64,000 bases of DNA, from NCBI GenBank assembly GCA_963971425.1, contig OZ020517.1, positions 23,756,462 through 23,820,461 of the forward strand. Reading direction: 5' to 3'. Both the position numbers and the translations under genes were made by a program. The notes under the pieces are model-generated. The model saw nothing but the letters and a program-made list of their open reading frames with translations. It did not search any database and had not been told where the DNA came from. The DNA comes from Bryoerythrophyllum caledonicum (Eukaryota > Streptophyta > Bryopsida > Pottiales > Pottiaceae). Below, piece by piece: positions 1 through 64,000 of this stretch (positions within the stretch are counted from its first letter, which is position 1; every line of letters begins with the position of its first letter).

Positions 1-1031
1 CCCACAAAAATGCATCTAAACCACATGAGCACGCTCACTCCACCCCCTACTACTATCAAAAAGACCAATGGTCCGACATAGAAGACACATCTAACAAAGG
101 CCCCATACAATCCTAGACAAACTCCTCAAAAAATACAATAAAATACACCATTTAGAAGTCATTGTTGCACAATTTTCCAATATTGAAAAATTGGTCAACA
201 ACAATGACACTGATGACATACTCTCCACTGATTTTTGGACCAATTCTACCATTATTGAGGCCCAAATAACATGCTTGGCTAAATTTAGAACTGAATGATA
301 CATGGGTAACGCACGTAAACAATTATTCTTTGGTCACGAAAGATTTTCCAACATTGTATGCTCCATTTGCAACTCCCCCGGCCTTCACACGTGGCTCCAC
401 GTCCTTTTAAAATGCGAGCTTGCCCACATGCATGCTTTAATTACTAAATGCCACAACAAAGCCGTCTGGAAACTAAGAAAAATGTTAATCTCTTCTAATA
501 AATTCCGATGTTACACTTTCATGACTGCTAGAACATTCAACAATTGCCCGCAAAAAAATATAGTCCCGAATTGGCTCCCCCTTGTCCATGCCACCTCCCC
601 ACTACCAATACATTGCTAGATATAAGCGTGATACCCTATGTGTTCAAGGACTCCAATTTGACGCCTCCCCTCCAACCGTTGTCGATCCCAACTTAACTCT
701 CTTATTTGTTGAATATGCATACTGCAATGATTGATTTCTCGCACAGACAATAATAAACAAGCCCAACATATACCATCCACTAATTGACATTCTGACAAAC
801 CATGGTTGAAAAGTAGATCCTATCATCATTATAACGACGGACGCCCTAGGCTCCAACCCATATATATACCACCAATGACAACATTCTCCAATAGATTCAA
901 AATCCTTATCACTGCTATCCGTTACACTTTTAATACTATCAACAATACCGTTGCACATCACCTTATGCCCATACTACTTCACAAACGAAGCATCAAATAT
1001 AATCAACCACTTCCAACAAAATACAACCTCC
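1..1031 (+). pseudogene. LINE (non-LTR retrotransposon) ORF2 C-terminal fragment, decayed
   Basis: The longest open piece (302-619) carries a zinc-knuckle-like CSIC...H...C pattern and the stretch CHNKAVWKL, as in the C-terminal region downstream of the reverse transcriptase in plant LINEs. Homology continues after a frame change near 610 (RDTLCVQGLQFD, then NLTLLFVEYAY) with in-frame stops near 733 and 803. A further frame change leads to ILLHKRSIKYNQPLP at about 975-1020, matching the usual basic tail. Upstream DNA to base 1 looks like the same element, so it continues beyond the window. No catalytic reverse transcriptase motif is present. It cannot encode an intact protein. Family assignment is by motif resemblance only. 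Confidence 0.6.
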
Positions 1032-1084
1032 TAAAGTTACATACACCCAATGATAACATTAGAAATCGCCCCCAACCACGGTGA

Positions 1085-3156
1085 ATATTTGCAAACTTCC
1101 TCCTAGTAACCAAAGTCACAACTCTATGTCCATTCCCTATCTTGTTACCAACAAACATGACCTAGAGGATGACACGTCCCATCTTCACTGGCCCTTGGCT
1201 ACTTTTCCAATATTGTCTACCCACACAAGGGGGTAGTAGTTCTCCTATACTTGTCCTTGTCCTGCAGACATCAATATAGTGAGTGGAACGAACAGACACT
1301 CCATTCACGCCGACCCCTTTAGAGGCCAGAGTTCTTACTACTATTATTGTTTAGTTTCCACCACAAGCTACATTGGTGCTGTAAAATGTGACATTCTTTA
1401 GTTGTACCTCAGAAACATATCAAAGAAACGTCAGTATAGCCACAAGTCAAATAAATAAAATTAAATAACTAAAATTAAAAGCGCCAACTACCTTAGCCCT
1501 GTCAATTTAGGCAATTGGCTTGGTCGTAAATCGGCGCCCTACTGGCAGACCGGCGCCTAGTTGGCAGGCCAGTTTGGATCAGCGGCTTGGGTGGGCAATA
1601 AATCCAGGGGCGGTGAGCTCCTTCTACGTATTTTTCAATGTTTTCTTATTTTTTAATTTCAAGAATGTTCTTGATTGGGAGTCAGATTTTAGAAGATCGG
1701 GACTTCTAGGGGAAGTAGGTGATTAACATGGCCTTTTATTTCATGAAGGATCCCCAATTTCAAGCCCTGCCTCCTACAGAATGCTTGAATAATTCAATAA
1801 AATCATGAAAATTAGATATTTTGCTATTTTTGAATAATTGTTTTTCTAAAATTACAAGAAATAGAACATATGAGCCGTTGGGATTTTTAAATTTTATAAA
1901 TTTTATAAAGCAAGAAATTTCTTTCCACTATTGTACTCATTCTCATGGTTTATACACCTTTTTTTAAAGTATTTATTTCCACATGTTACATCCCTTGATT
2001 TGACCCCAAATTTTCCATACAATTAGCTAACACCATATGGGTCATATTAGTAATGGTTTTGAACACACATTAGTATAAAACTTACAAGATATGTTAAGTC
2101 AAAGTGGGTTGACCTTCCCAGGCAAGGGAAGAAAAAAACTATTTCTTGGACTTCAAACGCCATAATTTTCATATCCGTGCGGTGGATTGCTATCAAAAAA
2201 AAATTGGCATACTTTATATGAGTTGATTTCTAAGATCTCATGGTAAAAAGACCAAAATGCACTCAAAAATGTTAAATTATTTGTGCCTCTATTTAAATGT
2301 GGCAATTTTGGACTAGTTTTTGAGGGACATTGTCAAGGAACTATAGTATTAAGTTAGGAGTTAGGAAGCCTTCTCTAAACATGAAGATGCTATGTACTAT
2401 GGACCCATTGGATACCTCAAAACTTTGACCATAAAATACAGTGATCAAATTCCGTAAGAGCATCTCCACCGGGGCTCGCCACCTCGGCAGAAATGCCCGG
2501 GCTGGTGGATCCCCAACAGAAGGGCTCTTCTCCGCGCCCATGCCACGCGCCACCCTATTTCAAGTGGTCTGGCCAGCGTAGCATCCGCACGGCAAAATTG
2601 ACAGGTATAGCGGGGGCGTTCAAAAATTTCTCGGCCCTACTCTACCAGCATATGCTTGCTACATGCAGTATCCCTCCTGCCACATTCTGCGCACTATTCC
2701 TCTTACCACATTCAGCCCACGCCACGTACATTCATGGAACCTTCCATCTCCAGCTTGGCAAGGATTATACTAACCATGGCCTACGGTGTGAGCCACTCTT
2801 GGAAAGTGATGCCGAGGCATCTTCACGTGGGGCATCACCAGGCATTTCTGCCTGCGTTGGTGTTTCCACAGTGGACTAACATTTAGATCTTCCATGGACT
2901 GATTAATTCCCAGAAGCAATACCATGGACTTTTCCATACACAAGTTAGTTTCATCTCCACATTTAAGACACAAATACCTGGAAATACATCAAGTAAACGT
3001 CAATGCACCCACAGGTCAAACCTTCATCCAACCTCGTCTAATATGCCCATAATTATGTGGAAACTCTTACTCTCAGCTACTCCGCCAATAGTTTCCATGG
3101 CTACTAGCCTACTACTGTTGTGCAAGCCTTTAATAATTCAAAAGTAGGATGTTGTT
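1085..3156. other. Intergenic, no gene recognised
   Basis: AT-rich DNA with a GC-richer patch around 2460-2880 that gives only short overlapping frames without recognisable domains. Bases 2086-2345 resemble the interior of the TTAA-flanked repeat family (the ATATCCGTGCGGT core lies near 2180) but have no clear ends. Confidence 0.5.
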
Positions 3157-3440
3157 GGATCCCTTTATTTACCTCCGTCAAGCATAGCACCAAGTTTCAG
3201 CCTTGGGTGGGTCTATTTTTTTGGCCTTCTCGCTTTTGGAGCTCTAGAGGTTTTTTTTTAATTCTTTTCTGCCAAATTTTGAGGCATGCGGCTCCAATTT
3301 ATCCTTGGAGGCCCCCCCTTTCAATCAATTAGGGCCCTCCTCCAACATTAAAATAGGAGCCAATTTTTTCCTTTTCCTCCCCCACCTTCTGAAGCCTGAG
3401 GCTTGATGCAAAGCTCGACTGGGGGTATTTAGTGGGATCC
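3157..3440 (-). mobile_element. Mutator-like MITE, copy 1
   Basis: About 284 bases with inverted termini. The left end reads GGATCCCTTTATTTACC and the right end, on the other strand, GGATCCCACTAAATACC. The 8-base word ATGTTGTT lies directly outside both ends (3149-3156 and 3442-3449), a likely target-site duplication of 8-10 bases. The interior matches the copies at 5566 and 57173, in inverted orientation. No coding capacity. Duplication length and G-rich ends favour a Mutator-like origin. Confidence 0.7.
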
Positions 3441-3760
3441 AATGTTGTTGGTCTTCCATTCTACCTACTTATGCTTAGACTAGCATATAGATAATTAGAT
3501 TCTTCCTCATCTATTTGACTTCCATTGTATTGTCCGGCTGTTGGATCATAGTACGCTAAAGTGTACAAGTTGTGGGCAAAAACATGGAATTCAATAGAAG
3601 TTGAAAATACATATTTTTACAATTTGGTTGATTGGTGGAGGAAGTCAACAAGATACTACACGAGGGCCTAATTTGTTATTTATTAAATCCCTTCTACAAG
3701 AATTTTTTTAAGAATGCTTGGGAGGAGGTACATTGTGACACTAAAAAGTCCTGAACTTAA

Positions 3761-4568
3761 TTCCTAAAGGACCAAAGTCCCATCAGGGGACATTTTGAGT
3801 TTGGGTAAGGTACCACGTTTTCAATTCTAGGCATTATTTTCTGAGATTTTTTAGTTAACAGACAACTTTTGATTAGCTTTGCGTAGATACAAATTTCGTA
3901 GAATTCCGACTTACGGTTCAAAAGTTACAGTTTATTTTTACTTACATATACAAATAGTGGAGCAGTTTAGTGTGACATATCACAAATACTATCACTAAAC
4001 TTTAATAACTTCTAATTTCAATAGAAATTCGAGTTTTTGTCCATTTAAAAGAAAGAAAATGTCCTCTTGGAAAGGAAATTTAGATCTTTGCATCCACCGT
4101 ACGGATTTGTGAATTTCAAAAATTTGAGAAGGATATGATATATGCAAAATAGAAAGTGTATTGTTGAATCTCAGCACATAGCTGCATTGCAGGATTTTTT
4201 AGGACATCTTCTACACCTCTTCTACTTCTAAAATTTAGTGCACATGTGCCTAACATGATCTTTTTCAAGTTAACATAATAAATTCACGGCCCATAGTGCA
4301 AAAAGTTGCCATAGAACGTGGTCGAAGTTTGTTGAAGGTGTTTAGTATGACCTCAAAAAGAGATTATGTCTCACTTCAAAGGCTAATATCTTTCAATCCG
4401 TGCAGTCAAACTTACCAAAATTTTCACCACACATTCTCATACAACTCTAGTACAAGATCCTATGATTAAATCTTCAGAAAAAACATTTTGTATCATTTCT
4501 TGTTGAATGCACTGAAAATGGCAGTTTTGGAGTGATTTTGAGGGGAAAATATCTTGGTCCTTTAGGGG
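3761..4568 (-). mobile_element. TTAA-flanked non-autonomous element, copy 1
   Basis: Flanked by TTAA at 3757-3760 and 4569-4572. Left terminus TTCCTAAAGGACCAA mirrors right terminus TTGGTCCTTTAGGGG. The interior carries the family core ATCTTTCAATCCGTGC near 4390. It shares its right TTAA with the next copy, so the two elements lie end to end. No open frame of note. Confidence 0.6.
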
Positions 4569-4572
4569 TTAA

Positions 4573-5455
4573 TCCTCAAAGGATCGTGACAACTTCACAT
4601 TAAAACCACTTCAAAATTATTGATTCTAGTGCATTGACTAAGGAAGGAAACAAAACCTTAAATTTATGGTTTTGACCATAGTATCTCAATTTAAACTTAA
4701 GTAACATACTCACAAACTTTCAAAAAAAACTGACCACACGGATTGAAAGATTATTGTGTCAAGAAAATGGTTCATTTTTTCCCTTGGAAAGAGTGGATCA
4801 GTAGACTTTGACTTTGCTTGGTATCAAATTTTTGCACTACACAAGGTCTAAATCTTTTACCATTGTGTTAAGCATGATGTTGATTCCCTATACACCAATT
4901 TTTAGAGGTAGAGAAGGGGTGTAGCGTATTCAAAACAAGTGTGCAAGGAGTGGAGGTTCAAAAATTGTCAATTCATAAATTTATGGTTCTGTGAACTTAA
5001 CATGTTTTAGAATGATAATCCAAACGATCAATAAGAATTTTTCTAACCACATATTGATGCTAAACAAATGAAAAATGAAAAATATGAAGATCTCTAGGTT
5101 TTATGTAGAAAAGATGAAGTTTTTATCCCGGCTTGCCCAAATGTGTAAAAATGTTTGACTTGAGTTAAAATGGCTTTTTACACTAGAGACAAGAGTTTTT
5201 CTTTGACATCTTCAAAGAATAAAATATTCTCTATATGTATGAAAAATCTCAATGTCAATAGAAACTTCTAGCAAAATTTTGGAGATGCTAGGAGTCCCCA
5301 ATTCTAACTTTGAGTGGTACTAACTTTCAAACCATGAATCTTGAAAGAATTTTAATAATACCTCCACAAAGCTCTTATCAGGGAACATCTAGTACAAAAA
5401 TTTCAAAATCCAAAATCAAAATCGTCCTCCCAAAGAACACTTGGTCCTTTAGGGG
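4573..5455 (+). mobile_element. TTAA-flanked non-autonomous element, copy 2
   Basis: About 883 bases directly following copy 1. TTAA at 4569-4572 on the left; TAAA (probably a mutated TTAA) at 5456-5459 on the right after TTGGTCCTTTAGGGG. The interior matches the copies at 24241 and 33095 over most of its length, including the family core near 4740 and the stretch around TTTTTGCACTACACAAGG near 4830. Confidence 0.6.
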
Positions 5456-5565
5456 TAAAGTTGGCATAACCTTTTTCCCATACCTCCAATGAGAATAAAA
5501 ATTAGATTTCCATCTACCTTGTCTCTTCTTGCATCTTTGTAACTCCCATTGAGGGGCGCCAGGTA

Positions 5566-5825
5566 GAATTGACCCCCTCGCTTGTCCTTACCGGAGGGAT
5601 TCACGAGGTGGTGGGGCCAAACTTGGCCCCTATTTTGTTTTTGGATGGGGCCCTATTTATTGCAAGTGAAGGTCCTCCAAGGTAAACCATAGCCATAGGC
5701 CCCAAATTTGTCAAAAAAAATCCCAAAAAAGCCTCTAGACCCCCCAAAAGAAGTGGGCCAGAAAAATGACCCATGCAATTATGACGGGGCCCACCTCGGG
5801 TAAGGACGAGCGAGGGGGTCAATTC
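5566..5825 (+). mobile_element. MITE, copy 2 of the 3157/57173 family with different ends
   Basis: About 260 bases bounded by inverted repeats of roughly 26 bases that begin GAATTGACCCCCTCGC. The interior (from GGCCCCTATTTTG to AGCCTCTAGACCCC and beyond) matches copies 1 and 3, but the terminal sequences differ from theirs. No clear target-site duplication. It lies about 550 bases upstream of the FAD oxidase start codon, so it may sit in that promoter. Confidence 0.65.
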
Positions 5826-6375
5826 GCCCTAGGCATAGGCATACATTACAGACCAGGCTTGGTGAAGTTCATCACTAAGTTGGGGCGAAAAAATTGTCCC
5901 GGTGGGGCCCACCAACATTAACTAAGAGTCGACTTTTTCCAGCTTTACTTTTCCCAAGCAGGTGAGTATAGCAATTTCCTGCTTCATCGAAGTAGACAAC
6001 TAGAGAAAACACGGCCAGGTCCGAACAGTACTTGGGAGCTCGCACAGAATCCTGGGCTCTCGAGTATATTCTGCTAAAGTGTATATCAGGCTCAGAACAC
6101 GTCGCGAAGCAGTGAAAGAATTAACTATGAATCGGTTCCTCTTTCTACCCACTTTACTCCCTCATTGGTTCCCACCAAGATGAGTTTTGGGAGCTGGCCT
6201 TCTGGAAGATCAACCCCAGGAAACACCCCCAGAATCAAAGGTTTGTAGTAATGGTGGCTCATGCTTGAGCAGGAAACTTATTACACGGAGAGCTTCCAAG
6301 TGTTTCTCCTAGCTCCTCATTCCTCTGGTTTGTATCAGCATCAGTAAATATAGTTGAGAGTCCAGTGACTTCACC

Positions 6376-8687
6376 ATGGGCAGATTCGGATTTGTCTCAG
6401 TGTTGGCAACTGTGGTGTTACTTGCCTTCGTACCCTCAGAGTCAGTAGCAGCTGCGTTCGACCAACAGGTGTGCAGGCTCGCTCCTTCAATCTAATGATT
6501 GAATTCACGTTTTGTGATATTGGCTAGATTTGCCTTGTGATACATGCTGCCTTTGTAAACTTTTACAGCTATCCGTTTGTGCCCAATTTGAAGTTCTTCG
6601 TGTGAATCATGGCCTGAAACTGTCCCTCGTACATATGGGGTTGTTTTTCCGTACTTTAAAGTGGACACTTTTACATTCTGCATAAGTTTTTAATTTTCTG
6701 GATGGGATGAGGGATGAGGAGCTCATTTGAGCAAGCAAGCAGGAGCAGTACTGAATTTGCCAAGCTCATGATTGACGATGCGCAGGTTCGTATGGGGCGA
6801 AAGCTGGCGCACGCCACCACGCTGCAGCAGTGCTTGGCTCAGGGCGGTGCGCTTACGGCGTTTCCGGGGAGCTCCGAGTACAGCAACGCGCGAGAGGCGC
6901 ACAACACGCGGGACCTTTATGCGCCCGCGGCGTTCGTGTTCCCTACCACGGTGGCGCAGGTGCAGAACGCCATCACGTGCTCCAAGCAGGTGGGCGTGGG
7001 GATCGTGCCTCGCTGCGGCGGCCACTCGTATGAAGCCTACTCCCTCGGTCAGTACCCTCCCTCCCTCAATCGGTCATTGCTCTGTCGGTACTTTTCGCAG
7101 TACCTCGTCATCATTCAGCCATTCAATTCTCTCATCACATGGAACAGCTACTAGAATCCTTCAAGGAAGTGCGGACGAGTGCGGGGGACCTTTAGAAACG
7201 CGCTTAGAACTACTTTTGGGGATTTAGTTTTTACCCAAAGTTTCAATCAGATACCCCTTCTTTTTGTTTATTACACTCACTCTTATATACAGAAGAATTT
7301 TATGGTGTCTCAACTAGAATTCCTCAAATGAGTATGGAAGAGCATGGTGGTCTTGAAACTCAGACTAAGTAAGTGGCATTAACCACAACAGGACATGTTG
7401 TACCATGAACTGTAGCTGCCTTTTCAGTCAACTGATTCCAGATGTTTTGAGCTGAATTTATGTCAAATGAAAATAAGAAAGGCCGTCATTTACTCATTTG
7501 TATAACTTTACAATTGCCCGTTTGTTGCAGGAGGTCGGGATGGGGTGCTGGTGGTGGACATGGCGAGATTCAAGCAGCTCAGCTACAACAGCGCGGCGAA
7601 AACCGCCGTAGTGGGCGCGGGGTGGCGGCTGGGCCCGCTCTACTTGGCGCTCTGGAACGCCGGCAAGGTGACGATCCCGGCGGGCGCCTGCCTGACGGTG
7701 GGCGTGGCGGGGCACGCGCTGGGCGGCGGCTGGGGCTTCATCTCGCGCAAGTTCGGCCTCGTGTCTGACAACATCCTGGAGCTTCAGCTCGTCACCGCCA
7801 ACGGCACCGTCGTCACCTGCAACGCGAACAAGAACAAGGACCTCTACTTCGCGCTCCGAGGCGCCGGTGCCACCTCGTACGGGATCGTCACGCAGTTCAC
7901 GTTCCGCGTGAGCGACGTCTCGTTCCCCGTCACGCACTTCAAGTACACATGGACCACCAAGTCGCTCCAGTTCCAGAACTTCAAGGCGTTCCAGATCTGG
8001 GGGGTCAACGTCCCCGCCGAGATCTCCGCCCTTTTTTACATGGACACTGCCGGAGTTAGCTGGCTAGAAGGGAACTACCTTGGCCCCAGATCCTCCCTCC
8101 CACCTCTAGTCCAAAGCTTCCTCTCCGCTGCAGGACCCAACCCCAAAACTAGCGTGGAGCAGGTCGACTGGATCCACTCGACTCTAGTGAGCGCAGGCTA
8201 CGCTAGCAACACCGATCCAAACACCTTGAACAACATCCCGTACCCCACCTTGTCATTCAAGGCCAAGTCAACCTTCGTGAACGCGCCGGGGATGTCGAAC
8301 CGGGGGATCAACGCCATGATCAAGGCCTTGAGATCAGCCGGGAACAACAACGCGTACTTCAGCTTCGATCTGTATGGCTCCCAGTCCGCTATCAACAACG
8401 TGGCACCGACCGCATCTGCGTTTGTGCATCGAGGCTCTCTTCACAGCGTTCATATGGTGGCGTATTGGAGTAACGCGAGTGATGCGGTGGGGCAGACGAG
8501 GTACATCAGGAACTGCTTCGATGCCGTGAAGCCGTATGCCACGGGAGCCGCGTACCAGAACTTCATCGATAGTGATATGCCTCTCAGCGCGTACTACGGG
8601 GCCAGTCTCGGTAAGCTCATCCGGGAGAAGAAGAAGTGGGATCCGCAAAATGTCTTCAAGTTCCGGCAGAGCATACCGCTCAATTAG
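6376..8687 (+). CDS. Berberine bridge enzyme-like FAD-linked oxidase, secreted
   Basis: Three exons (6376-6468, 6786-7047, 7531-8687) joined by GT-AG introns encode 503 residues, normal for this family. Exon 1 is a signal peptide with a hydrophobic core at about residues 8-20, which fixes the start at 6376. The FAD-binding PCMH-type domain spans about residues 75-250. His111 in RCGGHSYEAYS and Cys172 in PAGACLTVGVAGH match the two residues that hold FAD covalently in bicovalent members. The C-terminal BBE segment (YQNFIDSD, then WDPQNVFKF) is intact. Enzymes of this family oxidise alcohols, sugars or alkaloid precursors with oxygen and release H2O2; the substrate here cannot be read. Exons 2-3 are very GC-rich, with many codons ending in G or C, in AT-rich surroundings. 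It converges with the JmjC gene. Confidence 0.93.
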
Positions 8688-9931
8688 ATAATAAGGTAGA
8701 GGCACCCAATTCCGATCGGCCACCCAATTCCGATCAGTAGAGTATGCATGGCATGGTGCATGAAAATGGCAAATGCATGAAATGGTGCATGAAGTGACCC
8801 AAAACCGATAACCCAAAAGCTGAAAACACCAGTCATTATCGGCATTGGGTCATGAAGTGTGTAATTTTGGGTTGCTCCACCTCAATTGAACTCTCATTGG
8901 TGACATAGCCTCGAAAGTCAAACAAGGCCGATCGGCATTGGATACCCTCCATGAGTTGGTTATCCATGACATGTCTTCTCTCTTGTACTCACTCTCACTT
9001 GTTGGCATTGGGCAAAGGAAGGCACTAAATCTCACGTACTCTATATTGTGATTGTGGGCTCCAGTGGTTTTTGGGCTTTTAAATTCTATATCAATTCCAA
9101 ATTTTTGTGGTTAAATTTGAAAAGATATTTGTTGAGTTTCATTCCTAATTCCACGTCTGTCTACAGAAATGTTTTTGACATACAATGTCATTTGAGTCCC
9201 CAACTGGCTTAAGTGATCGAAATTGGGTGCCTCTCCCTTAGAACCTAGCCAAAGATCCATGTATTGTACTGTGATTACACCGTGAAAATACACACATAGT
9301 ATCGATGATATTTTAATCTTTCTCTTTTCCAAATTATAGAGCAATGCATTCCGAGTTATCCTAAACGACCATCGTGAACCGGGAGTTTGGCCGTGAGTTG
9401 CAAACCAGGAGACAACTGCGAAAATTCATCTCTGCTGACAGAGAAGGACAGAATCTAAGCATCTGGGAACCAACAAAGCTAACTTTAAAAAGCGGAGAAT
9501 GAGTTCGATATATCTATGAATAGAATACGAACATGTTAAATAGAAAGAAATGGTGAAACTTTCGTTTCGGTTCTCAGAGGCCTCTACAATTGGTGTACAC
9601 TGTTCTACAATCCTTTCGATGAAGGCTGCACGATACCTTGAAAAAGGTGGGAGCATAACGGAATCCATGATTCCCGCCTTTGAAGAAATTGAAGAAGGTG
9701 ACTGTCGAGCCAAGTCTGAAATTAATGGAAATCTAGTTAAACACTGGATTCAGATGATAATGAACAATCCGAGGCAGGTAATGGCTGATGTGCCGGATAG
9801 TTTATAGTTCATAGTCTGCACTATACAACAGAATCGTGTCAAGAGACTAAGCAAAACCTCCAGGTACTTACTCTTCAGAATAGATGAAATTTAGTGCAAA
9901 AGTTGAAGAGTTGGTGAAATCAACTCACCGT
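8688..9931. other. Convergent intergenic region
   Basis: Separates the 3' ends of the oxidase (+) and demethylase (-) genes and probably holds both 3' UTRs. Bases 8700-8830 contain imperfect repeats of CCCAATTCCGATC and CATGGTGCATGAA. An 85-codon frame at 9550-9807 (+) has no recognised domain and lies opposite the expected 3' UTR of the demethylase, so it is not called as a gene. Confidence 0.55.
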
Positions 9932-12900
9932 TTAGACATTCCGCTTCCTCAACTGTCGTGAAGTTCTTCCTGCCTTGTTTGAGGGCTCATGATCTGCGGA
10001 GTCGTCTGACCCGAGTTCAATGGGCTCTCCATTCTCTGGCTTGGCCTCATGAGGCTTTGACTTTGGTCTCTCCTCGGGTAACTCCCTGTCAACATAATAT
10101 CATGTGCCAGAGCATTAAGCAAAACGCTTCAGCTTTTCAGCACGCATGTTCAGTTCTTCACCAATTTACGTTGTTATTCCAGTAAATTTCTCCTCCAGTT
10201 GACAATCAACTTGTTGGCTGAAGCTCATTATATTCATAGACTTTCTGTGGAGCAAATAATATGATCTATAAAACCTGGGGACCCTGTCCTCCCGCGCCAC
10301 TGCAGCTTGGATCTTCTTGTGTACTTATAAAAACTATGGAGGGTCTTTTTCCTGGCTAAATACTCTTCCAACGTCTCTTCAATGGCGTCTTCCCTGTGTA
10401 AATACTCAACATGAATCATAGAAGGAGTACATCAAGTAGTATATCACAAATATAATACGAGTCTCGTTCACAAGCTCAATCATTTTCATAAATTCTACCC
10501 GGTTAACTCTTGCTGGTGGATTACTAACGGTTTTGCAGGTAACTTCTGGCTTTTCAGTTCTTTACAAAACGCCTCCAACGTCTCGTCCCTGGACTCACTC
10601 ATGAAGTACACAAAACTTAGTCTCAAAACTAGGCAGAGCGCCTTCAAGACTTCATAAGTTTGAAAGCAACTCACTTAGACCTCTCCATCTTGTGGAGCTG
10701 GTCCACAGCGTGCCTGGCTGTATACAGCATCATCTTCCTCACCTAAAAATATGGAACATATACATGTCAGTACGTCTTGAACACAGAAGAAGGCACCAGA
10801 GTAAATTCAGGGCTAACCTCCAGCTTGTCCTCCTTCGCCCGGTGAAATACGGGAAGAAGTCGAAACTGATTCGTAAGCTCGACACACTGCTTCACATTCT
10901 CTGGCGAAACGAAGTCGAGTGCCACCTTGATACAAGACTGCAACACCAATTCCAAATGGATTAGAATCTAGAAAAACCAATAATGTGCAAGCAGGGACAT
11001 AGGTCACAGTTTAAGTCAGGAGTGCATATATTATTGAGTCAGGGCTACCTTCAAATTACGAACTTGGTGAGGACATCCAGCCGGGATGAAGACTGCTTCC
11101 CCAAAATCCTGCTCGAAAGTCCAGGGCTCAACTCCTACAAAAGTAATCATGATGGAATTAATAACCACGAGCTGACCATAGAGGTGATTATAGAGTGTTT
11201 TCAGAAAACTACAAAGCATTTGAAGAGTCTCACCGTATTCCTCCTTCAACTTCCTCTTTTGCTCCGCATCCAGGTAGAATGTCTGATCGTGAATGGGATG
11301 CCACACCTGCAAATTGAGGCAAATCATTGATTGGGCACATAGACCGCAAAATCTAGCAAGAAACTGGAAGGACACATATTTGGGATAACTCACGGCATTA
11401 AGGGGCATTTGGTCGATGTGCAAAAACTCTTGGTAATGTTTCCGCAGGAACTCCTCGAGCTTGGGCACGTCCTCCCGTCGAAAGATGTCCCAGAGAGCGC
11501 CGCCATAGCTTGGCTTAAGCTGCTGCTCTTCGATTGCAACAGTGCCGTTGCTTTCCAGCTTCACGTGAGTCGCGCTTGAGTGACCGTTTTCACCATTCGG
11601 TAGTGTCGCATCACCAGAAGTACTTGCGATTTCCTCCTTCACTTTCGCTATCTTCGCCGGTCTTCCCCTCTTCCCTGGTTTTGGCTTGGCCGGTTCCTCT
11701 GTTGCCTTGTGGCCGAAAGCACCAAAAGCAACCTTGCCTTTCTTGAACTGCTCTTGAAGCTTTGCAATTATCGTCTGCTGGTCCTTGAGCCAACTAATCT
11801 CGTCACAATGGGTCAAAACATTCACCTGAAATTGAAACCAGTATAGATAAGAATTTTAAGTGGTTAAAACAAGAGATAACACCAGAGTTTCATGAACATA
11901 GCCGAAAAGGACATGAAAGGACTTTGAGAAAACTTACCGCATCTGACATGTCGCAATGCAGCTTAGTGACTGAGTCTCCCATCCCCAGCTCATGCCTCAT
12001 CCCGTAAGCAATGTACGTCTTCGGGCCCAAGTCTGGCTTGATGGCATCCTGGGGCACCTGAGCAGCAAGGTTGAGCAGCCCTGCTGTTGGATCAGTATAC
12101 TCCTGAAAAGGCAAGGATCGGAGAAACTCCGACCCATGCCGTGGAAGCCGCTCCTCAAAGTAATTCGATGGTGGCCAATCCTTTAACTTCAGCAACTCCG
12201 GCCATCCTTTAGGCTCGACATGAAGCCTCCCTTCTTCATACCCTATGAAGAACTGGTGAATGTTGATCTCCACCTGAAAAGACGAATCAAAAACCAATAC
12301 ATGAATAACATCTCTAACATCAAAGAACGACTGTACACGAAACCGAGGAAAAAGCATTCCACAACACATCGCATATGGAAAAAAAAAAGACATCTTTGAA
12401 ATTACAAAAGGCCTGCACGTGCTTGAATTGAACAAGATTTAAATGTAAACCAAAACGAGGCTCTTCTTACCTCGCGCCAATCAAGGCAATCTAAGGCCTT
12501 GACAGTCTTGTTATCGTCCTCAAATTTGCCTTTGGTGGTTTCACGAACAGCGCGCCACATGACCATGGGATCCCAGCTGAGTCCCAAGGGATCATGCCTC
12601 ACAATGTCTGTCACAATGACCGGCTCTCCAAGCGTCCAGTGCTTCTGGAAGTGCACAAGGCCTTCATCCACCAAGCTCTTTCGTGTGGGGCAGAACAGGT
12701 TGTTATCATTCGAGGTCTTCCTGTTGGCGCAGCAGCGCAGCTGCATCTGCGTCTGCCCACTCTCATGGGCGTCCGACTTCTCGCAGATAGCACAATACAT
12801 ATCTTTGCTCTGCTTCACCATCTCCCCAGGCATGGCTGCAGCATTCTCCACGTCCTGCATGAGCTTGGCCGTCCAGTCCTGGTCGAAGAGAGTGCGGAGG

Positions 12901-15664
12901 GACAACATGGTCTCACCGCAGCCGCCTCGTTCTCGAGGAGGACATGGAATCGAACCGTCTTTGTTTGCAGACCAAGGTGGTAGAGGCAGCGGCTCAGGCT
13001 TGGGTGCACCGGTTTCACCTTCTGGCTTTGGTGCACTGGTTTCCTCTTCTTCTAGCTTTGGTGCACTAATTTCACCTTCTGGCTTTGGTGCAATGGTTTC
13101 ACCTTCTGGCTTTGCAGCCTCTGGCTCCGGAGGAACCTCAGCTGCAGGTTCTTCAACTGCTGCTTTTCTTCTTCTTTTGTTCTTGGGAGTTTTCTTCAAC
13201 TGCTTTCTTTTTTGTTTCTTTGGCGCGAGTTTGTAGTCGTCCACCTCTTCCTCCTCGACGTAGTTGTCTCTGTTGAACGCGGACTCCGCTTGCTCGCCTC
13301 CGGGCTGAGATCCGCTCCGCAGCTCATGGCAGCATCGGAGGCACAGGTCGTAGTCGCACTTCTTGCAATTCCGGTGGTAGTCCACGATGGATGTGTTGCA
13401 GTTGTTGCTGCACGTTCAAGGTCAACCACTGATTGTCAACGTGAAAGCAATAGACACATAGCACAACCAAAAAAGACTACTTCTAAAACCAATAAGACAA
13501 ATATGTTCACATGACTGTGAGTTCGATGCAAATGCAAGAAACATACTGCAGAAACGAAAAGACAAGTATACTCGGTATGTGCATCGTACGATCAGTATGT
13601 GCATCATACTTATGTATGAAGGTGAATAAGTATGACCATAAATTCACTGATCAGACTTGTATCAGAAATCTCTGCAATTAGACCAAACTCAATTCATGCC
13701 GGTTGTTCAATACGATTGAAGGCAAGTGTTTTAAATCCAATAAATTATGGGGTGGCTGCTATGCATGTGTCATGTCACTCACCAGTAAAGACGTTCGTCT
13801 CTGGTAATCGGTGCCCGTTCCACATGCACAGTCGGCGTTCCTGAACCCATGCCACAGATAGACTTTATACCGCATTGAACATGGTTCATCCGAAAATGAG
13901 TAACATGAAGATCACACACAGATCAGCAATAAAATCGGCACAATAAGTAAGATAAAACTTAACCACAAGGGAGCTTTCTGAGCACCAGCATGTTTGAGTC
14001 TGATTGCATAAATAAATCTCATCCACATGGAGCCACAGCTCACCTTGCACATTGCGCTCCACCTTGAGCTCCTCCCGCTGCTCCTGGTGAAGCTTTTGTA
14101 AGCAAGGAAGCAAATTTTTCAAGCAATACAGATGCAGATTCTTCCTCGTCTCCTTAGAAAGACCTGGTTTTACCTGCCAAAAGGTGGCATCACAACACAT
14201 AGATTAAATCAGTAACAGGATGGGATTAAGTAAAATGGTTAAACATATGACATGAAAAAGAGCACTGCCTTTGGACTTGCACAACAGAAACCACAACTCC
14301 ATTCTGACTAAAACTCAAATCAACATCAAACTCACCCACGTAGGCCCAGGTAAGCGAAGACAAGCCTTGCAATTGCAATTACCCAGGCACCATGGGCACT
14401 TCTTCTCTACTTCCTCAAAAGTTCTGCCGGGGTACCTACAAACGCAAAGGGAAGGAACTCCCATCAAAACGCGCTCGCAACATAGCAGAGATGACTACCA
14501 CATACATGCACATGCAAAACCATGCTAGATTTGGAGTTTTGAGTCCTCAGTGTCCTCTCTAGTACCCAGTACAATAACAGAGAAATATGATACAAGAGAG
14601 GATATTGAGAACTCCGAACTCCAAATCTCTGCATCTCAGAAACAACCTGGATCTCAAAGCTCACAGAAGCACAACCGATCGCTCATTTACCAGTTCGTGA
14701 TGCAGTCCGAGCAAAAACGCTTCTTTCCACAGTTGCCACAGAACGCCACGCTCTCTTTCTTGCTGCTTTGGCACTGATGGCACATGCGATACGACTCGAA
14801 GGTCCTAGGCTTCTTCCTCTGTAAAAGCATAATAAGAAGACATGTAAGCAGTTTGTAACATATGCTAAGCATGTTGCAATCATCTACTGCACCATATCAA
14901 CAAACTGTACTCGTAACATATCAACAAAGATGAGGACTAACCTGTTTGCCACTCCGGGGCTTGGAGGACTCGCTATCGTCGTCATGGTCGTCATCGACGT
15001 CGTCGGGGGCGTCCTCCGCCTTGGCATCTGCAGCAGGGCGAGTAGCAGGTTTCTTCTCGCGTTGTAGTAGCTTCTTTTCTTTCAAGACCTTAGGGACTTT
15101 AGGTTCTATACTGGCAGGAGTAGTAGGCGAGGATTCCTTAACCTTAGGCGTCCTGGGGGGCTTAGAGGGGTCGGACGACGACTTAGACCGGAGGTAGTCC
15201 CTGTGGTGCTCACAGTAGATAGACGACTCGACCCTCGGCTTCCCGCACTGCCATTTCTTCCCGTCACTTCTGCGACACCGCATCTCGTCACTAGGCGGGG
15301 GCGGTCTCTCAGTAGATGACTTGCGCTTCTTGGTAATGCTGCGGGGGGTGGTTGACTCCGATCCTTCTGGTGCTGTTGTTGTTGCTGTTGCTGTTGCTGT
15401 CGCTGTTTCTGTTTCTGTTGCTGCTTCTGTTGCTGTTGCGGCTGCGGCTGCTCCTCCTTCTTTGGATGGTGGTGCCTCCACTCCGGACACGTTAGGCTCC
15501 TCGGTCTCGATCTCGCTCTCTTCGTCGCTGCCACTGTCGCTGCTCTTCTCACTGCCCCTGCTGCTCCTGCTAGACATGTCTGCCCTCTCCAGCCGCGCTT
15601 GCGCATCTTGCTTCGCCTGCCGATGCGGCCGGGCCCTCATCGGGATATCTGCCCCCCTGATCAT
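9932..15664 (-). CDS. JmjC histone H3K9 demethylase, JMJ25/KDM3 type
   Basis: Fifteen exons read on the minus strand: 15664-14942, 14818-14691, 14435-14336, 14173-14044, 13840-13783, 13407-12471, 12273-11938, 11825-11394, 11306-11234, 11134-11049, 10937-10818, 10742-10675, 10588-10529, 10393-10325, 10085-9932. All junctions are GT-AG with matching phases, giving about 1157 residues. Order: acidic Ala/Thr-rich start; WRC domain (128-159); RING-like Cys cluster CHQCQ...[11 protein letters not shown] (about 253-315) with [15 protein letters not shown]-like finger (380-410); APKPEGE repeats; JmjC domain (about 660-1030). Metal ligands His798 and Asp800 (HCDMSD) and His995 (CPHQVRN) are present, so it should be an active Fe(II)/2-oxoglutarate enzyme removing H3K9me1/2, as in plant IBM1-type proteins. 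The last three exons code a charged tail. Upstream non-coding exons are possible. Confidence 0.92.
14527..14628. repeat. Foldback hairpin in an intron of the JmjC gene
   Basis: Two arms of 33 bases (14527-14559 and 14596-14628) are inverted copies at roughly 75-80% identity, separated by about 36 bases. They lie in the intron between the RING-like exon and the CPWC exon. Could be a miniature foldback element. Confidence 0.55.
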
Positions 15665-16550
15665 GAAAACGCTAAGGCATCATCAGACAAAAAAATCCAG
15701 GCTTCATGCACGGTTTCCACTGATCATGAAGGGAACAAAACGTCAACACGTACATGACAGAGTGAGCGCGTCACTGGCAGCTTAGTATTATGCCTCCGTT
15801 CGCTACTTCAGACATAATAATTCGCCTCGTTCGCATTTGCTGCTGCATCATGTCCACAACCAAAACCGTCAGAAAACAAAACCAAAAAAAATCAGCTTGA
15901 ACCTTACGCCACAGATGCAAGATTAAGAGCTTCAGCCAAGAAGACCGAGAACTTGCAAACACCTCACACATTCTTTCAGATCACATTGAAAGAGAAAAGG
16001 GGAAGGGCGAAGGCACACTTCACATGCACCAGAAGCAAACAACAAATCCACACGAAGGTCATGAAAAAAGAGCGCCAAGAATTTTCCGACACGCATATCC
16101 ACACATTAAAAAAAAAAAACAAGATCTCCCGAACACAAGAAAAGGCAATCAACCTCTCCGCATTAGGTCACCCGACAACAACAACAACAACACCTCCCAA
16201 GATCTCTCTCTCACCACGACCTAACCTCCCCAAACACATCCAAAACACCCACCTTGGTCACAATGCTGCCCCTCCACACACACACACACACACACCGCAC
16301 TTTGTAGCCACCACCACGACCACCTTCGCCGAGTCACAAAGTTGGTACCTTACTGCTGGTGATGGCGACGCACTGCAACAAATTAAGAAAGAGAAAATTA
16401 CATTACACACCCCTCTTTCTCTCTCTCTAATCAACTCACGTACTGAAAGGTATGTCACACCAACTCCCAACTCCCGATCTCGCACTCTCTTTCTCTTCTA
16501 CGAGAAAGCATGAACCCCTTTCCAAGACGAAGATTACATTTCTCTCTCTC
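15665..16550 (-). promoter_or_regulatory. Putative 5' UTR and promoter of the JmjC gene
   Basis: Upstream of the demethylase start. It holds a (CA)n run at about 16275-16295 and CT-rich blocks at about 16410-16425 and 16540-16550, common in plant 5' UTRs and promoters. A 186-codon plus-strand frame here is low-complexity Thr/His/Lys and is not called. No definite TATA box was assigned. Confidence 0.35.
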
Positions 16551-19500
16551 TCATAAAATTCACACCTAGATCCCGCCAAGTGATCTTCCACTTTATTAAT
16601 CTTCATCTTCATTGAGCTTCTCCTTCATTCCACATCCAGAGACGTTCTTTCATTAATGGCATGGAGGTTGTTTTATTCCCAGAAAAGAATGTGGCTTGTA
16701 TTGATATTCATTTTCTCGTGAGGGTGAAAACTGGAATTTGAACATAGGGGAGAAAACTTAGTGTACTCCTTCTCATGAACTAGAGTATTCCTATGATTTT
16801 TTTCATGCGAATAGAGTTGTGTAGATCCGAGGGGATTGCATGGTGAATGGGAGGGGATGGACTGGGATCTGCCTTTCTATCCTGGTGATTATAGTTGATT
16901 TTCTACGTTACTCTTATCGTGATTATCATTGCACTTGCGAGTTGTGGTCTTGGTGTACAAACATAAATTGTTAAAGGTAGGGAGGGGATGATCATGAGAT
17001 GGTTGTTTGTTTGCATGGGGATCAATGAGAGCTTACCCCATTGTAGTGATTTCCATCACCAAGGTTTGATTCCATGGATGGAGTTGATGGGTTGTGTGTC
17101 CTCCGCTTTCAATGCACATGATGCCTCCCATGGTTCCAATGAGGTGCGCTTCATTAACCCTAACTTGGTATGATTAGGAGATGCCTAACCTGGACAATTT
17201 GGTGTGGTTTTGCAAGGGTGGTGCTCCAGTTTCGCGATTTGTGAGGCAATCTTTGTCACCATTCCTAGATTTTGTGGTCATGCTGGAACATTTAAACGTG
17301 GATTGGCAACTTTGCCATGTTTAAAATTTTGCTTGGCTGAATTTTGCTATGTTTGGCAAATTAGGTTTTGGAAGTGGGGCCTATATGGCAATGGGGCAGC
17401 TGCTCACACAGGTGTGGCAGGCCAGCTCTGCTCAATGATAGCACTTTTAACAGCCCTAGAATTTGAATGACTGGAATAAGTGCCCCAAATTAAGCCTCGC
17501 CGTCTTTTTCACGAAGGATTGTGAATCTTACTATTATTATTTATTATTTGCTGGAGGGACAGAATGTAGAGGGTCACACTACTTTATCGTATTTTACAGA
17601 GTTATAAATGTACGGTCAAATACGTTTTCGTGAGTCTATCCCTTAAAGGACTATAGAAGAAGAAGAACTCTGGTCTCTAAAGGAGACCAGCATGAATATA
17701 GTGTTTGTTCATTCTCTTCACTAAGCATATGGCCACGGGACATAGGCTAGTGTAATAGAATTACTCCCCCCTCTCGAGGGTAAATACTTTTCTACACTAA
17801 GTGCTTCCCTACACTAATTGCCATAGAGACAACCGACAACTTAAAGGACCAAAGGCATTTTAGAGGAATTTCTACTCCATTTGATTAAAAACTACCAAGA
17901 TGAACTTCTAGAGAATGTAACCATGGGAGCTACTTCTAAACTTATATAAGATGATGTGGTAAAGAAATTGTGCATTTTGACCGTATGGATTGAAACATAA
18001 TTGCAGTCAAAGTGAACAAATTTGTCCTCCAAAAAGACACCAAGTCCCTTACATGCTATGTTATCACCTTCAATGGAGGCGGAAATAGAGTTATTTTAAA
18101 AGGAAAGAGGAAAGAGAGGGTAAATTCTTGTCCATTTGCAAACATGTTTGATGATAGAGAAGAAGTTTCATATCTTTTTTTTTGTACTGATGAAATCTAT
18201 AAACAATAAAAACAAGATTGTTCATAGGCCCTATCTAATGCAAGCTAAAGTTTGTACATAGTATCGAAGTTTTTTTGAAGTTGATTAGAAATTCCACCAC
18301 ACCTCCTCACAACCTCCTCCAAGCTAAGTTAGCTTCTCCATTCATCATATAAAATTCACTTATTCTTCAAAATAATACAGATAGAAGATGACAAATGAGG
18401 TCACCCATTATCACTTTGAAAAATATTTCAAATAGAGTGAAGTGGGGAGTTATTTGTAAATTGTAGAAGTTCAAAGTCTATGCATTATTTGGAAGTATGC
18501 TAATTTTATCCTTTAAAGACAAGCAACCATGGACAGAAAGTGAATTGTATCCATTGCCTTGATTATGTTATGCATATCTATGACACTTGTAGATTCTCCT
18601 CTTGTCAAAGTTTGCTTGTCTGTAAAGGGTTAAAAGAGGATTGAACTACAACAAGCCAAAAAAAGTTTAGACTTTATTATTTGCATGGGTAATTTATCAC
18701 ACTTTTGGTGAGAAGAAAAATAAGAACTCTTTACCTTTCTCAAGGAATGGTGTGAAGTTAGTTGTTGTTGAGCAAACTTGCCTTCAAAACTCAACTTTTT
18801 TTTGTCAATCCTTAAAGAGGGTTGGCACAATGCACCATTCACTTTTCTTCCACAACAGGCTTGGTGAAGAGAATGAACAAACACTATGATTACGCCGGTC
18901 CCTCTTGGAGACCGGAGTTCTTCTTCTTCTTTTCTTCCACACACGCCTCTATCACTTTTAAAAAGGAAAAAGAGCAATAAATAATTAGAGGATGAATGAA
19001 TTTTGGAACCAAAATAACAATAATTGTGAAAACATTACATTTGCATGTGACATTTATAGATGAAATATTAAAATATTAGCCCTTTTAATGTCTCAAATCC
19101 AAGTGGGCAATGTGAATAGTTGTCTTGTGAATGGAATCGGAGACTCCTTCATTGGCCACCATTATGCACAATGGGGGCCACAGATATAAATTGAGTTTGG
19201 TACTACAGTTGGCATATCAGGACCACAATAGGTGACAACCTGGGACATTCATTGGAGTTTTCCTGAAAGTACTCGGGGTTTATACCTTGACTGTCACCCC
19301 AAAATGCTGATAGGGATTGTACACCTGAAAGTCGACTTGTTTTTGAGAAACATGGTGGTTTGGTTAACTTTGGGGTTGATTCCATAAATTATGGTCCTTT
19401 GTCACCCAACTAACATGCTACGGGGTTAATCATCTAGGCACAGCCACCGTCCAAACATAGATGCAAGGTGGCATTGATGACTCCAAATTACTAATTTGAT

Positions 19501-19788
19501 TACATTAGCTTGTTCTATGCGCGTGGCCCATAAAATATGCAGGGTGAGAATTTTCACCCTGCAAATATTGCTGTATTTAAATCTCACCCTGCTTTGGTGA
19601 ATAGAGAAAGACACAAGGTCCTTAAAGGATGTTGCACCGAGTCTTTTTGGCTGACACAAGGTAGCCACCCTTTAAAACTCAAACTTTCAGGAAAACTCTA
19701 TTGTAGTACTTTGCTTTTGAATCAGTCTCACTAGTCGACAAATTGAGTCTTGTCAACTGCAGTACCAAATTTGGTCCGTGACTCCAGA
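16551..19788. other. Intergenic, no gene recognised
   Basis: AT-rich DNA with only short frames. It contains the inverted repeat pair at 17656-17726 and 18859-18935. A fragment near 17980 resembles the TTAA-element core (TTGACCGTATGGATTGAAA). Confidence 0.5.
17656..18935. repeat. Inverted repeat pair around about 1.1 kb
   Basis: Arms 17656-17726 and 18859-18935 are inverted copies of about 70-75 bases sharing AGTGTTTGTTCATTCTCTTC and an AGAAGAAGAAGAACTC block next to a GGTCTC...GAGACC palindrome. They may be the terminal repeats of a non-autonomous DNA transposon, or two solo copies in opposite orientation. No target duplication was resolved. Confidence 0.55.
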
Positions 19789-19898
19789 AGTCAGATGACA
19801 CACAATAAAGCAATTATGCCCCTGGCCAAGTGCAGTACAATGATTCTGAAAGTCAGATGACACACAATAAAGCAATTATGCCCCTGGCCAAGTGCAGT
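19789..19898 (+). repeat. 62-base tandem duplication
   Basis: A segment of about 48 bases starting AGTCAGATGACACACAATAA occurs at 19789-19836 and again at 19851-19898, almost without change, so the duplication is recent. Confidence 0.8.
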
Positions 19899-20740
19899 GA
19901 AAAGCAGAGGAAGGTTTTGGTTTTTTTAATAAAATCCTAGAAAAACATATAAAATTAGCAACAAAATTAATGTCTTTTTGGAGTAAATTTGTATGTCTAG
20001 TGCTTTCAAGATTGGCCTCTTCATGTATGTGCAAGTGCCATACTTTCCTCAACTTAGTGTGAAAGAGGCACCAATTTTGTAGTAAATTATTATGTGGGTC
20101 AATTTGCCGGACACTAATGACATTGTTGATACTTCATTGTTTCTCCTTGCCTTAGGGGTGGATTGTGGATGAACCCATTGTGGTTTGAACCATGGAAATT
20201 AAGTGATTGTTTAAAATATGTCTCATCTCATACCAAAGCATATTTTGGCGATCCATGGTCTTTTCTACAATTTGTACCATCAACAAAATAGATATCATAG
20301 TATAGTGTGCATACAACAAACTTCCCTTAAAAATCATATTTTTGTCCTTTTTTAGAAGTCTTTTATTCTCTTCTCCAAATTTACTTAAAAGTCCTCGATT
20401 GTTGTAAACAAAGAATCATGGATCCTAATTATCTCAACTCCACATCATTTGAACCTCCATATTTTATAATGTCAAAAGTGGATTCCATGGCCCAATCGCA
20501 TGATGACTCCAAATCTCAATTCCGCCATGATTTTATGCTCCATTCGAGCCAAGATCTCAATGGCCTTCCTACTTGTGTGGCCGTGGAGGTAACAAATATC
20601 TTTCATTGCCTTTGTGCCATCTTGGATTGGATATAAAAGAATAATTCTTTAATGAGGGGGTTTTACCTCATCTACCACCTTGAAGGTGGAGTTTGAATGC
20701 ATAGGGCAAAGGTCAAGGTCAAATGTACATAGAAAATGTG
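19899..20740. other. Intergenic, no gene recognised
   Basis: AT-rich, only short frames, no recognised repeat or domain. Confidence 0.45.
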
Positions 20741-20949
20741 GAGGCGGAGGTCGAATACACACCGTGAATGTGGGATCCAATACTCACGGTGAAGGCGGAG
20801 GTTGAATACGCATTGTGAAGGCGGAGGTTGAATACGCAAGGTGAAGGCGGAGGTTGAATACGCAAGGTGAAGGCGGAGGTCGAATACGCACGGTGAAAGC
20901 AGAGGTCAAATATGCACGGTGAAGGCGGAGGTTGGATACGTAGGGTGAA
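20741..20949 (+). repeat. 26-base minisatellite, about 8 copies
   Basis: Units of GTGAAGGCGGAGGTTGAATA followed by CGCAAG or a variant, about 26 bases each. The middle copies are nearly identical and the outer ones diverged. Read on the minus strand it gives a repetitive frame that is a by-product of the array. Confidence 0.85.
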
Positions 20950-21714
20950 CTTTGCTACAAAAGCGGCCATCTTCATTTGTGAGCATATAAACTAGCCTAG
21001 GCACGCCACATGACAATATGCAGTGTATGGCACGATGATTGTTGGTCCATATAGGAGCAATGGAGTTGCACCTAAGCGGCTCAAAAATGCTAGATAGGAG
21101 AGAAATGCGGTGATCTCCTACTCCCTCCCCTCCCCCATGTGGCTATGGAGGGGAAAGGCACGCAACACTCTTCCCCTAAATTAAACCAATATTTTATCCC
21201 TTCAAAAATTGAAATATAAAATTCAATATGAATTTTGTGAAAAGAAGCACACTTGAATTTGAAGGAGAGATTTATACCCCCTTCATATTCTTTGGCATAG
21301 GTGTTTGTGGCAATGGAGGGTGGAAGCAACAATGGATTATGCACGCTCGCATTGGGAAAAAGCTTTTAAAAACCCATGGTTCCAACCTTTATATGCACAT
21401 CGGCTAGTACCACAGACAAGGGCAACTTTCAAATTGCAAGAACAAAATTGCTTAGTTGCGTCTTAGATGTAATCCTTTAAATTGCAATACCATACTTATT
21501 ATAGGTTCTATACTAGTCAATAGCTATAGAATTTAAAGTAAAACTCCAATATCAACCATATTCTAAATCCAACATTTACTTTTTATTATTATCCACATAT
21601 AAACTTGTGACTTTCTAGTGGTTGGAATACACATATTAAGGTAAAACACAAAATGCAACAAATTTAAAGGCACTCTAACATTCAATCCATTAAAAGCCAT
21701 ATACAAGACTCACC
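20950..21714. other. Intergenic, nothing recognised
   Basis: AT-rich sequence without coding signal or clear repeats. Confidence 0.4.
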
Positions 21715-22123
21715 ATGTTTTTTTTGGCAACAACTACATAGTAGTTGCTTTCAATGAATTTTTTTTAGTAATATATTCTCTCATTTCATTTTTAGTATCT
21801 TTTAAGATACATATATTACGGTATACATTTTAGGAGCATTCATCTTAAAAAAGAAAACGAGTCATATCATTTTATCTTTCTTTCATATTCATGAGAGAAA
21901 AATTCAATTATCAACTGTTAAACGATGATTAATTATTAAATAAATGAAGGCAATTCTATTTTGTGTATTAGAAACTTTCTAAAACTTGCTTGCATTCCAG
22001 TCATATATCTTTTTCAAACTTGAAATTGCAAAATGACATTTAAAGGTTAAGCATTGTAGTGAATCTTTGAATGTCATTTTGCAATTTCAACAACTTCTAT
22101 GTGGTTGTTGCCAAAAAAAACAT
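21715..22123. mobile_element. Small element with 33-base inverted termini
   Basis: Arms 21715-21747 and 22091-22123 are inverted copies with a few mismatches, built around TTTTTTTTGGCAACAAC. They enclose about 340 bases, including the hairpin at 22022-22088. No coding capacity. A MITE-like origin is inferred; no target duplication was confirmed. Confidence 0.5.
22022..22088 (+). repeat. 27-base-pair hairpin with 13-base loop
   Basis: Arm 22022-22048 begins GAAATTGCAAAATGACATT and arm 22062-22088 is its reverse complement with two mismatches. The loop is 13 bases. Such a stem could be a MITE remnant or a small-RNA precursor; the sequence alone does not decide. Confidence 0.75.
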
Positions 22124-22241
22124 TTGGAAAGGGTTACCAAATCTTCAAAACCCTAAGTTGACAAAATATAAATTACTTTACATTGATACTCTAAAACATG
22201 ACCAATGCCTGGTTTATATAGTTGAATATATTTACACAATA

Positions 22242-22722
22242 CAGTCTACCCTCTTTAAATGATACTCCTCGGGAGCGGTCAAAAGCATAACACTTATCGA
22301 GGTATAACACATATCGAGTTCTGACCTAATTTTTAAGCCATTTTCCATTCATTTTTCATCAATTTTTCATCAATTTTTCATCAATTTTTCATCCACCAAT
22401 ATATTTTACATTCATTTTTTTCATCCATTAAGACATTTTCATCCTAAAGAATCACCATAAACCCTAATTTGCATCTTACTTGGCCAATTTTACTACCCTG
22501 CATTACATTTTACTAGCCTTGCTCCTTTTTATTGCCCCATACTTTCTCCGATTTTACTAACTTTAACATTTATAGAGGTGAAATTAACAAAGGAGGGAGC
22601 GGATAATGTCATAACACTTAACATATAACACTTAGTAGTGTTAATTTTTCGGGAGCAAGATTTTTCATAACATTTATCGAGGAATAACACTTATGGAGGT
22701 AACATTTAAAGAGGGTGGACTG
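22242..22722. mobile_element. Tc1/mariner (pogo-like) MITE
   Basis: 481 bases flanked by TA on both sides (22240-22241 and 22723-22724). Left end CAGTCTACCCTCTTTAAATG; right end on the other strand CAGTCCACCCTCTTTAAATG. The TA target and CAGTC start are typical of pogo/Tigger-like elements. The interior contains an 11-base tandem repeat (ATCAATTTTTC, about 4 copies near 22347-22393) and has no transposase. Confidence 0.75.
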
Positions 22723-23049
22723 TAGTTTTTATAATACGCAATTACATTATATTAAAATTATATTATAATAACTTCTAGCAAAAAAAAAAGTATTATTTTT
22801 TCTTCTCTCCATATATGCACATTGTTTAACCTTTAAATGTTAGAAGATGCCACTCGTGGCCACAATATTCTGCATGTATGGTGTTGTATTTGAACATGAT
22901 AAGATTCAGATATTAAAATGACCTCCAAATGAAAGATGTTAGTTGAAGAATCTTCCATCCTAAGGTGTAAGTCGAGCTAAACTTCAAGACATTTTTTTGT
23001 ATTGCATGTATATATGTGCCTGCCTATACAGTTCCCAACTGACGTTTAA

Positions 23050-23762
23050 CCCTTAAACGCCGGGAGCCTATGACCGTGGAAAACTCCCGAGTGCATTAAA
23101 CCGAGTGCTCTATTTTTTCATTCAATATAAGCGTGAATTTTTTTTTCATTACCCGGAGATGCAATCACATGTTCTGATTATGTGACAAAAAATTTCACAT
23201 TTTTCTTTTGAAAATTTGAAATTATTGTGATTTTGGTAGTAAAAGTGAAGAAAAATCATAGTAAATACAAATTGTGCTTAAAAATTCTGAAAATTTCTCT
23301 AGAGGTGCACGTCATAGTGCCAAAACCTCTGATGGAAATGAAAAAGCCGTGTTCAGCTAATAATAGAAAATCGGTTATTGGTCCAAATTCAAATTGCAAT
23401 AACTTATTCAATTTTATGTATTTTTTAGAATTTCAAATTAGAATAGAAACAAGACTTCATAAACTAAATTTCATTAGTTGGACTCAAGTTCAAAAAACAT
23501 CAATTTAATGGATCAAATTCAGATTTAAAGCTTAAACTAGAAGTTTCTCAAATCCACTACACTGAGATCCGTGTCACACACATTTTCTTTCTTAGATAAA
23601 ACATGATTACCTCAATGAGGCAACTTTCATCATCAACTACTGCTTACACATTCAATAAATTCTTCACCAAAAAAAAATGGATGAAAAATGACCATTAACA
23701 TGGCTGATCATCCAAAAATGTCATCCGAGAAGCCAAAATTTGGCTGCTTCGTCGTTCAAGGG
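23050..23762. mobile_element. TTAA-flanked element, copy 3 (different interior)
   Basis: Flanked by TTAA at 23046-23049 and 23763-23766. Ends CCCTTAAACG and CGTTCAAGGG are inverted. About 713 bases. The interior is unlike the other copies. A 93-codon plus frame inside has no recognised domain. Confidence 0.55.
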
Positions 23763-24240
23763 TTAAGGATGAACTTGTTGGTTATGGGGGGTTTACCTTC
23801 CCCATTGCTTGCCCAGAGTAACAATGCCTCATCAGCCTGTCTGCCCTGTGGATGAAATTTCCCGTATGGGCGAGGCTCCATACGAGTCCCCATTATTCAT
23901 CTTTTGCTGTCTGTATGCAATGCATCTTGGTGATATGGTGGTGTACTCACTTATTCATGCCACTTCATGCATGTCTACATCGCACACCACATGATTGTGT
24001 AAACTATGAATTATCAGAGCATACACCAAGTTCATCCGGTCTGTGTGGGATATTTAGAAAGAGGGAGACAGCCTGCCACACCAAAGACATGGAGTAATTA
24101 TCTATCAAGCCAGAGTGTAACTTCCATGCCTGTCTGATGTTTTCAAAGGCCTCTAGCAGAGAATTGCAGCACACTTGCTTATGTTAACAGTTGAGAAGAT
24201 GTAAGGTTTACTCCTCCCAACCAACATGTTAACCCTTTAA

Positions 24241-25150
24241 CCCCAAAAGTTCGGTCAGGTTCCTATGGTGTCAATTTCCAACATTCCTCTTTGAAACCTT
24301 CACCATAGAAAGGCATTACCAATACCTTAGTTGGAAAACAATCTTTTTCCTAAATTGGACATTTATGAAAAAGTTATAGGGTTTTGAATTTCAAATGGGG
24401 AGAGCGGGCACCTCAGGGATCTCCAAAAACTTTTGCTAGAACACTCTATTAAAAGTGAGATTTTCAATACTCGCAAGTAATATTGTTTCCCTTCAAATTG
24501 TCAAGAAAAAGTTTTTGTCTTTAGTGGAAAATAGTATATCAACCCAAGTCAAACATTTTCACTCATTGTCACTCATTGTCGGGCAAGGTACCAAAAAAAC
24601 TTCTTCTTTTCCACATAAAACTATGAGATCTTTATATTTTTCACTTTTTATTTTTTCCACAACAATATGTGGTGTAAACCTTCTTATTGACCATTGGATT
24701 ATCAATCTAAAACATATTAAGTTCACAAAAAAATTAAAGTGTGAATTAGCAAATTTCAAACCTCCCCTCCTTGCACAGTTGTTTTGAATATGCTACACTC
24801 GTCCTCTACCTCTAAAAATTGGTGTTTAAGGAACTAACATCATGCTTAACACGATGGTAATGGATTTAGACCTTGTGTAGTACAAAAATTTGACACGAAG
24901 TGAAGTCAAACTCTGTTGATCCACTGAACGCAAGGAAGAAAATGAACCATTTGCTTGACTTCAAACACTGTAATCTTTCAATCCGTGCGGTCAAAGTTTA
25001 TGAAAATTTGTAACTATATTACTTAATCTTAATTGAGATCCTACGGTCAAAACTAGAAATCAAAGTTTTTGTTTCCTTCTTTGTTCATTGCACTAAAATC
25101 CAACGATTTTAAAGTGTTTTTGGTGTAGAACTGTCACGGTACCTTAGGGG
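24241..25150 (-). mobile_element. TTAA-flanked non-autonomous element, copy 4
   Basis: TTAA lies at 24237-24240 and at 25151-25154. Ends CCCCAAAAGTTCGG and CGGTACCTTAGGGG. The interior matches copy 2 (4573-5455) and copy 5 (33095-34463) in opposite orientation, with the core ATCTTTCAATCCGTGCGGTC near 24972. Confidence 0.65.
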
Positions 25151-25989
25151 TTAATGCCTACAAGGCCTTGGGAGGGTCAATTTTGTGCTTTTGGTGTTTT
25201 AACTTTCACCACGATTTCCCGTTGTCGTAGTAATATTTAGAACGCATTTGGAGCTCCGAGAGAGCTTTCCAATGCATCTCTCTCATCTCCAATTGATGCA
25301 TGCATTGACGAAGTACAATGAATTTTGTGAAGTGGGGTTGCAATATAATGTACCCGTTGTGGAGATGATGTTATGCATAATCTATTACCCTCATAAATTC
25401 TTCTAGTGTCTCATGGTCCATGTAGGAGTTAAAGGGTTCAGCAATGTGCATATAAGGAAAGAACTAATAATAGTACATTCATGTTTTAGTGGTGGCCAAT
25501 AGAGTTACAATTTCAACCCAAGTGATTTGATATTTTTCTAATAAAATGAGAATTGGTTATGGATTTTCAAAGTGTGTTGCCATATTTAGTTAGTGGCCAC
25601 CAATAGGTACCCCCAAATAAGCATTGATAAAAAGTAAGGGGTTCTGATTAACAACAAACCTCCATGTAGAGATGAATGGATGGTGATGGAATAAAAGTGG
25701 GTTGGATATACCCCCAATTTACAGGTGTCGGTTATGGATTTTGGTTGGTTACTAGGAGATTACCTTACTTCAAGACTGGGGGTTGACAGGGTGGAGACTC
25801 ACAAACATGAAGCATGTGCTAGCGATGGTGCTTGCTACTCCCTGAGATATAGATTGAGCAAACAAGTGGGTATGAAAACACAAGATGCTTGTAGTCTCTC
25901 TCTTCTTATTTTGGACTCAGAATTGAGGGGAGGGTTGGAAGAATTGATCTTCAGTTATGGATGCATGGGATGTGCTACCAAGTGATTCC

Positions 25990-26050
25990 GGAGAGTTTTA
26001 TCATTGACCTCATTGGAGAGTTTTATCATTGACCTCATTGGAGAGTTTCA
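25990..26050 (+). repeat. 25-base tandem repeat
   Basis: The unit starting GGAGAGTTTTATCATTGACC occurs twice exactly (25990-26014, 26015-26039) and starts a third, diverged copy. Confidence 0.85.
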
Positions 26051-26381
26051 CCGTTAATGGTCCTGTAGTGCCCAAACCACTTTCATGTCACTTTGTGCAC
26101 TAAATCTTAACTTTTAGGGAAGATGGTGGAATTACTGCAACCTTGCTTTCAGTTTGCATCTCCAAAATGAGTTGAATTTACCTTGTGCATCTCCAACATC
26201 TGTAGAATGTGACCCCCTAGAATCTACAGTTGTCAGCAAAACGACACAATTTGCAGCTCACTAAATGGAAGTATCTCTTATTGGTCGTGGGCATGGGAAC
26301 TTGTTGGCTTACACCGCGCTTCTGTGTGTTGCTTCATACTCTAAGCTATTGGGAACCTTTCAAAAGAATGTTGTATTTAAC

Positions 26382-26411
26382 TATTTCTGGACTTTGCAAA
26401 GTCCAGAAATA
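26382..26411. repeat. Perfect 30-base palindrome
   Basis: Fifteen bases (TATTTCTGGACTTTG) followed directly by their exact reverse complement, without a spacer. It could be a cruciform-forming site or the junction of a foldback. Confidence 0.85.
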
Positions 26412-27771
26412 AGGAAGAAGGCTTTTTTGTTTAATAAACCAATAGCACCAAAGAAATTGAAAGGAATACTCAGTGACTAAAATTTGATGAATCATCCGGA
26501 TATCTCTCGATGATTTCGGTAATACGAAACCAACCGATGTTAGTGATGCATAATATAAAACAAGAGTGGAATTTCCTCAGTCGTGACCAGCAAAATGGTA
26601 ACATGTTTCAAGCTATTATGTTTATCAAACATACCATGTAATATGGTGCAGAATACATTTATGTGGTAGTACATATGAGAAGGGAAAAAAAAACCTGGGT
26701 TCACGTCCAATGTTCCTCGTGTGTACAATGATACGAAAAGCCGTACAATAATAGTGTAGAAGATATCAGAGCCTCGAGCATTGATATGTCAGGAATGTCG
26801 TTCTGTCATCCAGAGATATCCGGTTGGAAGGAGAGTACTCAAGATCCTTGTTGTCGACAGTTCTGGTGAATGTCGCATCCAAAGGTCTCCGTGAGGCAAC
26901 GGACGGAATAGTGAACATGACAGGTCGGAATGTAATAGAGTTTGAACAATATCTCCAGAAACCATGATCACTACAATTCTAAACTAAAATCCGCCCCTAA
27001 CATCTCCAACACAGGAAAGGACGGACCAGTGGTTAGTCCACACCATCAAAATGAAGTGGCGAACAATCACACTATGTAGTATTTGCCGCAATATCGCCGA
27101 AAGAACGTCAAGTAGCATCACTCGAGGATCGTCCTCATTTAATCGTTCACTGCGGAGCTCTTCCATTTAGTGCGTTTGGGATACGATGTAAAGTCATAGT
27201 ATCCAAATTCCTTGTTGTATGGTAGTCGAATCTAAAGAAACCATCCATGTCTTGGCAGCTAAGCTATCAGGACGTTGGACGACGTCGACGTCCGGACGCC
27301 CAGACTAGGGACGTCTTCCGCCACCCGAGGACGTCTTGTGACATCTAGGATTCTGGGTAGTTTACCCTTATGTGAAACTTGAAAGGCCGTCCGCCTCGTC
27401 GTCCGCCCACTGCCGACCGCCCGGTCGTCCGCCTTGCGGACGGCTCATGGCTGTCCGCCCCGCCAACCGCTCGGCAGATGGTGTCGGCCTGTCGGCCCCA
27501 CCTCCGATCTTGCAATGGTCACTAACTTTTAAGTGGCAAGGATTATTTTCGGTTTCTATGGCCCATGGGGATAAAGAGGACGGCAGATGGCGCCTTGGTT
27601 CACTTCTAAACTTTCATTTCCCAAGGGCTTTGAGTTGCACTTTGCATCCATTGCTAGGTAATTATTGAGTTTGGAAGTTGGAGGTGTCGGAGTTTTTTTA
27701 GAAACTTATCACACCTTATTTTTCTCATACTGCATATCACATTCATTCATTGGAAGATATTTGACTCATCG

Positions 27772-30700
27772 AAATGGCTACAAAGCCTTGGTCTCCTTAG
27801 TACTCAGAAATAACAGATATACAAAGGAGAAAGACTGATTCCCTTAAATGCAATCTTTGTTCCCGCATTTTTGCAAGAAGCCTAGAATGGCAACTTAGTC
27901 ATCTCGGTTACGAAGAAGTCTCTAGCAAGCGTAACAGTGGTGATGGCATCTGCACCAAACTGACATCGCGTATTCATAATCTTTTTAGATATTGTGCTGG
28001 TCGTTATCCTCAACATAACGGAGAGCTTTTCTCTGAACATTGTATCACCCCAACCATGAAAATTGTGTCTTTCGCAGAACATAGCACACCTACATCCACA
28101 GGGGAGGAGGATCCACCTAAGTTACCTTTGCAATCTCTGAAACAAATAAGGTTGTATTGACCCCCACCTTTCCCACACTAATTGAACATGGAAGTATAGT
28201 TGGCTCCCTTCCTCGATTCATGAGGCAATCCGTGCTCTCCGAAGGATTTCAAAAAGTGGAGCGATAGGAGCTAGATAAGTGTGGGCTCGGATTTTTACTA
28301 GTCAAATGTTCCGTTTGTAGTAGGATGGAGTGATGCATTCAAGGAAGTTGTAATGAAGACTCCTGCTTTCAAAAAATCGCATGTTTCGCCGCCTTACCAT
28401 GACATTTGAACGAGGTTGTTGGTACAAGCGAAGGTTGATTTGGAGGCCAATCTAAATAGTAGAATGGAGGAGAGCATTCAAAAGTTTGGAGGAACTCTAG
28501 CCCTGGATGGATGGAGCTCTGTGACTAGTCGCCCTTTGTGCAATGCAATGCTTGTTTCTCCTGTCAGAGAGCTTTTCTTGGAATGAGTAGAACCCACCGG
28601 GAACGTAAAGACTGCTGAGTACATGGTATCTACAATTGACAAGTTTATCGATCAGGTTGGTCCCCGCAATATTGCTCAAGTCTGTACTGACAATGCGAGT
28701 GCAATGCTCAAGGCTAGGCTGTTAATCACAAAGAAATATCCACACATATACAGTCAAGGATGTGCGGCACATTCCATAGACATATTGTTGGAGGACTGGA
28801 GGAAGATAACATGGAAAAGAAAAAAATTGGGAAAGGCTAGGAGTTAGTGAGGTTTGTGGAGAATCGATAAATACCCCTTGCTATGTTTTGTAAACACCAA
28901 ACAAAGTTCAGCTTTTTGTTGCCAGGGCCAACTAGATTTGCATCCAATTTCATAATGGTAGATTGTTTATTGAAGGTCAAAGAAGCGTTTGAGCAAAATG
29001 TTGTTAATCGAGACTGGTTGGCGTATGTCACAAACCTTTGAGATGAACGTAAAGACAAAGCACTGACCTTATCTCGGGACATCAAAAGAATTGTTCTAGA
29101 TGAACACTTTTGGGAACGATGTACAAACTTTCAGGAGATGGTAGCACCTGTAGTATATGCTTTGAGGGAATTTGTTTTCAAGGAATCATGTATGGGGAAG
29201 GTTTTGCTCATCCTCCGCAATCTCGAGAAGCATGTTTTGGCTCTACGTTGTGAACCATTTAATCTTGATAGCGATTTAACGGACTTTGCTGAGCATTGCT
29301 TCTACCGCCAAAAATGGATGATCACAACTGACTTACACCTCGCCGGTGCACTCCTAAATCTTTATTTGCTCCATGACAAAGAATTTGCCAATGATCGAGA
29401 TGCCATCACCGCGTGTAAACGAGTGCTAAGAAACCTCGGTACACTTAAGGATTATCTAGATGTGGTTAACGAGTTCTTAGCTTTTCGACACAAGACTGTA
29501 CCATTTCATGACATGTTAGATCCCAAACTCTGAAAGTGTTCTCCGTATGCTTGGTGGGATTTTGAAGGTGCTTGTGAAAAACTCCTTGCGCCAATTGCAA
29601 AGAAAATACTAGCGCAAACGCTTCTTCTTGCGAACGCAATTGGAGTAGCTATTCTTTTGTGCATAACAAGAGACAAAGTAGGTTACTATCGGGAAGGGAA
29701 AATGACTTGGTGTTTGTCTATACCAATTCAAGATTTCTCACAAATGGAAAGTTGACGGATGAGAAGAGGTGGTACGCGGAGAATTTGGATTTAGAGGACC
29801 CTCAAGCCCGTGAATCAGATAACTCCAAAGACTCCGACAATGCAAGTACTGATGTGGGTGCCAACTGCAACAATGTATACTAGACGATGACATCAACAGT
29901 GGCCTTCTAAACGGTACCACAAGTATTCACCATGCCTTGGGCAATGGATATGATTTCTTCGATGATGATATCGTTGGAGAAAAAGATGATGATTTGCTGC
30001 CCATAGCACGATACTTGAACGGGGATGGCATGGTCAATAGTAAAAACATCCTTAGGAATGGACCAACGGCAATTCCAGAACTAACCCAAGATGCCAGTTC
30101 ATGTGAAGGCAATGATATGAAGAATGGAGTACAAGGAAATATATCATCCTCACATGAAACAACCCTTCATGGACATCAAACTCAAGGGCAACAAAAGGAA
30201 GATGTTGTGGAATTCAACATCCATAGTCCCGGACTTGCCAAAAAATCTCAAGAAAACAACAACCGTACCATTTGCAGAAGATACCACACTTTTCAAGGGA
30301 AAGGCTAGAGAAGATGATAGTCCCCACGGCACTAGAAGTCCACTACACCTGACGAAGAATAAAACTTCCTTCGATTCGGAACAACCCTCCTTGCATAGTG
30401 GTGCGTCGCGGTCTCTAATGGAAACTCTCCCACAAAGGTCACTAGAACCTATTTGAAATCCTTCCAAGGATAAACGTTGCCTTATAGATGAAATTAAAGA
30501 CTTTGAATGTTAATGTTCCTAGTACGACAAGACCTAGAAATCCTCCACAATCAATCAAAAAATGGCAAGTTCCTATGCAACCATTTGCACGGTCGCCACG
30601 TCGTAACGACATGTCGGCTAGAAATCCCCTTCATGCCATCGAGACTTGCAAGAGGTTCAAAACCATTCAGTCCATGAAAAAAAAAACGGAGAATCAAAGA

Positions 30701-30800
30701 ATAAGACATCACGGATGATGAAGATGATCTCTTGGGATCTAGCTGAGCCGAGGTCAAAGGGGATAGTGATTATGAACTTTCTATTGATATCAATGAGTAG
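27772..30800 (+). pseudogene. hAT-superfamily transposase, decayed
   Basis: Recognisable parts in order: BED-type zinc finger near 27840-27930 (CNLCSR...LSHLGYEE); the DUF659 block at about 28480-28810 (GGTLALDGWSSVT, then QVCTDNASAMLKARLLI and GCAAHSIDILLEDW); a middle region, open at 29138-29533; and the C-terminal dimerisation region at about 29545-29790, where WWDFEGAC is followed after a frame change by CERNWSSYSFVHNK. A long acidic extension continues to a stop at 30798. Several stops and frameshifts (for example near 28585 and 29620) break the frame, so no active transposase can be made. Terminal inverted repeats were not located. Confidence 0.85.
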
Positions 30801-32344
30801 CTAGACCATACACATGTATATCGTATGCTTCACTTGTACTTCTTTCCATGGAAAAGAGGGTGGCTCAAAGTTGATGCTAGTTCATAGATGCACTATTTCA
30901 AAGTTTTGAGTCATTGTTGGCCTATCCATTACACTATGGATGGTTTAGAGTTGCTTCTCAATTGAAGAACACTCTTATATGTATTAATAGAATATACAAG
31001 CTATAAATTATTTAAAAACATTATCTCCAAATTATTAATTTTTCAAAGTACTTTCTTCGCATATATTTGATATTCGTTTGCTTCATCCGTTACAATATTA
31101 TTCCAATTTCTTATTGTTGTCCCATTACGTATAGTCTTGGTACAAGAATCTCTTATCCATATCATAATCCATAGATATTTCAACTCTCATTGCCTTCTAC
31201 TTATTTCATCGCTTAGCAAGCACATCATCCTTGAAACTATTGCTAACATCACCACATAAAAAGATGAATTAACAATGTAACATCACATTCCACAAAACCT
31301 CCATCTCAGTATATTATCTCAAAAGTTGTAAATTCTTGTTATATCTATGCACAAACTTCATATTCCACTCGTATTCTACATCTACAAAAACTTTCATCCT
31401 TTTTATGATTAAAATTCCAACCATCCCCATAATCAAACACCTAAAGACTACAAAATCCAATGGAGACATGGTTATGCTTCCAAGCAGTGGCCACACTATT
31501 AGCTAAACAATGCCTCTCTAATCTATATTTGTCTAATCGGATTGATTCCCCCGAAGTGGAACCCTCATCCGTCCGCTGCCTACAAGTCCTACTTCAAGAC
31601 TCCGGCCTTTGACTTGGCCTCGCAATTCTGCCCCTTTCTTCATACTCTCAATCAATGGCAGCGATTTCCCTTTGCAACTCTACTTCCCAATTGTCATCGT
31701 TGTCGTTGCCGTCTTCCCTTGTGCCTTTTGGCTTTTGGCGCGTCCTTGTGCATTTTGGCTCAACGTGACTTGAACATGAGATCCATCGGAGTCCACTTCT
31801 GTACTCAACATATCGATCTCGTATCTAGCTGTGTTGTTCATCACAGTCATGAGTTTGCCCAATCCACCCTATGGATATCTTTGCACTCCCATTGGAATCA
31901 ATCCATTTGCCGAGAAAAGAACTTTGATCTTACCTCTCACGCCTTTAAGGTGGACCAATCCACTCTATTGTTCAACTTCACCTTGGCGTGGACACCTTGT
32001 GCAATGAAGAAATTTACTTCATTGCGTTTGACATTGAGGATGTCGTATAGTATCTGATACACTTCAATGCACCGTTGGGCGTTTCCTAACCGTTGGGCGT
32101 TTTTTGCTCATTGGTAGGTCTTGTCTCGTTCTTCTTTGGTCATTCTTGCGGATGTAGCCATGGTTGGGAAAGATTTGAAAAAGTTGTCTTGCGGATGATG
32201 AAGACCTCGCGCAACGTCCACAACTAGCTCAATAAAGAGATGGATGGAGAGGAAGTATGCAAGGCGGGGACAAATGGAGCGGGGACGGATATATATAAAG
32301 TAGAAGAAAGGGGCAAAGAGGGGACGTTCCGGTAGGTAGGGGAG
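30801..32344 (-). other. No intact gene; degenerate coding-like DNA on the minus strand
   Basis: Bases 30801-31530 are AT-rich without signal. From about 32165 down to 31560 the minus strand reads as a decayed frame (start MATSARMTKEERDKTYQ, then VNFFIAQGVHAKVKLN) broken by stops. A TATATATA stretch on that strand lies about 130 bases upstream of the start. It may be the first part of a transposon protein whose 5' end is the inverted arm at 32345-32705. The family is not recognised. Confidence 0.35.
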
Positions 32345-32705
32345 GAGGTCCCCGCCCCGCCCTCGGAGACGTCTTCGCCTTTGCCCGAATGGGCAAGAAC
32401 GTCCCGACCTTCGTTCGGGCAGGCGGTGATGTCCTCGCCTACGCCTGGAAGAAGGAGGCGAGCATGACTGGGCGGACATTGAGGTGCATTGGAGCCTTAG
32501 CCGAGGCACTCCTCTTGATGGGTTGGGGATACCATTAAATACAAGCTGCACTTATTTTTGGTCCTGACAAGAACGTGACATACCTCAAATAACACACCGA
32601 CTCTAACTTTTCCCATGATTTAGGAAGGAAGTCTAAATGGAAATTGTGACTTTGGTCCTTTGGCGGTGAGCTTTCAAATAAAAATATTTCTATTATTTCG
32701 ATACA
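32345..32705 (-). repeat. Long inverted arm, left copy
   Basis: Matches 34850-35215 in opposite orientation over about 350 bases, including CTTCCTTCCTAAATC and a GC-rich block with CACCGCCTGC. It is probably the 5' end of an unclassified transposon transcribed leftward. Confidence 0.65.
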
Positions 32706-33094
32706 TGTTTTTGGGCCCATGTTAGTCACTACAAATAAAAGGAGTCATTAACTCGGGAAATAGTGAGGAGATTTGAAAAGGTTCCAAAAATTTAAAAATT
32801 ATTGCATCTGTTCAAGAACTAAGAGTAAAATGGAATTCATGTAACATTGGCGTAAAAATTATTTTCTATGTTTCAAGTAAACCACATATAAATACCAATA
32901 ACAAGGAATGTATAAGATTCCAATAAATAGGAAATGCATACGTTTTCCACTACATGAAGAAGGAAGATGATAATTGTGTTGTGTACCGTTGGAAATTGTG
33001 GTAGACGTTTCTATTGTCCATTAGTTTATTTCTACATGTAGAGAACATTTTCTTCTTTGAAGATAAGTATATATATTTCTTGTGTACACTTTAA

Positions 33095-34463
33095 CCCCTA
33101 AGGTACCGCGACAATTTCACACCGAAAACACTTCAATATTGTTGGATTCTAATGCAATGAATAAAAAAGGAAACAAAAACGTTCATTTCTAGTTTTGACC
33201 GTAAGATCTCAAATACGACTTAATATGTAACATACACACAAAATCTCATTAACTTTGACCGCACGGATAGAAAGATTATAGTACTTAAAGTCAAACAATG
33301 GTTCATTTTCTTCACTCCATTTAGTGGATCAACAGACTTTGACTTCACTTGGTGTCAAATTTTTGCACTACACAAGGTTTAAATCTATAACCATCATGTT
33401 GAGCATGATCTTAGCTCTTTATAATTTAAGAGGTAGAGGAGGGGTGTAGCATATTCAAAACAACTGTGCAAGCAGTGGAGGTTAAAAAATTGTCAATTTG
33501 CGTTTTAGTTTTTTGTGACATTAATAGGTTTTAGATTGATAATCCAAATGGTCAATAAGAAGACTTACACTACATATTGTTTTGGGGAAAAAAAAGGTAA
33601 AAAATATGAAGATCTCTAAGTTTTATGTAGGAAAGAAGAAGTTTTTTTGGAACCTTGCCCAACAATTTGTGACAATAGAGTTATCCGCAAAGTACCCCAA
33701 ATCCTCAGTTTCTAACCTATAAAATGGAAAAGCCAGGGTCGCCGAGTCGACTGGCAGGGTTTCACTATAGACCTTGAATAGAACACTGGATAGATTAGTT
33801 TTTGAGCCCTACAATTCCCAAACTCGAGTTTGTGCCTGGCTTTTATTTTAAGCAAACTCTGACCCTTCAAGTCATGCACAACTCTAGGATTGTAGGATAC
33901 ATGCCAAAGTGTCATGACGTTCATGATTGTTCTTATTTGTTTTTGGGAGATTTGTGCCATTTTGTGCCATAAATAACACCTCTTCAAAACCCTCAAATCC
34001 TGAATTTTTTTCACAAGATTACTTTGCGGCTACACTCAAATACAGGTTAAATTCTCTTTTGCATGAAAAAAAGAGGACAAAAGACCAGTTCCCTTTACGA
34101 ATAACTCAAATGTGTGTAAATGTTTGACTTGAGTTACAATGCTATTTTCACTGAAGACAAGAACTTTTTTTTGACAATATGAAGGGGAAAAATATTACTT
34201 GCTAGTATTGAAAATCTCACACTCAATAGTGTCTTAGCAAAAGTTTTTGGAGGTGCTCGAGGTGCCCGCCCTCCCCATTTGAAATTCAAAACCCTATTAC
34301 TTTTTCATTATATGTCGGACTTAGGAAAAAACTGTACTCTGACTGAGGCCTTAGGAATGTCCTTTTACAGCAAAAATTTTAAAGTTGAATGTTGGAAATT
34401 GACACCATAGGAACCTGATCGAACTTTCAAAAAGCCCATTCTTGACACTTGGTGCCTTTGAGG
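33095..34463 (+). mobile_element. TTAA-flanked non-autonomous element, copy 5, with nested insertion
   Basis: TTAA at 33091-33094 and 34464-34467. Left end CCCCTAAGGTACCGCG; right end CTTGGTGCCTTTGAGG. The interior matches copies 2 and 4, interrupted by about 430 bases at 33676-34107. It lies in the spacer between the two long inverted arms. Confidence 0.65.
33676..34107. mobile_element. Element nested in TTAA copy 5
   Basis: This DNA is absent from the homologous position in copies 2 and 4. It starts AGTTATCCGCAAAGTA; inverted counterparts lie at about 34020-34037 (TACTTTGCGGCTACACT) and at 34093-34107 (CTTTACGAATAACT). No coding capacity. The class is uncertain. Confidence 0.5.
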
Positions 34464-34849
34464 TTAATGTAACATTCAACTCACAGTAAAAATTCACACA
34501 CATTTTGGGCAACGGAGTAGACTATTGAAAACTCTAGACTATCTTCGGCTCACTTTGGATAAACACTAACCGATTAGTTGAAAAGATTGTTAGACTATAA
34601 TCAAAATTGAGATCATACCATCTTATTACATTCACATGATTTGAATGCTTCATACATATAAATTCTTATGAAGCATGAGTAGATTCATAAATAACACATC
34701 CAATATTGAGCAAAATAGATACTTCAATAATATTTATTTCATATGCATCACGTAGTATAGAATTTAGAAAATACGTGGCACGCTAAGTGCTATAGTATTG
34801 TAAGAAAATCATAATTTGCTAAACCAAACACTCAAAAATACACCTGTAG

Positions 34850-35215
34850 GGAGATAGTAGAGATGTTTGTTATTTGAGAGCTTACCATCAAAGGACCAAA
34901 GTCATACTTTCCATTTAGACTTCCTTCCTAAATCCTAAGAAAGTTAGAATTGGTGTATTATTTGAGATACATCGCATTCTTGTCGAAACCAAAAGTAAGG
35001 GCAACCTACAAATGGTCTCTCCGAACCATGGAGAGGAGGAGTGCCTTAGGCAAGGCCCTAGTGCACCTCAAATGACCGCCCAGTCCTACTCATCTCCTTC
35101 TTCCGAGCACATGCGGAGACGTCACCGCCTGCTCGAACGAAGGCCGAGATGTCTTTGTGTGTACGGGCAAGGGCGGGAACGTCTCCAAGGGCAGGGCGGG
35201 GACATCCCCCCTGCC
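34850..35215 (+). repeat. Long inverted arm, right copy
   Basis: Inverted partner of 32345-32705. The GC-rich end carries several GGGCGGGAACGTC-like words. Homology fades after about 35215. Confidence 0.65.
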
Positions 35216-36321
35216 TAGAGATGTCCTTGTCCATGCCCAAATGGGCGAGTACATCCCCGCACTATCTGCCCAATATGACAACATTGGTCCCGCTTCGTCA
35301 TCCGTCAACACCCCTACTTATTCCGTCCCCGCATGGAGTCTTGTATGGCAACTACGTGGTGCCAACATGGTCCCCAGGTTGCCTCTTTTTTACCATGCCA
35401 GTAAGCCAACTTTGTGTTGACAGCAAGCCTTCTTTTTTCATTTTCAGCTAATAGCCACAGTGGCTGCCATGCTTAGGCAATTGCAGCACGTTTGGCTATA
35501 TAGGGTGTAAGGTATTAAAAAATTTTTGGCCCCAAATGTAGGAGAGTAGAAGCAAATTGGCTTTTCTATACAAAAATGGAATTGAATAGAGTGGCGATTT
35601 TTTTTTCATTTATGAACATCACATTGGCTATGGAATGTTGCGGTAAGGTGCAATTTGGCTACAACAATGTTTTTGTGAACTTCGAAGAGGCAAATGGATG
35701 TTAAAAAGAACCACTAAGTGGCTATCAACATCAAACTGAAATTGGAGTGAAGAATAACAAACAATCAAACACATAAGCCTTCTCAAGAGGAAGCAGCTGA
35801 AGTCAAAACTCCCCCCACTCAACAAAAACACCTTCACATGCATCTTCATATAATGAGATGTAGGTCTAGTAGCTGCAACATACTGCCTTCCGACAACAAC
35901 TTTACCAAATCCTACCCTTAGACATAAATCACCTAGGCATGTAGAAATCAAACACCTTCCACATCTAAAAAAAAAATGCACAACCCCTACTAGCTGTAGT
36001 AGAGATCACTAAAAGCAACAGCAACCCATCTTTCCTTGCACCTCCAGTCAAATTTTGAAACTGTAGCTCTCTCCACGCAGCTGAAACCCTGGGGTATTCT
36101 TGAATGCCCAAGTGAATATCAACCTTCCTAAACCATGAACAACCTCTTCAGCTGAATCAACAGCTATAAAGCACAAAAAACACCTACAAGTTTAAAACAC
36201 ACATTAGAATTCACTAAATATACACAATGCAACATGAAAGTTCAAAGCAGAACATAGAATGGATGACATAAAAGTAAAAGCAACTAACATTCAAGTCAAA
36301 CAAGTCAAGGAGAGTATGGAC
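35216..36321. other. Intergenic, no gene recognised
   Basis: Short frames only; no repeat or domain identified. Confidence 0.4.
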
Positions 36322-39165
36322 CTAGTCGTCGCAACCATAACGGTTCCTCTCCAGAGTTTGGTACCACTTATCGAACGCGGCATCATAAGGAAAACTCTGA
36401 ACGTCAAACAATTTTTGAGAAAACATTCCTACTACGACATCGAGGTGTGCATCCAACGAACTCCTCACTCTAGACTTCAAGAAAGAGAGGGAGCTGAAGA
36501 CACGTTCGTCTTCCACAGAACCCAACACCATCACCACCGCAACTTCCGCTAACTTGATGTAAGTGGGAAAACGGCCCACAAGAGGTCCATTGGCTTGGGC
36601 AACCTGCCATATCCGCGTGAGCGGGTTTAGGTCAAAAGGCGCCTCACACGCACGTCGAAAATTGCTGCTCATAAACAACTTGAAAAGACTTTGCTCGGCA
36701 TCAAGGTCATATCCACTTAGCAAAGCCAGCACCACGATCTTCTGACTTGTTCCTTCACCCTTGATTTCCTTGGGCTCAGAGAAGAAACTCTTGAGGACCG
36801 TTGGATGCAAGGGAAAAGTGTCAAGGCAGTCTTCCGCTGCCTAGTATTGTGGATATACAATGTCCATGGCATTGAGAGTATCCACTGAAGGGAAGCGGCG
36901 ATGCAACTTTGCATTCAGGTGCAATGCTGCCTCTGAGCAGATCACAACACACGAGCATGTGAGTTCAACATTGATCAAGAAAAGCATTAAGAGAAGTGAA
37001 AACTATAAGCACTACAAGATCATACCTTTGCATTCAGCTTTGATGGAAGCCCCTATTGCTGAAAATGTGGCTCTGTCAATAGGGTTACCCTTGTAGAGAG
37101 TAGGCACCTCCGTACGGCTCAATCTCCACATCAAATGCTCCGTGTTAGTGTTGAGATCCTCATCCCATCTGAGGAAGATGTTGTAGTGCAACAATTCCAT
37201 CAACGCCCTGAAATTTGAAAACTCATCCCCGACAAACACACTGGCAGAGTCAATGTAGAATTCAAACAACTGAGCTTTGCAGGCTCCAAGGGCTGCAACA
37301 AAATCACAAATAAACACATTTCGCTTCTAAGCGAATGAAATCAAAACATCTATGGTTTCAATCATAGGAATCATCGCAAGCATTCCTAGTAGGATGCTTG
37401 GATCCACCATATCCACAAAGCATGCCTGAAAAGTAGACACTACAAAAAGAAAGATACATCAGTACACTAATATATTCAGCCCATGAACTATTCCGTAGCA
37501 ACATTACATACACATAATAAAATTTTAAAAAACAGATGCAGAAAGAGAACATTCAGTCCAAGTAGAAAGTTCCTAGGGACATTGCATAAACATAAAGAAG
37601 TAAAAAGCATAATAAGGCACCTGGGCGGTTGCTTCAGAGTCCTTGGAGTTGTACATTTTCGCAAGAACCAGCCGGTATTGCAACACCAATCACCGCCAGG
37701 GATCAAGCAAACTGATCCATCTTGTTTGGACATTTCTTAACAACTTCAATCCCCGACAATCCAACTCAATCGCCGAATTTTTGAATTCCTAAACTCGTTT
37801 TGGGCTTTTGTTGAAGTAGTGATAAGTTGAGGATAGAAGTCGCTCGATGCCTTCCATTACCTTCAGTTGACTAAGGCTTTTGAAGGCCAAATTGCACCTA
37901 TGTGCAAAACAGTGCACAGATTGAGCAAACGGCGCATACACTCCTTGAATCTCGGTGGAGACTCCTGTAACCTTGCCTTGCATCACTGCTGCCCCATCAG
38001 CTCCAAAACTGACCAAACGGCATTGAATCTCCAAATTGTTGAGATCACCTCGCTCCCTCATTGCCCCAATTAGCACGGCCACCAAATCATCAACCTTGGT
38101 CCCCTCCACGACTTTGTAAATCTTCAGTAGCAACGGTATAAGTTGCCAATCTTGCATTACATACGCATGGATTGAGATCCAAGATGTTGTATCGATGGCA
38201 GTAACTTCATCACAACTTAAGGCTACAAAGTTAGAGGACTTCGCTTTCTCCATGTGCTCTTTCAACTGCACACCATAACCACAATATCAGCTGATTGACG
38301 TAGAGATAAACTTCCACTAATTTATGGTTCCTAAATAAACAATTCTTGCATTTAGCCCAACCAATGAAAATCCCTCCTATGTCAAAACATTGTTTGTATG
38401 CATTTACAAAGCCCCTACATGCAATTCTAGTATTCTGCATCCCTACTAGTATAAACATACAGGGAACAAGTAGAGTAGTTTAGCAATATGACATAAAGTA
38501 ATTTTACAACAACATATGAAAAAAATCGAGCTTCAGTAAACTCACCACATCATACATAGACTCCGCAATGCACCATCCCGAGGAGTCAGACCAATGCATC
38601 CTGGGGATGTCGGGGAACTGAAGATAGTTATATAGGTGAAGTCGCTGCTCATACTCTACCATTGGCCTCCCATTCTCCAAAACTTGGAAGATGGTTGCAA
38701 ATTGCACTCTCTTCTTTCGACGTGTAGAACCATTCATGAGATTCATCTGCTGTAGGATTGTTGACGGTGGCCGCTTTGCAAAAAAAGCAACATTCTTTTT
38801 ATGCCTGCAATTTTTGGCAAGAAAGGATTGGCCCTTATTCACCCCCTTCACTGCCCCATCCTTGACTGCATGTGGAAAACAAGAACAACATGAGAATTGT
38901 CGAACATACAAAAATAAATATAAGGCATTAAAATAGAGCAATGTACCTTGCGGTGGCCCTCATGCTTAATGAGGGTGTCCGTCTTCGCTGCAAGGAGCTT
39001 CGGCTTGCCCTCAATTGTGGAGCAAATTGTGCACTTCACAAAGTGTACGGCCCCCTCATCCACCCCCTCAATCCATGGGAAACGTGCCGACCACTCACAA
39101 TGATATCGACGGTTCTTATCATACTGGCGTGTTTGACGCTTGGGCGTTGAAGGAATGCATTCCAT
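36322..39165 (-). pseudogene. hAT-like transposase with introns, decayed
   Basis: Read on the minus strand from 39165. A zinc-finger exon (KCTICSTIEGKPKLL...KHEGH) ends at a donor at 38947. A second exon (DGAVKGVNKGQSFLAK...) ends at a GTGAGT after SMYDV. The RNase H-like core follows (SCDEVTAIDTTSWIS; FGADGAAVMQGKVTG; HCFAHRCNLAFK). The C-terminal dimerisation region at about 36360-36560 reads VMVLGSVEDERVFSSLSFLK. The family resembles ZNF862/DUF4371-like hAT genes. The core exon is followed by an in-frame TAG just after KSPKRV (about 37790) and a TGA after QTRWISLLDPWR (about 37690), so it is broken. Between the other exons the phases fit, so some introns look genuine. Confidence 0.8.
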
Positions 39166-40949
39166 GTCGCTTTCACTAGAATTGTTATCTTCTTTCTCAA
39201 AAAGAACCTACAATTGAGGACAATTTAAGTATTAAGAGATTCACATTCCTATTTTACACTTGATTGCGTTATAGAGTGTAACAAATACAAACAACATTAC
39301 AATCAGTGAGCCCCTCACCTCCCTGGATCCCATGTAATCAGACATTTACATCAATACTTACACAAGAAGCATTCAATTCATGCAATCAGCCATACATTGT
39401 AATCTGTCTAATCATTAGCCTTGCCCCATTCACAGTTAATACTATTCATAAGTTAAATTACCAAGGATTAAGTTTAAATTATTGAAGGATCAAGTTTATA
39501 TTATTCAAGGGTCAAGTTAGCTTATCCAAGTGTAAGAATGATTTTACTATAAAGAAAGTGCAAGTTACATTTGATAAACAAATAATTAATTTAAGCTTAA
39601 GTTAATTACTTAAATAAGTCAAATTCACTTAGATTAAAGAATGATTTCCCCATGGTTCAAAATTTCAGTTGCTTCTTGTCAAAGTTTTAGATTTATTTTA
39701 GGTTAAGCTTTAACTCATTTCTAGAAATGTTTTCTTTACTGCTCGGGTAAATTGAGTTCATTTTATTTTAACTTCACTTTGATTTGATCTTTACGGTTCT
39801 GCTACTTTTTTTTTTGTCTTTACTTTTATTTTGACATTACTTTCACGTTACTGTATTTTACATCATTTTATACATTTCTATTACATAAAAAAAAATCAAC
39901 AATAAACTTTAAATAAAAAATTGAGATTAATAATTTAGCATTATCAAATTCAAAAACCATCAACAAGCATCTTTAACGGCAACTTTAAGTAGCAAAATAA
40001 AAAAATTCAATGATTGAAACACAAAAAACGGGTTAAAACTGGTGGCAATTGTGACATTTAGCGTGTAGACATGTAAACAACATGCCATCGATGTTGAATT
40101 ACAAATGTAGTCATAGACAAAGAAAGTCCAAAAAATGCTGAAAAGTTCCTTCCCTATTTCAAAATCAGCAATTACAAATTCAAGAATAAAATTCAGCAAT
40201 AAAATTCATTAGTAACAAATTGAGCTAAGGTGAAATTCAGCAATAACAAATTCAGAAACCATCAATTACATCGTTCTGTGAATATAGTGTAAACCAGACA
40301 TTTGAAATTTCCGACACTAATTGTAAATTTACATGCAATTGTTGACTGACACACACTTGCTTGAGAACAAATACCCAATCAAAACTTGGCATGCACATGC
40401 TTTGATGGAAATTAGTGTGAGTGATCTACATCAATAATCCCTCTACACTATACTCAGTGTTTAGTGTAGCATCTTTAGCAACTAGTTGCATTAAACATAA
40501 ACCATTGAACTACATGACATAGGATTGAAAAGTATTGGCAAAATGTGAGATTTAGCATGTAAACAAAAACAGGTGACTATGTCATCAACATTGAATTACA
40601 AATGCAATGATACACAATGAAAGTTCAAATAATGCAAAGGAATCCCTTCTATACTATAAAATCAGCACTTCGGCAATAAAATTCAACAATCAAGTTTGTT
40701 CTTCTAACAAATTTAGGTAAGGTGAAATTGAGCAATGACAAGCAGGGCTGAAAATTCATGGCATTGAGGACACTGCTGTGCTAATTAAGGTGACACATAG
40801 CAGGAAAAACAGACAACATAGACAACAACAAAACTCTAGGAAAGAATGACACTTGCACCATACATTCATTCAAAGTACTAGAGCAGAAATACTACCATTA
40901 GAAGCCATTCATAAGAACGGCCTTAACAACACTTCAAGCAAAGGAGTAT
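39166..40949. other. AT-rich spacer, no gene recognised
   Basis: Strongly AT-rich, with repeated AAATTCAGCAATAA-like words around 39960-40250. No domain seen. Confidence 0.4.
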
Positions 40950-41705
40950 TTATACCTGAACAGGAGGCACTGCCGCCGACGTTGATGCCAGAACTTTCTT
41001 CTGCTTCGCCCGGAGAGGTGTTGGGATCAGGGGCTGCTTTCCCTTCCCATCGCTTTCGACTTGGAGAAGACTTACTGCAGGATTGCTCCGTGGAGGGGTC
41101 GCAGAAACCACCACAGTGTCTTCAACTGAAGCAGCTACTGCGGTTGAATCTAAGGTCTTCTCAACGGCGCTCCAATTGAGTGGAGCTGTGCTCAAAGTGT
41201 TCCTTGATGATTGAAAATACTTGTTCAGAGTTCCACCTCCTTTTGCCACCTTCACTGCAGCTTGGTCGACCCTAAACTTCTCCAGCCGCCTCGTCTTAGC
41301 TGCCACCTTCTTCAGCAACCCTTGATGGACTTGTAACAGTGGCCTATGAACAAAAGCTGCTTGCTAAACGTGCACTGGAGAAGTGACTCTCCTGCCTTCC
41401 AAATCGAGATCCGCTTCAGGTGGGTTTTGCAGACCGGGTGCACTTCGTCCCGATCCAGCCGTTTTGATGCCTCCAATTGCTCCTAATCGGGCGTCGTTAC
41501 CTTCTATGGATCTGGCGCCACCAACTTCTCCCGATCCGGCACCACGACCTTCTTCCCATCCAACACCGCCACCTCCTTCCCATCTGGCGCCGCTACCTCC
41601 TTCCGATTCGGTATCGCCACCTCCTCTCGATGCATTTTCCCCATCACTCTCCACACAGTCAATGTCACCTCCTCCGACACCAACAATTGGCTCGGATTCA
41701 GACAT
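40950..41705 (-). other. Two open minus-strand segments, possible N-terminal exons
   Basis: Segment 41705-41364 codes a Gly/Glu-rich acidic stretch starting MSESEPIVGVGGG. Segment 41318-40950 codes a Lys/Ser-rich stretch including LNKYFQSSRN. Both are low in complexity. They lie upstream of the hAT copy on the same strand and might be its N-terminal exons, but I could not confirm splice phases. They could equally be chance frames. Confidence 0.25.
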
Positions 41706-41784
41706 GAATACCGTAGTCTGCAGTCAGCTAAACTCTAATCTTGAAATCGATTTCACAGAAACACGGCAAAAATGAGCAACTCAC

Positions 41785-43700
41785 ACCAAAGCCAAAACGA
41801 TTATCAACGTCGAGCTGTACTCCCACATAGTACGCAACCTTGCCTGTGGCGCTCCGGACTGGTGCGATGTGCAAGTTGTTCCAAAACGGAGTGTTGTCCT
41901 TCCTGCACAAAATCGGTGGATGCATCAGCAATGCATACAAGTCTGTGTGTAAGTAGTGAACTACTTTGCTAACAGTCGGGATGTTTCACGAGAAACTACT
42001 TCTGATCAGTTCATGTTGTCGGAAGCCATGCCTGGAATCTGACGTAAAGTGTGTGGATGTATATCTATATAGAAGAGTTCGTCATCATCATCGTGTGAGA
42101 CGATACTTTTTATTTTTCTGGGCACACACAATTTGCTATATCGGCAACTTGTGGCACGTCATACTACATCATCCTTTATCTCGGTGAACATCTGACACCC
42201 TCTATAAAGTTGGCATCAGCATCACGAGGCCTCGTCGCATGCCATAGCTAGAATGGACATTGGACGATAGAGTGGCCTGGAACTCTAGTATTCAAGATAT
42301 CTGCTTATAATAATTGAAACGGAGAAACATCTGCTTCAAAGCCGTGTTGTACTTACTTGCAAGCTAAACTATTCAACACAATCTAGGAAGATGCTCTGTT
42401 AAGTAGAAAGACGTCTAAAGTTTAGAATGTTGATATGCTCGGCTGTAATTCAGAATTCTCACGGTGCAGGGCTTCTCTACCTTGATGGCTTCATAGATCT
42501 GGAAGGAAAAGCATAAGCTGAAGTGAATACCAAATCACAAGGGAAAAAAATACTCACAGAAATCCTAAACCTAGTACTCGAGGGTTCCAATGTCATTCGT
42601 TAAATGAGGCTCCCACCGTTATTCAAGATTGGCACACTATTGGCGAAGTAACCTAATGAATTAGAAATCTCTCGGTAAGCATTCGAAAGCAATTAGATAT
42701 AGCACGTCTAAAACAGTTGCACACCGAAGTGCATTCTTCTCAAATGAACGAAAATCACCTCTCGCATAGTCTCGCAGACCCGGCCCTCTCGCACAGTCTC
42801 CGGAGATCCTCTCGCACAGTCTCGCAGATCACGAAAATCACCTCTCTCGCACAGTCTCGCAGATCACAAAAATCACCTCTCTCGCACAGTCTCCGGAGAT
42901 CCTCTTGTACAGTCTCGCAGACCCGGCCCTCTCGCACAGTCACCGGAGATCCTCTCGCACAGTCTCGCAGATCACGAAAATCACCTCTCTCGCACAGTCT
43001 CGTAGATCACAAAAATCACCTCTCTCGCACAGTCTCCGGCCCTTGCAAGAACTGGCAACTTCGACCAACGACTTCCTCCCGACTATAACCTGTCCATACA
43101 CAACACATAAGTGTTTAGGAGAGGAATGACATTTCGGCTACAGACACTCGGCGAGAAATGACATTTTAGCTACAGATTGACCTGTTAGTTCGTAGAAGAC
43201 GTCGCTAGCGTGGACAATGGGCGTATCCGGCAGGCTGGGTCGGTTCTACAAAAAAAAAGTCCACAAACACTAAGCAACTTTCATAATCTCAAAAGCTTGA
43301 ACCCTAATTTACGATATTAATCTCGAGAAACCGAATTGACAACACAGTTGCTTACAAGACAAGGCTCTGCTGAATGCGTGTGAGCGAGACCATCAACGAC
43401 GAGCTTACAACGCCATTCGACAGCCCGACGCCGCGGCTCTGCAGGGCCGCACCTTCCGCTTTGCTCGACTGGGTGAGCTCCTCAGTCACTGTCTGCACTG
43501 CCAACGCGGCTCTCTGCAATTGTATGCAGAGAAATGTGTCTCGGCAATGTGGAGTTCGAATCTACAATTACCTCTTCGGTGCCTACACGCACATTCCCAC
43601 GTCCAGGATCCTACAAGAAGTTCTCGAACATGGTGTAATTCATATCCATAGACTTCCAAGCTCACACTCGGGATTTGGAGCTGCAACAAATGCGAAGGAT
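41785..43700 (-). pseudogene. PAS/LOV (twin-LOV type) photoreceptor fragment, broken
   Basis: Minus-strand exons in order: one ending at 43356 (SLMVSLTRIQQSLVL); 43245-43182 (NRPSLPDTPIVHASDVFYEL); 43089 to about 43031 (YSREEVVGRSCQFLQGPET); 42498-42445 (IYEAIKVEKPCTVRILNY); 41902-41785 (KDNTPFWNNLHIAPVR, then GKVAYYVGVQLDVD). Together they spell one LOV domain, which binds FMN and senses blue light. The photoactive cysteine is present (codon 43055-43057, GRSCQFLQ). Signs of decay: a one-base phase mismatch between the first two exons, no donor after ILNY, about seven residues missing after QGPET, and a tandem array grown out of the LOV exon. The wording is closest to plant PAS/LOV proteins rather than phototropins, from memory. 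No second LOV domain or PAS domain was found. Confidence 0.7.
42760..43038 (-). repeat. Tandem array derived from the LOV exon
   Basis: Many copies of CTCTCGCACAGTCTC alternate with CGGAGATCC and AGATCACAAAAATCACC in a higher-order pattern of about 23 and 33-38 bases. Its right end is the LOV codons P-E-T-V-R-E, so the array seems to have expanded from coding sequence. Stops occur in the LOV frame. Confidence 0.8.
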
Positions 43701-44312
43701 TTAAGATTCAAGGCACTAGGAAGAGAGGCCGTGCGTTTGCTGGCGCAATGAAAACCAAAGCAACAAACATGAAGCACTGGAGGCAAAAGGTTCTTAGGAT
43801 GCTGTCACAGAGCGCAGAGGGGAGGAGAGGCGAAGACAGAGAGAAGGCCAGTTCACTTTGGCACTAGCTCTACGCCAACGGCAAGAACGTCAGGCGATAA
43901 TTGCCTGAGATCCGACGCATGAACATGCAAAACCCCATATTAAGAAGCGGGCCACCGGGCTACTAACAAGTTGCCAATGGCGCTCTTTGGCGCAACTCAT
44001 TAAATTCCTCATTAAGAAACCGCCAATAGGCAATGCGCTGGCATATTGAGGCGCTCTCAGGACGGAATTTTAGGCTGCCCTCAAAACCTAGCCATCACCG
44101 TCAGGCACCGACCCCACCTCCCAGAAGTTAAATTTGGCTTTCACTTTATAATTTTACCTTTTATTAAAGAAAGGCCATTCGCCACCTCAATTTTTTTTTT
44201 CTTTTTGGCCTCTGTTCGCCAAAAAAAAAACCCCTGGTTGACAGTATTGCCCTGGTGAGACCTCTATCAAACGGGCGAACCGGACTTCAGCCCATTACGA
44301 CAATCCTGCACA
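43701..44312. other. Spacer, nothing recognised
   Basis: Possible upstream region of the PAS/LOV relic on the minus strand. No domain or clear promoter element was found. Confidence 0.4.
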
Positions 44313-46430
44313 AACTTATAAAGAAGTTGTCACCTCTGATTACGCAGGTGATTGGCAGCAAGCAATATTGCGAGAATATGATTATCTCATTGAAAATAGG
44401 ACTTGGGATCTTGTCTCTTTACTGCGAGGAAAAAAGATGGTTCAGTGTAAATGGGTTTTTAAGGTTAAATACAAATCCTTAGGTGATATTGATAAGTTTA
44501 TGCAAGGTTGTCATAAGGGCAAGTCATGGTCATTGAACGAGACGGCCGGACAGTCCGGACAGCTTTTATTTTGTTTGCCTTGTAATTTTTCTAAGGTAAG
44601 AAAATTTGACCGCAAATGACACATCACTTTGTGACATGTTAGTCTACGCTAGAACCAGGGCGAGGACCTTTAGGTTGGAAGAAACGCTAGTGTGTGGGCG
44701 TGGACGTCATGGAACGGGCAGAAACGTGTCTTGACTAGGTGCGAATGTCAATGTAAGGGCGCAAACGTCTGAGAACTGTAATTTAAGGCTTGTGTTGGTA
44801 AGGGATACCATGAAAATCCCATAATCGATTTTATAGAGAATTTTCACCAGTTGTAAAACATTCTTCTATACATGGGATTTTTGCTATTGCCGCTGCTCAT
44901 AAGATGCATCTTATACATTTTGATATTGAAACCTCGTTTCTTAACAGCGATGATTTGCATGAAGATATTTTTATATCTCAACCGGAAGGATTTATCGCAC
45001 CTAGCTCCACTAAACTTGTCTGCAAATTGAAGAAAAGTCTTCATGGTCTGAAACAAAGCGCAAGACAATGGAATATTAAGTTTGACACTTTTTTGAAGGC
45101 ATATGCATTGATCCCAAGCGAGGTGAATCCCTGTGTTTATCACAATGCTCGTATGAAGCTTATACTCACAATTTTCATTGATGATGGTATTGTTGCCTCT
45201 TGCAAATATTCAACCTCTTTCTCCTATTATTTCCTATCTAAAAACCTTTCTCAGCATTGTCAAAGGTACCATGGATTATGATGTTGGCTTCTAGGTTCAT
45301 CAAGACCTTGTGGCACATGCCATCACTCTTCATCAAACCAAATATCTCACCAATGTCTTGGTTCAATTTGATATGATGAATTGTCATCTGGTTTCAACAT
45401 TGATGGATCCTCATGTTATTCATTGTGTTAGCTTCAACAACGAAGACCATGATTTTGAAGGTTTCTATCAACAAGCCATTGGTTGTTTGATATATGCAAT
45501 GGTGTTAACTTGTTTTGACATTACTTATGTTGTCACAAGATGTGTACAATATTCTTCCAGACCTCGCCTTTCGCCTTTAAGCAGTAGTGAAGCGAATTCT
45601 ACATTAAATTCGTGGCACCCTATTTCATGGGATTGCGATTTTTGGTACCTCTTCTAATCTTGTTCTTACAGGATACACTGATGTTGTTCAAAGAAATGAT
45701 ATCAATGACGGGAAATGTCAAACATGTGGTTTTTAAACTAGCCAATGGGCCTATATCTTGGTGTTTTCAAAAGCAAGGATGCACTATTGATTCTACGATT
45801 GAATAAAGTTTGTTGCCCTTGCCAAAGCAATAAAAGAGGCCATTTAATTAAGTCGTTTGTTACAAAGTATTGGTGGGTGTGTATCTAATGAGGGTATTCA
45901 AAATGACTATCAAAGTCCTAATTAACCCCCCCTACTTACATATTGTTGTCTCATACAATAAAAACATCAATTTTTATAGAAAATATTTATAATGGACAAA
46001 TTTGATGAGGCTCTGATGCTTCCATTTCACTTATTTATCACACCATCTCAAATTTCCTTCTATTCTCACGGTGCATGCAAATTTTTCAAATAATTCTAGA
46101 ACAATTGTTTTGGGTACCTTGATCAAACAGACGCCGCAATCTTCTACAAAATGAGCGCACTCTCATTCTTTGTAATAATCACTCTGCGATATGGCTGGTA
46201 AAGAATCTTGAGTTCCATAAGCAAACTAAACACATCAAGAGGAAGTACTATTTTCACCCAATAAGTATGAGATAGGCAAGATTGATGTTATCTACATTCA
46301 TACCAAGTCTCTTTTGGCAAATCTTTTTACACAGGGTCTTTCCACAGATCAATTTATTTCTCCTCGTGATGACTCTTATGTGAACAAGTGGGAGTGTTTC
46401 TTTTCTGGCCTTCAACTTTAGATCATAACA
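44313..46430 (+). pseudogene. Ty1/copia retrotransposon pol relic
   Basis: The start of the reverse transcriptase reads WQQAILREYDYLIENRTWDL and CKWVFKVKY (44313-44490). It is interrupted at about 44520-44815 by unrelated DNA, then resumes with FSPVVKHSSI and the palm region up to FIDDG (45175-45190, in place of the usual YVDD). The RNase H region follows in several frames: GYTDVVQRN, then FVALAKAIKEA, and finally NPEFHKQTKHIKRKYYF-like remains up to about 46400. Frameshifts and stops are frequent. Gag, protease and integrase are missing and LTRs could not be delimited. Confidence 0.85.
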
Positions 46431-48840
46431 TCTACTATAGATTAGTTGGTGTTTTTATTTTTTGAATGAACAAGTGGTAGTGCCGTGTATGAACATTCAT
46501 GAGTTTCATCCTCTTGACAGATGTCGTGAGATGAATTCTATTATTTATGAACTTTTTTGTCTTTGTTTTTCCCGCTTGGACTTGTTTGTCTGGTTGTCAT
46601 TTTGAGTGTGAGCACATGGATGTCGCTCTAGAGAGCTTCTTAGAAAACATTTGTGTATTTAGTGTTTAGCTAATTAGACCTTGATATTATACCAATAGTA
46701 GTAGATGAATAAAGGGAGCTCTATAAAGACTCGCATCCACTCTCTAAATGTGTAGGAGCAAATCATGTCTTCTTGTGTGTCTCTAAGTGTTTTGTGAGTA
46801 TGTACAATCTATGCAATAGAAACTTCATACCCTATTAAAAAAAAATTAACATAAAATATAGATATTGTATTGGCCATGTTTTAAAATCTTTTCAACTTGA
46901 AGTTATTTCTAAAAATGTTAAAACTTCATAGTTCCACATCTATACAATGATATATTTTTACCATAACAAATTCATATTTGAGACGAATAATAATCCAAGT
47001 TTATCATCCCTCAATCCAAGGCTACAAAATGACTTGACTTTTAGGTCACTATTACGACAATAGGCTCAATCAAGGCACAAAGTGAATTCAACAATTTCCA
47101 ATCTGTGCGCATGCCAAAATAGTACAAATAGATCATGCAAATTTTGCATAAATCCTTTGAAAATGAGAATACACATAAAGCATAATGATCACTTGATTTA
47201 TTTCCTTTTCACTAATAACTCGTTTCTAGAATTGGTAAGTGCTTGAACTTCATGAAGAAACATGAATTGAAATTGGATACCCTACACATTGCCCAATTTT
47301 GTACTGTACATAATTTAATTCACAATGGAAGATGTCCATAATTTTTGAAAAATTCAAGAGATTTGTCTACGTGATACCCATGTAATGCGAGGAGCAGGAG
47401 GAGCGCACGCCGAAGTATGACGACGTGACGGTGGAGATTTACGCCACTTTGAAGGATCTGTGCGTCGGGAATTCGTATCACGTGAGACAGTTCATATGGT
47501 TCATTCACCGATCTACATGCAGCTCATGCGTAATGGCGTAGGAAAGTGTATGTGTCACGGGGGACCTGCATTGATCATTCTGGAGTCGTTCAGTTTAGTG
47601 CTGGTAATGGCGGCGAGGTCTGTGGCAACTGATATTTTGAAAACTTTGAGAAACTGAGAGCGTGAAGCAATGTTGGATTTTGGAGATTTTAAGCTAAAGA
47701 TAAACTCCGCAAGTTGAACTTCGGAGTGCGTGTGATGATCGCTTTCTGATAGAGTTCGGGCTTTCTGGTGCGGCCTTCTGAATAATTTCTCTGAAGAAGC
47801 GATTTAATTCTCTCTGAAAATTTGAACTTACAGCGGTTTGGAAATTTTCTATACTAAGAATGACAATCAGTGTTAATAGAGAGCATTTAGTGTCCTAGTA
47901 CGTGTTGTACTCATGGATCAAGCTGGCATTTTGTGCTAGTTATCTGCTAACGGCGGCATAAATTAGTATTTTGCATGACAACTGGATATTGTGCCTTTAA
48001 TGGAGTCACGAGTTCTGTTGACGAGGATAGGATTCTCTCGGAACAATGGTAGCTTGCACAACAAGCTGTTACTCTCATTATATCAAGATTGCAACCTCCT
48101 TGTCTCGTCGTGCGCTTTCTGTGATATGGCTCTGCTCTGTCAGGTTCCTTAGCACCGAGAGCCAAATGCAGAGTAGTTCGCCGCTAGATACTCCGAGAAC
48201 TACGCTTTGTGTTCACTTCGAGGCTGTACCTGCGAGCCTCGGTGGCTTTGCTCTAGCTACTGTGAGAGTAGTGGCAAGCCCGATGCTCCAGGCCTCCAAC
48301 CTAGCTTCTATCTTCTTGTCCTACCTCCCACCTTCCCCGAAATGGCTCAGCTCTGCTTTTGTAACTCCGACATAGTACTCTCGAAGGTCTCTCTGAGGGA
48401 AGACTTAGATGTGGAATTTGTATAGTAGCGGCGAAAGTAGTTCCTGCGAGAGCTATTCTTGTGGTCGTTTCAGGTATGTACGTGCTCTTGCAACGATCGC
48501 CAGACCATCTAGTAGCCGCTTATTTACCCATTTCCTTTCTTGCGCGTTTCCCTTGGCTGAGTACCCGACTTTCTTCAAGGTCTGGTGATTGTCTGGTTGG
48601 TGTATTCTAGTGCATGGTTTCACAGCAATCATCATGACTGCGATTGCAGGAGGTCGATCGCTGCAGCCCCGTTGCAACCCCGCATGAACCAGGGCTTGGA
48701 GATCAACCACTCTGGACCCTACTAGAGGAGGCTCCAGGGCTGGAGATTTCTTCCAGGATTGTTCCGGATTTTTTGAGGCTCGCAATTCTTCAAGCGCACC
48801 TCCAGCGATGGAAATTTCCCATTCTGTGGCTGCGGGATAG
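46431..48840. other. Spacer with one coding-like patch
   Basis: 46431-47370 is AT-rich and may include the 3' remains of the copia element. At 47383-47484 a GC-richer patch reads EEQEERTPKYDDVTVEIY before a CAC|GTGAGA donor-like site. At 48651-48880 a plus frame reads EVDRCSPVATPHEPGL after a GCAG acceptor-like site. Either could be an upstream exon of the Ulp1 gene, but no phase-consistent link was found. Frames at 48046-48425 show no domain. Confidence 0.35.
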
Positions 48841-48888
48841 GCTCCTTTGCCAGAAGCTGGCACTTCACAAGAGCTGAGGAACCCTTCA

Positions 48889-51209
48889 ATGGAGTACATC
48901 TCAGTGCAGAACTTGATAAGACAGTCGCCCCTTGGTATCTCCACACTACAATACTCTCAGAATTTGCCAGTTACGGAACATGGTGGTAAGTTAAATTTAC
49001 AGACCAAGCCACCAGTCTGAGATCTTAGAGGCAGCACTTTGCTCACACCTCGGACTTCTGTTGCTTGTTCCACCGACTGCGCTAACTAATACACCTCGTC
49101 TGCATGCTTTGATTTCAGGCTTGAGAGACTTACGTGTGCAAGGCAATGGTGAGCAGGAGCTCCATTCCCAAACACCAGAGGCCTGCACCAAAAGCAAGTA
49201 CGAGTATGAACAGAGCGCGGGCACTTCTTTCTTGGGCGACAACCGACGAGGTGAAGTGGTTACCTATCCTGAAGGTGAAGCTGACGCTGTGACAATCACT
49301 AAGCAAGATATGGAGGGTCTCCGACCGACAAAGCATCTGAGCAACAACATAATCGACTTCTATATCAAGTGAGTCAGCCAAGTTTTGGTATTTCCATCAG
49401 ATTTGAAATATTTGTAGCAGAATCGATCTTTGTGCTTGTTGACTGCTCATTTTTTGGTTAACTAGATCTCTATATTCAGTACCGAATGTATTGGTGTTGG
49501 TCTAGGTATCTGAAAAAGAAGCCTTTCCCTGCGGACAGAGGACGTTTTCATTTCTTCAATAGCTTCTTCTTTGCGAGAATTTCAGGGATTAATTGTGCAT
49601 CGGACGACACCAATCACTGCAAGGTTGACTATGAACAAGTGCGAAAGTGTTCAGCAGAAGTTAATCTGTTTGAGAAGGACTTCGTTTTTATTCCGGTCGT
49701 GAGAAGGTGATTTTAGTACAGTATTGTTCGTATGCAAGGCTGAAGCGTTATTTGCAATGGTTTCAGTACACTTACATTGAGGAAGCTTTTGAGCATTGTT
49801 TTTGAACCATCTGGTTACGTGTAATGTTTGTGTACATGGCAACAAAGAGTACATTTGTCGGTCATATAATATGAAGCACAGGCGGCTTTCAGGTTCTCAC
49901 GTTTGTAGCGGGCTCTATTTGATGGCAGATCGCATTGGAGCCTGATCATTATCTGCCATCTTCGGAGCCTTTTGAGCGCATCTGGTGCGGTCGTATTCCC
50001 ATGAACAATATTTGATGCTGTCGTTTGTTTGTGGATGGATGAAGTTCTTACTTCCTATGACATTCCCTTGACAGGTGAAAAGAGAGGCTCACCGTGTATT
50101 CTTCATCTGGATTCGCTTGAAGGGATTCATGAGAACTTCAAAAGGCACGTCCGGAGGTGAGTATGTGGGTATCATTACACATGAATCTCATTTGTAAACT
50201 CAGTGTGTGATGGTCCCTGAATGTATGTCTTGTATTGCACAAACTTCGACAAGTTGTCCAAGTTACTCTGGCAGTAGAACTGGCACATGGGCAAAATATT
50301 TATTTTTCACAAATTACTGAAATTTGTTGGAAGATCGTTCTATACTGCAAGAGAAATTTTCCTGGCAAATAGGAATTGAGCTAGGTTTCTATGTGAAGAT
50401 TATTCATATTGACTTGTAGCGACCGACCAACCATCTGCTTGATTGCTGTGGCCATTGTTACCCCTGTGCAGCTACCTATCAAAAACATGGATGGAGAAAT
50501 TCCATGCTTCAGTTGACATAGAGAAGTTTCATGCTATAGACAAAAACATGGAGCAGTTACTTGACCTCTGTCAAATGAAGTACATACGAGCTGAGGTACT
50601 GGCCAACAGAAATCGTGATGGTCTTAACTGTGATTTGGGAGGGCTGTCGGAACTGTGCAGTTATGATAGGACATACAAAGCTGTGAAAGAGCATTTTGTG
50701 CAGAGTTAGGTTTGGAATTTTGATATTTAATATGATTGCATACATCAGGTTCCACGTCAAGAGAACGTCTACGATTGCGGTGTATACCTCTTACACTATA
50801 TGGAGGTCTTTTTGTCTGAGGCAACCTCAGTGAGATTTGCTCCAAGGAAAGGGTTTCCACTCTTTATCCGTCCACAATTTGTAGAAGAGGTTTCAGAAAA
50901 ACGCCGGGCTATTCAGGGTCTCATTTGTGGAGTTAAAGGTGATTATCTATCCTGTAAATATGTGTTATGTTGAATGGGCTTTGGGTCTATGTACGGTATG
51001 TGTCCGTATCGTCGGAATCATGCTCCAGATTGCCAAAGGCTGTGTGAAACTCTTTCATGGCATTATTCTATTGTTTCCATATGTTAATAAAGCAGATGTT
51101 GGGCAACCCTTTCTTGTACCGCACCATGAAGTGTGCTTTGACGAATAATTTTGAAATTACTGTTGTTGGTCAATTTTTAGGGAAGATCTGGTTACCTCAA
51201 TCAAGGTAA
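48889..51209 (+). CDS. Ulp1-type SUMO protease (peptidase C48)
   Basis: Exons 48889-48985, 49119-49368, 49506-49706, 49929-49984, 50075-50156, 50472-50595, 50749-50938 and 51181-51209 (stop TAA) join at GT-AG sites with matching phases and give about 343 residues. The Ulp1 fold is clear: LSNNIIDFYIK, KPFPADRGRFHFFNS, FEKDFVFIPV. The catalytic residues are His185 (RSHWSLIII), Asp214 (ILHLDSLEG), Cys280 (YDCGVYLLHYM) and the oxyanion Gln274 (VPRQEN), so the protease should be active. This family matures SUMO precursors and removes SUMO from proteins, mostly in the nucleus. The 5' end is uncertain: 48889 is the first ATG in frame, but the frame is open back to an AG at 48840. If the GTAATG at 51206 is used as a donor, the gene runs on into the trihelix and LRR modules. 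Confidence 0.87.
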
Positions 51210-51283
51210 TGATTAACTTTAATGATTCTACAAATCGCTAGAAACAGCAATGCAAGCGTTATTCCAATCTACTTCTAAGGCTT

Positions 51284-52277
51284 ATGTCAGCAGCATCTGG
51301 TGGGTGCATTACAGAGGCGCACAGCAACAGCGTGTCTACCTTTGATTCTCACGCAGACAATCGATCAACTTGGGAGTTGACATTTGAAACGAAGACTCTA
51401 AGTGATGCTGCGGTTGCGCATGAAGAGTACGAATCATTTGAAGGAGTTTCAATGGACAAGAACCAACAAGTCAGAGCACACCCAAGTGCTGCGTTGCTTG
51501 AGCCATCCAAGGTGAGTAACAAGCGGAAATGGACAGATGAGGAGACTTGGACTTTGCTCAACTGTAAGGCTGAAGGAGGCCGCTTGTGCAAGGACATCCA
51601 AACTGGTATGAACTGGGACAGTGTCTCTCAAGAAATCACAAGCAGGCTGGGAACCACAACGTCGGCGGAGCAGTGTCGGCGCCGATACGAGACTTTGCAG
51701 AAGGCTTACAAGAGCATGAAGGACTATTCTGCGAAAACCAGCCAGACGTTTTCAGAGATCACGGAAGAGGAGAGACTTGAGCTGAAATTGGCAACAACCT
51801 TGAATGAGGAATGGTACAAGTGCATCGACGCATTCTCTCACAAAGTGAAGTCCCAAAAGCGAGGCAGCCATAGTGGTGGTGATGGTACTGGCCAGGTTTC
51901 AGCGGGTGATGTGAACCACTCAGCACCTGTTGGTTCAGCAGTCCCAGCTCCTGCAGCGACTACAGCACCAATCTCACCACCAGCACCGATAATTCCTTTC
52001 GGAAAATCCGGAAAACAAGTTGTAAGTTCTGGAGTACCTCCTGCCTATGCTTTGCCATGTCATATGAGCACCGAGTGTCGTTGGCAACGGTGAGGTGATA
52101 CTTGTGTGCGGCCAAATGATGGGCCATGCATGTGATTTGCATTGATGTCTTGGGTTTGTGGCGCAGGCTATTCCCAATTTCGACAGATTAGAAGAGGACC
52201 TGAGATCCACACTTCTGGATCTTATCATGGTTTGGCAAACTGAATGGACACTTAATCACGAAGAGACATGCCGGAAG
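51284..52277 (+). CDS. Trihelix (Myb/SANT-like) DNA-binding protein or module
   Basis: An open segment (51280-52021) is followed by an exon at 52167-52277 across an intron with GTAAGT and GCGCAG, phase 0. Counted from the ATG at 51284, a trihelix domain spans residues 81-145: KRKWTDEETWTLL, MNWDSVSQEI, then EQCRRRYETLQKAYKSMKDY. Trp83 and Trp111 and the helix spacing fit plant GT-factor-like DNA-binding domains. A Gly/Ser and Ala/Pro-rich linker follows. The second exon codes a helical stretch (FDRLEEDLRSTLLDL). Without splicing the frame stops at 52093. It may be an independent transcription factor, or the middle part of a longer protein joined upstream to the Ulp1 exons and downstream to the LRR exon, all in phase. 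Confidence 0.75.
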
Positions 52278-52562
52278 GTGGGAATTGTGCGAGATTGGAA
52301 ACCGCTCGTCATTCGGATACATGTAACTTTTCGATTGCAAGGGCTTCGGTTTCAGAATTCGTGTTTGGATCGATCATTTCGCACCAGTCCATTGGGGTGT
52401 AAATATGCTTTTAGTCCGCTCTGGAGAGTAGGAAGAGACCAAGCGTGCCCTGAACTGGATTGCAGCATAACCTGGAGAGTTATGTTCGTGTACATGGGAT
52501 GGCTTGTCTTCCGATGGCTATGATGATGCTTGACGCACACGGAAAGGTTGGTTGATGTGCAG

Positions 52563-53522
52563 TTGCGTAAGCTTGTGAACTTAAAATATGATGAAGAGGC
52601 GCTGAGTTGGTGTACACGGGATGATATGGTGGAAGTGGGAAGTCTGATGGTGTACAAGGAATTTGTAGAGAAGGTGCTTTGCGAGAATCCCGAATTCGAC
52701 ATCTACCAGAACATACGGGACAATAATGACGTCGTTTCGTTTCCCGAGGCGCCAGTTTCGTCAATGTCTGTGCAGCAAATTAGAGTGCTGGTACTCTGTC
52801 GGTGTTGGAACCTCCAGCGTGTCGACTTGAGTTTCTTCCGAGAGCTGCGCTACCTCCACATCGATGCTTGTTCTAAACTGGAGAAGGTAACAGGGTGGGA
52901 AGTGGTCCACAAATTGGGATACCTTGAAATCGGTGGGTGTGTTTCTTGCAAGGATTTTCCTCCAGTACAGTGGCTTTCTTCTTTGAGGGAGTTTAAGGTT
53001 TATAGTTGTGGGATCGAAGTAGTTTCGGTGCCTGACTTCAGCCAGTGTGTTCGACTGCTGACACTAGAGATCAGGGGTATTGATACTTTGGTGCTGTTGA
53101 ATGGTAAGGATTTGAACACGTTGTGGCGCTTGGAAGTCTTGGACCTCTCTTATTGTGGTGCCCTGACAACCATCCAGGGTTTGAGCGGACTACATTCCTT
53201 GACGACACTGGTGCTTGTAGAATGCAGAGCGCTGAGAAGAGTTCCAGAGTTATATTGCTTGGAGGCTCTCACTTTATTGGACCTAAGTGGATGCCGTTCA
53301 TTGGAAACATTGCCCTGCTTAGGCACCTTGACAAAGTTGACTAGGTTGGATATAAGTGAGAGTAGTGTGAAGGTGATCCCAGGCGTACGAGACTTGATCA
53401 GCTTGGAGGAATTACATTGTGGAGGATCAAGGTTGAAGTGGCTTCCTGATTTGCACCACTTGCCTAAATTGAAGTCGGTGTTTATACATGGCACTCCTTG
53501 GAGTACAACAGAATATTATTAA
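52563..53522 (+). CDS. Leucine-rich repeat protein or module
   Basis: An uninterrupted frame of 319 residues from an AG acceptor at 52562 to the stop at 53520. If it is a separate gene, an ATG at 52530 is in frame. After about 75 non-repeat residues come roughly nine LRRs of the cysteine-containing kind: LVLCRCWNLQRVDLSFF, LRYLHIDACSKLEKV, LEVLDLSYCGALTTI, LTLLDLSGCRSLETLP, LTRLDISESSVKVIP, ending LPDLHHLPKLKSVFI. This pattern matches the LRR regions of plant NB-LRR and related cytoplasmic proteins. No NB-ARC, TIR, kinase, signal peptide or membrane span is seen in this frame. The exon start is phase 0 and fits the exon ending at 52277. The stop codon lies inside a tandem repeat. Confidence 0.8.
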   Translation: MRKLVNLKYDEEALSWCTRDDMVEVGSLMVYKEFVEKVLCENPEFDIYQNIRDNNDVVSFPEAPVSSMSVQQIRVLVLCRCWNLQRVDLSFFRELRYLHIDACSKLEKVTGWEVVHKLGYLEIGGCVSCKDFPPVQWLSSLREFKVYSCGIEVVSVPDFSQCVRLLTLEIRGIDTLVLLNGKDLNTLWRLEVLDLSYCGALTTIQGLSGLHSLTTLVLVECRALRRVPELYCLEALTLLDLSGCRSLETLPCLGTLTKLTRLDISESSVKVIPGVRDLISLEELHCGGSRLKWLPDLHHLPKLKSVFIHGTPWSTTEYY

Positions 53523-53611
53523 AGAAAGGAGTGGTTGGAGTACAACAGAGAATTATCAAGGGAACGAGTGGTTGGAGTACAGCAGAGAATTATTAAGGGA
53601 AGGAGTAGTTG
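53498..53611 (+). repeat. 37-base tandem repeat across the LRR stop codon
   Basis: Three copies of a unit beginning TTGGAGTACAACAGAGAATT. The first copy codes the last residues and the stop of the LRR frame; the others follow it. Confidence 0.8.
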
Positions 53612-54324
53612 TGAACGGAAGAGGAAGGACTTTGACTATGATACCAGTGATTTAGTGATACTGAGAACCTTTGAGATATTTTGGATGAGACATAATTAAC
53701 GTTTTAAAATTGGTGGAAGTGGAGCGCCTTTGAATTCAAATTTTCAATGTTTGATGGGAATGTTCTAACATTTGTTAAATTTCTTCTTTACATGTGATAT
53801 GAAAGAGAAAGTAGGTATGACGATTGATATTGGTAGATTTACTTATTTCCAGTATTAGGAAATGGATAAACTGAAAATAGAACATTGTAGTTAGAGTTTT
53901 TCTGCAAGTGAAAGGGGTCACCCTACATGTTTCCCCCTATTTTAGGGTCTTGTGTGAGTAACTATTCAAAACCACATGGACTCGAAGGGTAATTTATTTT
54001 GACAATCTCAATGAAAACCATATTAATTATCAGCAGAAAAAATATGCTACAAACAAATTTTGGAGTTCCTAATCTCTCTTACTAGGATGGCAAAAGTTCT
54101 TCTTTTGTACCTTCAGTGAGAAAGAAAAGTATATTTCCACAAAGCTCTTACTTTCGTTAGTCTTCATGTAAAATTCCGAGAACTAGGAATACAAATTGCA
54201 ATTGTAGGAACTTGCCCGAAGAATTGCAAACATCTCGTACTTCAAGACCATAAGGATGTTTGCAAATGTATGCACACGCTGATTGCAAGAGTTGACAGGC
54301 ACATACAAAGAATTTGAGCTTAGA
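53612..54324. other. Spacer, no gene recognised
   Basis: Probably the 3' UTR of the LRR locus followed by AT-rich DNA. Nothing else was identified. Confidence 0.4.
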
Positions 54325-55700
54325 CTATTCTGTTTCAGAAGCTCTTTCTGCACCTCCAATCTTACATGGAGCAATATGATGGGTAGCGAATTGCAACGAG
54401 CCCAATAAATCGTTTTCTATAACCTCGTACATGCGTCTGCAGAGCGCATCAGTTAGAGTGGTGAAGTCGATAACTTGGAGGCGAATATCTTGCAGGAAGC
54501 TATCATCGATGTTCTGCTCCAAAGGAGCTTCTACATGCTTCACGAGCTTCGATAAGCGTTCCACAGATTCCTCCAGTTGTTGTTGCTGATACTCAAACAA
54601 ATGTTGGCTAATGACCTTTTTTTCTTCGGACACGAAATCCATGAATATGTCATTTCCAAACATGAAGTATGCGAAAGCAAATGAGTAAGAAAGAGCCCGT
54701 CGAGCACGACATTGCCTCTGCAAACCAATTGTAAGCCAGTTGTAATCTTTCCCTTGACACTGACTATCTTCCAGAGTAGTTATCTTATCCTTGATAGATT
54801 CCTGCTGCTTCTGCTCCAGCTTTAACGATTCCAAATGCCCTTTCCAGCGTGAGTGATAATGAATGTAGCGTTTCAAGTCCCTTTGTGCCCTTGCAGCCTC
54901 TTTTTCCTTCTCATCTTTTTTTCCCTTCTCATCCTTGAAACGACCACAGCTGTGTCCCGCAATGCTATTCCAGTTATGTTCTCGACCAGTAGCTGCTCCA
55001 CATAGCCAACAGAAAGCTTGACCACAGATACAGCTGATTAGGCTACATCCGCCATTTCGACTAGCTTGTAGCACTTTGGACAAGGTTTGGTATAAACAGT
55101 GAGCCAATTTTCTGTCTCAAATTCTTTGCACTTCTTGTCCCACAGTGCCCACATATGACAAGAACATGGAGAATGAGGTTCAGCCATACAGTTGAAGCAA
55201 AATTGTTGCCCACAAAGACACTCAATCTCATAGTATGGCTCCCCCTCCAGCCGATTAGCATTACCACAATGCGAGGTGCTAGGACACCACTTCACTTTGG
55301 CATTGTCTTCAATATATGACTCCAGAAGGAACCGCTCATAACGTTCAACTGACTCCGGGTCTTCTGAACCAACCAGCTCCCGTACATTGTCTTCGTCACA
55401 AATTGCACCACACTGATGCTCCATACAAGTGACGCGCCGGCTCTGGCCATCCTTTATTTTTATTATAAAATGTTGGGTCCAACATCCATTGCAAAAGACA
55501 TGCCCACAATCCATGCGAGTAGCTGCAGTCGTCGACACTTCTTCAAGGCACGTTCCACATCTAAAAAACCGGCTGATGTTATCAGCGACATGCACATCAG
55601 ACTTCGTCTCAGGTGGAGGCAAACCAGCTTCCAAGAATATAGGAGGATACTCAACTAGAAATTTGAAACTAGACAAATAGTTCAAGAGGAAAACTGACAA
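54325..55700 (-). pseudogene. ARIADNE-type RBR E3 ubiquitin ligase, intronless and frameshifted
   Basis: Minus-strand frame 55700-55038 codes RING1 (CGTCLEEV...CGHVFCNGCW), the IBR (CPSTSHCGNANRLEGEPYYEIEC-type Cys pattern) and the first half of RING2/Rcat (TKPCPKCYKLVE). It stops at 55038. Frame 55107-54325 resumes with NGGCSLISCICGQAFCWLC and the ariadne C-terminal domain (YIHYHSRWKGHLESLK to GSLQFATHHIAP). The switch lies at 55055-55058, where the length differs from the expected E-K-N codons by four bases, three codons before the catalytic cysteine (codon 55045-55047). Plant ARIADNE genes of this class are normally rich in introns, so the lack of introns and the missing N-terminus suggest a retrocopy. 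The upstream frame would give only a ligase without the catalytic cysteine. Confidence 0.85.
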
Positions 55701-55827
55701 GAACTTGAATCAACAAGAAAGTACATGAACACGAAGAAAGGCGAGCTAGAGCTCCAAGAGATGCATTGTTGAGACCGGAGAACTCTTCAACTTTGACTCC
55801 AATATATATCCTAGTCTATAATATAAG

Positions 55828-55925
55828 AAAAGTAAAAGAGTTCTAAAGTAAAAGTAAAAGTAAAACATGTTGAAAATAAAGTAAAAGTAAAAGTTATAAA
55901 GTAAAAGTAAAGTTGTTTTTTATTT
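55828..55925 (+). repeat. GTAAAA-type short repeats
   Basis: Repeated AAAGTAAAAGTAAAAGT blocks upstream of the ARIADNE copy. Confidence 0.7.
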
Positions 55926-56030
55926 TTTATTTTTTAAGTAAAGTGAAAAGGTCTAGAGACTATATCCCTAGCACAATACAAACTTGTTCACAATGCAAAT
56001 CTTAAAGCATGTGTCCCTTACATGCTTTAA

Positions 56031-56147
56031 CCCTTAAGGATATGGTGGCTATGAATGATGGAGAACCTACGAGTATAATAGATGATATTCTACATAATTA
56101 CACTGGTAGACTTGACCATCATCCATAGCCACCTCGTCTTTACAAGG
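56031..56147. mobile_element. Miniature TTAA-flanked foldback element
   Basis: 117 bases flanked by TTAA at 56027-56030 and 56148-56151. The left end runs CCCTTAAGG into GGTGGCTATGAATGATGG; the right end, on the other strand, runs CCTTGTAAAG into GGTGGCTATGGATGATGG. The two ends form a hairpin of about 35 bases per arm. Confidence 0.7.
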
Positions 56148-56151
56148 TTAA

Positions 56152-57163
56152 GATCAGTGGCTCATCTAGGCTACACTAAGATATGGTTGGTAATACATAA
56201 TCATTGGGCAAGGTCATTGGATACAATCGTTAGTCATTTGGTACGTCCCTTGCCACCGCCGTAGCTCAGTAGGACCTGAGCTTTGGTTAAATATCAAGTA
56301 CTCTCGCTAACTTTTGAATTACCTAGTCCCTAACCATATCTTAGACTCAACAGATTGGACATTTCAACGAATATTGAAAACTGGACGCACCGACACTTCT
56401 AAGACTTTCAATGTGAATCCATACATCAATATAATTCAGATCCAACTGCAAATGGCTTGGTTTGCTCACTTGGTGCATTACAGTTGTAACTCGGGTTACT
56501 ATAATGCGGGTTACTATTGGTGGTCTGCTCCTGACACTACAAGGAACCCTGTTGTTTATCATTCAAAAGTGTCACTCTTGACTCACTAAATGTTGCTCTG
56601 CACTCACTAAAAATGTGGAAAAGCATTTTTTTTGTCCTTTGTGACCCAATTGACTCACCCGCTCAGAAATTCCTCGAAGTAGCAAATGAAAAACGATAGG
56701 GTTCGTTGTAGTGTGAGGTTCGTTCGGGAATTCCACTTCAGCCCCGGTCAAGCGCTTTTTTCAAGCGCCAAGTGATTGTTCCCACGAGAAATATCACAAG
56801 AGGCACAGTGGTCAGCGAATTGAGCTCAAATGCTGAGAAATATTTGAGAACCAATGGTCTCGATTAGGGCATGTCTGTGTCCGACTGTGTTTCAGTGTCA
56901 GATCTAGTAAAGCTTGAGACGCACAAAGAGGAATATGTATATGACAAACCAGCAACAATATTGGAGTCTTTTTACAAATAAATTTCCAAATCAAGGCATG
57001 AAAGACGCAAATACTCTACGTCGACTCAAATCCAATCTACGAGAACTAGAATTGAACAATGTTGGTGGGCCGTGCAACCATCAAGCCGCCTCAATGCACC
57101 CTTTATCTAGCCTCTATTGGTTGAGGGCCCTTCAAATCATGCCTCCCACTCTCCATATTTGTG
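56152..57163. other. Spacer, no gene recognised
   Basis: Short frames only. At about 56262-56275 a TAGCTCAGTAGG word matches a tRNA A box but no cloverleaf follows. Confidence 0.4.
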
Positions 57164-57172
57164 GAGTACAGA

Positions 57173-57450
57173 GGATTTGCCTATATACCCCGGTCGAGCG
57201 TTGCACCAAGCCTCAGGCTTGGAAGGGTGGGGGAGGGTAGGGACAAAACCGGCCCCTATTTTTGTATTGGAGGGAGGCCCTATTTGATCCATGGAGGAAC
57301 CACCGAGGGTAATATGGGGCCGCAAGCCCCAATTTTGAAAAAAAAACCAAAAAAAGCCTCTAGGACCCTAAAACGGGCAGGGCTAGAAAAATGGACCCAC
57401 CCGAGGCTCAGGTTTGGTGCAACGCTCGACCGGGGTCTATAAAGTGATCC
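57173..57450 (+). mobile_element. Mutator-like MITE, copy 3, with 9-base target duplication
   Basis: 278 bases. Direct repeats GAGTACAGA lie at 57164-57172 and 57451-57459. Ends GGATTTGCC and, on the other strand, GGATCACTT start inverted repeats of about 45 bases that include CCCCGGTCGAGCGTTGCACC. The 9-base duplication is the usual length for Mutator-like elements. The interior matches the copies at 3157 and 5566. Confidence 0.8.
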
Positions 57451-57485
57451 GAGTACAGAGAGCCCTTCAAGTGGCCTTTGTAAGC

Positions 57486-58812
57486 ATTAATTGAGGCACT
57501 TTTGGCTCAAGTTCAATGACTATTTTCGGTCTTCGTGCCCTCAAAGGAGGAGGTGTTAACACATGGCACAAAAGAGATTTAGAAATCAAGGTTTAGAGGC
57601 TAGGGGTTGAGGTACGACGGCTTTCAAGTGGCCACCTAGTCTTTTAGACTCTCTAATTGTCCCTTGCTATTGAGGTTGAGGGCCTAATTTATAGTGTATG
57701 CATTATGGAGACTTTGAATTTCTTTGACAATTCCACACCAAAAAACCTTCAATATTGTTGATTCTAGTGCAATGAGTAAGGAAGAAAATAGAAACTTGTA
57801 TTTCCAGTCTTAACCGTAGGATCTCAATTAAGACTTATTAAGTAACATACTTACAAAATTTCATATACTTCACGTGGAGTCAATTTTTTTGCACTACACA
57901 AGGTTTAAATTTATACCATCATGTTGATTTTGATTTTAGCTCCTTGAACACCAATGTTTAGAAGTAGAATAGGGGTGCAGCATATTCAAATCAATTGTGC
58001 AAGGGGTAGAGGTTCAAACATTGCCAATTCACGTTTTAATTTTTTGTGAACTTATTGTGATTCAGACTAATAATCTAAATGGTTAATAAGAAGTTTTACA
58101 CCACATCTTGTAGTAGAAAAAACAAAAAGTAAAAATATGAAGACCTCTAAGTTTTACCATATGTGGGAAAGAATTTATTTGTTGGTACCTTGCCCAACAA
58201 TGTGTGACTATGTGTGAAAATGTTTTAACTTGGGTTTAAATGCTATTTTTCACTAAAGACGAGAAATGTTTTTGACGATATGAGATAAAAACCATATTAC
58301 CTGCTAGTATTCAAAATCTCACGTTTGAAAGAGTGTCCTAGCTAAAGTTCTTAGAGTTGTCCAACATGGCCGCACTTGAGAAAGTTTTCTTTAAGATAGC
58401 ATAGCTTTCTTTCTACACGCCAAATTAAAATACAAATTTTACTCCCACGTACTACGTACCTCTTGTCTTCTTGCATCTCTATACAAAATTCCAAGAATTG
58501 TAAGTATAAATTGCAACAATGGGAATGTGCCCAAGATTTGCAAAAGCCCACCTCAAAAGCTTTGTCATTTAGGGATTAATTGAGGCACTTTTGGATCAAA
58601 TTTCAGTGATTCTTTTTGGTCTTTGTGCCATCAATAAGAAGGTATTGCCACATGGTGCAAAAGAGGTTTCGAGGGGAAGATTGAAGGCCTGTCTAGAGGC
58701 TAGGGGGTAAGGTGCAATGGCCTTCAAGTGGCTATTGATTTGTTTTTATTCTCTAAGTACCCTTTGCTATTAAGGTTGAGGGCCTAAATTTTAGAATATG
58801 CATTGACAATTC
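57486..58812 (+). repeat. Direct repeats around a decayed TTAA-family interior
   Basis: Segment 57486-57704 recurs at 58575-58804 (both begin ATTAATTGAGGCACTTTTGG). Between them, about 57720-58370 matches the interior of the TTAA-flanked elements at 4573 and 33095. The direct repeats could be two copies of another repeat on either side, or a duplication that accompanied the insertion. Confidence 0.6.
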
Positions 58813-61547
58813 TCCTAAAGCATCCCAAGCAGTTCACTTCTACTAGACCCTGACTAGGCCTTTTACATGGAGAAAAATTAGAAAATGGGAAGGAATCTAG
58901 GGACGGCGCCCCAATAGCCCTCAAGGCTTCCACTTCTGCTTCGTGTCCTTTGAGTCTGCATAGTCCGATCTTCCGCTTGTGCTTTAGGCATTGCTTCATG
59001 CGCTTTCTACTTGCATAGTTTCCTTAAATAATAAGAATATAATATAGTTTAAATTCAAGCCTATGATTGATCACTATAATGTACATATGTAGTACTGTAG
59101 TAGTTTAATGCACGACCAATAACAAAAACTAGTATGATTTTCTAACCTATAGTTTTGGTCATCAATTGAATTTAATTTTGGCACATCTTAGTCTTTATTT
59201 GCAAATTAAAACTTTAACTAAAGGTTTTATACCATTTTAATTTATGTAATTCACTTATTGATTTATATTTAGTTGTATCATAAAAGAAAAGATCTTGTAT
59301 ACACTAGCTAGGTATTTCCTATGTTCAATTCCATATCAGCCTTGTGGCCACCAAGAAAAACAAAATGAAATTACTTGATTCCAGTATGTTTGTATTGTGA
59401 TTAATTTTAGATATAGCCTAGCATGAAGAATTTGATTACAATACAAGAATCTAATATATATTAACTATGATTTCTAAATTTTGTTCATTGAATCTTGTCA
59501 TCTAAATAAAAGTCATAATATTATATTTGGTAATCAATCAATTATTTGTTTGTAGAGTAAAAATTTAGATTCATTTGTCTTACCCCAAGCTACATAATAA
59601 AATTGGTTCCAGGGAAGGTCTTTTCCTTTAGCGTTTAGTGTAATTAATGGTCACTTGTAGTTTACAAAGAGGATAATTATCAATTTATCAACACAAGGTA
59701 TTCTCTCAAACAAAAATCCAAGTAAAAATCACTCTTATTACGGCCCATGTTTATCAAGGGAAAAGGGTGATTCAAATTGACAGTAAACAAGGCATATCAA
59801 CCTCAAGCGTTTTATAGCCTTATTCAAATAGACAATGCTTTGTTCAAGTAGACAGTAGCCATCATCTGTATGCTATTCATTTATTAATCTTAAATTTATA
59901 TATGAATCAAAGCCTACCTACTTGCATGAAATTCAATTAAGAAGTTTACTTATCTTAAGTGAACTCCCGCATGTCTTTTTTCAAGACATCTCCATCACTC
60001 CATCACAAGTGCCTATTTTAACTTATTATTGTTTTGCAATTATTCCTTCCTTTTTATACAACTTATTTAAAATTATGGATACCGCTTATGGACTTACAAG
60101 ACATTTCTAAATTAAAATACTATAATGACAAAACTATTTGTCCCCGGACGTTAAGGTATATATTAATATTCAATGTTACTCAAAAGGGTGATCAATCCTA
60201 AAGAAACATCTCTCACTTTATACTCCTGATCCTTAATGATTCATAATCCATCTAAATCATTGTCATGATTTTCTATTTAATTTAGAATTATCATATTTAC
60301 CCAAAGCCTCTTATAAAAGAATTTCAAATGAATTGGATAGCTAAGCTTACTCACAGGTTCTATTAATAAATGTATTCCATAATTTGAATAAGAAATATAC
60401 TCACCACTATGATTTTCTATCTCAAAATCACATCACAATTTCTCAACAGGTATCATTCATCCATGATACCATAATACTTCTATTAATAATATATGAATAA
60501 ATTTTATTAACCGGTTAATTTATTGTGCTCGATTTACTCTCCTTTCTAGGACACAAAACAATGTTTCTCAATCTAGTGCATCAAATTGACAACTACCATT
60601 GCTCACCTCCTTTTCCCCACACAAGGAATATGGTTTCTTAAATTGGACATAAGACTCCCTTCAACTGGTATTGCTCTCTAGCACATTCCATGTCCATTTA
60701 ACTATTACTTCACCTCCACATATCTGGTTGCATGCATGATGGCTGGAAACAACCCTTTCCAACTATATCAATTTGAAACTCAACATGACTCATTCTCACG
60801 CAAACCATAACAAACTAAATTACAAATTGTACTTTGTGATAACAAATGAATAAACTAGAGACATACTATACTCTATTGAACACAAGCTTGAAACCACTAT
60901 TGTTGAATTGACATAATATATTTCTTTTAGTAATCCCAACATGTCAACATCAATTTGAATAAAACATAAATTAGAATCCATAACATTTCTTCACTTTGAT
61001 CAAACTATTCACTCAAGCTCTCTCCAGTGACATACACACTCAAGATATTCTATTTTCTAATGTGTTGTAGTGATTTCTTCTCTTCCCAACTTTACTTATG
61101 TTCTCAAAGTTGAATTGACAACTTTTCATATCTGGATCCCAAAAAGTATAGCCGCCATGTCTATTTGAATCAGATTCTAAAGGGTGGCGGCTAAAAATTT
61201 ACTAAAATCTTCTTTCTAATTTCTAAAGCTTAACTATAACTATCGTTAAACACTTTCCAAAATACTTAGAAAAATTAACTCCTTTCACACTACCAAATAG
61301 AAAAAAAATTCAGAGTAAAATTTTTATGCTTACAATGTTGTTTATGATCATTCCAAAAAATATCAAAAGATAGATTCACCTTCTATAATTAAATATATGT
61401 TACATTGTGTTGAGTGCTACAGAACCAATTGTTATATAAAAACTTCAATTTAATTCATTGAACTCACTCTAAATTTGTTTATAGAAATTTTAGTCAAGTA
61501 ATTCTTAAATCATCTGTTATTGGCTAAAGAGAGTGCCATTATTTATG
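58813..61547. other. AT-rich intergenic, no gene recognised
   Basis: Long AT-rich stretch with only short frames. No transposon domains or strong repeats were identified by eye. Confidence 0.45.
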
Positions 61548-61845
61548 TTATATATAATATATATTACATATATATCATACATTATGTATATAATATACAT
61601 AGTATATACATAGTATATACATAATATATATATAATATATACATAATATATACATAATATATACATAATATATATATAATATATACATAATATATATATA
61701 ATATATATACATAATATATATATTATATATACATAATATATATATTATGTATACATAATATATATAATATATATACATAATATATATATATAATATACAT
61801 AATATATATATAATATATATATAATATCTACATAATATATATAAT
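61548..61845. repeat. TA-rich low-complexity satellite
   Basis: About 300 bases of ACATAATATATATATAATAT-like units. The Tyr/Ile frame read from it is an artefact. Confidence 0.9.
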
Positions 61846-62084
61846 GAACATATGTGCGTTCTTTTTATCCACTCATATAAGAATTTAATTAAAATTGTTG
61901 AAATTTGATTTATGTTACAAAATTGTTTAGATTTTATTAGTTATTATACAGATCATGTTATCATCTTACTCGTAAGCTTTTAAATAAAATGAAAATACTC
62001 TTATTTAGAAACATAAAACCTCACAACAGTTTCAAATATTATTTTTGAACTAATTGAATACTTTCAATCTATTAGAAAAACACA

Positions 62085-62085
<1 letters not shown>

Positions 62086-62138
<53 letters not shown>

Positions 62139-62156
62139 CATACACACACACATACA
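62086..62156. repeat. (TA)n microsatellite with CA and ACAT flanks
   Basis: About 20 uninterrupted TA units between GTGTGTG and ACATACATACACACACACA. Confidence 0.9.
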
Positions 62157-62439
62157 TGATGTTCCTAAAAGCATTGAAGAATTTGTGTGAAATACTATGT
62201 ATGATGGTTGTCTTTTTTCATTGGGCTTGATTCTACTTAGTAAGAGTTGTCTTGAATTCATTTTCATTGTTTGACATGAAAATTTAGGGGCCTATATTCA
62301 AATTTTAAATGCATTTACCAATAGCTCTAATGGTTCTATCATAGTTGTGTTTTCAACATAATTTAATTTGTTGTTAGCTTCAAATTGTTCATAGAGCCCA
62401 AGGACCAATTTCAAATCTTTACAATGGAGAGATATAGTC

Positions 62440-62716
62440 ATTAATTTGACACCAAGTGATGTCATGAACGCATGAAAAAAATAACTTTTTTCATCACTTC
62501 AAACACTATGATCTTTCAATCCATGTGATCAATGTTTTTAAAAGGTACTGAGAATGTGGTTTTAGTAGTATAGATTAGGATCTAACAATTGAAGTTGGGA
62601 TTCACAACTTTATTACTTTTTTTTCACTCTTTGCACTCATATGTAGTTTTGAAGTATTTTTGGTGAGAAATAGTCCAAGGACTTTAAGGGCATGAGTTGT
62701 GTAGTTTCACTTTTAA
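62440..62716 (-). mobile_element. Fragment of the TTAA-flanked family
   Basis: Resembles the last third of copy 4 (24241-25150), with a degenerate core (ATCTTTCAATCCATGTGATC) near 62512 and a weak end GGACTTTAAGGG. A second terminus-like TTAATCCCTAAAGGACC starts at 62713 and points rightward. Confidence 0.5.
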
Positions 62717-64000
62717 TCCCTAAAGGACCTAGAGTTTGTTTCACCAAAACCACCCCAAAACCTACCTCTCTAAGATGAGACGTTGCAAGACTAAATGAGA
62801 CAAATTTTTACAATTCTCAAACGCAGGGACCTTTAAGTTAACTACTACAAAGAGACACTCAAACAATTTCGTAAACTTTAACCGTATTGGAAGATACATG
62901 CATTTGAAGAGTGTGGCATGCTTTTTATATTCCGTGCACAAAGAGATTCAGGGGTACTTTGACTCAAGATATTGCTATATTTTTCAACTACACATTACAT
63001 GCTTTATGGAACTATCTTCTACATTATATGAAGTCATTGCACGCCAAAAATCACAAGTAATGCAGGTTCTTATAACAATAAGAATGGACTTGCAATGACT
63101 AGGGGTATAGGAAGTATCCATTCATTTAGATAAGCAATTTTTGAAAAATATCTTTGAAAAGATGAAAACTCCTTCTATGCATTTCTAAGTAAGAACAATG
63201 AGGTTTCCATGAACTTTCTTTCACTCCTACCTCCTTTAAAAAAGTTCGCTATTAAGCTCTACAATAATACTATTCAGATTTCTAGTAACCTATTCAACTC
63301 CCCTAACTTGAGCTTTTGATGTTTGAAGCCCCATAACTTTTTTCCTATAATTCTAAAAAAGAAAAATATATATCCCCACAATGACAAGATGCATTCCTAT
63401 TCTCAATAAAAATTTCAATAATTTATCTTCAAAATGAGATTCTTAGAAGCCTGCCCAAACTCTATGTATCCCACAAGTACAAATTGTCTATTAAGGATCA
63501 AAAGTAGAAGGATATCTCTAATAATTTGGAATGACTTTGCAGGATGTAAGAAGTCCAAGCTAGTTTTTATGCCAAAAGGATTGGCATAAAGCTATAATAT
63601 TGTGGGATAAACAAATCCACTCTAATAAATGGAAGCTTCATAAGATTTTTTCCGCAAGAAATTACTCGAGTTAAATTTGGATAAGCATTTAATAATAATT
63701 CAAGTTTTGTTGACTTGATTACTTTTCTTTGAGTATTCTACCTTTTGATCTTGATTGATTATATTTAGATTTTGTATGAAATATAATCTAATTTGAAATG
63801 AGTTCTCATCCTTAGGCCCTTGTCTGAAACAAATACATATCATGACTCACAGTATTTGCACAAGCACGTTATGAAGAATATGCTAATTTAAGATTGTTTT
63901 GAAAGTTTGAAAATAACATATTTCTAATTTACCTCTTATTCTCACACGATGCAATATTTATTTAAACCATTCGTGCATTGATGATGTATTGATGATGCAT
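62717..64000. other. AT-rich DNA, no gene recognised
   Basis: It may begin with a further TTAA-type terminus, but no matching right end was found. No domains. Confidence 0.4.

Follow-up and report, generated by a model that had tools for sequence, protein, structure and literature searches.

The window, a stretch of 64,000 nucleotides from the moss Bryoerythrophyllum caledonicum, contains on its forward strand a gene whose product would combine a SUMO protease, a trihelix DNA-binding domain and a leucine-rich repeat (LRR) domain. The features of the locus are as follows.

48808–48840, forward strand: upstream ATG followed by an in-frame TAG (MEISHSVAAG, then stop), from the DNA alignment with L011, L014, L018 and L027
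48889–48985, forward strand: exon 1, from the ATG of the model; the intron at residue 33, phase 1, is also in L011, L018, L027 and L014
49119–49368, forward strand: exon 2, with the C48 protease domain beginning at about 49331 (rebuilt splicing, paralogue models, Pfam)
49506–49706, forward strand: exon 3, C48 domain (Pfam, rebuilt splicing, paralogue models)
49929–49984, forward strand: exon 4, catalytic His185 at 49933–49935 (splicing, paralogue models, catalytic residues)
50075–50156, forward strand: exon 5, catalytic Asp214 at 50110–50112 (splicing, paralogue models, catalytic residues)
50472–50595, forward strand: exon 6, C48 domain (rebuilt splicing, paralogue models)
50749–50938, forward strand: exon 7, Gln274 and catalytic Cys280 (50776–50778); may reach 50963
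51181–51205, forward strand: exon 8, an uncertain 25-nt microexon
51280–52021, forward strand: exon 9, trihelix (Myb_DNA-bind_4) at about 51524–51754 (Pfam, rebuilt splicing)
52167–52322, forward strand: exon 10 with corrected end, first part of a winged-helix-like segment
52563–53522, forward strand: exon 11, remainder of the winged-helix-like segment, LRRs at about 52779–53519 and stop codon TAA
53498–53611, forward strand: 37-bp tandem repeat, 3.1 copies, across the stop codon

A sequence-only reading had joined eleven exons into one frame of 945 residues, and when rebuilt this model has the ten GT-AG introns of 74–315 nt that were claimed, including the in-frame joins 51205/51280 (phase 2) and 52277/52563 (phase 0); the unspliced frames terminate at 51209 and 52093, also as described. 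The splicing thus stands, but the end of exon 10 at 52277 is probably a misplaced donor, and exon 8 is open to doubt. The likeliest end of exon 10 is at 52322, which gives a model of 960 aa. The donor there is GTAACT, where L011, L018 and L027 have GTAAGT, and the 15 residues gained match part of the proteins of another moss, Ceratodon purpureus. Exon 8 can be dispensed with by extending exon 7 to 50963 and joining it straight to exon 9 (51280) in frame; with the corrected exon 10 this alternative is also 960 aa in length. It should be pointed out that alignment with a Ceratodon template took a false path around window exons 7–8 and 10–11 (L029 in the comparison of LRR loci), and therefore the exon-10 and pre-LRR selection values that involve L029 were discarded.

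Pfam searches with the separate exon pieces found Peptidase_C48 in two exons (5.7e-05 and 2.7e-06), Myb_DNA-bind_4 (7.6e-10) and LRR_4 (5.4e-16). With the corrected 960-aa model the values are 1.1e-24 for C48 (87.9 bits against a cut-off of 20.7), 6e-09 for the trihelix (36.6 bits against a cut-off of 27) and 3.2e-14 for the LRR. A Rfam search of the window gave no matches.

The three modules almost certainly belong to a single gene, judging from related loci in the same genome. Among 216 LRR matches, the best 15 loci, window included, were examined, together with L044 (at the same place as L035) and L045. The trihelix lies upstream of the LRR in all 15, and the exon with the C48 catalytic cysteine is also present in 14. 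In 10 of the 15, none of them the window, the cysteine exon continues without an intron into the trihelix, and eight of these ten are free of stops and frameshifts. The intron before exon 10 (window residue 589, phase 0) is kept in seven of eight paralogue models; only the broken copy L014 departs from this. The intron preceding the LRR exon has the same position and phase in 14 of the 15 loci, and the window joins its LRR exon at the matching place once the exon-10 donor is corrected. Several family copies are clustered on C4 and C8. The trihelix and LRR occur without C48 at L035/L044, and probably at L045 as well.

The same order is found in predicted proteins of Ceratodon. Among the matches listed, nine of 11 predicted proteins have all three modules, and these nine come from two isolates (KC19_4G087500, 4G087800, 4G088200, 4G091000 and 4G203600 in the KC19 set; M758_4G088200, 4G088800, 4G089200 and 4G091500 in the M758 set). 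They are hypothetical proteins from gene prediction, and show C48, Myb_DNA-bind_4 and LRR in the order of the window model, with 40–47% identity and the linking segment shared; unlike the window model, some have a longer N-terminus and several end in an acidic C-terminal tail. Two of them, P0008 and P0009, are missing the part of C48 that carries the histidine. Two-module relatives also exist in Ceratodon: P0010 and P0122 have the trihelix and LRR without C48, and P0121 has C48 and the trihelix without the LRR. The protein searches scored the candidates sharing most words, and relatives were taken from the best 120 of 219 hits. The recurrence of the domain order in a relative had been proposed as a check and is borne out by these proteins; as far as predicted proteins go, they also overturn the accompanying remark that this order is unknown in plant proteins. 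No described counterpart was found in the open-licence literature, and we know of none.

Since paralogues repeat the splice positions, phases and module order, and a second moss repeats the order, the joined frame is not a product of chance, and the claim of one protein in place of three neighbouring genes is strongly supported. The contrary view, three adjacent genes duplicating as a block with the joined frame a coincidence or annotation fusion, has in its favour the stops that close the unspliced frames and the related two-module genes P0010, P0121 and P0122, but is rejected as highly improbable given the conserved splice phases of both later links in distant copies, the ten loci where a single exon spans the C48 cysteine region and the trihelix (eight of them free of stops and frameshifts), the nine Ceratodon proteins with every module, and inter-module links that in the earlier model are introns of 74, 145 and 285 nt.

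The fusion appears to be old, since the 14 fused C48 sequences form one clade in the tree (support 100/99), within which both mosses share one of three subclades (97/98). P0006, P0008, P0009 and P0010 were left out of this tree. The fused clade adjoins moss ULP2-type sequences with 84/84 support in a tree that has no ULP1-type members, and on this grouping the protease would be a ULP2-type SUMO protease. The top match among solved structures is SENP7. Proteins of the ULP2/SPF class (P0011 and P0012 of Physcomitrium, human SENP7, Arabidopsis SPF1/SPF2) share the C48 fold and the catalytic residues; in the Physcomitrium and Sphagnum proteins among the matches listed, C48 is the sole Pfam domain and 27% of the query is matched.

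The triad His185/Asp214/Cys280 is where the sequence-only reading had placed it, and Gln274, presumably the oxyanion glutamine of the C48 catalytic set, is also present. His, Gln and Cys are retained in all 14 fused sequences of the tree, and Asp in 13, P0001 having Asn. The dN/dS ratio of the C48 module, calculated with the uncorrected exon 10, is 0.31–0.46 in eight of nine pairs; the broken copy L014 gives 0.88. The protease and the trihelix are conserved, unlike the predicted exposed positions of the LRR.

The order protease–trihelix–LRR had been recognized correctly, but a segment predicted as a winged helix between the trihelix and the LRR was overlooked, as was the diversifying LRR surface. 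No Pfam winged-helix model matched this segment in HMMER, which drops most matches above E 0.1, and a HH-suite profile of the segment gave probabilities of 0.2 and 0.1 percent against 17 TNL and 12 CNL sequences, respectively, a weak comparison given the shallow family alignment (Neff 2.6). In predicted structure, the segment together with the LRR resembles the helper NLRs ADR1/NRG1, as do some unrelated LRR proteins. ADR1/NRG1 are among the Foldseek matches; their rmsd to the C-terminal part is 5.1–5.8, with similar Z values from unrelated LRR proteins, and FBXL2 and LRRC8A also align across 338–342 residues. They are absent from the best 50 VIA entries for the P0005 model, which consist of LRR proteins plus two entries for SENP7. 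Only the domain folds of the models were used (P0005: mean pLDDT 65.1, 312 of 996 residues below 50; P0010: mean pLDDT 65.7, 211 of 704 below 50). The family differs from ADR1/NRG1 in showing no sequence similarity to them in the winged-helix part and in having no NB-ARC; the latter was not found at E ≤0.01 in the window protein, P0001, P0003, P0005, P0007, P0010 or P0121. When the C-terminal part was searched, NB-ARC was present in 49 of 96 non-family hits among the scored candidates, including eight of the best ten.

The exposed residues of the LRR appear to diversify, as they do in immune-receptor LRRs. In eight of the 15 loci, pN/pS is 2.68 at predicted exposed positions against 0.15 in the scaffold and 0.89 in the rest; none of 5000 random sets was as extreme, and pN differs from pS with p 1.8e-05. 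The exposed set was hand-picked from automatic regex matches, four of which were dropped and two end repeats added. With the automatic set, covering nine of the 15 loci, the bootstrap P(dN>dS) is at least 0.95 in 12 of 16 pairs, which are not independent, and lower in the other four, one with a ratio of 0.91. When the entire LRR is taken, the 16 pairs have ratios of 0.66–1.57, not all of them above 1. When the register is shifted, pN peaks at 0 (0.241), with a shift of +5 close behind (pN 0.221, pS 0.076, a larger pN/pS); the +5 set shares two of five positions per repeat with the exposed set, and this control is not a clean one. Ks is uneven along the genes, a sign of possible gene conversion, and this makes selection tests harder to interpret. 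In the nine Ceratodon proteins, amino-acid differences are 0.536 at exposed positions, 0.201 in the rest and 0.034 in the scaffold, with none of 1000 random sets as extreme. For comparison, the resistance gene Pm21 shows a dN/dS of 3.2 at exposed LRR residues (PMC7241504).

The proposal of a chromatin-targeted, LRR-controlled deSUMOylase is in keeping with the domains read from the sequence and with the catalytic residues, which are intact. There is perhaps an even chance that this multigene family of moss encodes a single protein in which a deSUMOylase is targeted to DNA and a polymorphic LRR acts as the sensor, probably in immunity; the immune mechanism itself falls a little short of that. 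The chain would run from an N-terminal ULP2-type C48 through the trihelix and the winged-helix-like segment to the LRR domain. The trihelix would keep the protein on chosen promoters, and the LRR surface would sense a ligand that varies, most probably an effector from a pathogen or a host protein altered by one. Ligand binding might then toggle the attached protease on or off, and SUMO would be stripped from transcription regulators at the bound promoters, switching defence genes. Such action would resemble that of an intracellular immune receptor, but the enzyme and the DNA-binding domain would share one chain and there would be no NB-ARC switch.

Partial precedents exist. C48 and Myb-like domains are named among the integrated domains of plant immune receptors, and a ULP1 domain is reported in soybean Rpp1 proteins (PMC4759884; PMC9528084). 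Rpp1 (ULP1-NBS-LRR) and other integrated-C48 receptors, as described there, likewise bring a C48 protease and an LRR together; these receptors have a nucleotide-binding domain, whereas in the moss protein NB-ARC was not found and a trihelix is present. These precedents would suit a decoy arrangement, in which the protease, the trihelix or both mimic pathogen-targeted host proteins, the LRR guards them and a partner receptor signals; the diversifying LRR surface would suit it too. However, the complete retention of His, Gln and Cys and the low C48 dN/dS suggest a working enzyme, and decoys are considered unlikely.

Somewhat less likely still is a fused nuclear deSUMOylase whose LRR selects fast-evolving host substrates, such as transposon, mating, sex-linked or hybrid-conflict proteins. 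A diversifying surface and clusters on C4 and C8 suit any arms race, and chromatin targets would suit the trihelix, but no result favours host targets over pathogens, and the prevalence of NB-ARC among the C-terminal hits speaks against such substrates. Conflicts other than pathogen-driven ones could diversify an LRR too.

Intracellular recognition in plants is usually framed through NB-ARC receptors. If the gated deSUMOylase is real, it would be an alternative wiring of recognition to transcription, in which a rapidly diversifying LRR fronts both a deSUMOylase and a DNA-binding domain, and SUMO control would be coupled directly to recognition. Going further, the family might be an NB-ARC-less class of intracellular moss receptor that uses a polymorphic LRR to gate, directly and within a single polypeptide, a SUMO protease bound at promoters, the ULP2-type protease having been added stepwise to an older trihelix-LRR gene, and the C-terminal half of that gene perhaps being what remains of a receptor after loss of its nucleotide-binding domain; this is a tentative and rather doubtful extension. 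The family's presence in Ceratodon opens the idea to knock-out and infection tests. The architecture would stay hidden where gene finders split loci of this kind.

The window copy itself may be weakened, having an N-terminal stop and the repeat at its end. The aligned paralogues L011, L014, L018 and L027 share an ATG homologous to that at window position 48808, from which their frames are open when the alignment is read by eye. In the window the TAG at 48838–48840 interrupts this frame, and thus the ATG at 48889 is the next start.

The eleven-exon chain of the sequence-only reading (48889..53522, + strand) was rebuilt exactly, giving 945 residues, ten GT-AG introns and consistent phases at both module links. 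Pfam matches to Peptidase_C48, Myb_DNA-bind_4 and LRRs bear out its content of a SUMO protease (C48), a trihelix domain and an LRR. The end of exon 10, which had been placed at 52277, is replaced. Ceratodon purpureus proteins contain a stretch that is absent from the original protein, and window DNA encodes this stretch just past 52277; in addition, GTAAGT is present at the homologous later exon-10 donor in three paralogous loci (L011, L018 and L027). Exon 10 therefore most likely ends at 52322, which predicts a protein of 960 residues. Exon 8 may be nonexistent: an exon 7 that extends as far as 50963 can be spliced directly to exon 9 with the frame kept, and the product again has 960 residues.

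That the modules belong to one gene rather than three is borne out by linked modules and shared splice positions in paralogues. The genome searched is a 437-Mb assembly of 894 contigs, in which the window is G000:C4:23756462-23820461; its closest relatives point to a moss. A search with the LRR exon gave 216 matches, and 15 loci, the window's included, were analysed. Each of the 15 has both the trihelix exon and exon 10, the linking exon, upstream on the same strand. A single exon spans the C48 catalytic-cysteine region into the trihelix in ten of the loci, eight of which are free of stops or frameshifts; the two exceptions are L033, with a frameshift, and L043, with two stops. The protease is reached by splicing in four loci, the window among them. 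L035 (= L044; G000:C4:27351000-27357200) is a trihelix-LRR copy, with no protease seen in the 6.2 kb searched.

A purpose-written spliced-alignment program, which reproduces the window model, was used to compare junctions. The full protease was modelled for the window, L011, L018, L027, L020, L021 and L022, and of the remaining single-exon loci the cysteine end alone was covered. Seven of eight paralogue models place the intron before exon 10 at window residue 589, phase 0; only the broken L014 differs. Position and phase of the intron before the LRR exon agree among 14 of the 15 loci; for the window the program chose a different path, and the corrected exon-10 donor yields the same junction as in the other loci. 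On these sequence grounds, the gene structure is a genuine fusion. In L014 (G000:C4:23869400-23879300) the protease part aligns well, the trihelix is frameshifted and no LRR was recovered downstream. Locus L013 contains, at its positions 3487-3786, an isolated family LRR fragment (49.5% identity over window residues 731-831).

The window copy may be weakened, since a TAG is found at 48838-48840, where four aligned paralogues sharing an ATG homologous to window 48808 are open, and a 37-bp tandem repeat (53498-53611) runs across the stop codon. Counter to this, the C48 dN/dS of the window copy is 0.31-0.42 (versus L011, L018, L022 and L027). Several Ceratodon copies have an acidic C-terminal tail where the window has the 37-bp repeat at its stop codon.

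The same modules were sought in relatives, and nine predicted Ceratodon proteins carry all three. A whole-length protein search gave 219 matches, 120 of them listed; such searches rest on shared short words, and absence in other organisms is thus not proven. Among the 120, only ten Ceratodon proteins match beyond the protease region (56-98% of the query), the remaining listed matches cover at most 36%, and Physcomitrium and Sphagnum show C48 proteins only. By listed Pfam domains, nine of the ten have all three modules; the isolates KC19 and M758 both contribute to these nine, which therefore represent fewer than nine genes. P0008 and P0009 are without the histidine part of C48. A trihelix-to-LRR search found 11 proteins, all from Ceratodon: nine with all three modules, P0121 with C48 and trihelix, and P0010 with trihelix and LRR.

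A tree of 28 C48 domains places the 14 fused rows together in a single clade (100/99), which Physcomitrium ULP2-type rows adjoin with weaker support (84/84). The clade consists of three subclades, two with a single moss each and one with both mosses (97/98); on this pattern, the fusion most likely predates the split of the two mosses.

The simplest order of events would be addition of a ULP2-type protease to a trihelix-LRR gene. In Ceratodon, P0010 and P0122 combine a trihelix with an LRR and lack C48. L045 (G000:C6:20528400-20533600) has a trihelix open reading frame, whose 27.2 bits narrowly exceed the cut-off of 27, and an LRR exon about 700 bases after it on the same strand, putatively as one gene; the 5.2 kb searched there gave no match to C48. 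Loss of C48 from trihelix-LRR copies is a possible alternative explanation of these sequences. Further LRR matches are found around L045, near 20.43-20.53 Mb of C6.

All 14 fused rows of the tree retain the His, Gln and Cys of the protease, and 13 retain the Asp (P0001 has Asn). Among solved structures, human SENP7 ranks first both by sequence and for the P0005 structure model. According to a review, SPF (ULP2-like) is one of the ancient plant classes, and an SPF-like group is restricted to bryophytes, lycophytes and ferns (PMC11371177).

C48 dN/dS is 0.31-0.46 in eight of nine pairs and 0.88 in the last, which includes the broken copy. Trihelix values are 0.24-0.52 in seven of nine pairs; the other two exceed 1, and the broken copy is in one of these. 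The whole-LRR ratio ranges from 0.66 to 1.57 (16 pairs). In four pairs meant as non-overlapping (C8 copies were left out of the tree check), pN/pS is 2.68 at predicted exposed LRR positions, 0.15 at scaffold and 0.89 at other LRR positions. The exposed set has pN 0.241 and pS 0.090 (p 1.8e-05), and none of 5000 random position sets was as extreme. Register shifts of -6 to +14 mostly lower pN to 0.05-0.20; it should be pointed out that this control is less clean at shift +5 (pN 0.221, pS 0.076), which is near the real set and shares two of five positions per repeat. With an automatic position set the ratio exceeds 1 in 15 of 16 pairs, and bootstrap P(dN>dS) is at least 0.95 in 12. Amino acids of the nine Ceratodon proteins follow the same exposed-versus-rest pattern. 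Ks is uneven along the genes, which suggests gene conversion. For Pm21, a dN/dS of 3.2 is reported at exposed LRR residues (PMC7241504).

NB-ARC is listed in 49 of 96 non-family matches of the C-terminal part, including eight of the best ten, much of the match being LRR. Integrated domains reported for plant NLRs include C48 and Myb-like ones (PMC4759884), and a ULP1 domain is reported in soybean Rpp1 proteins (PMC9528084). An NLR study across plant lineages includes Ceratodon, and its main text mentions none of ulp1, C48, protease, peptidase or Myb (PMC11218826). Searches of open-licence literature aimed at the C48-trihelix-LRR architecture listed no description of it. Mutants of some plant SUMO proteases have a raised salicylic-acid response (PMC6759571). 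The best-supported reading is that the protein would act as a deSUMOylase bound at promoters and controlled by a polymorphic LRR, probably with a role in immunity.

Other features of the window are as follows.
7506-8684 (+), 11034-11855 (-) and 14924-15679 (-): open reading frames, with FAD_binding_4/BBE, JmjC and WRC domains
42768-43039: tandem repeat, 143-bp unit (1.9 copies, 98% matches)
54328-55709 (-): gene for an Ariadne-type RBR ubiquitin ligase, immediately downstream and on the opposite strand (Ariadne domain 2.7e-73, IBR 9.9e-14)
61549-61843: tandem repeat, AT-rich 11/22-bp array
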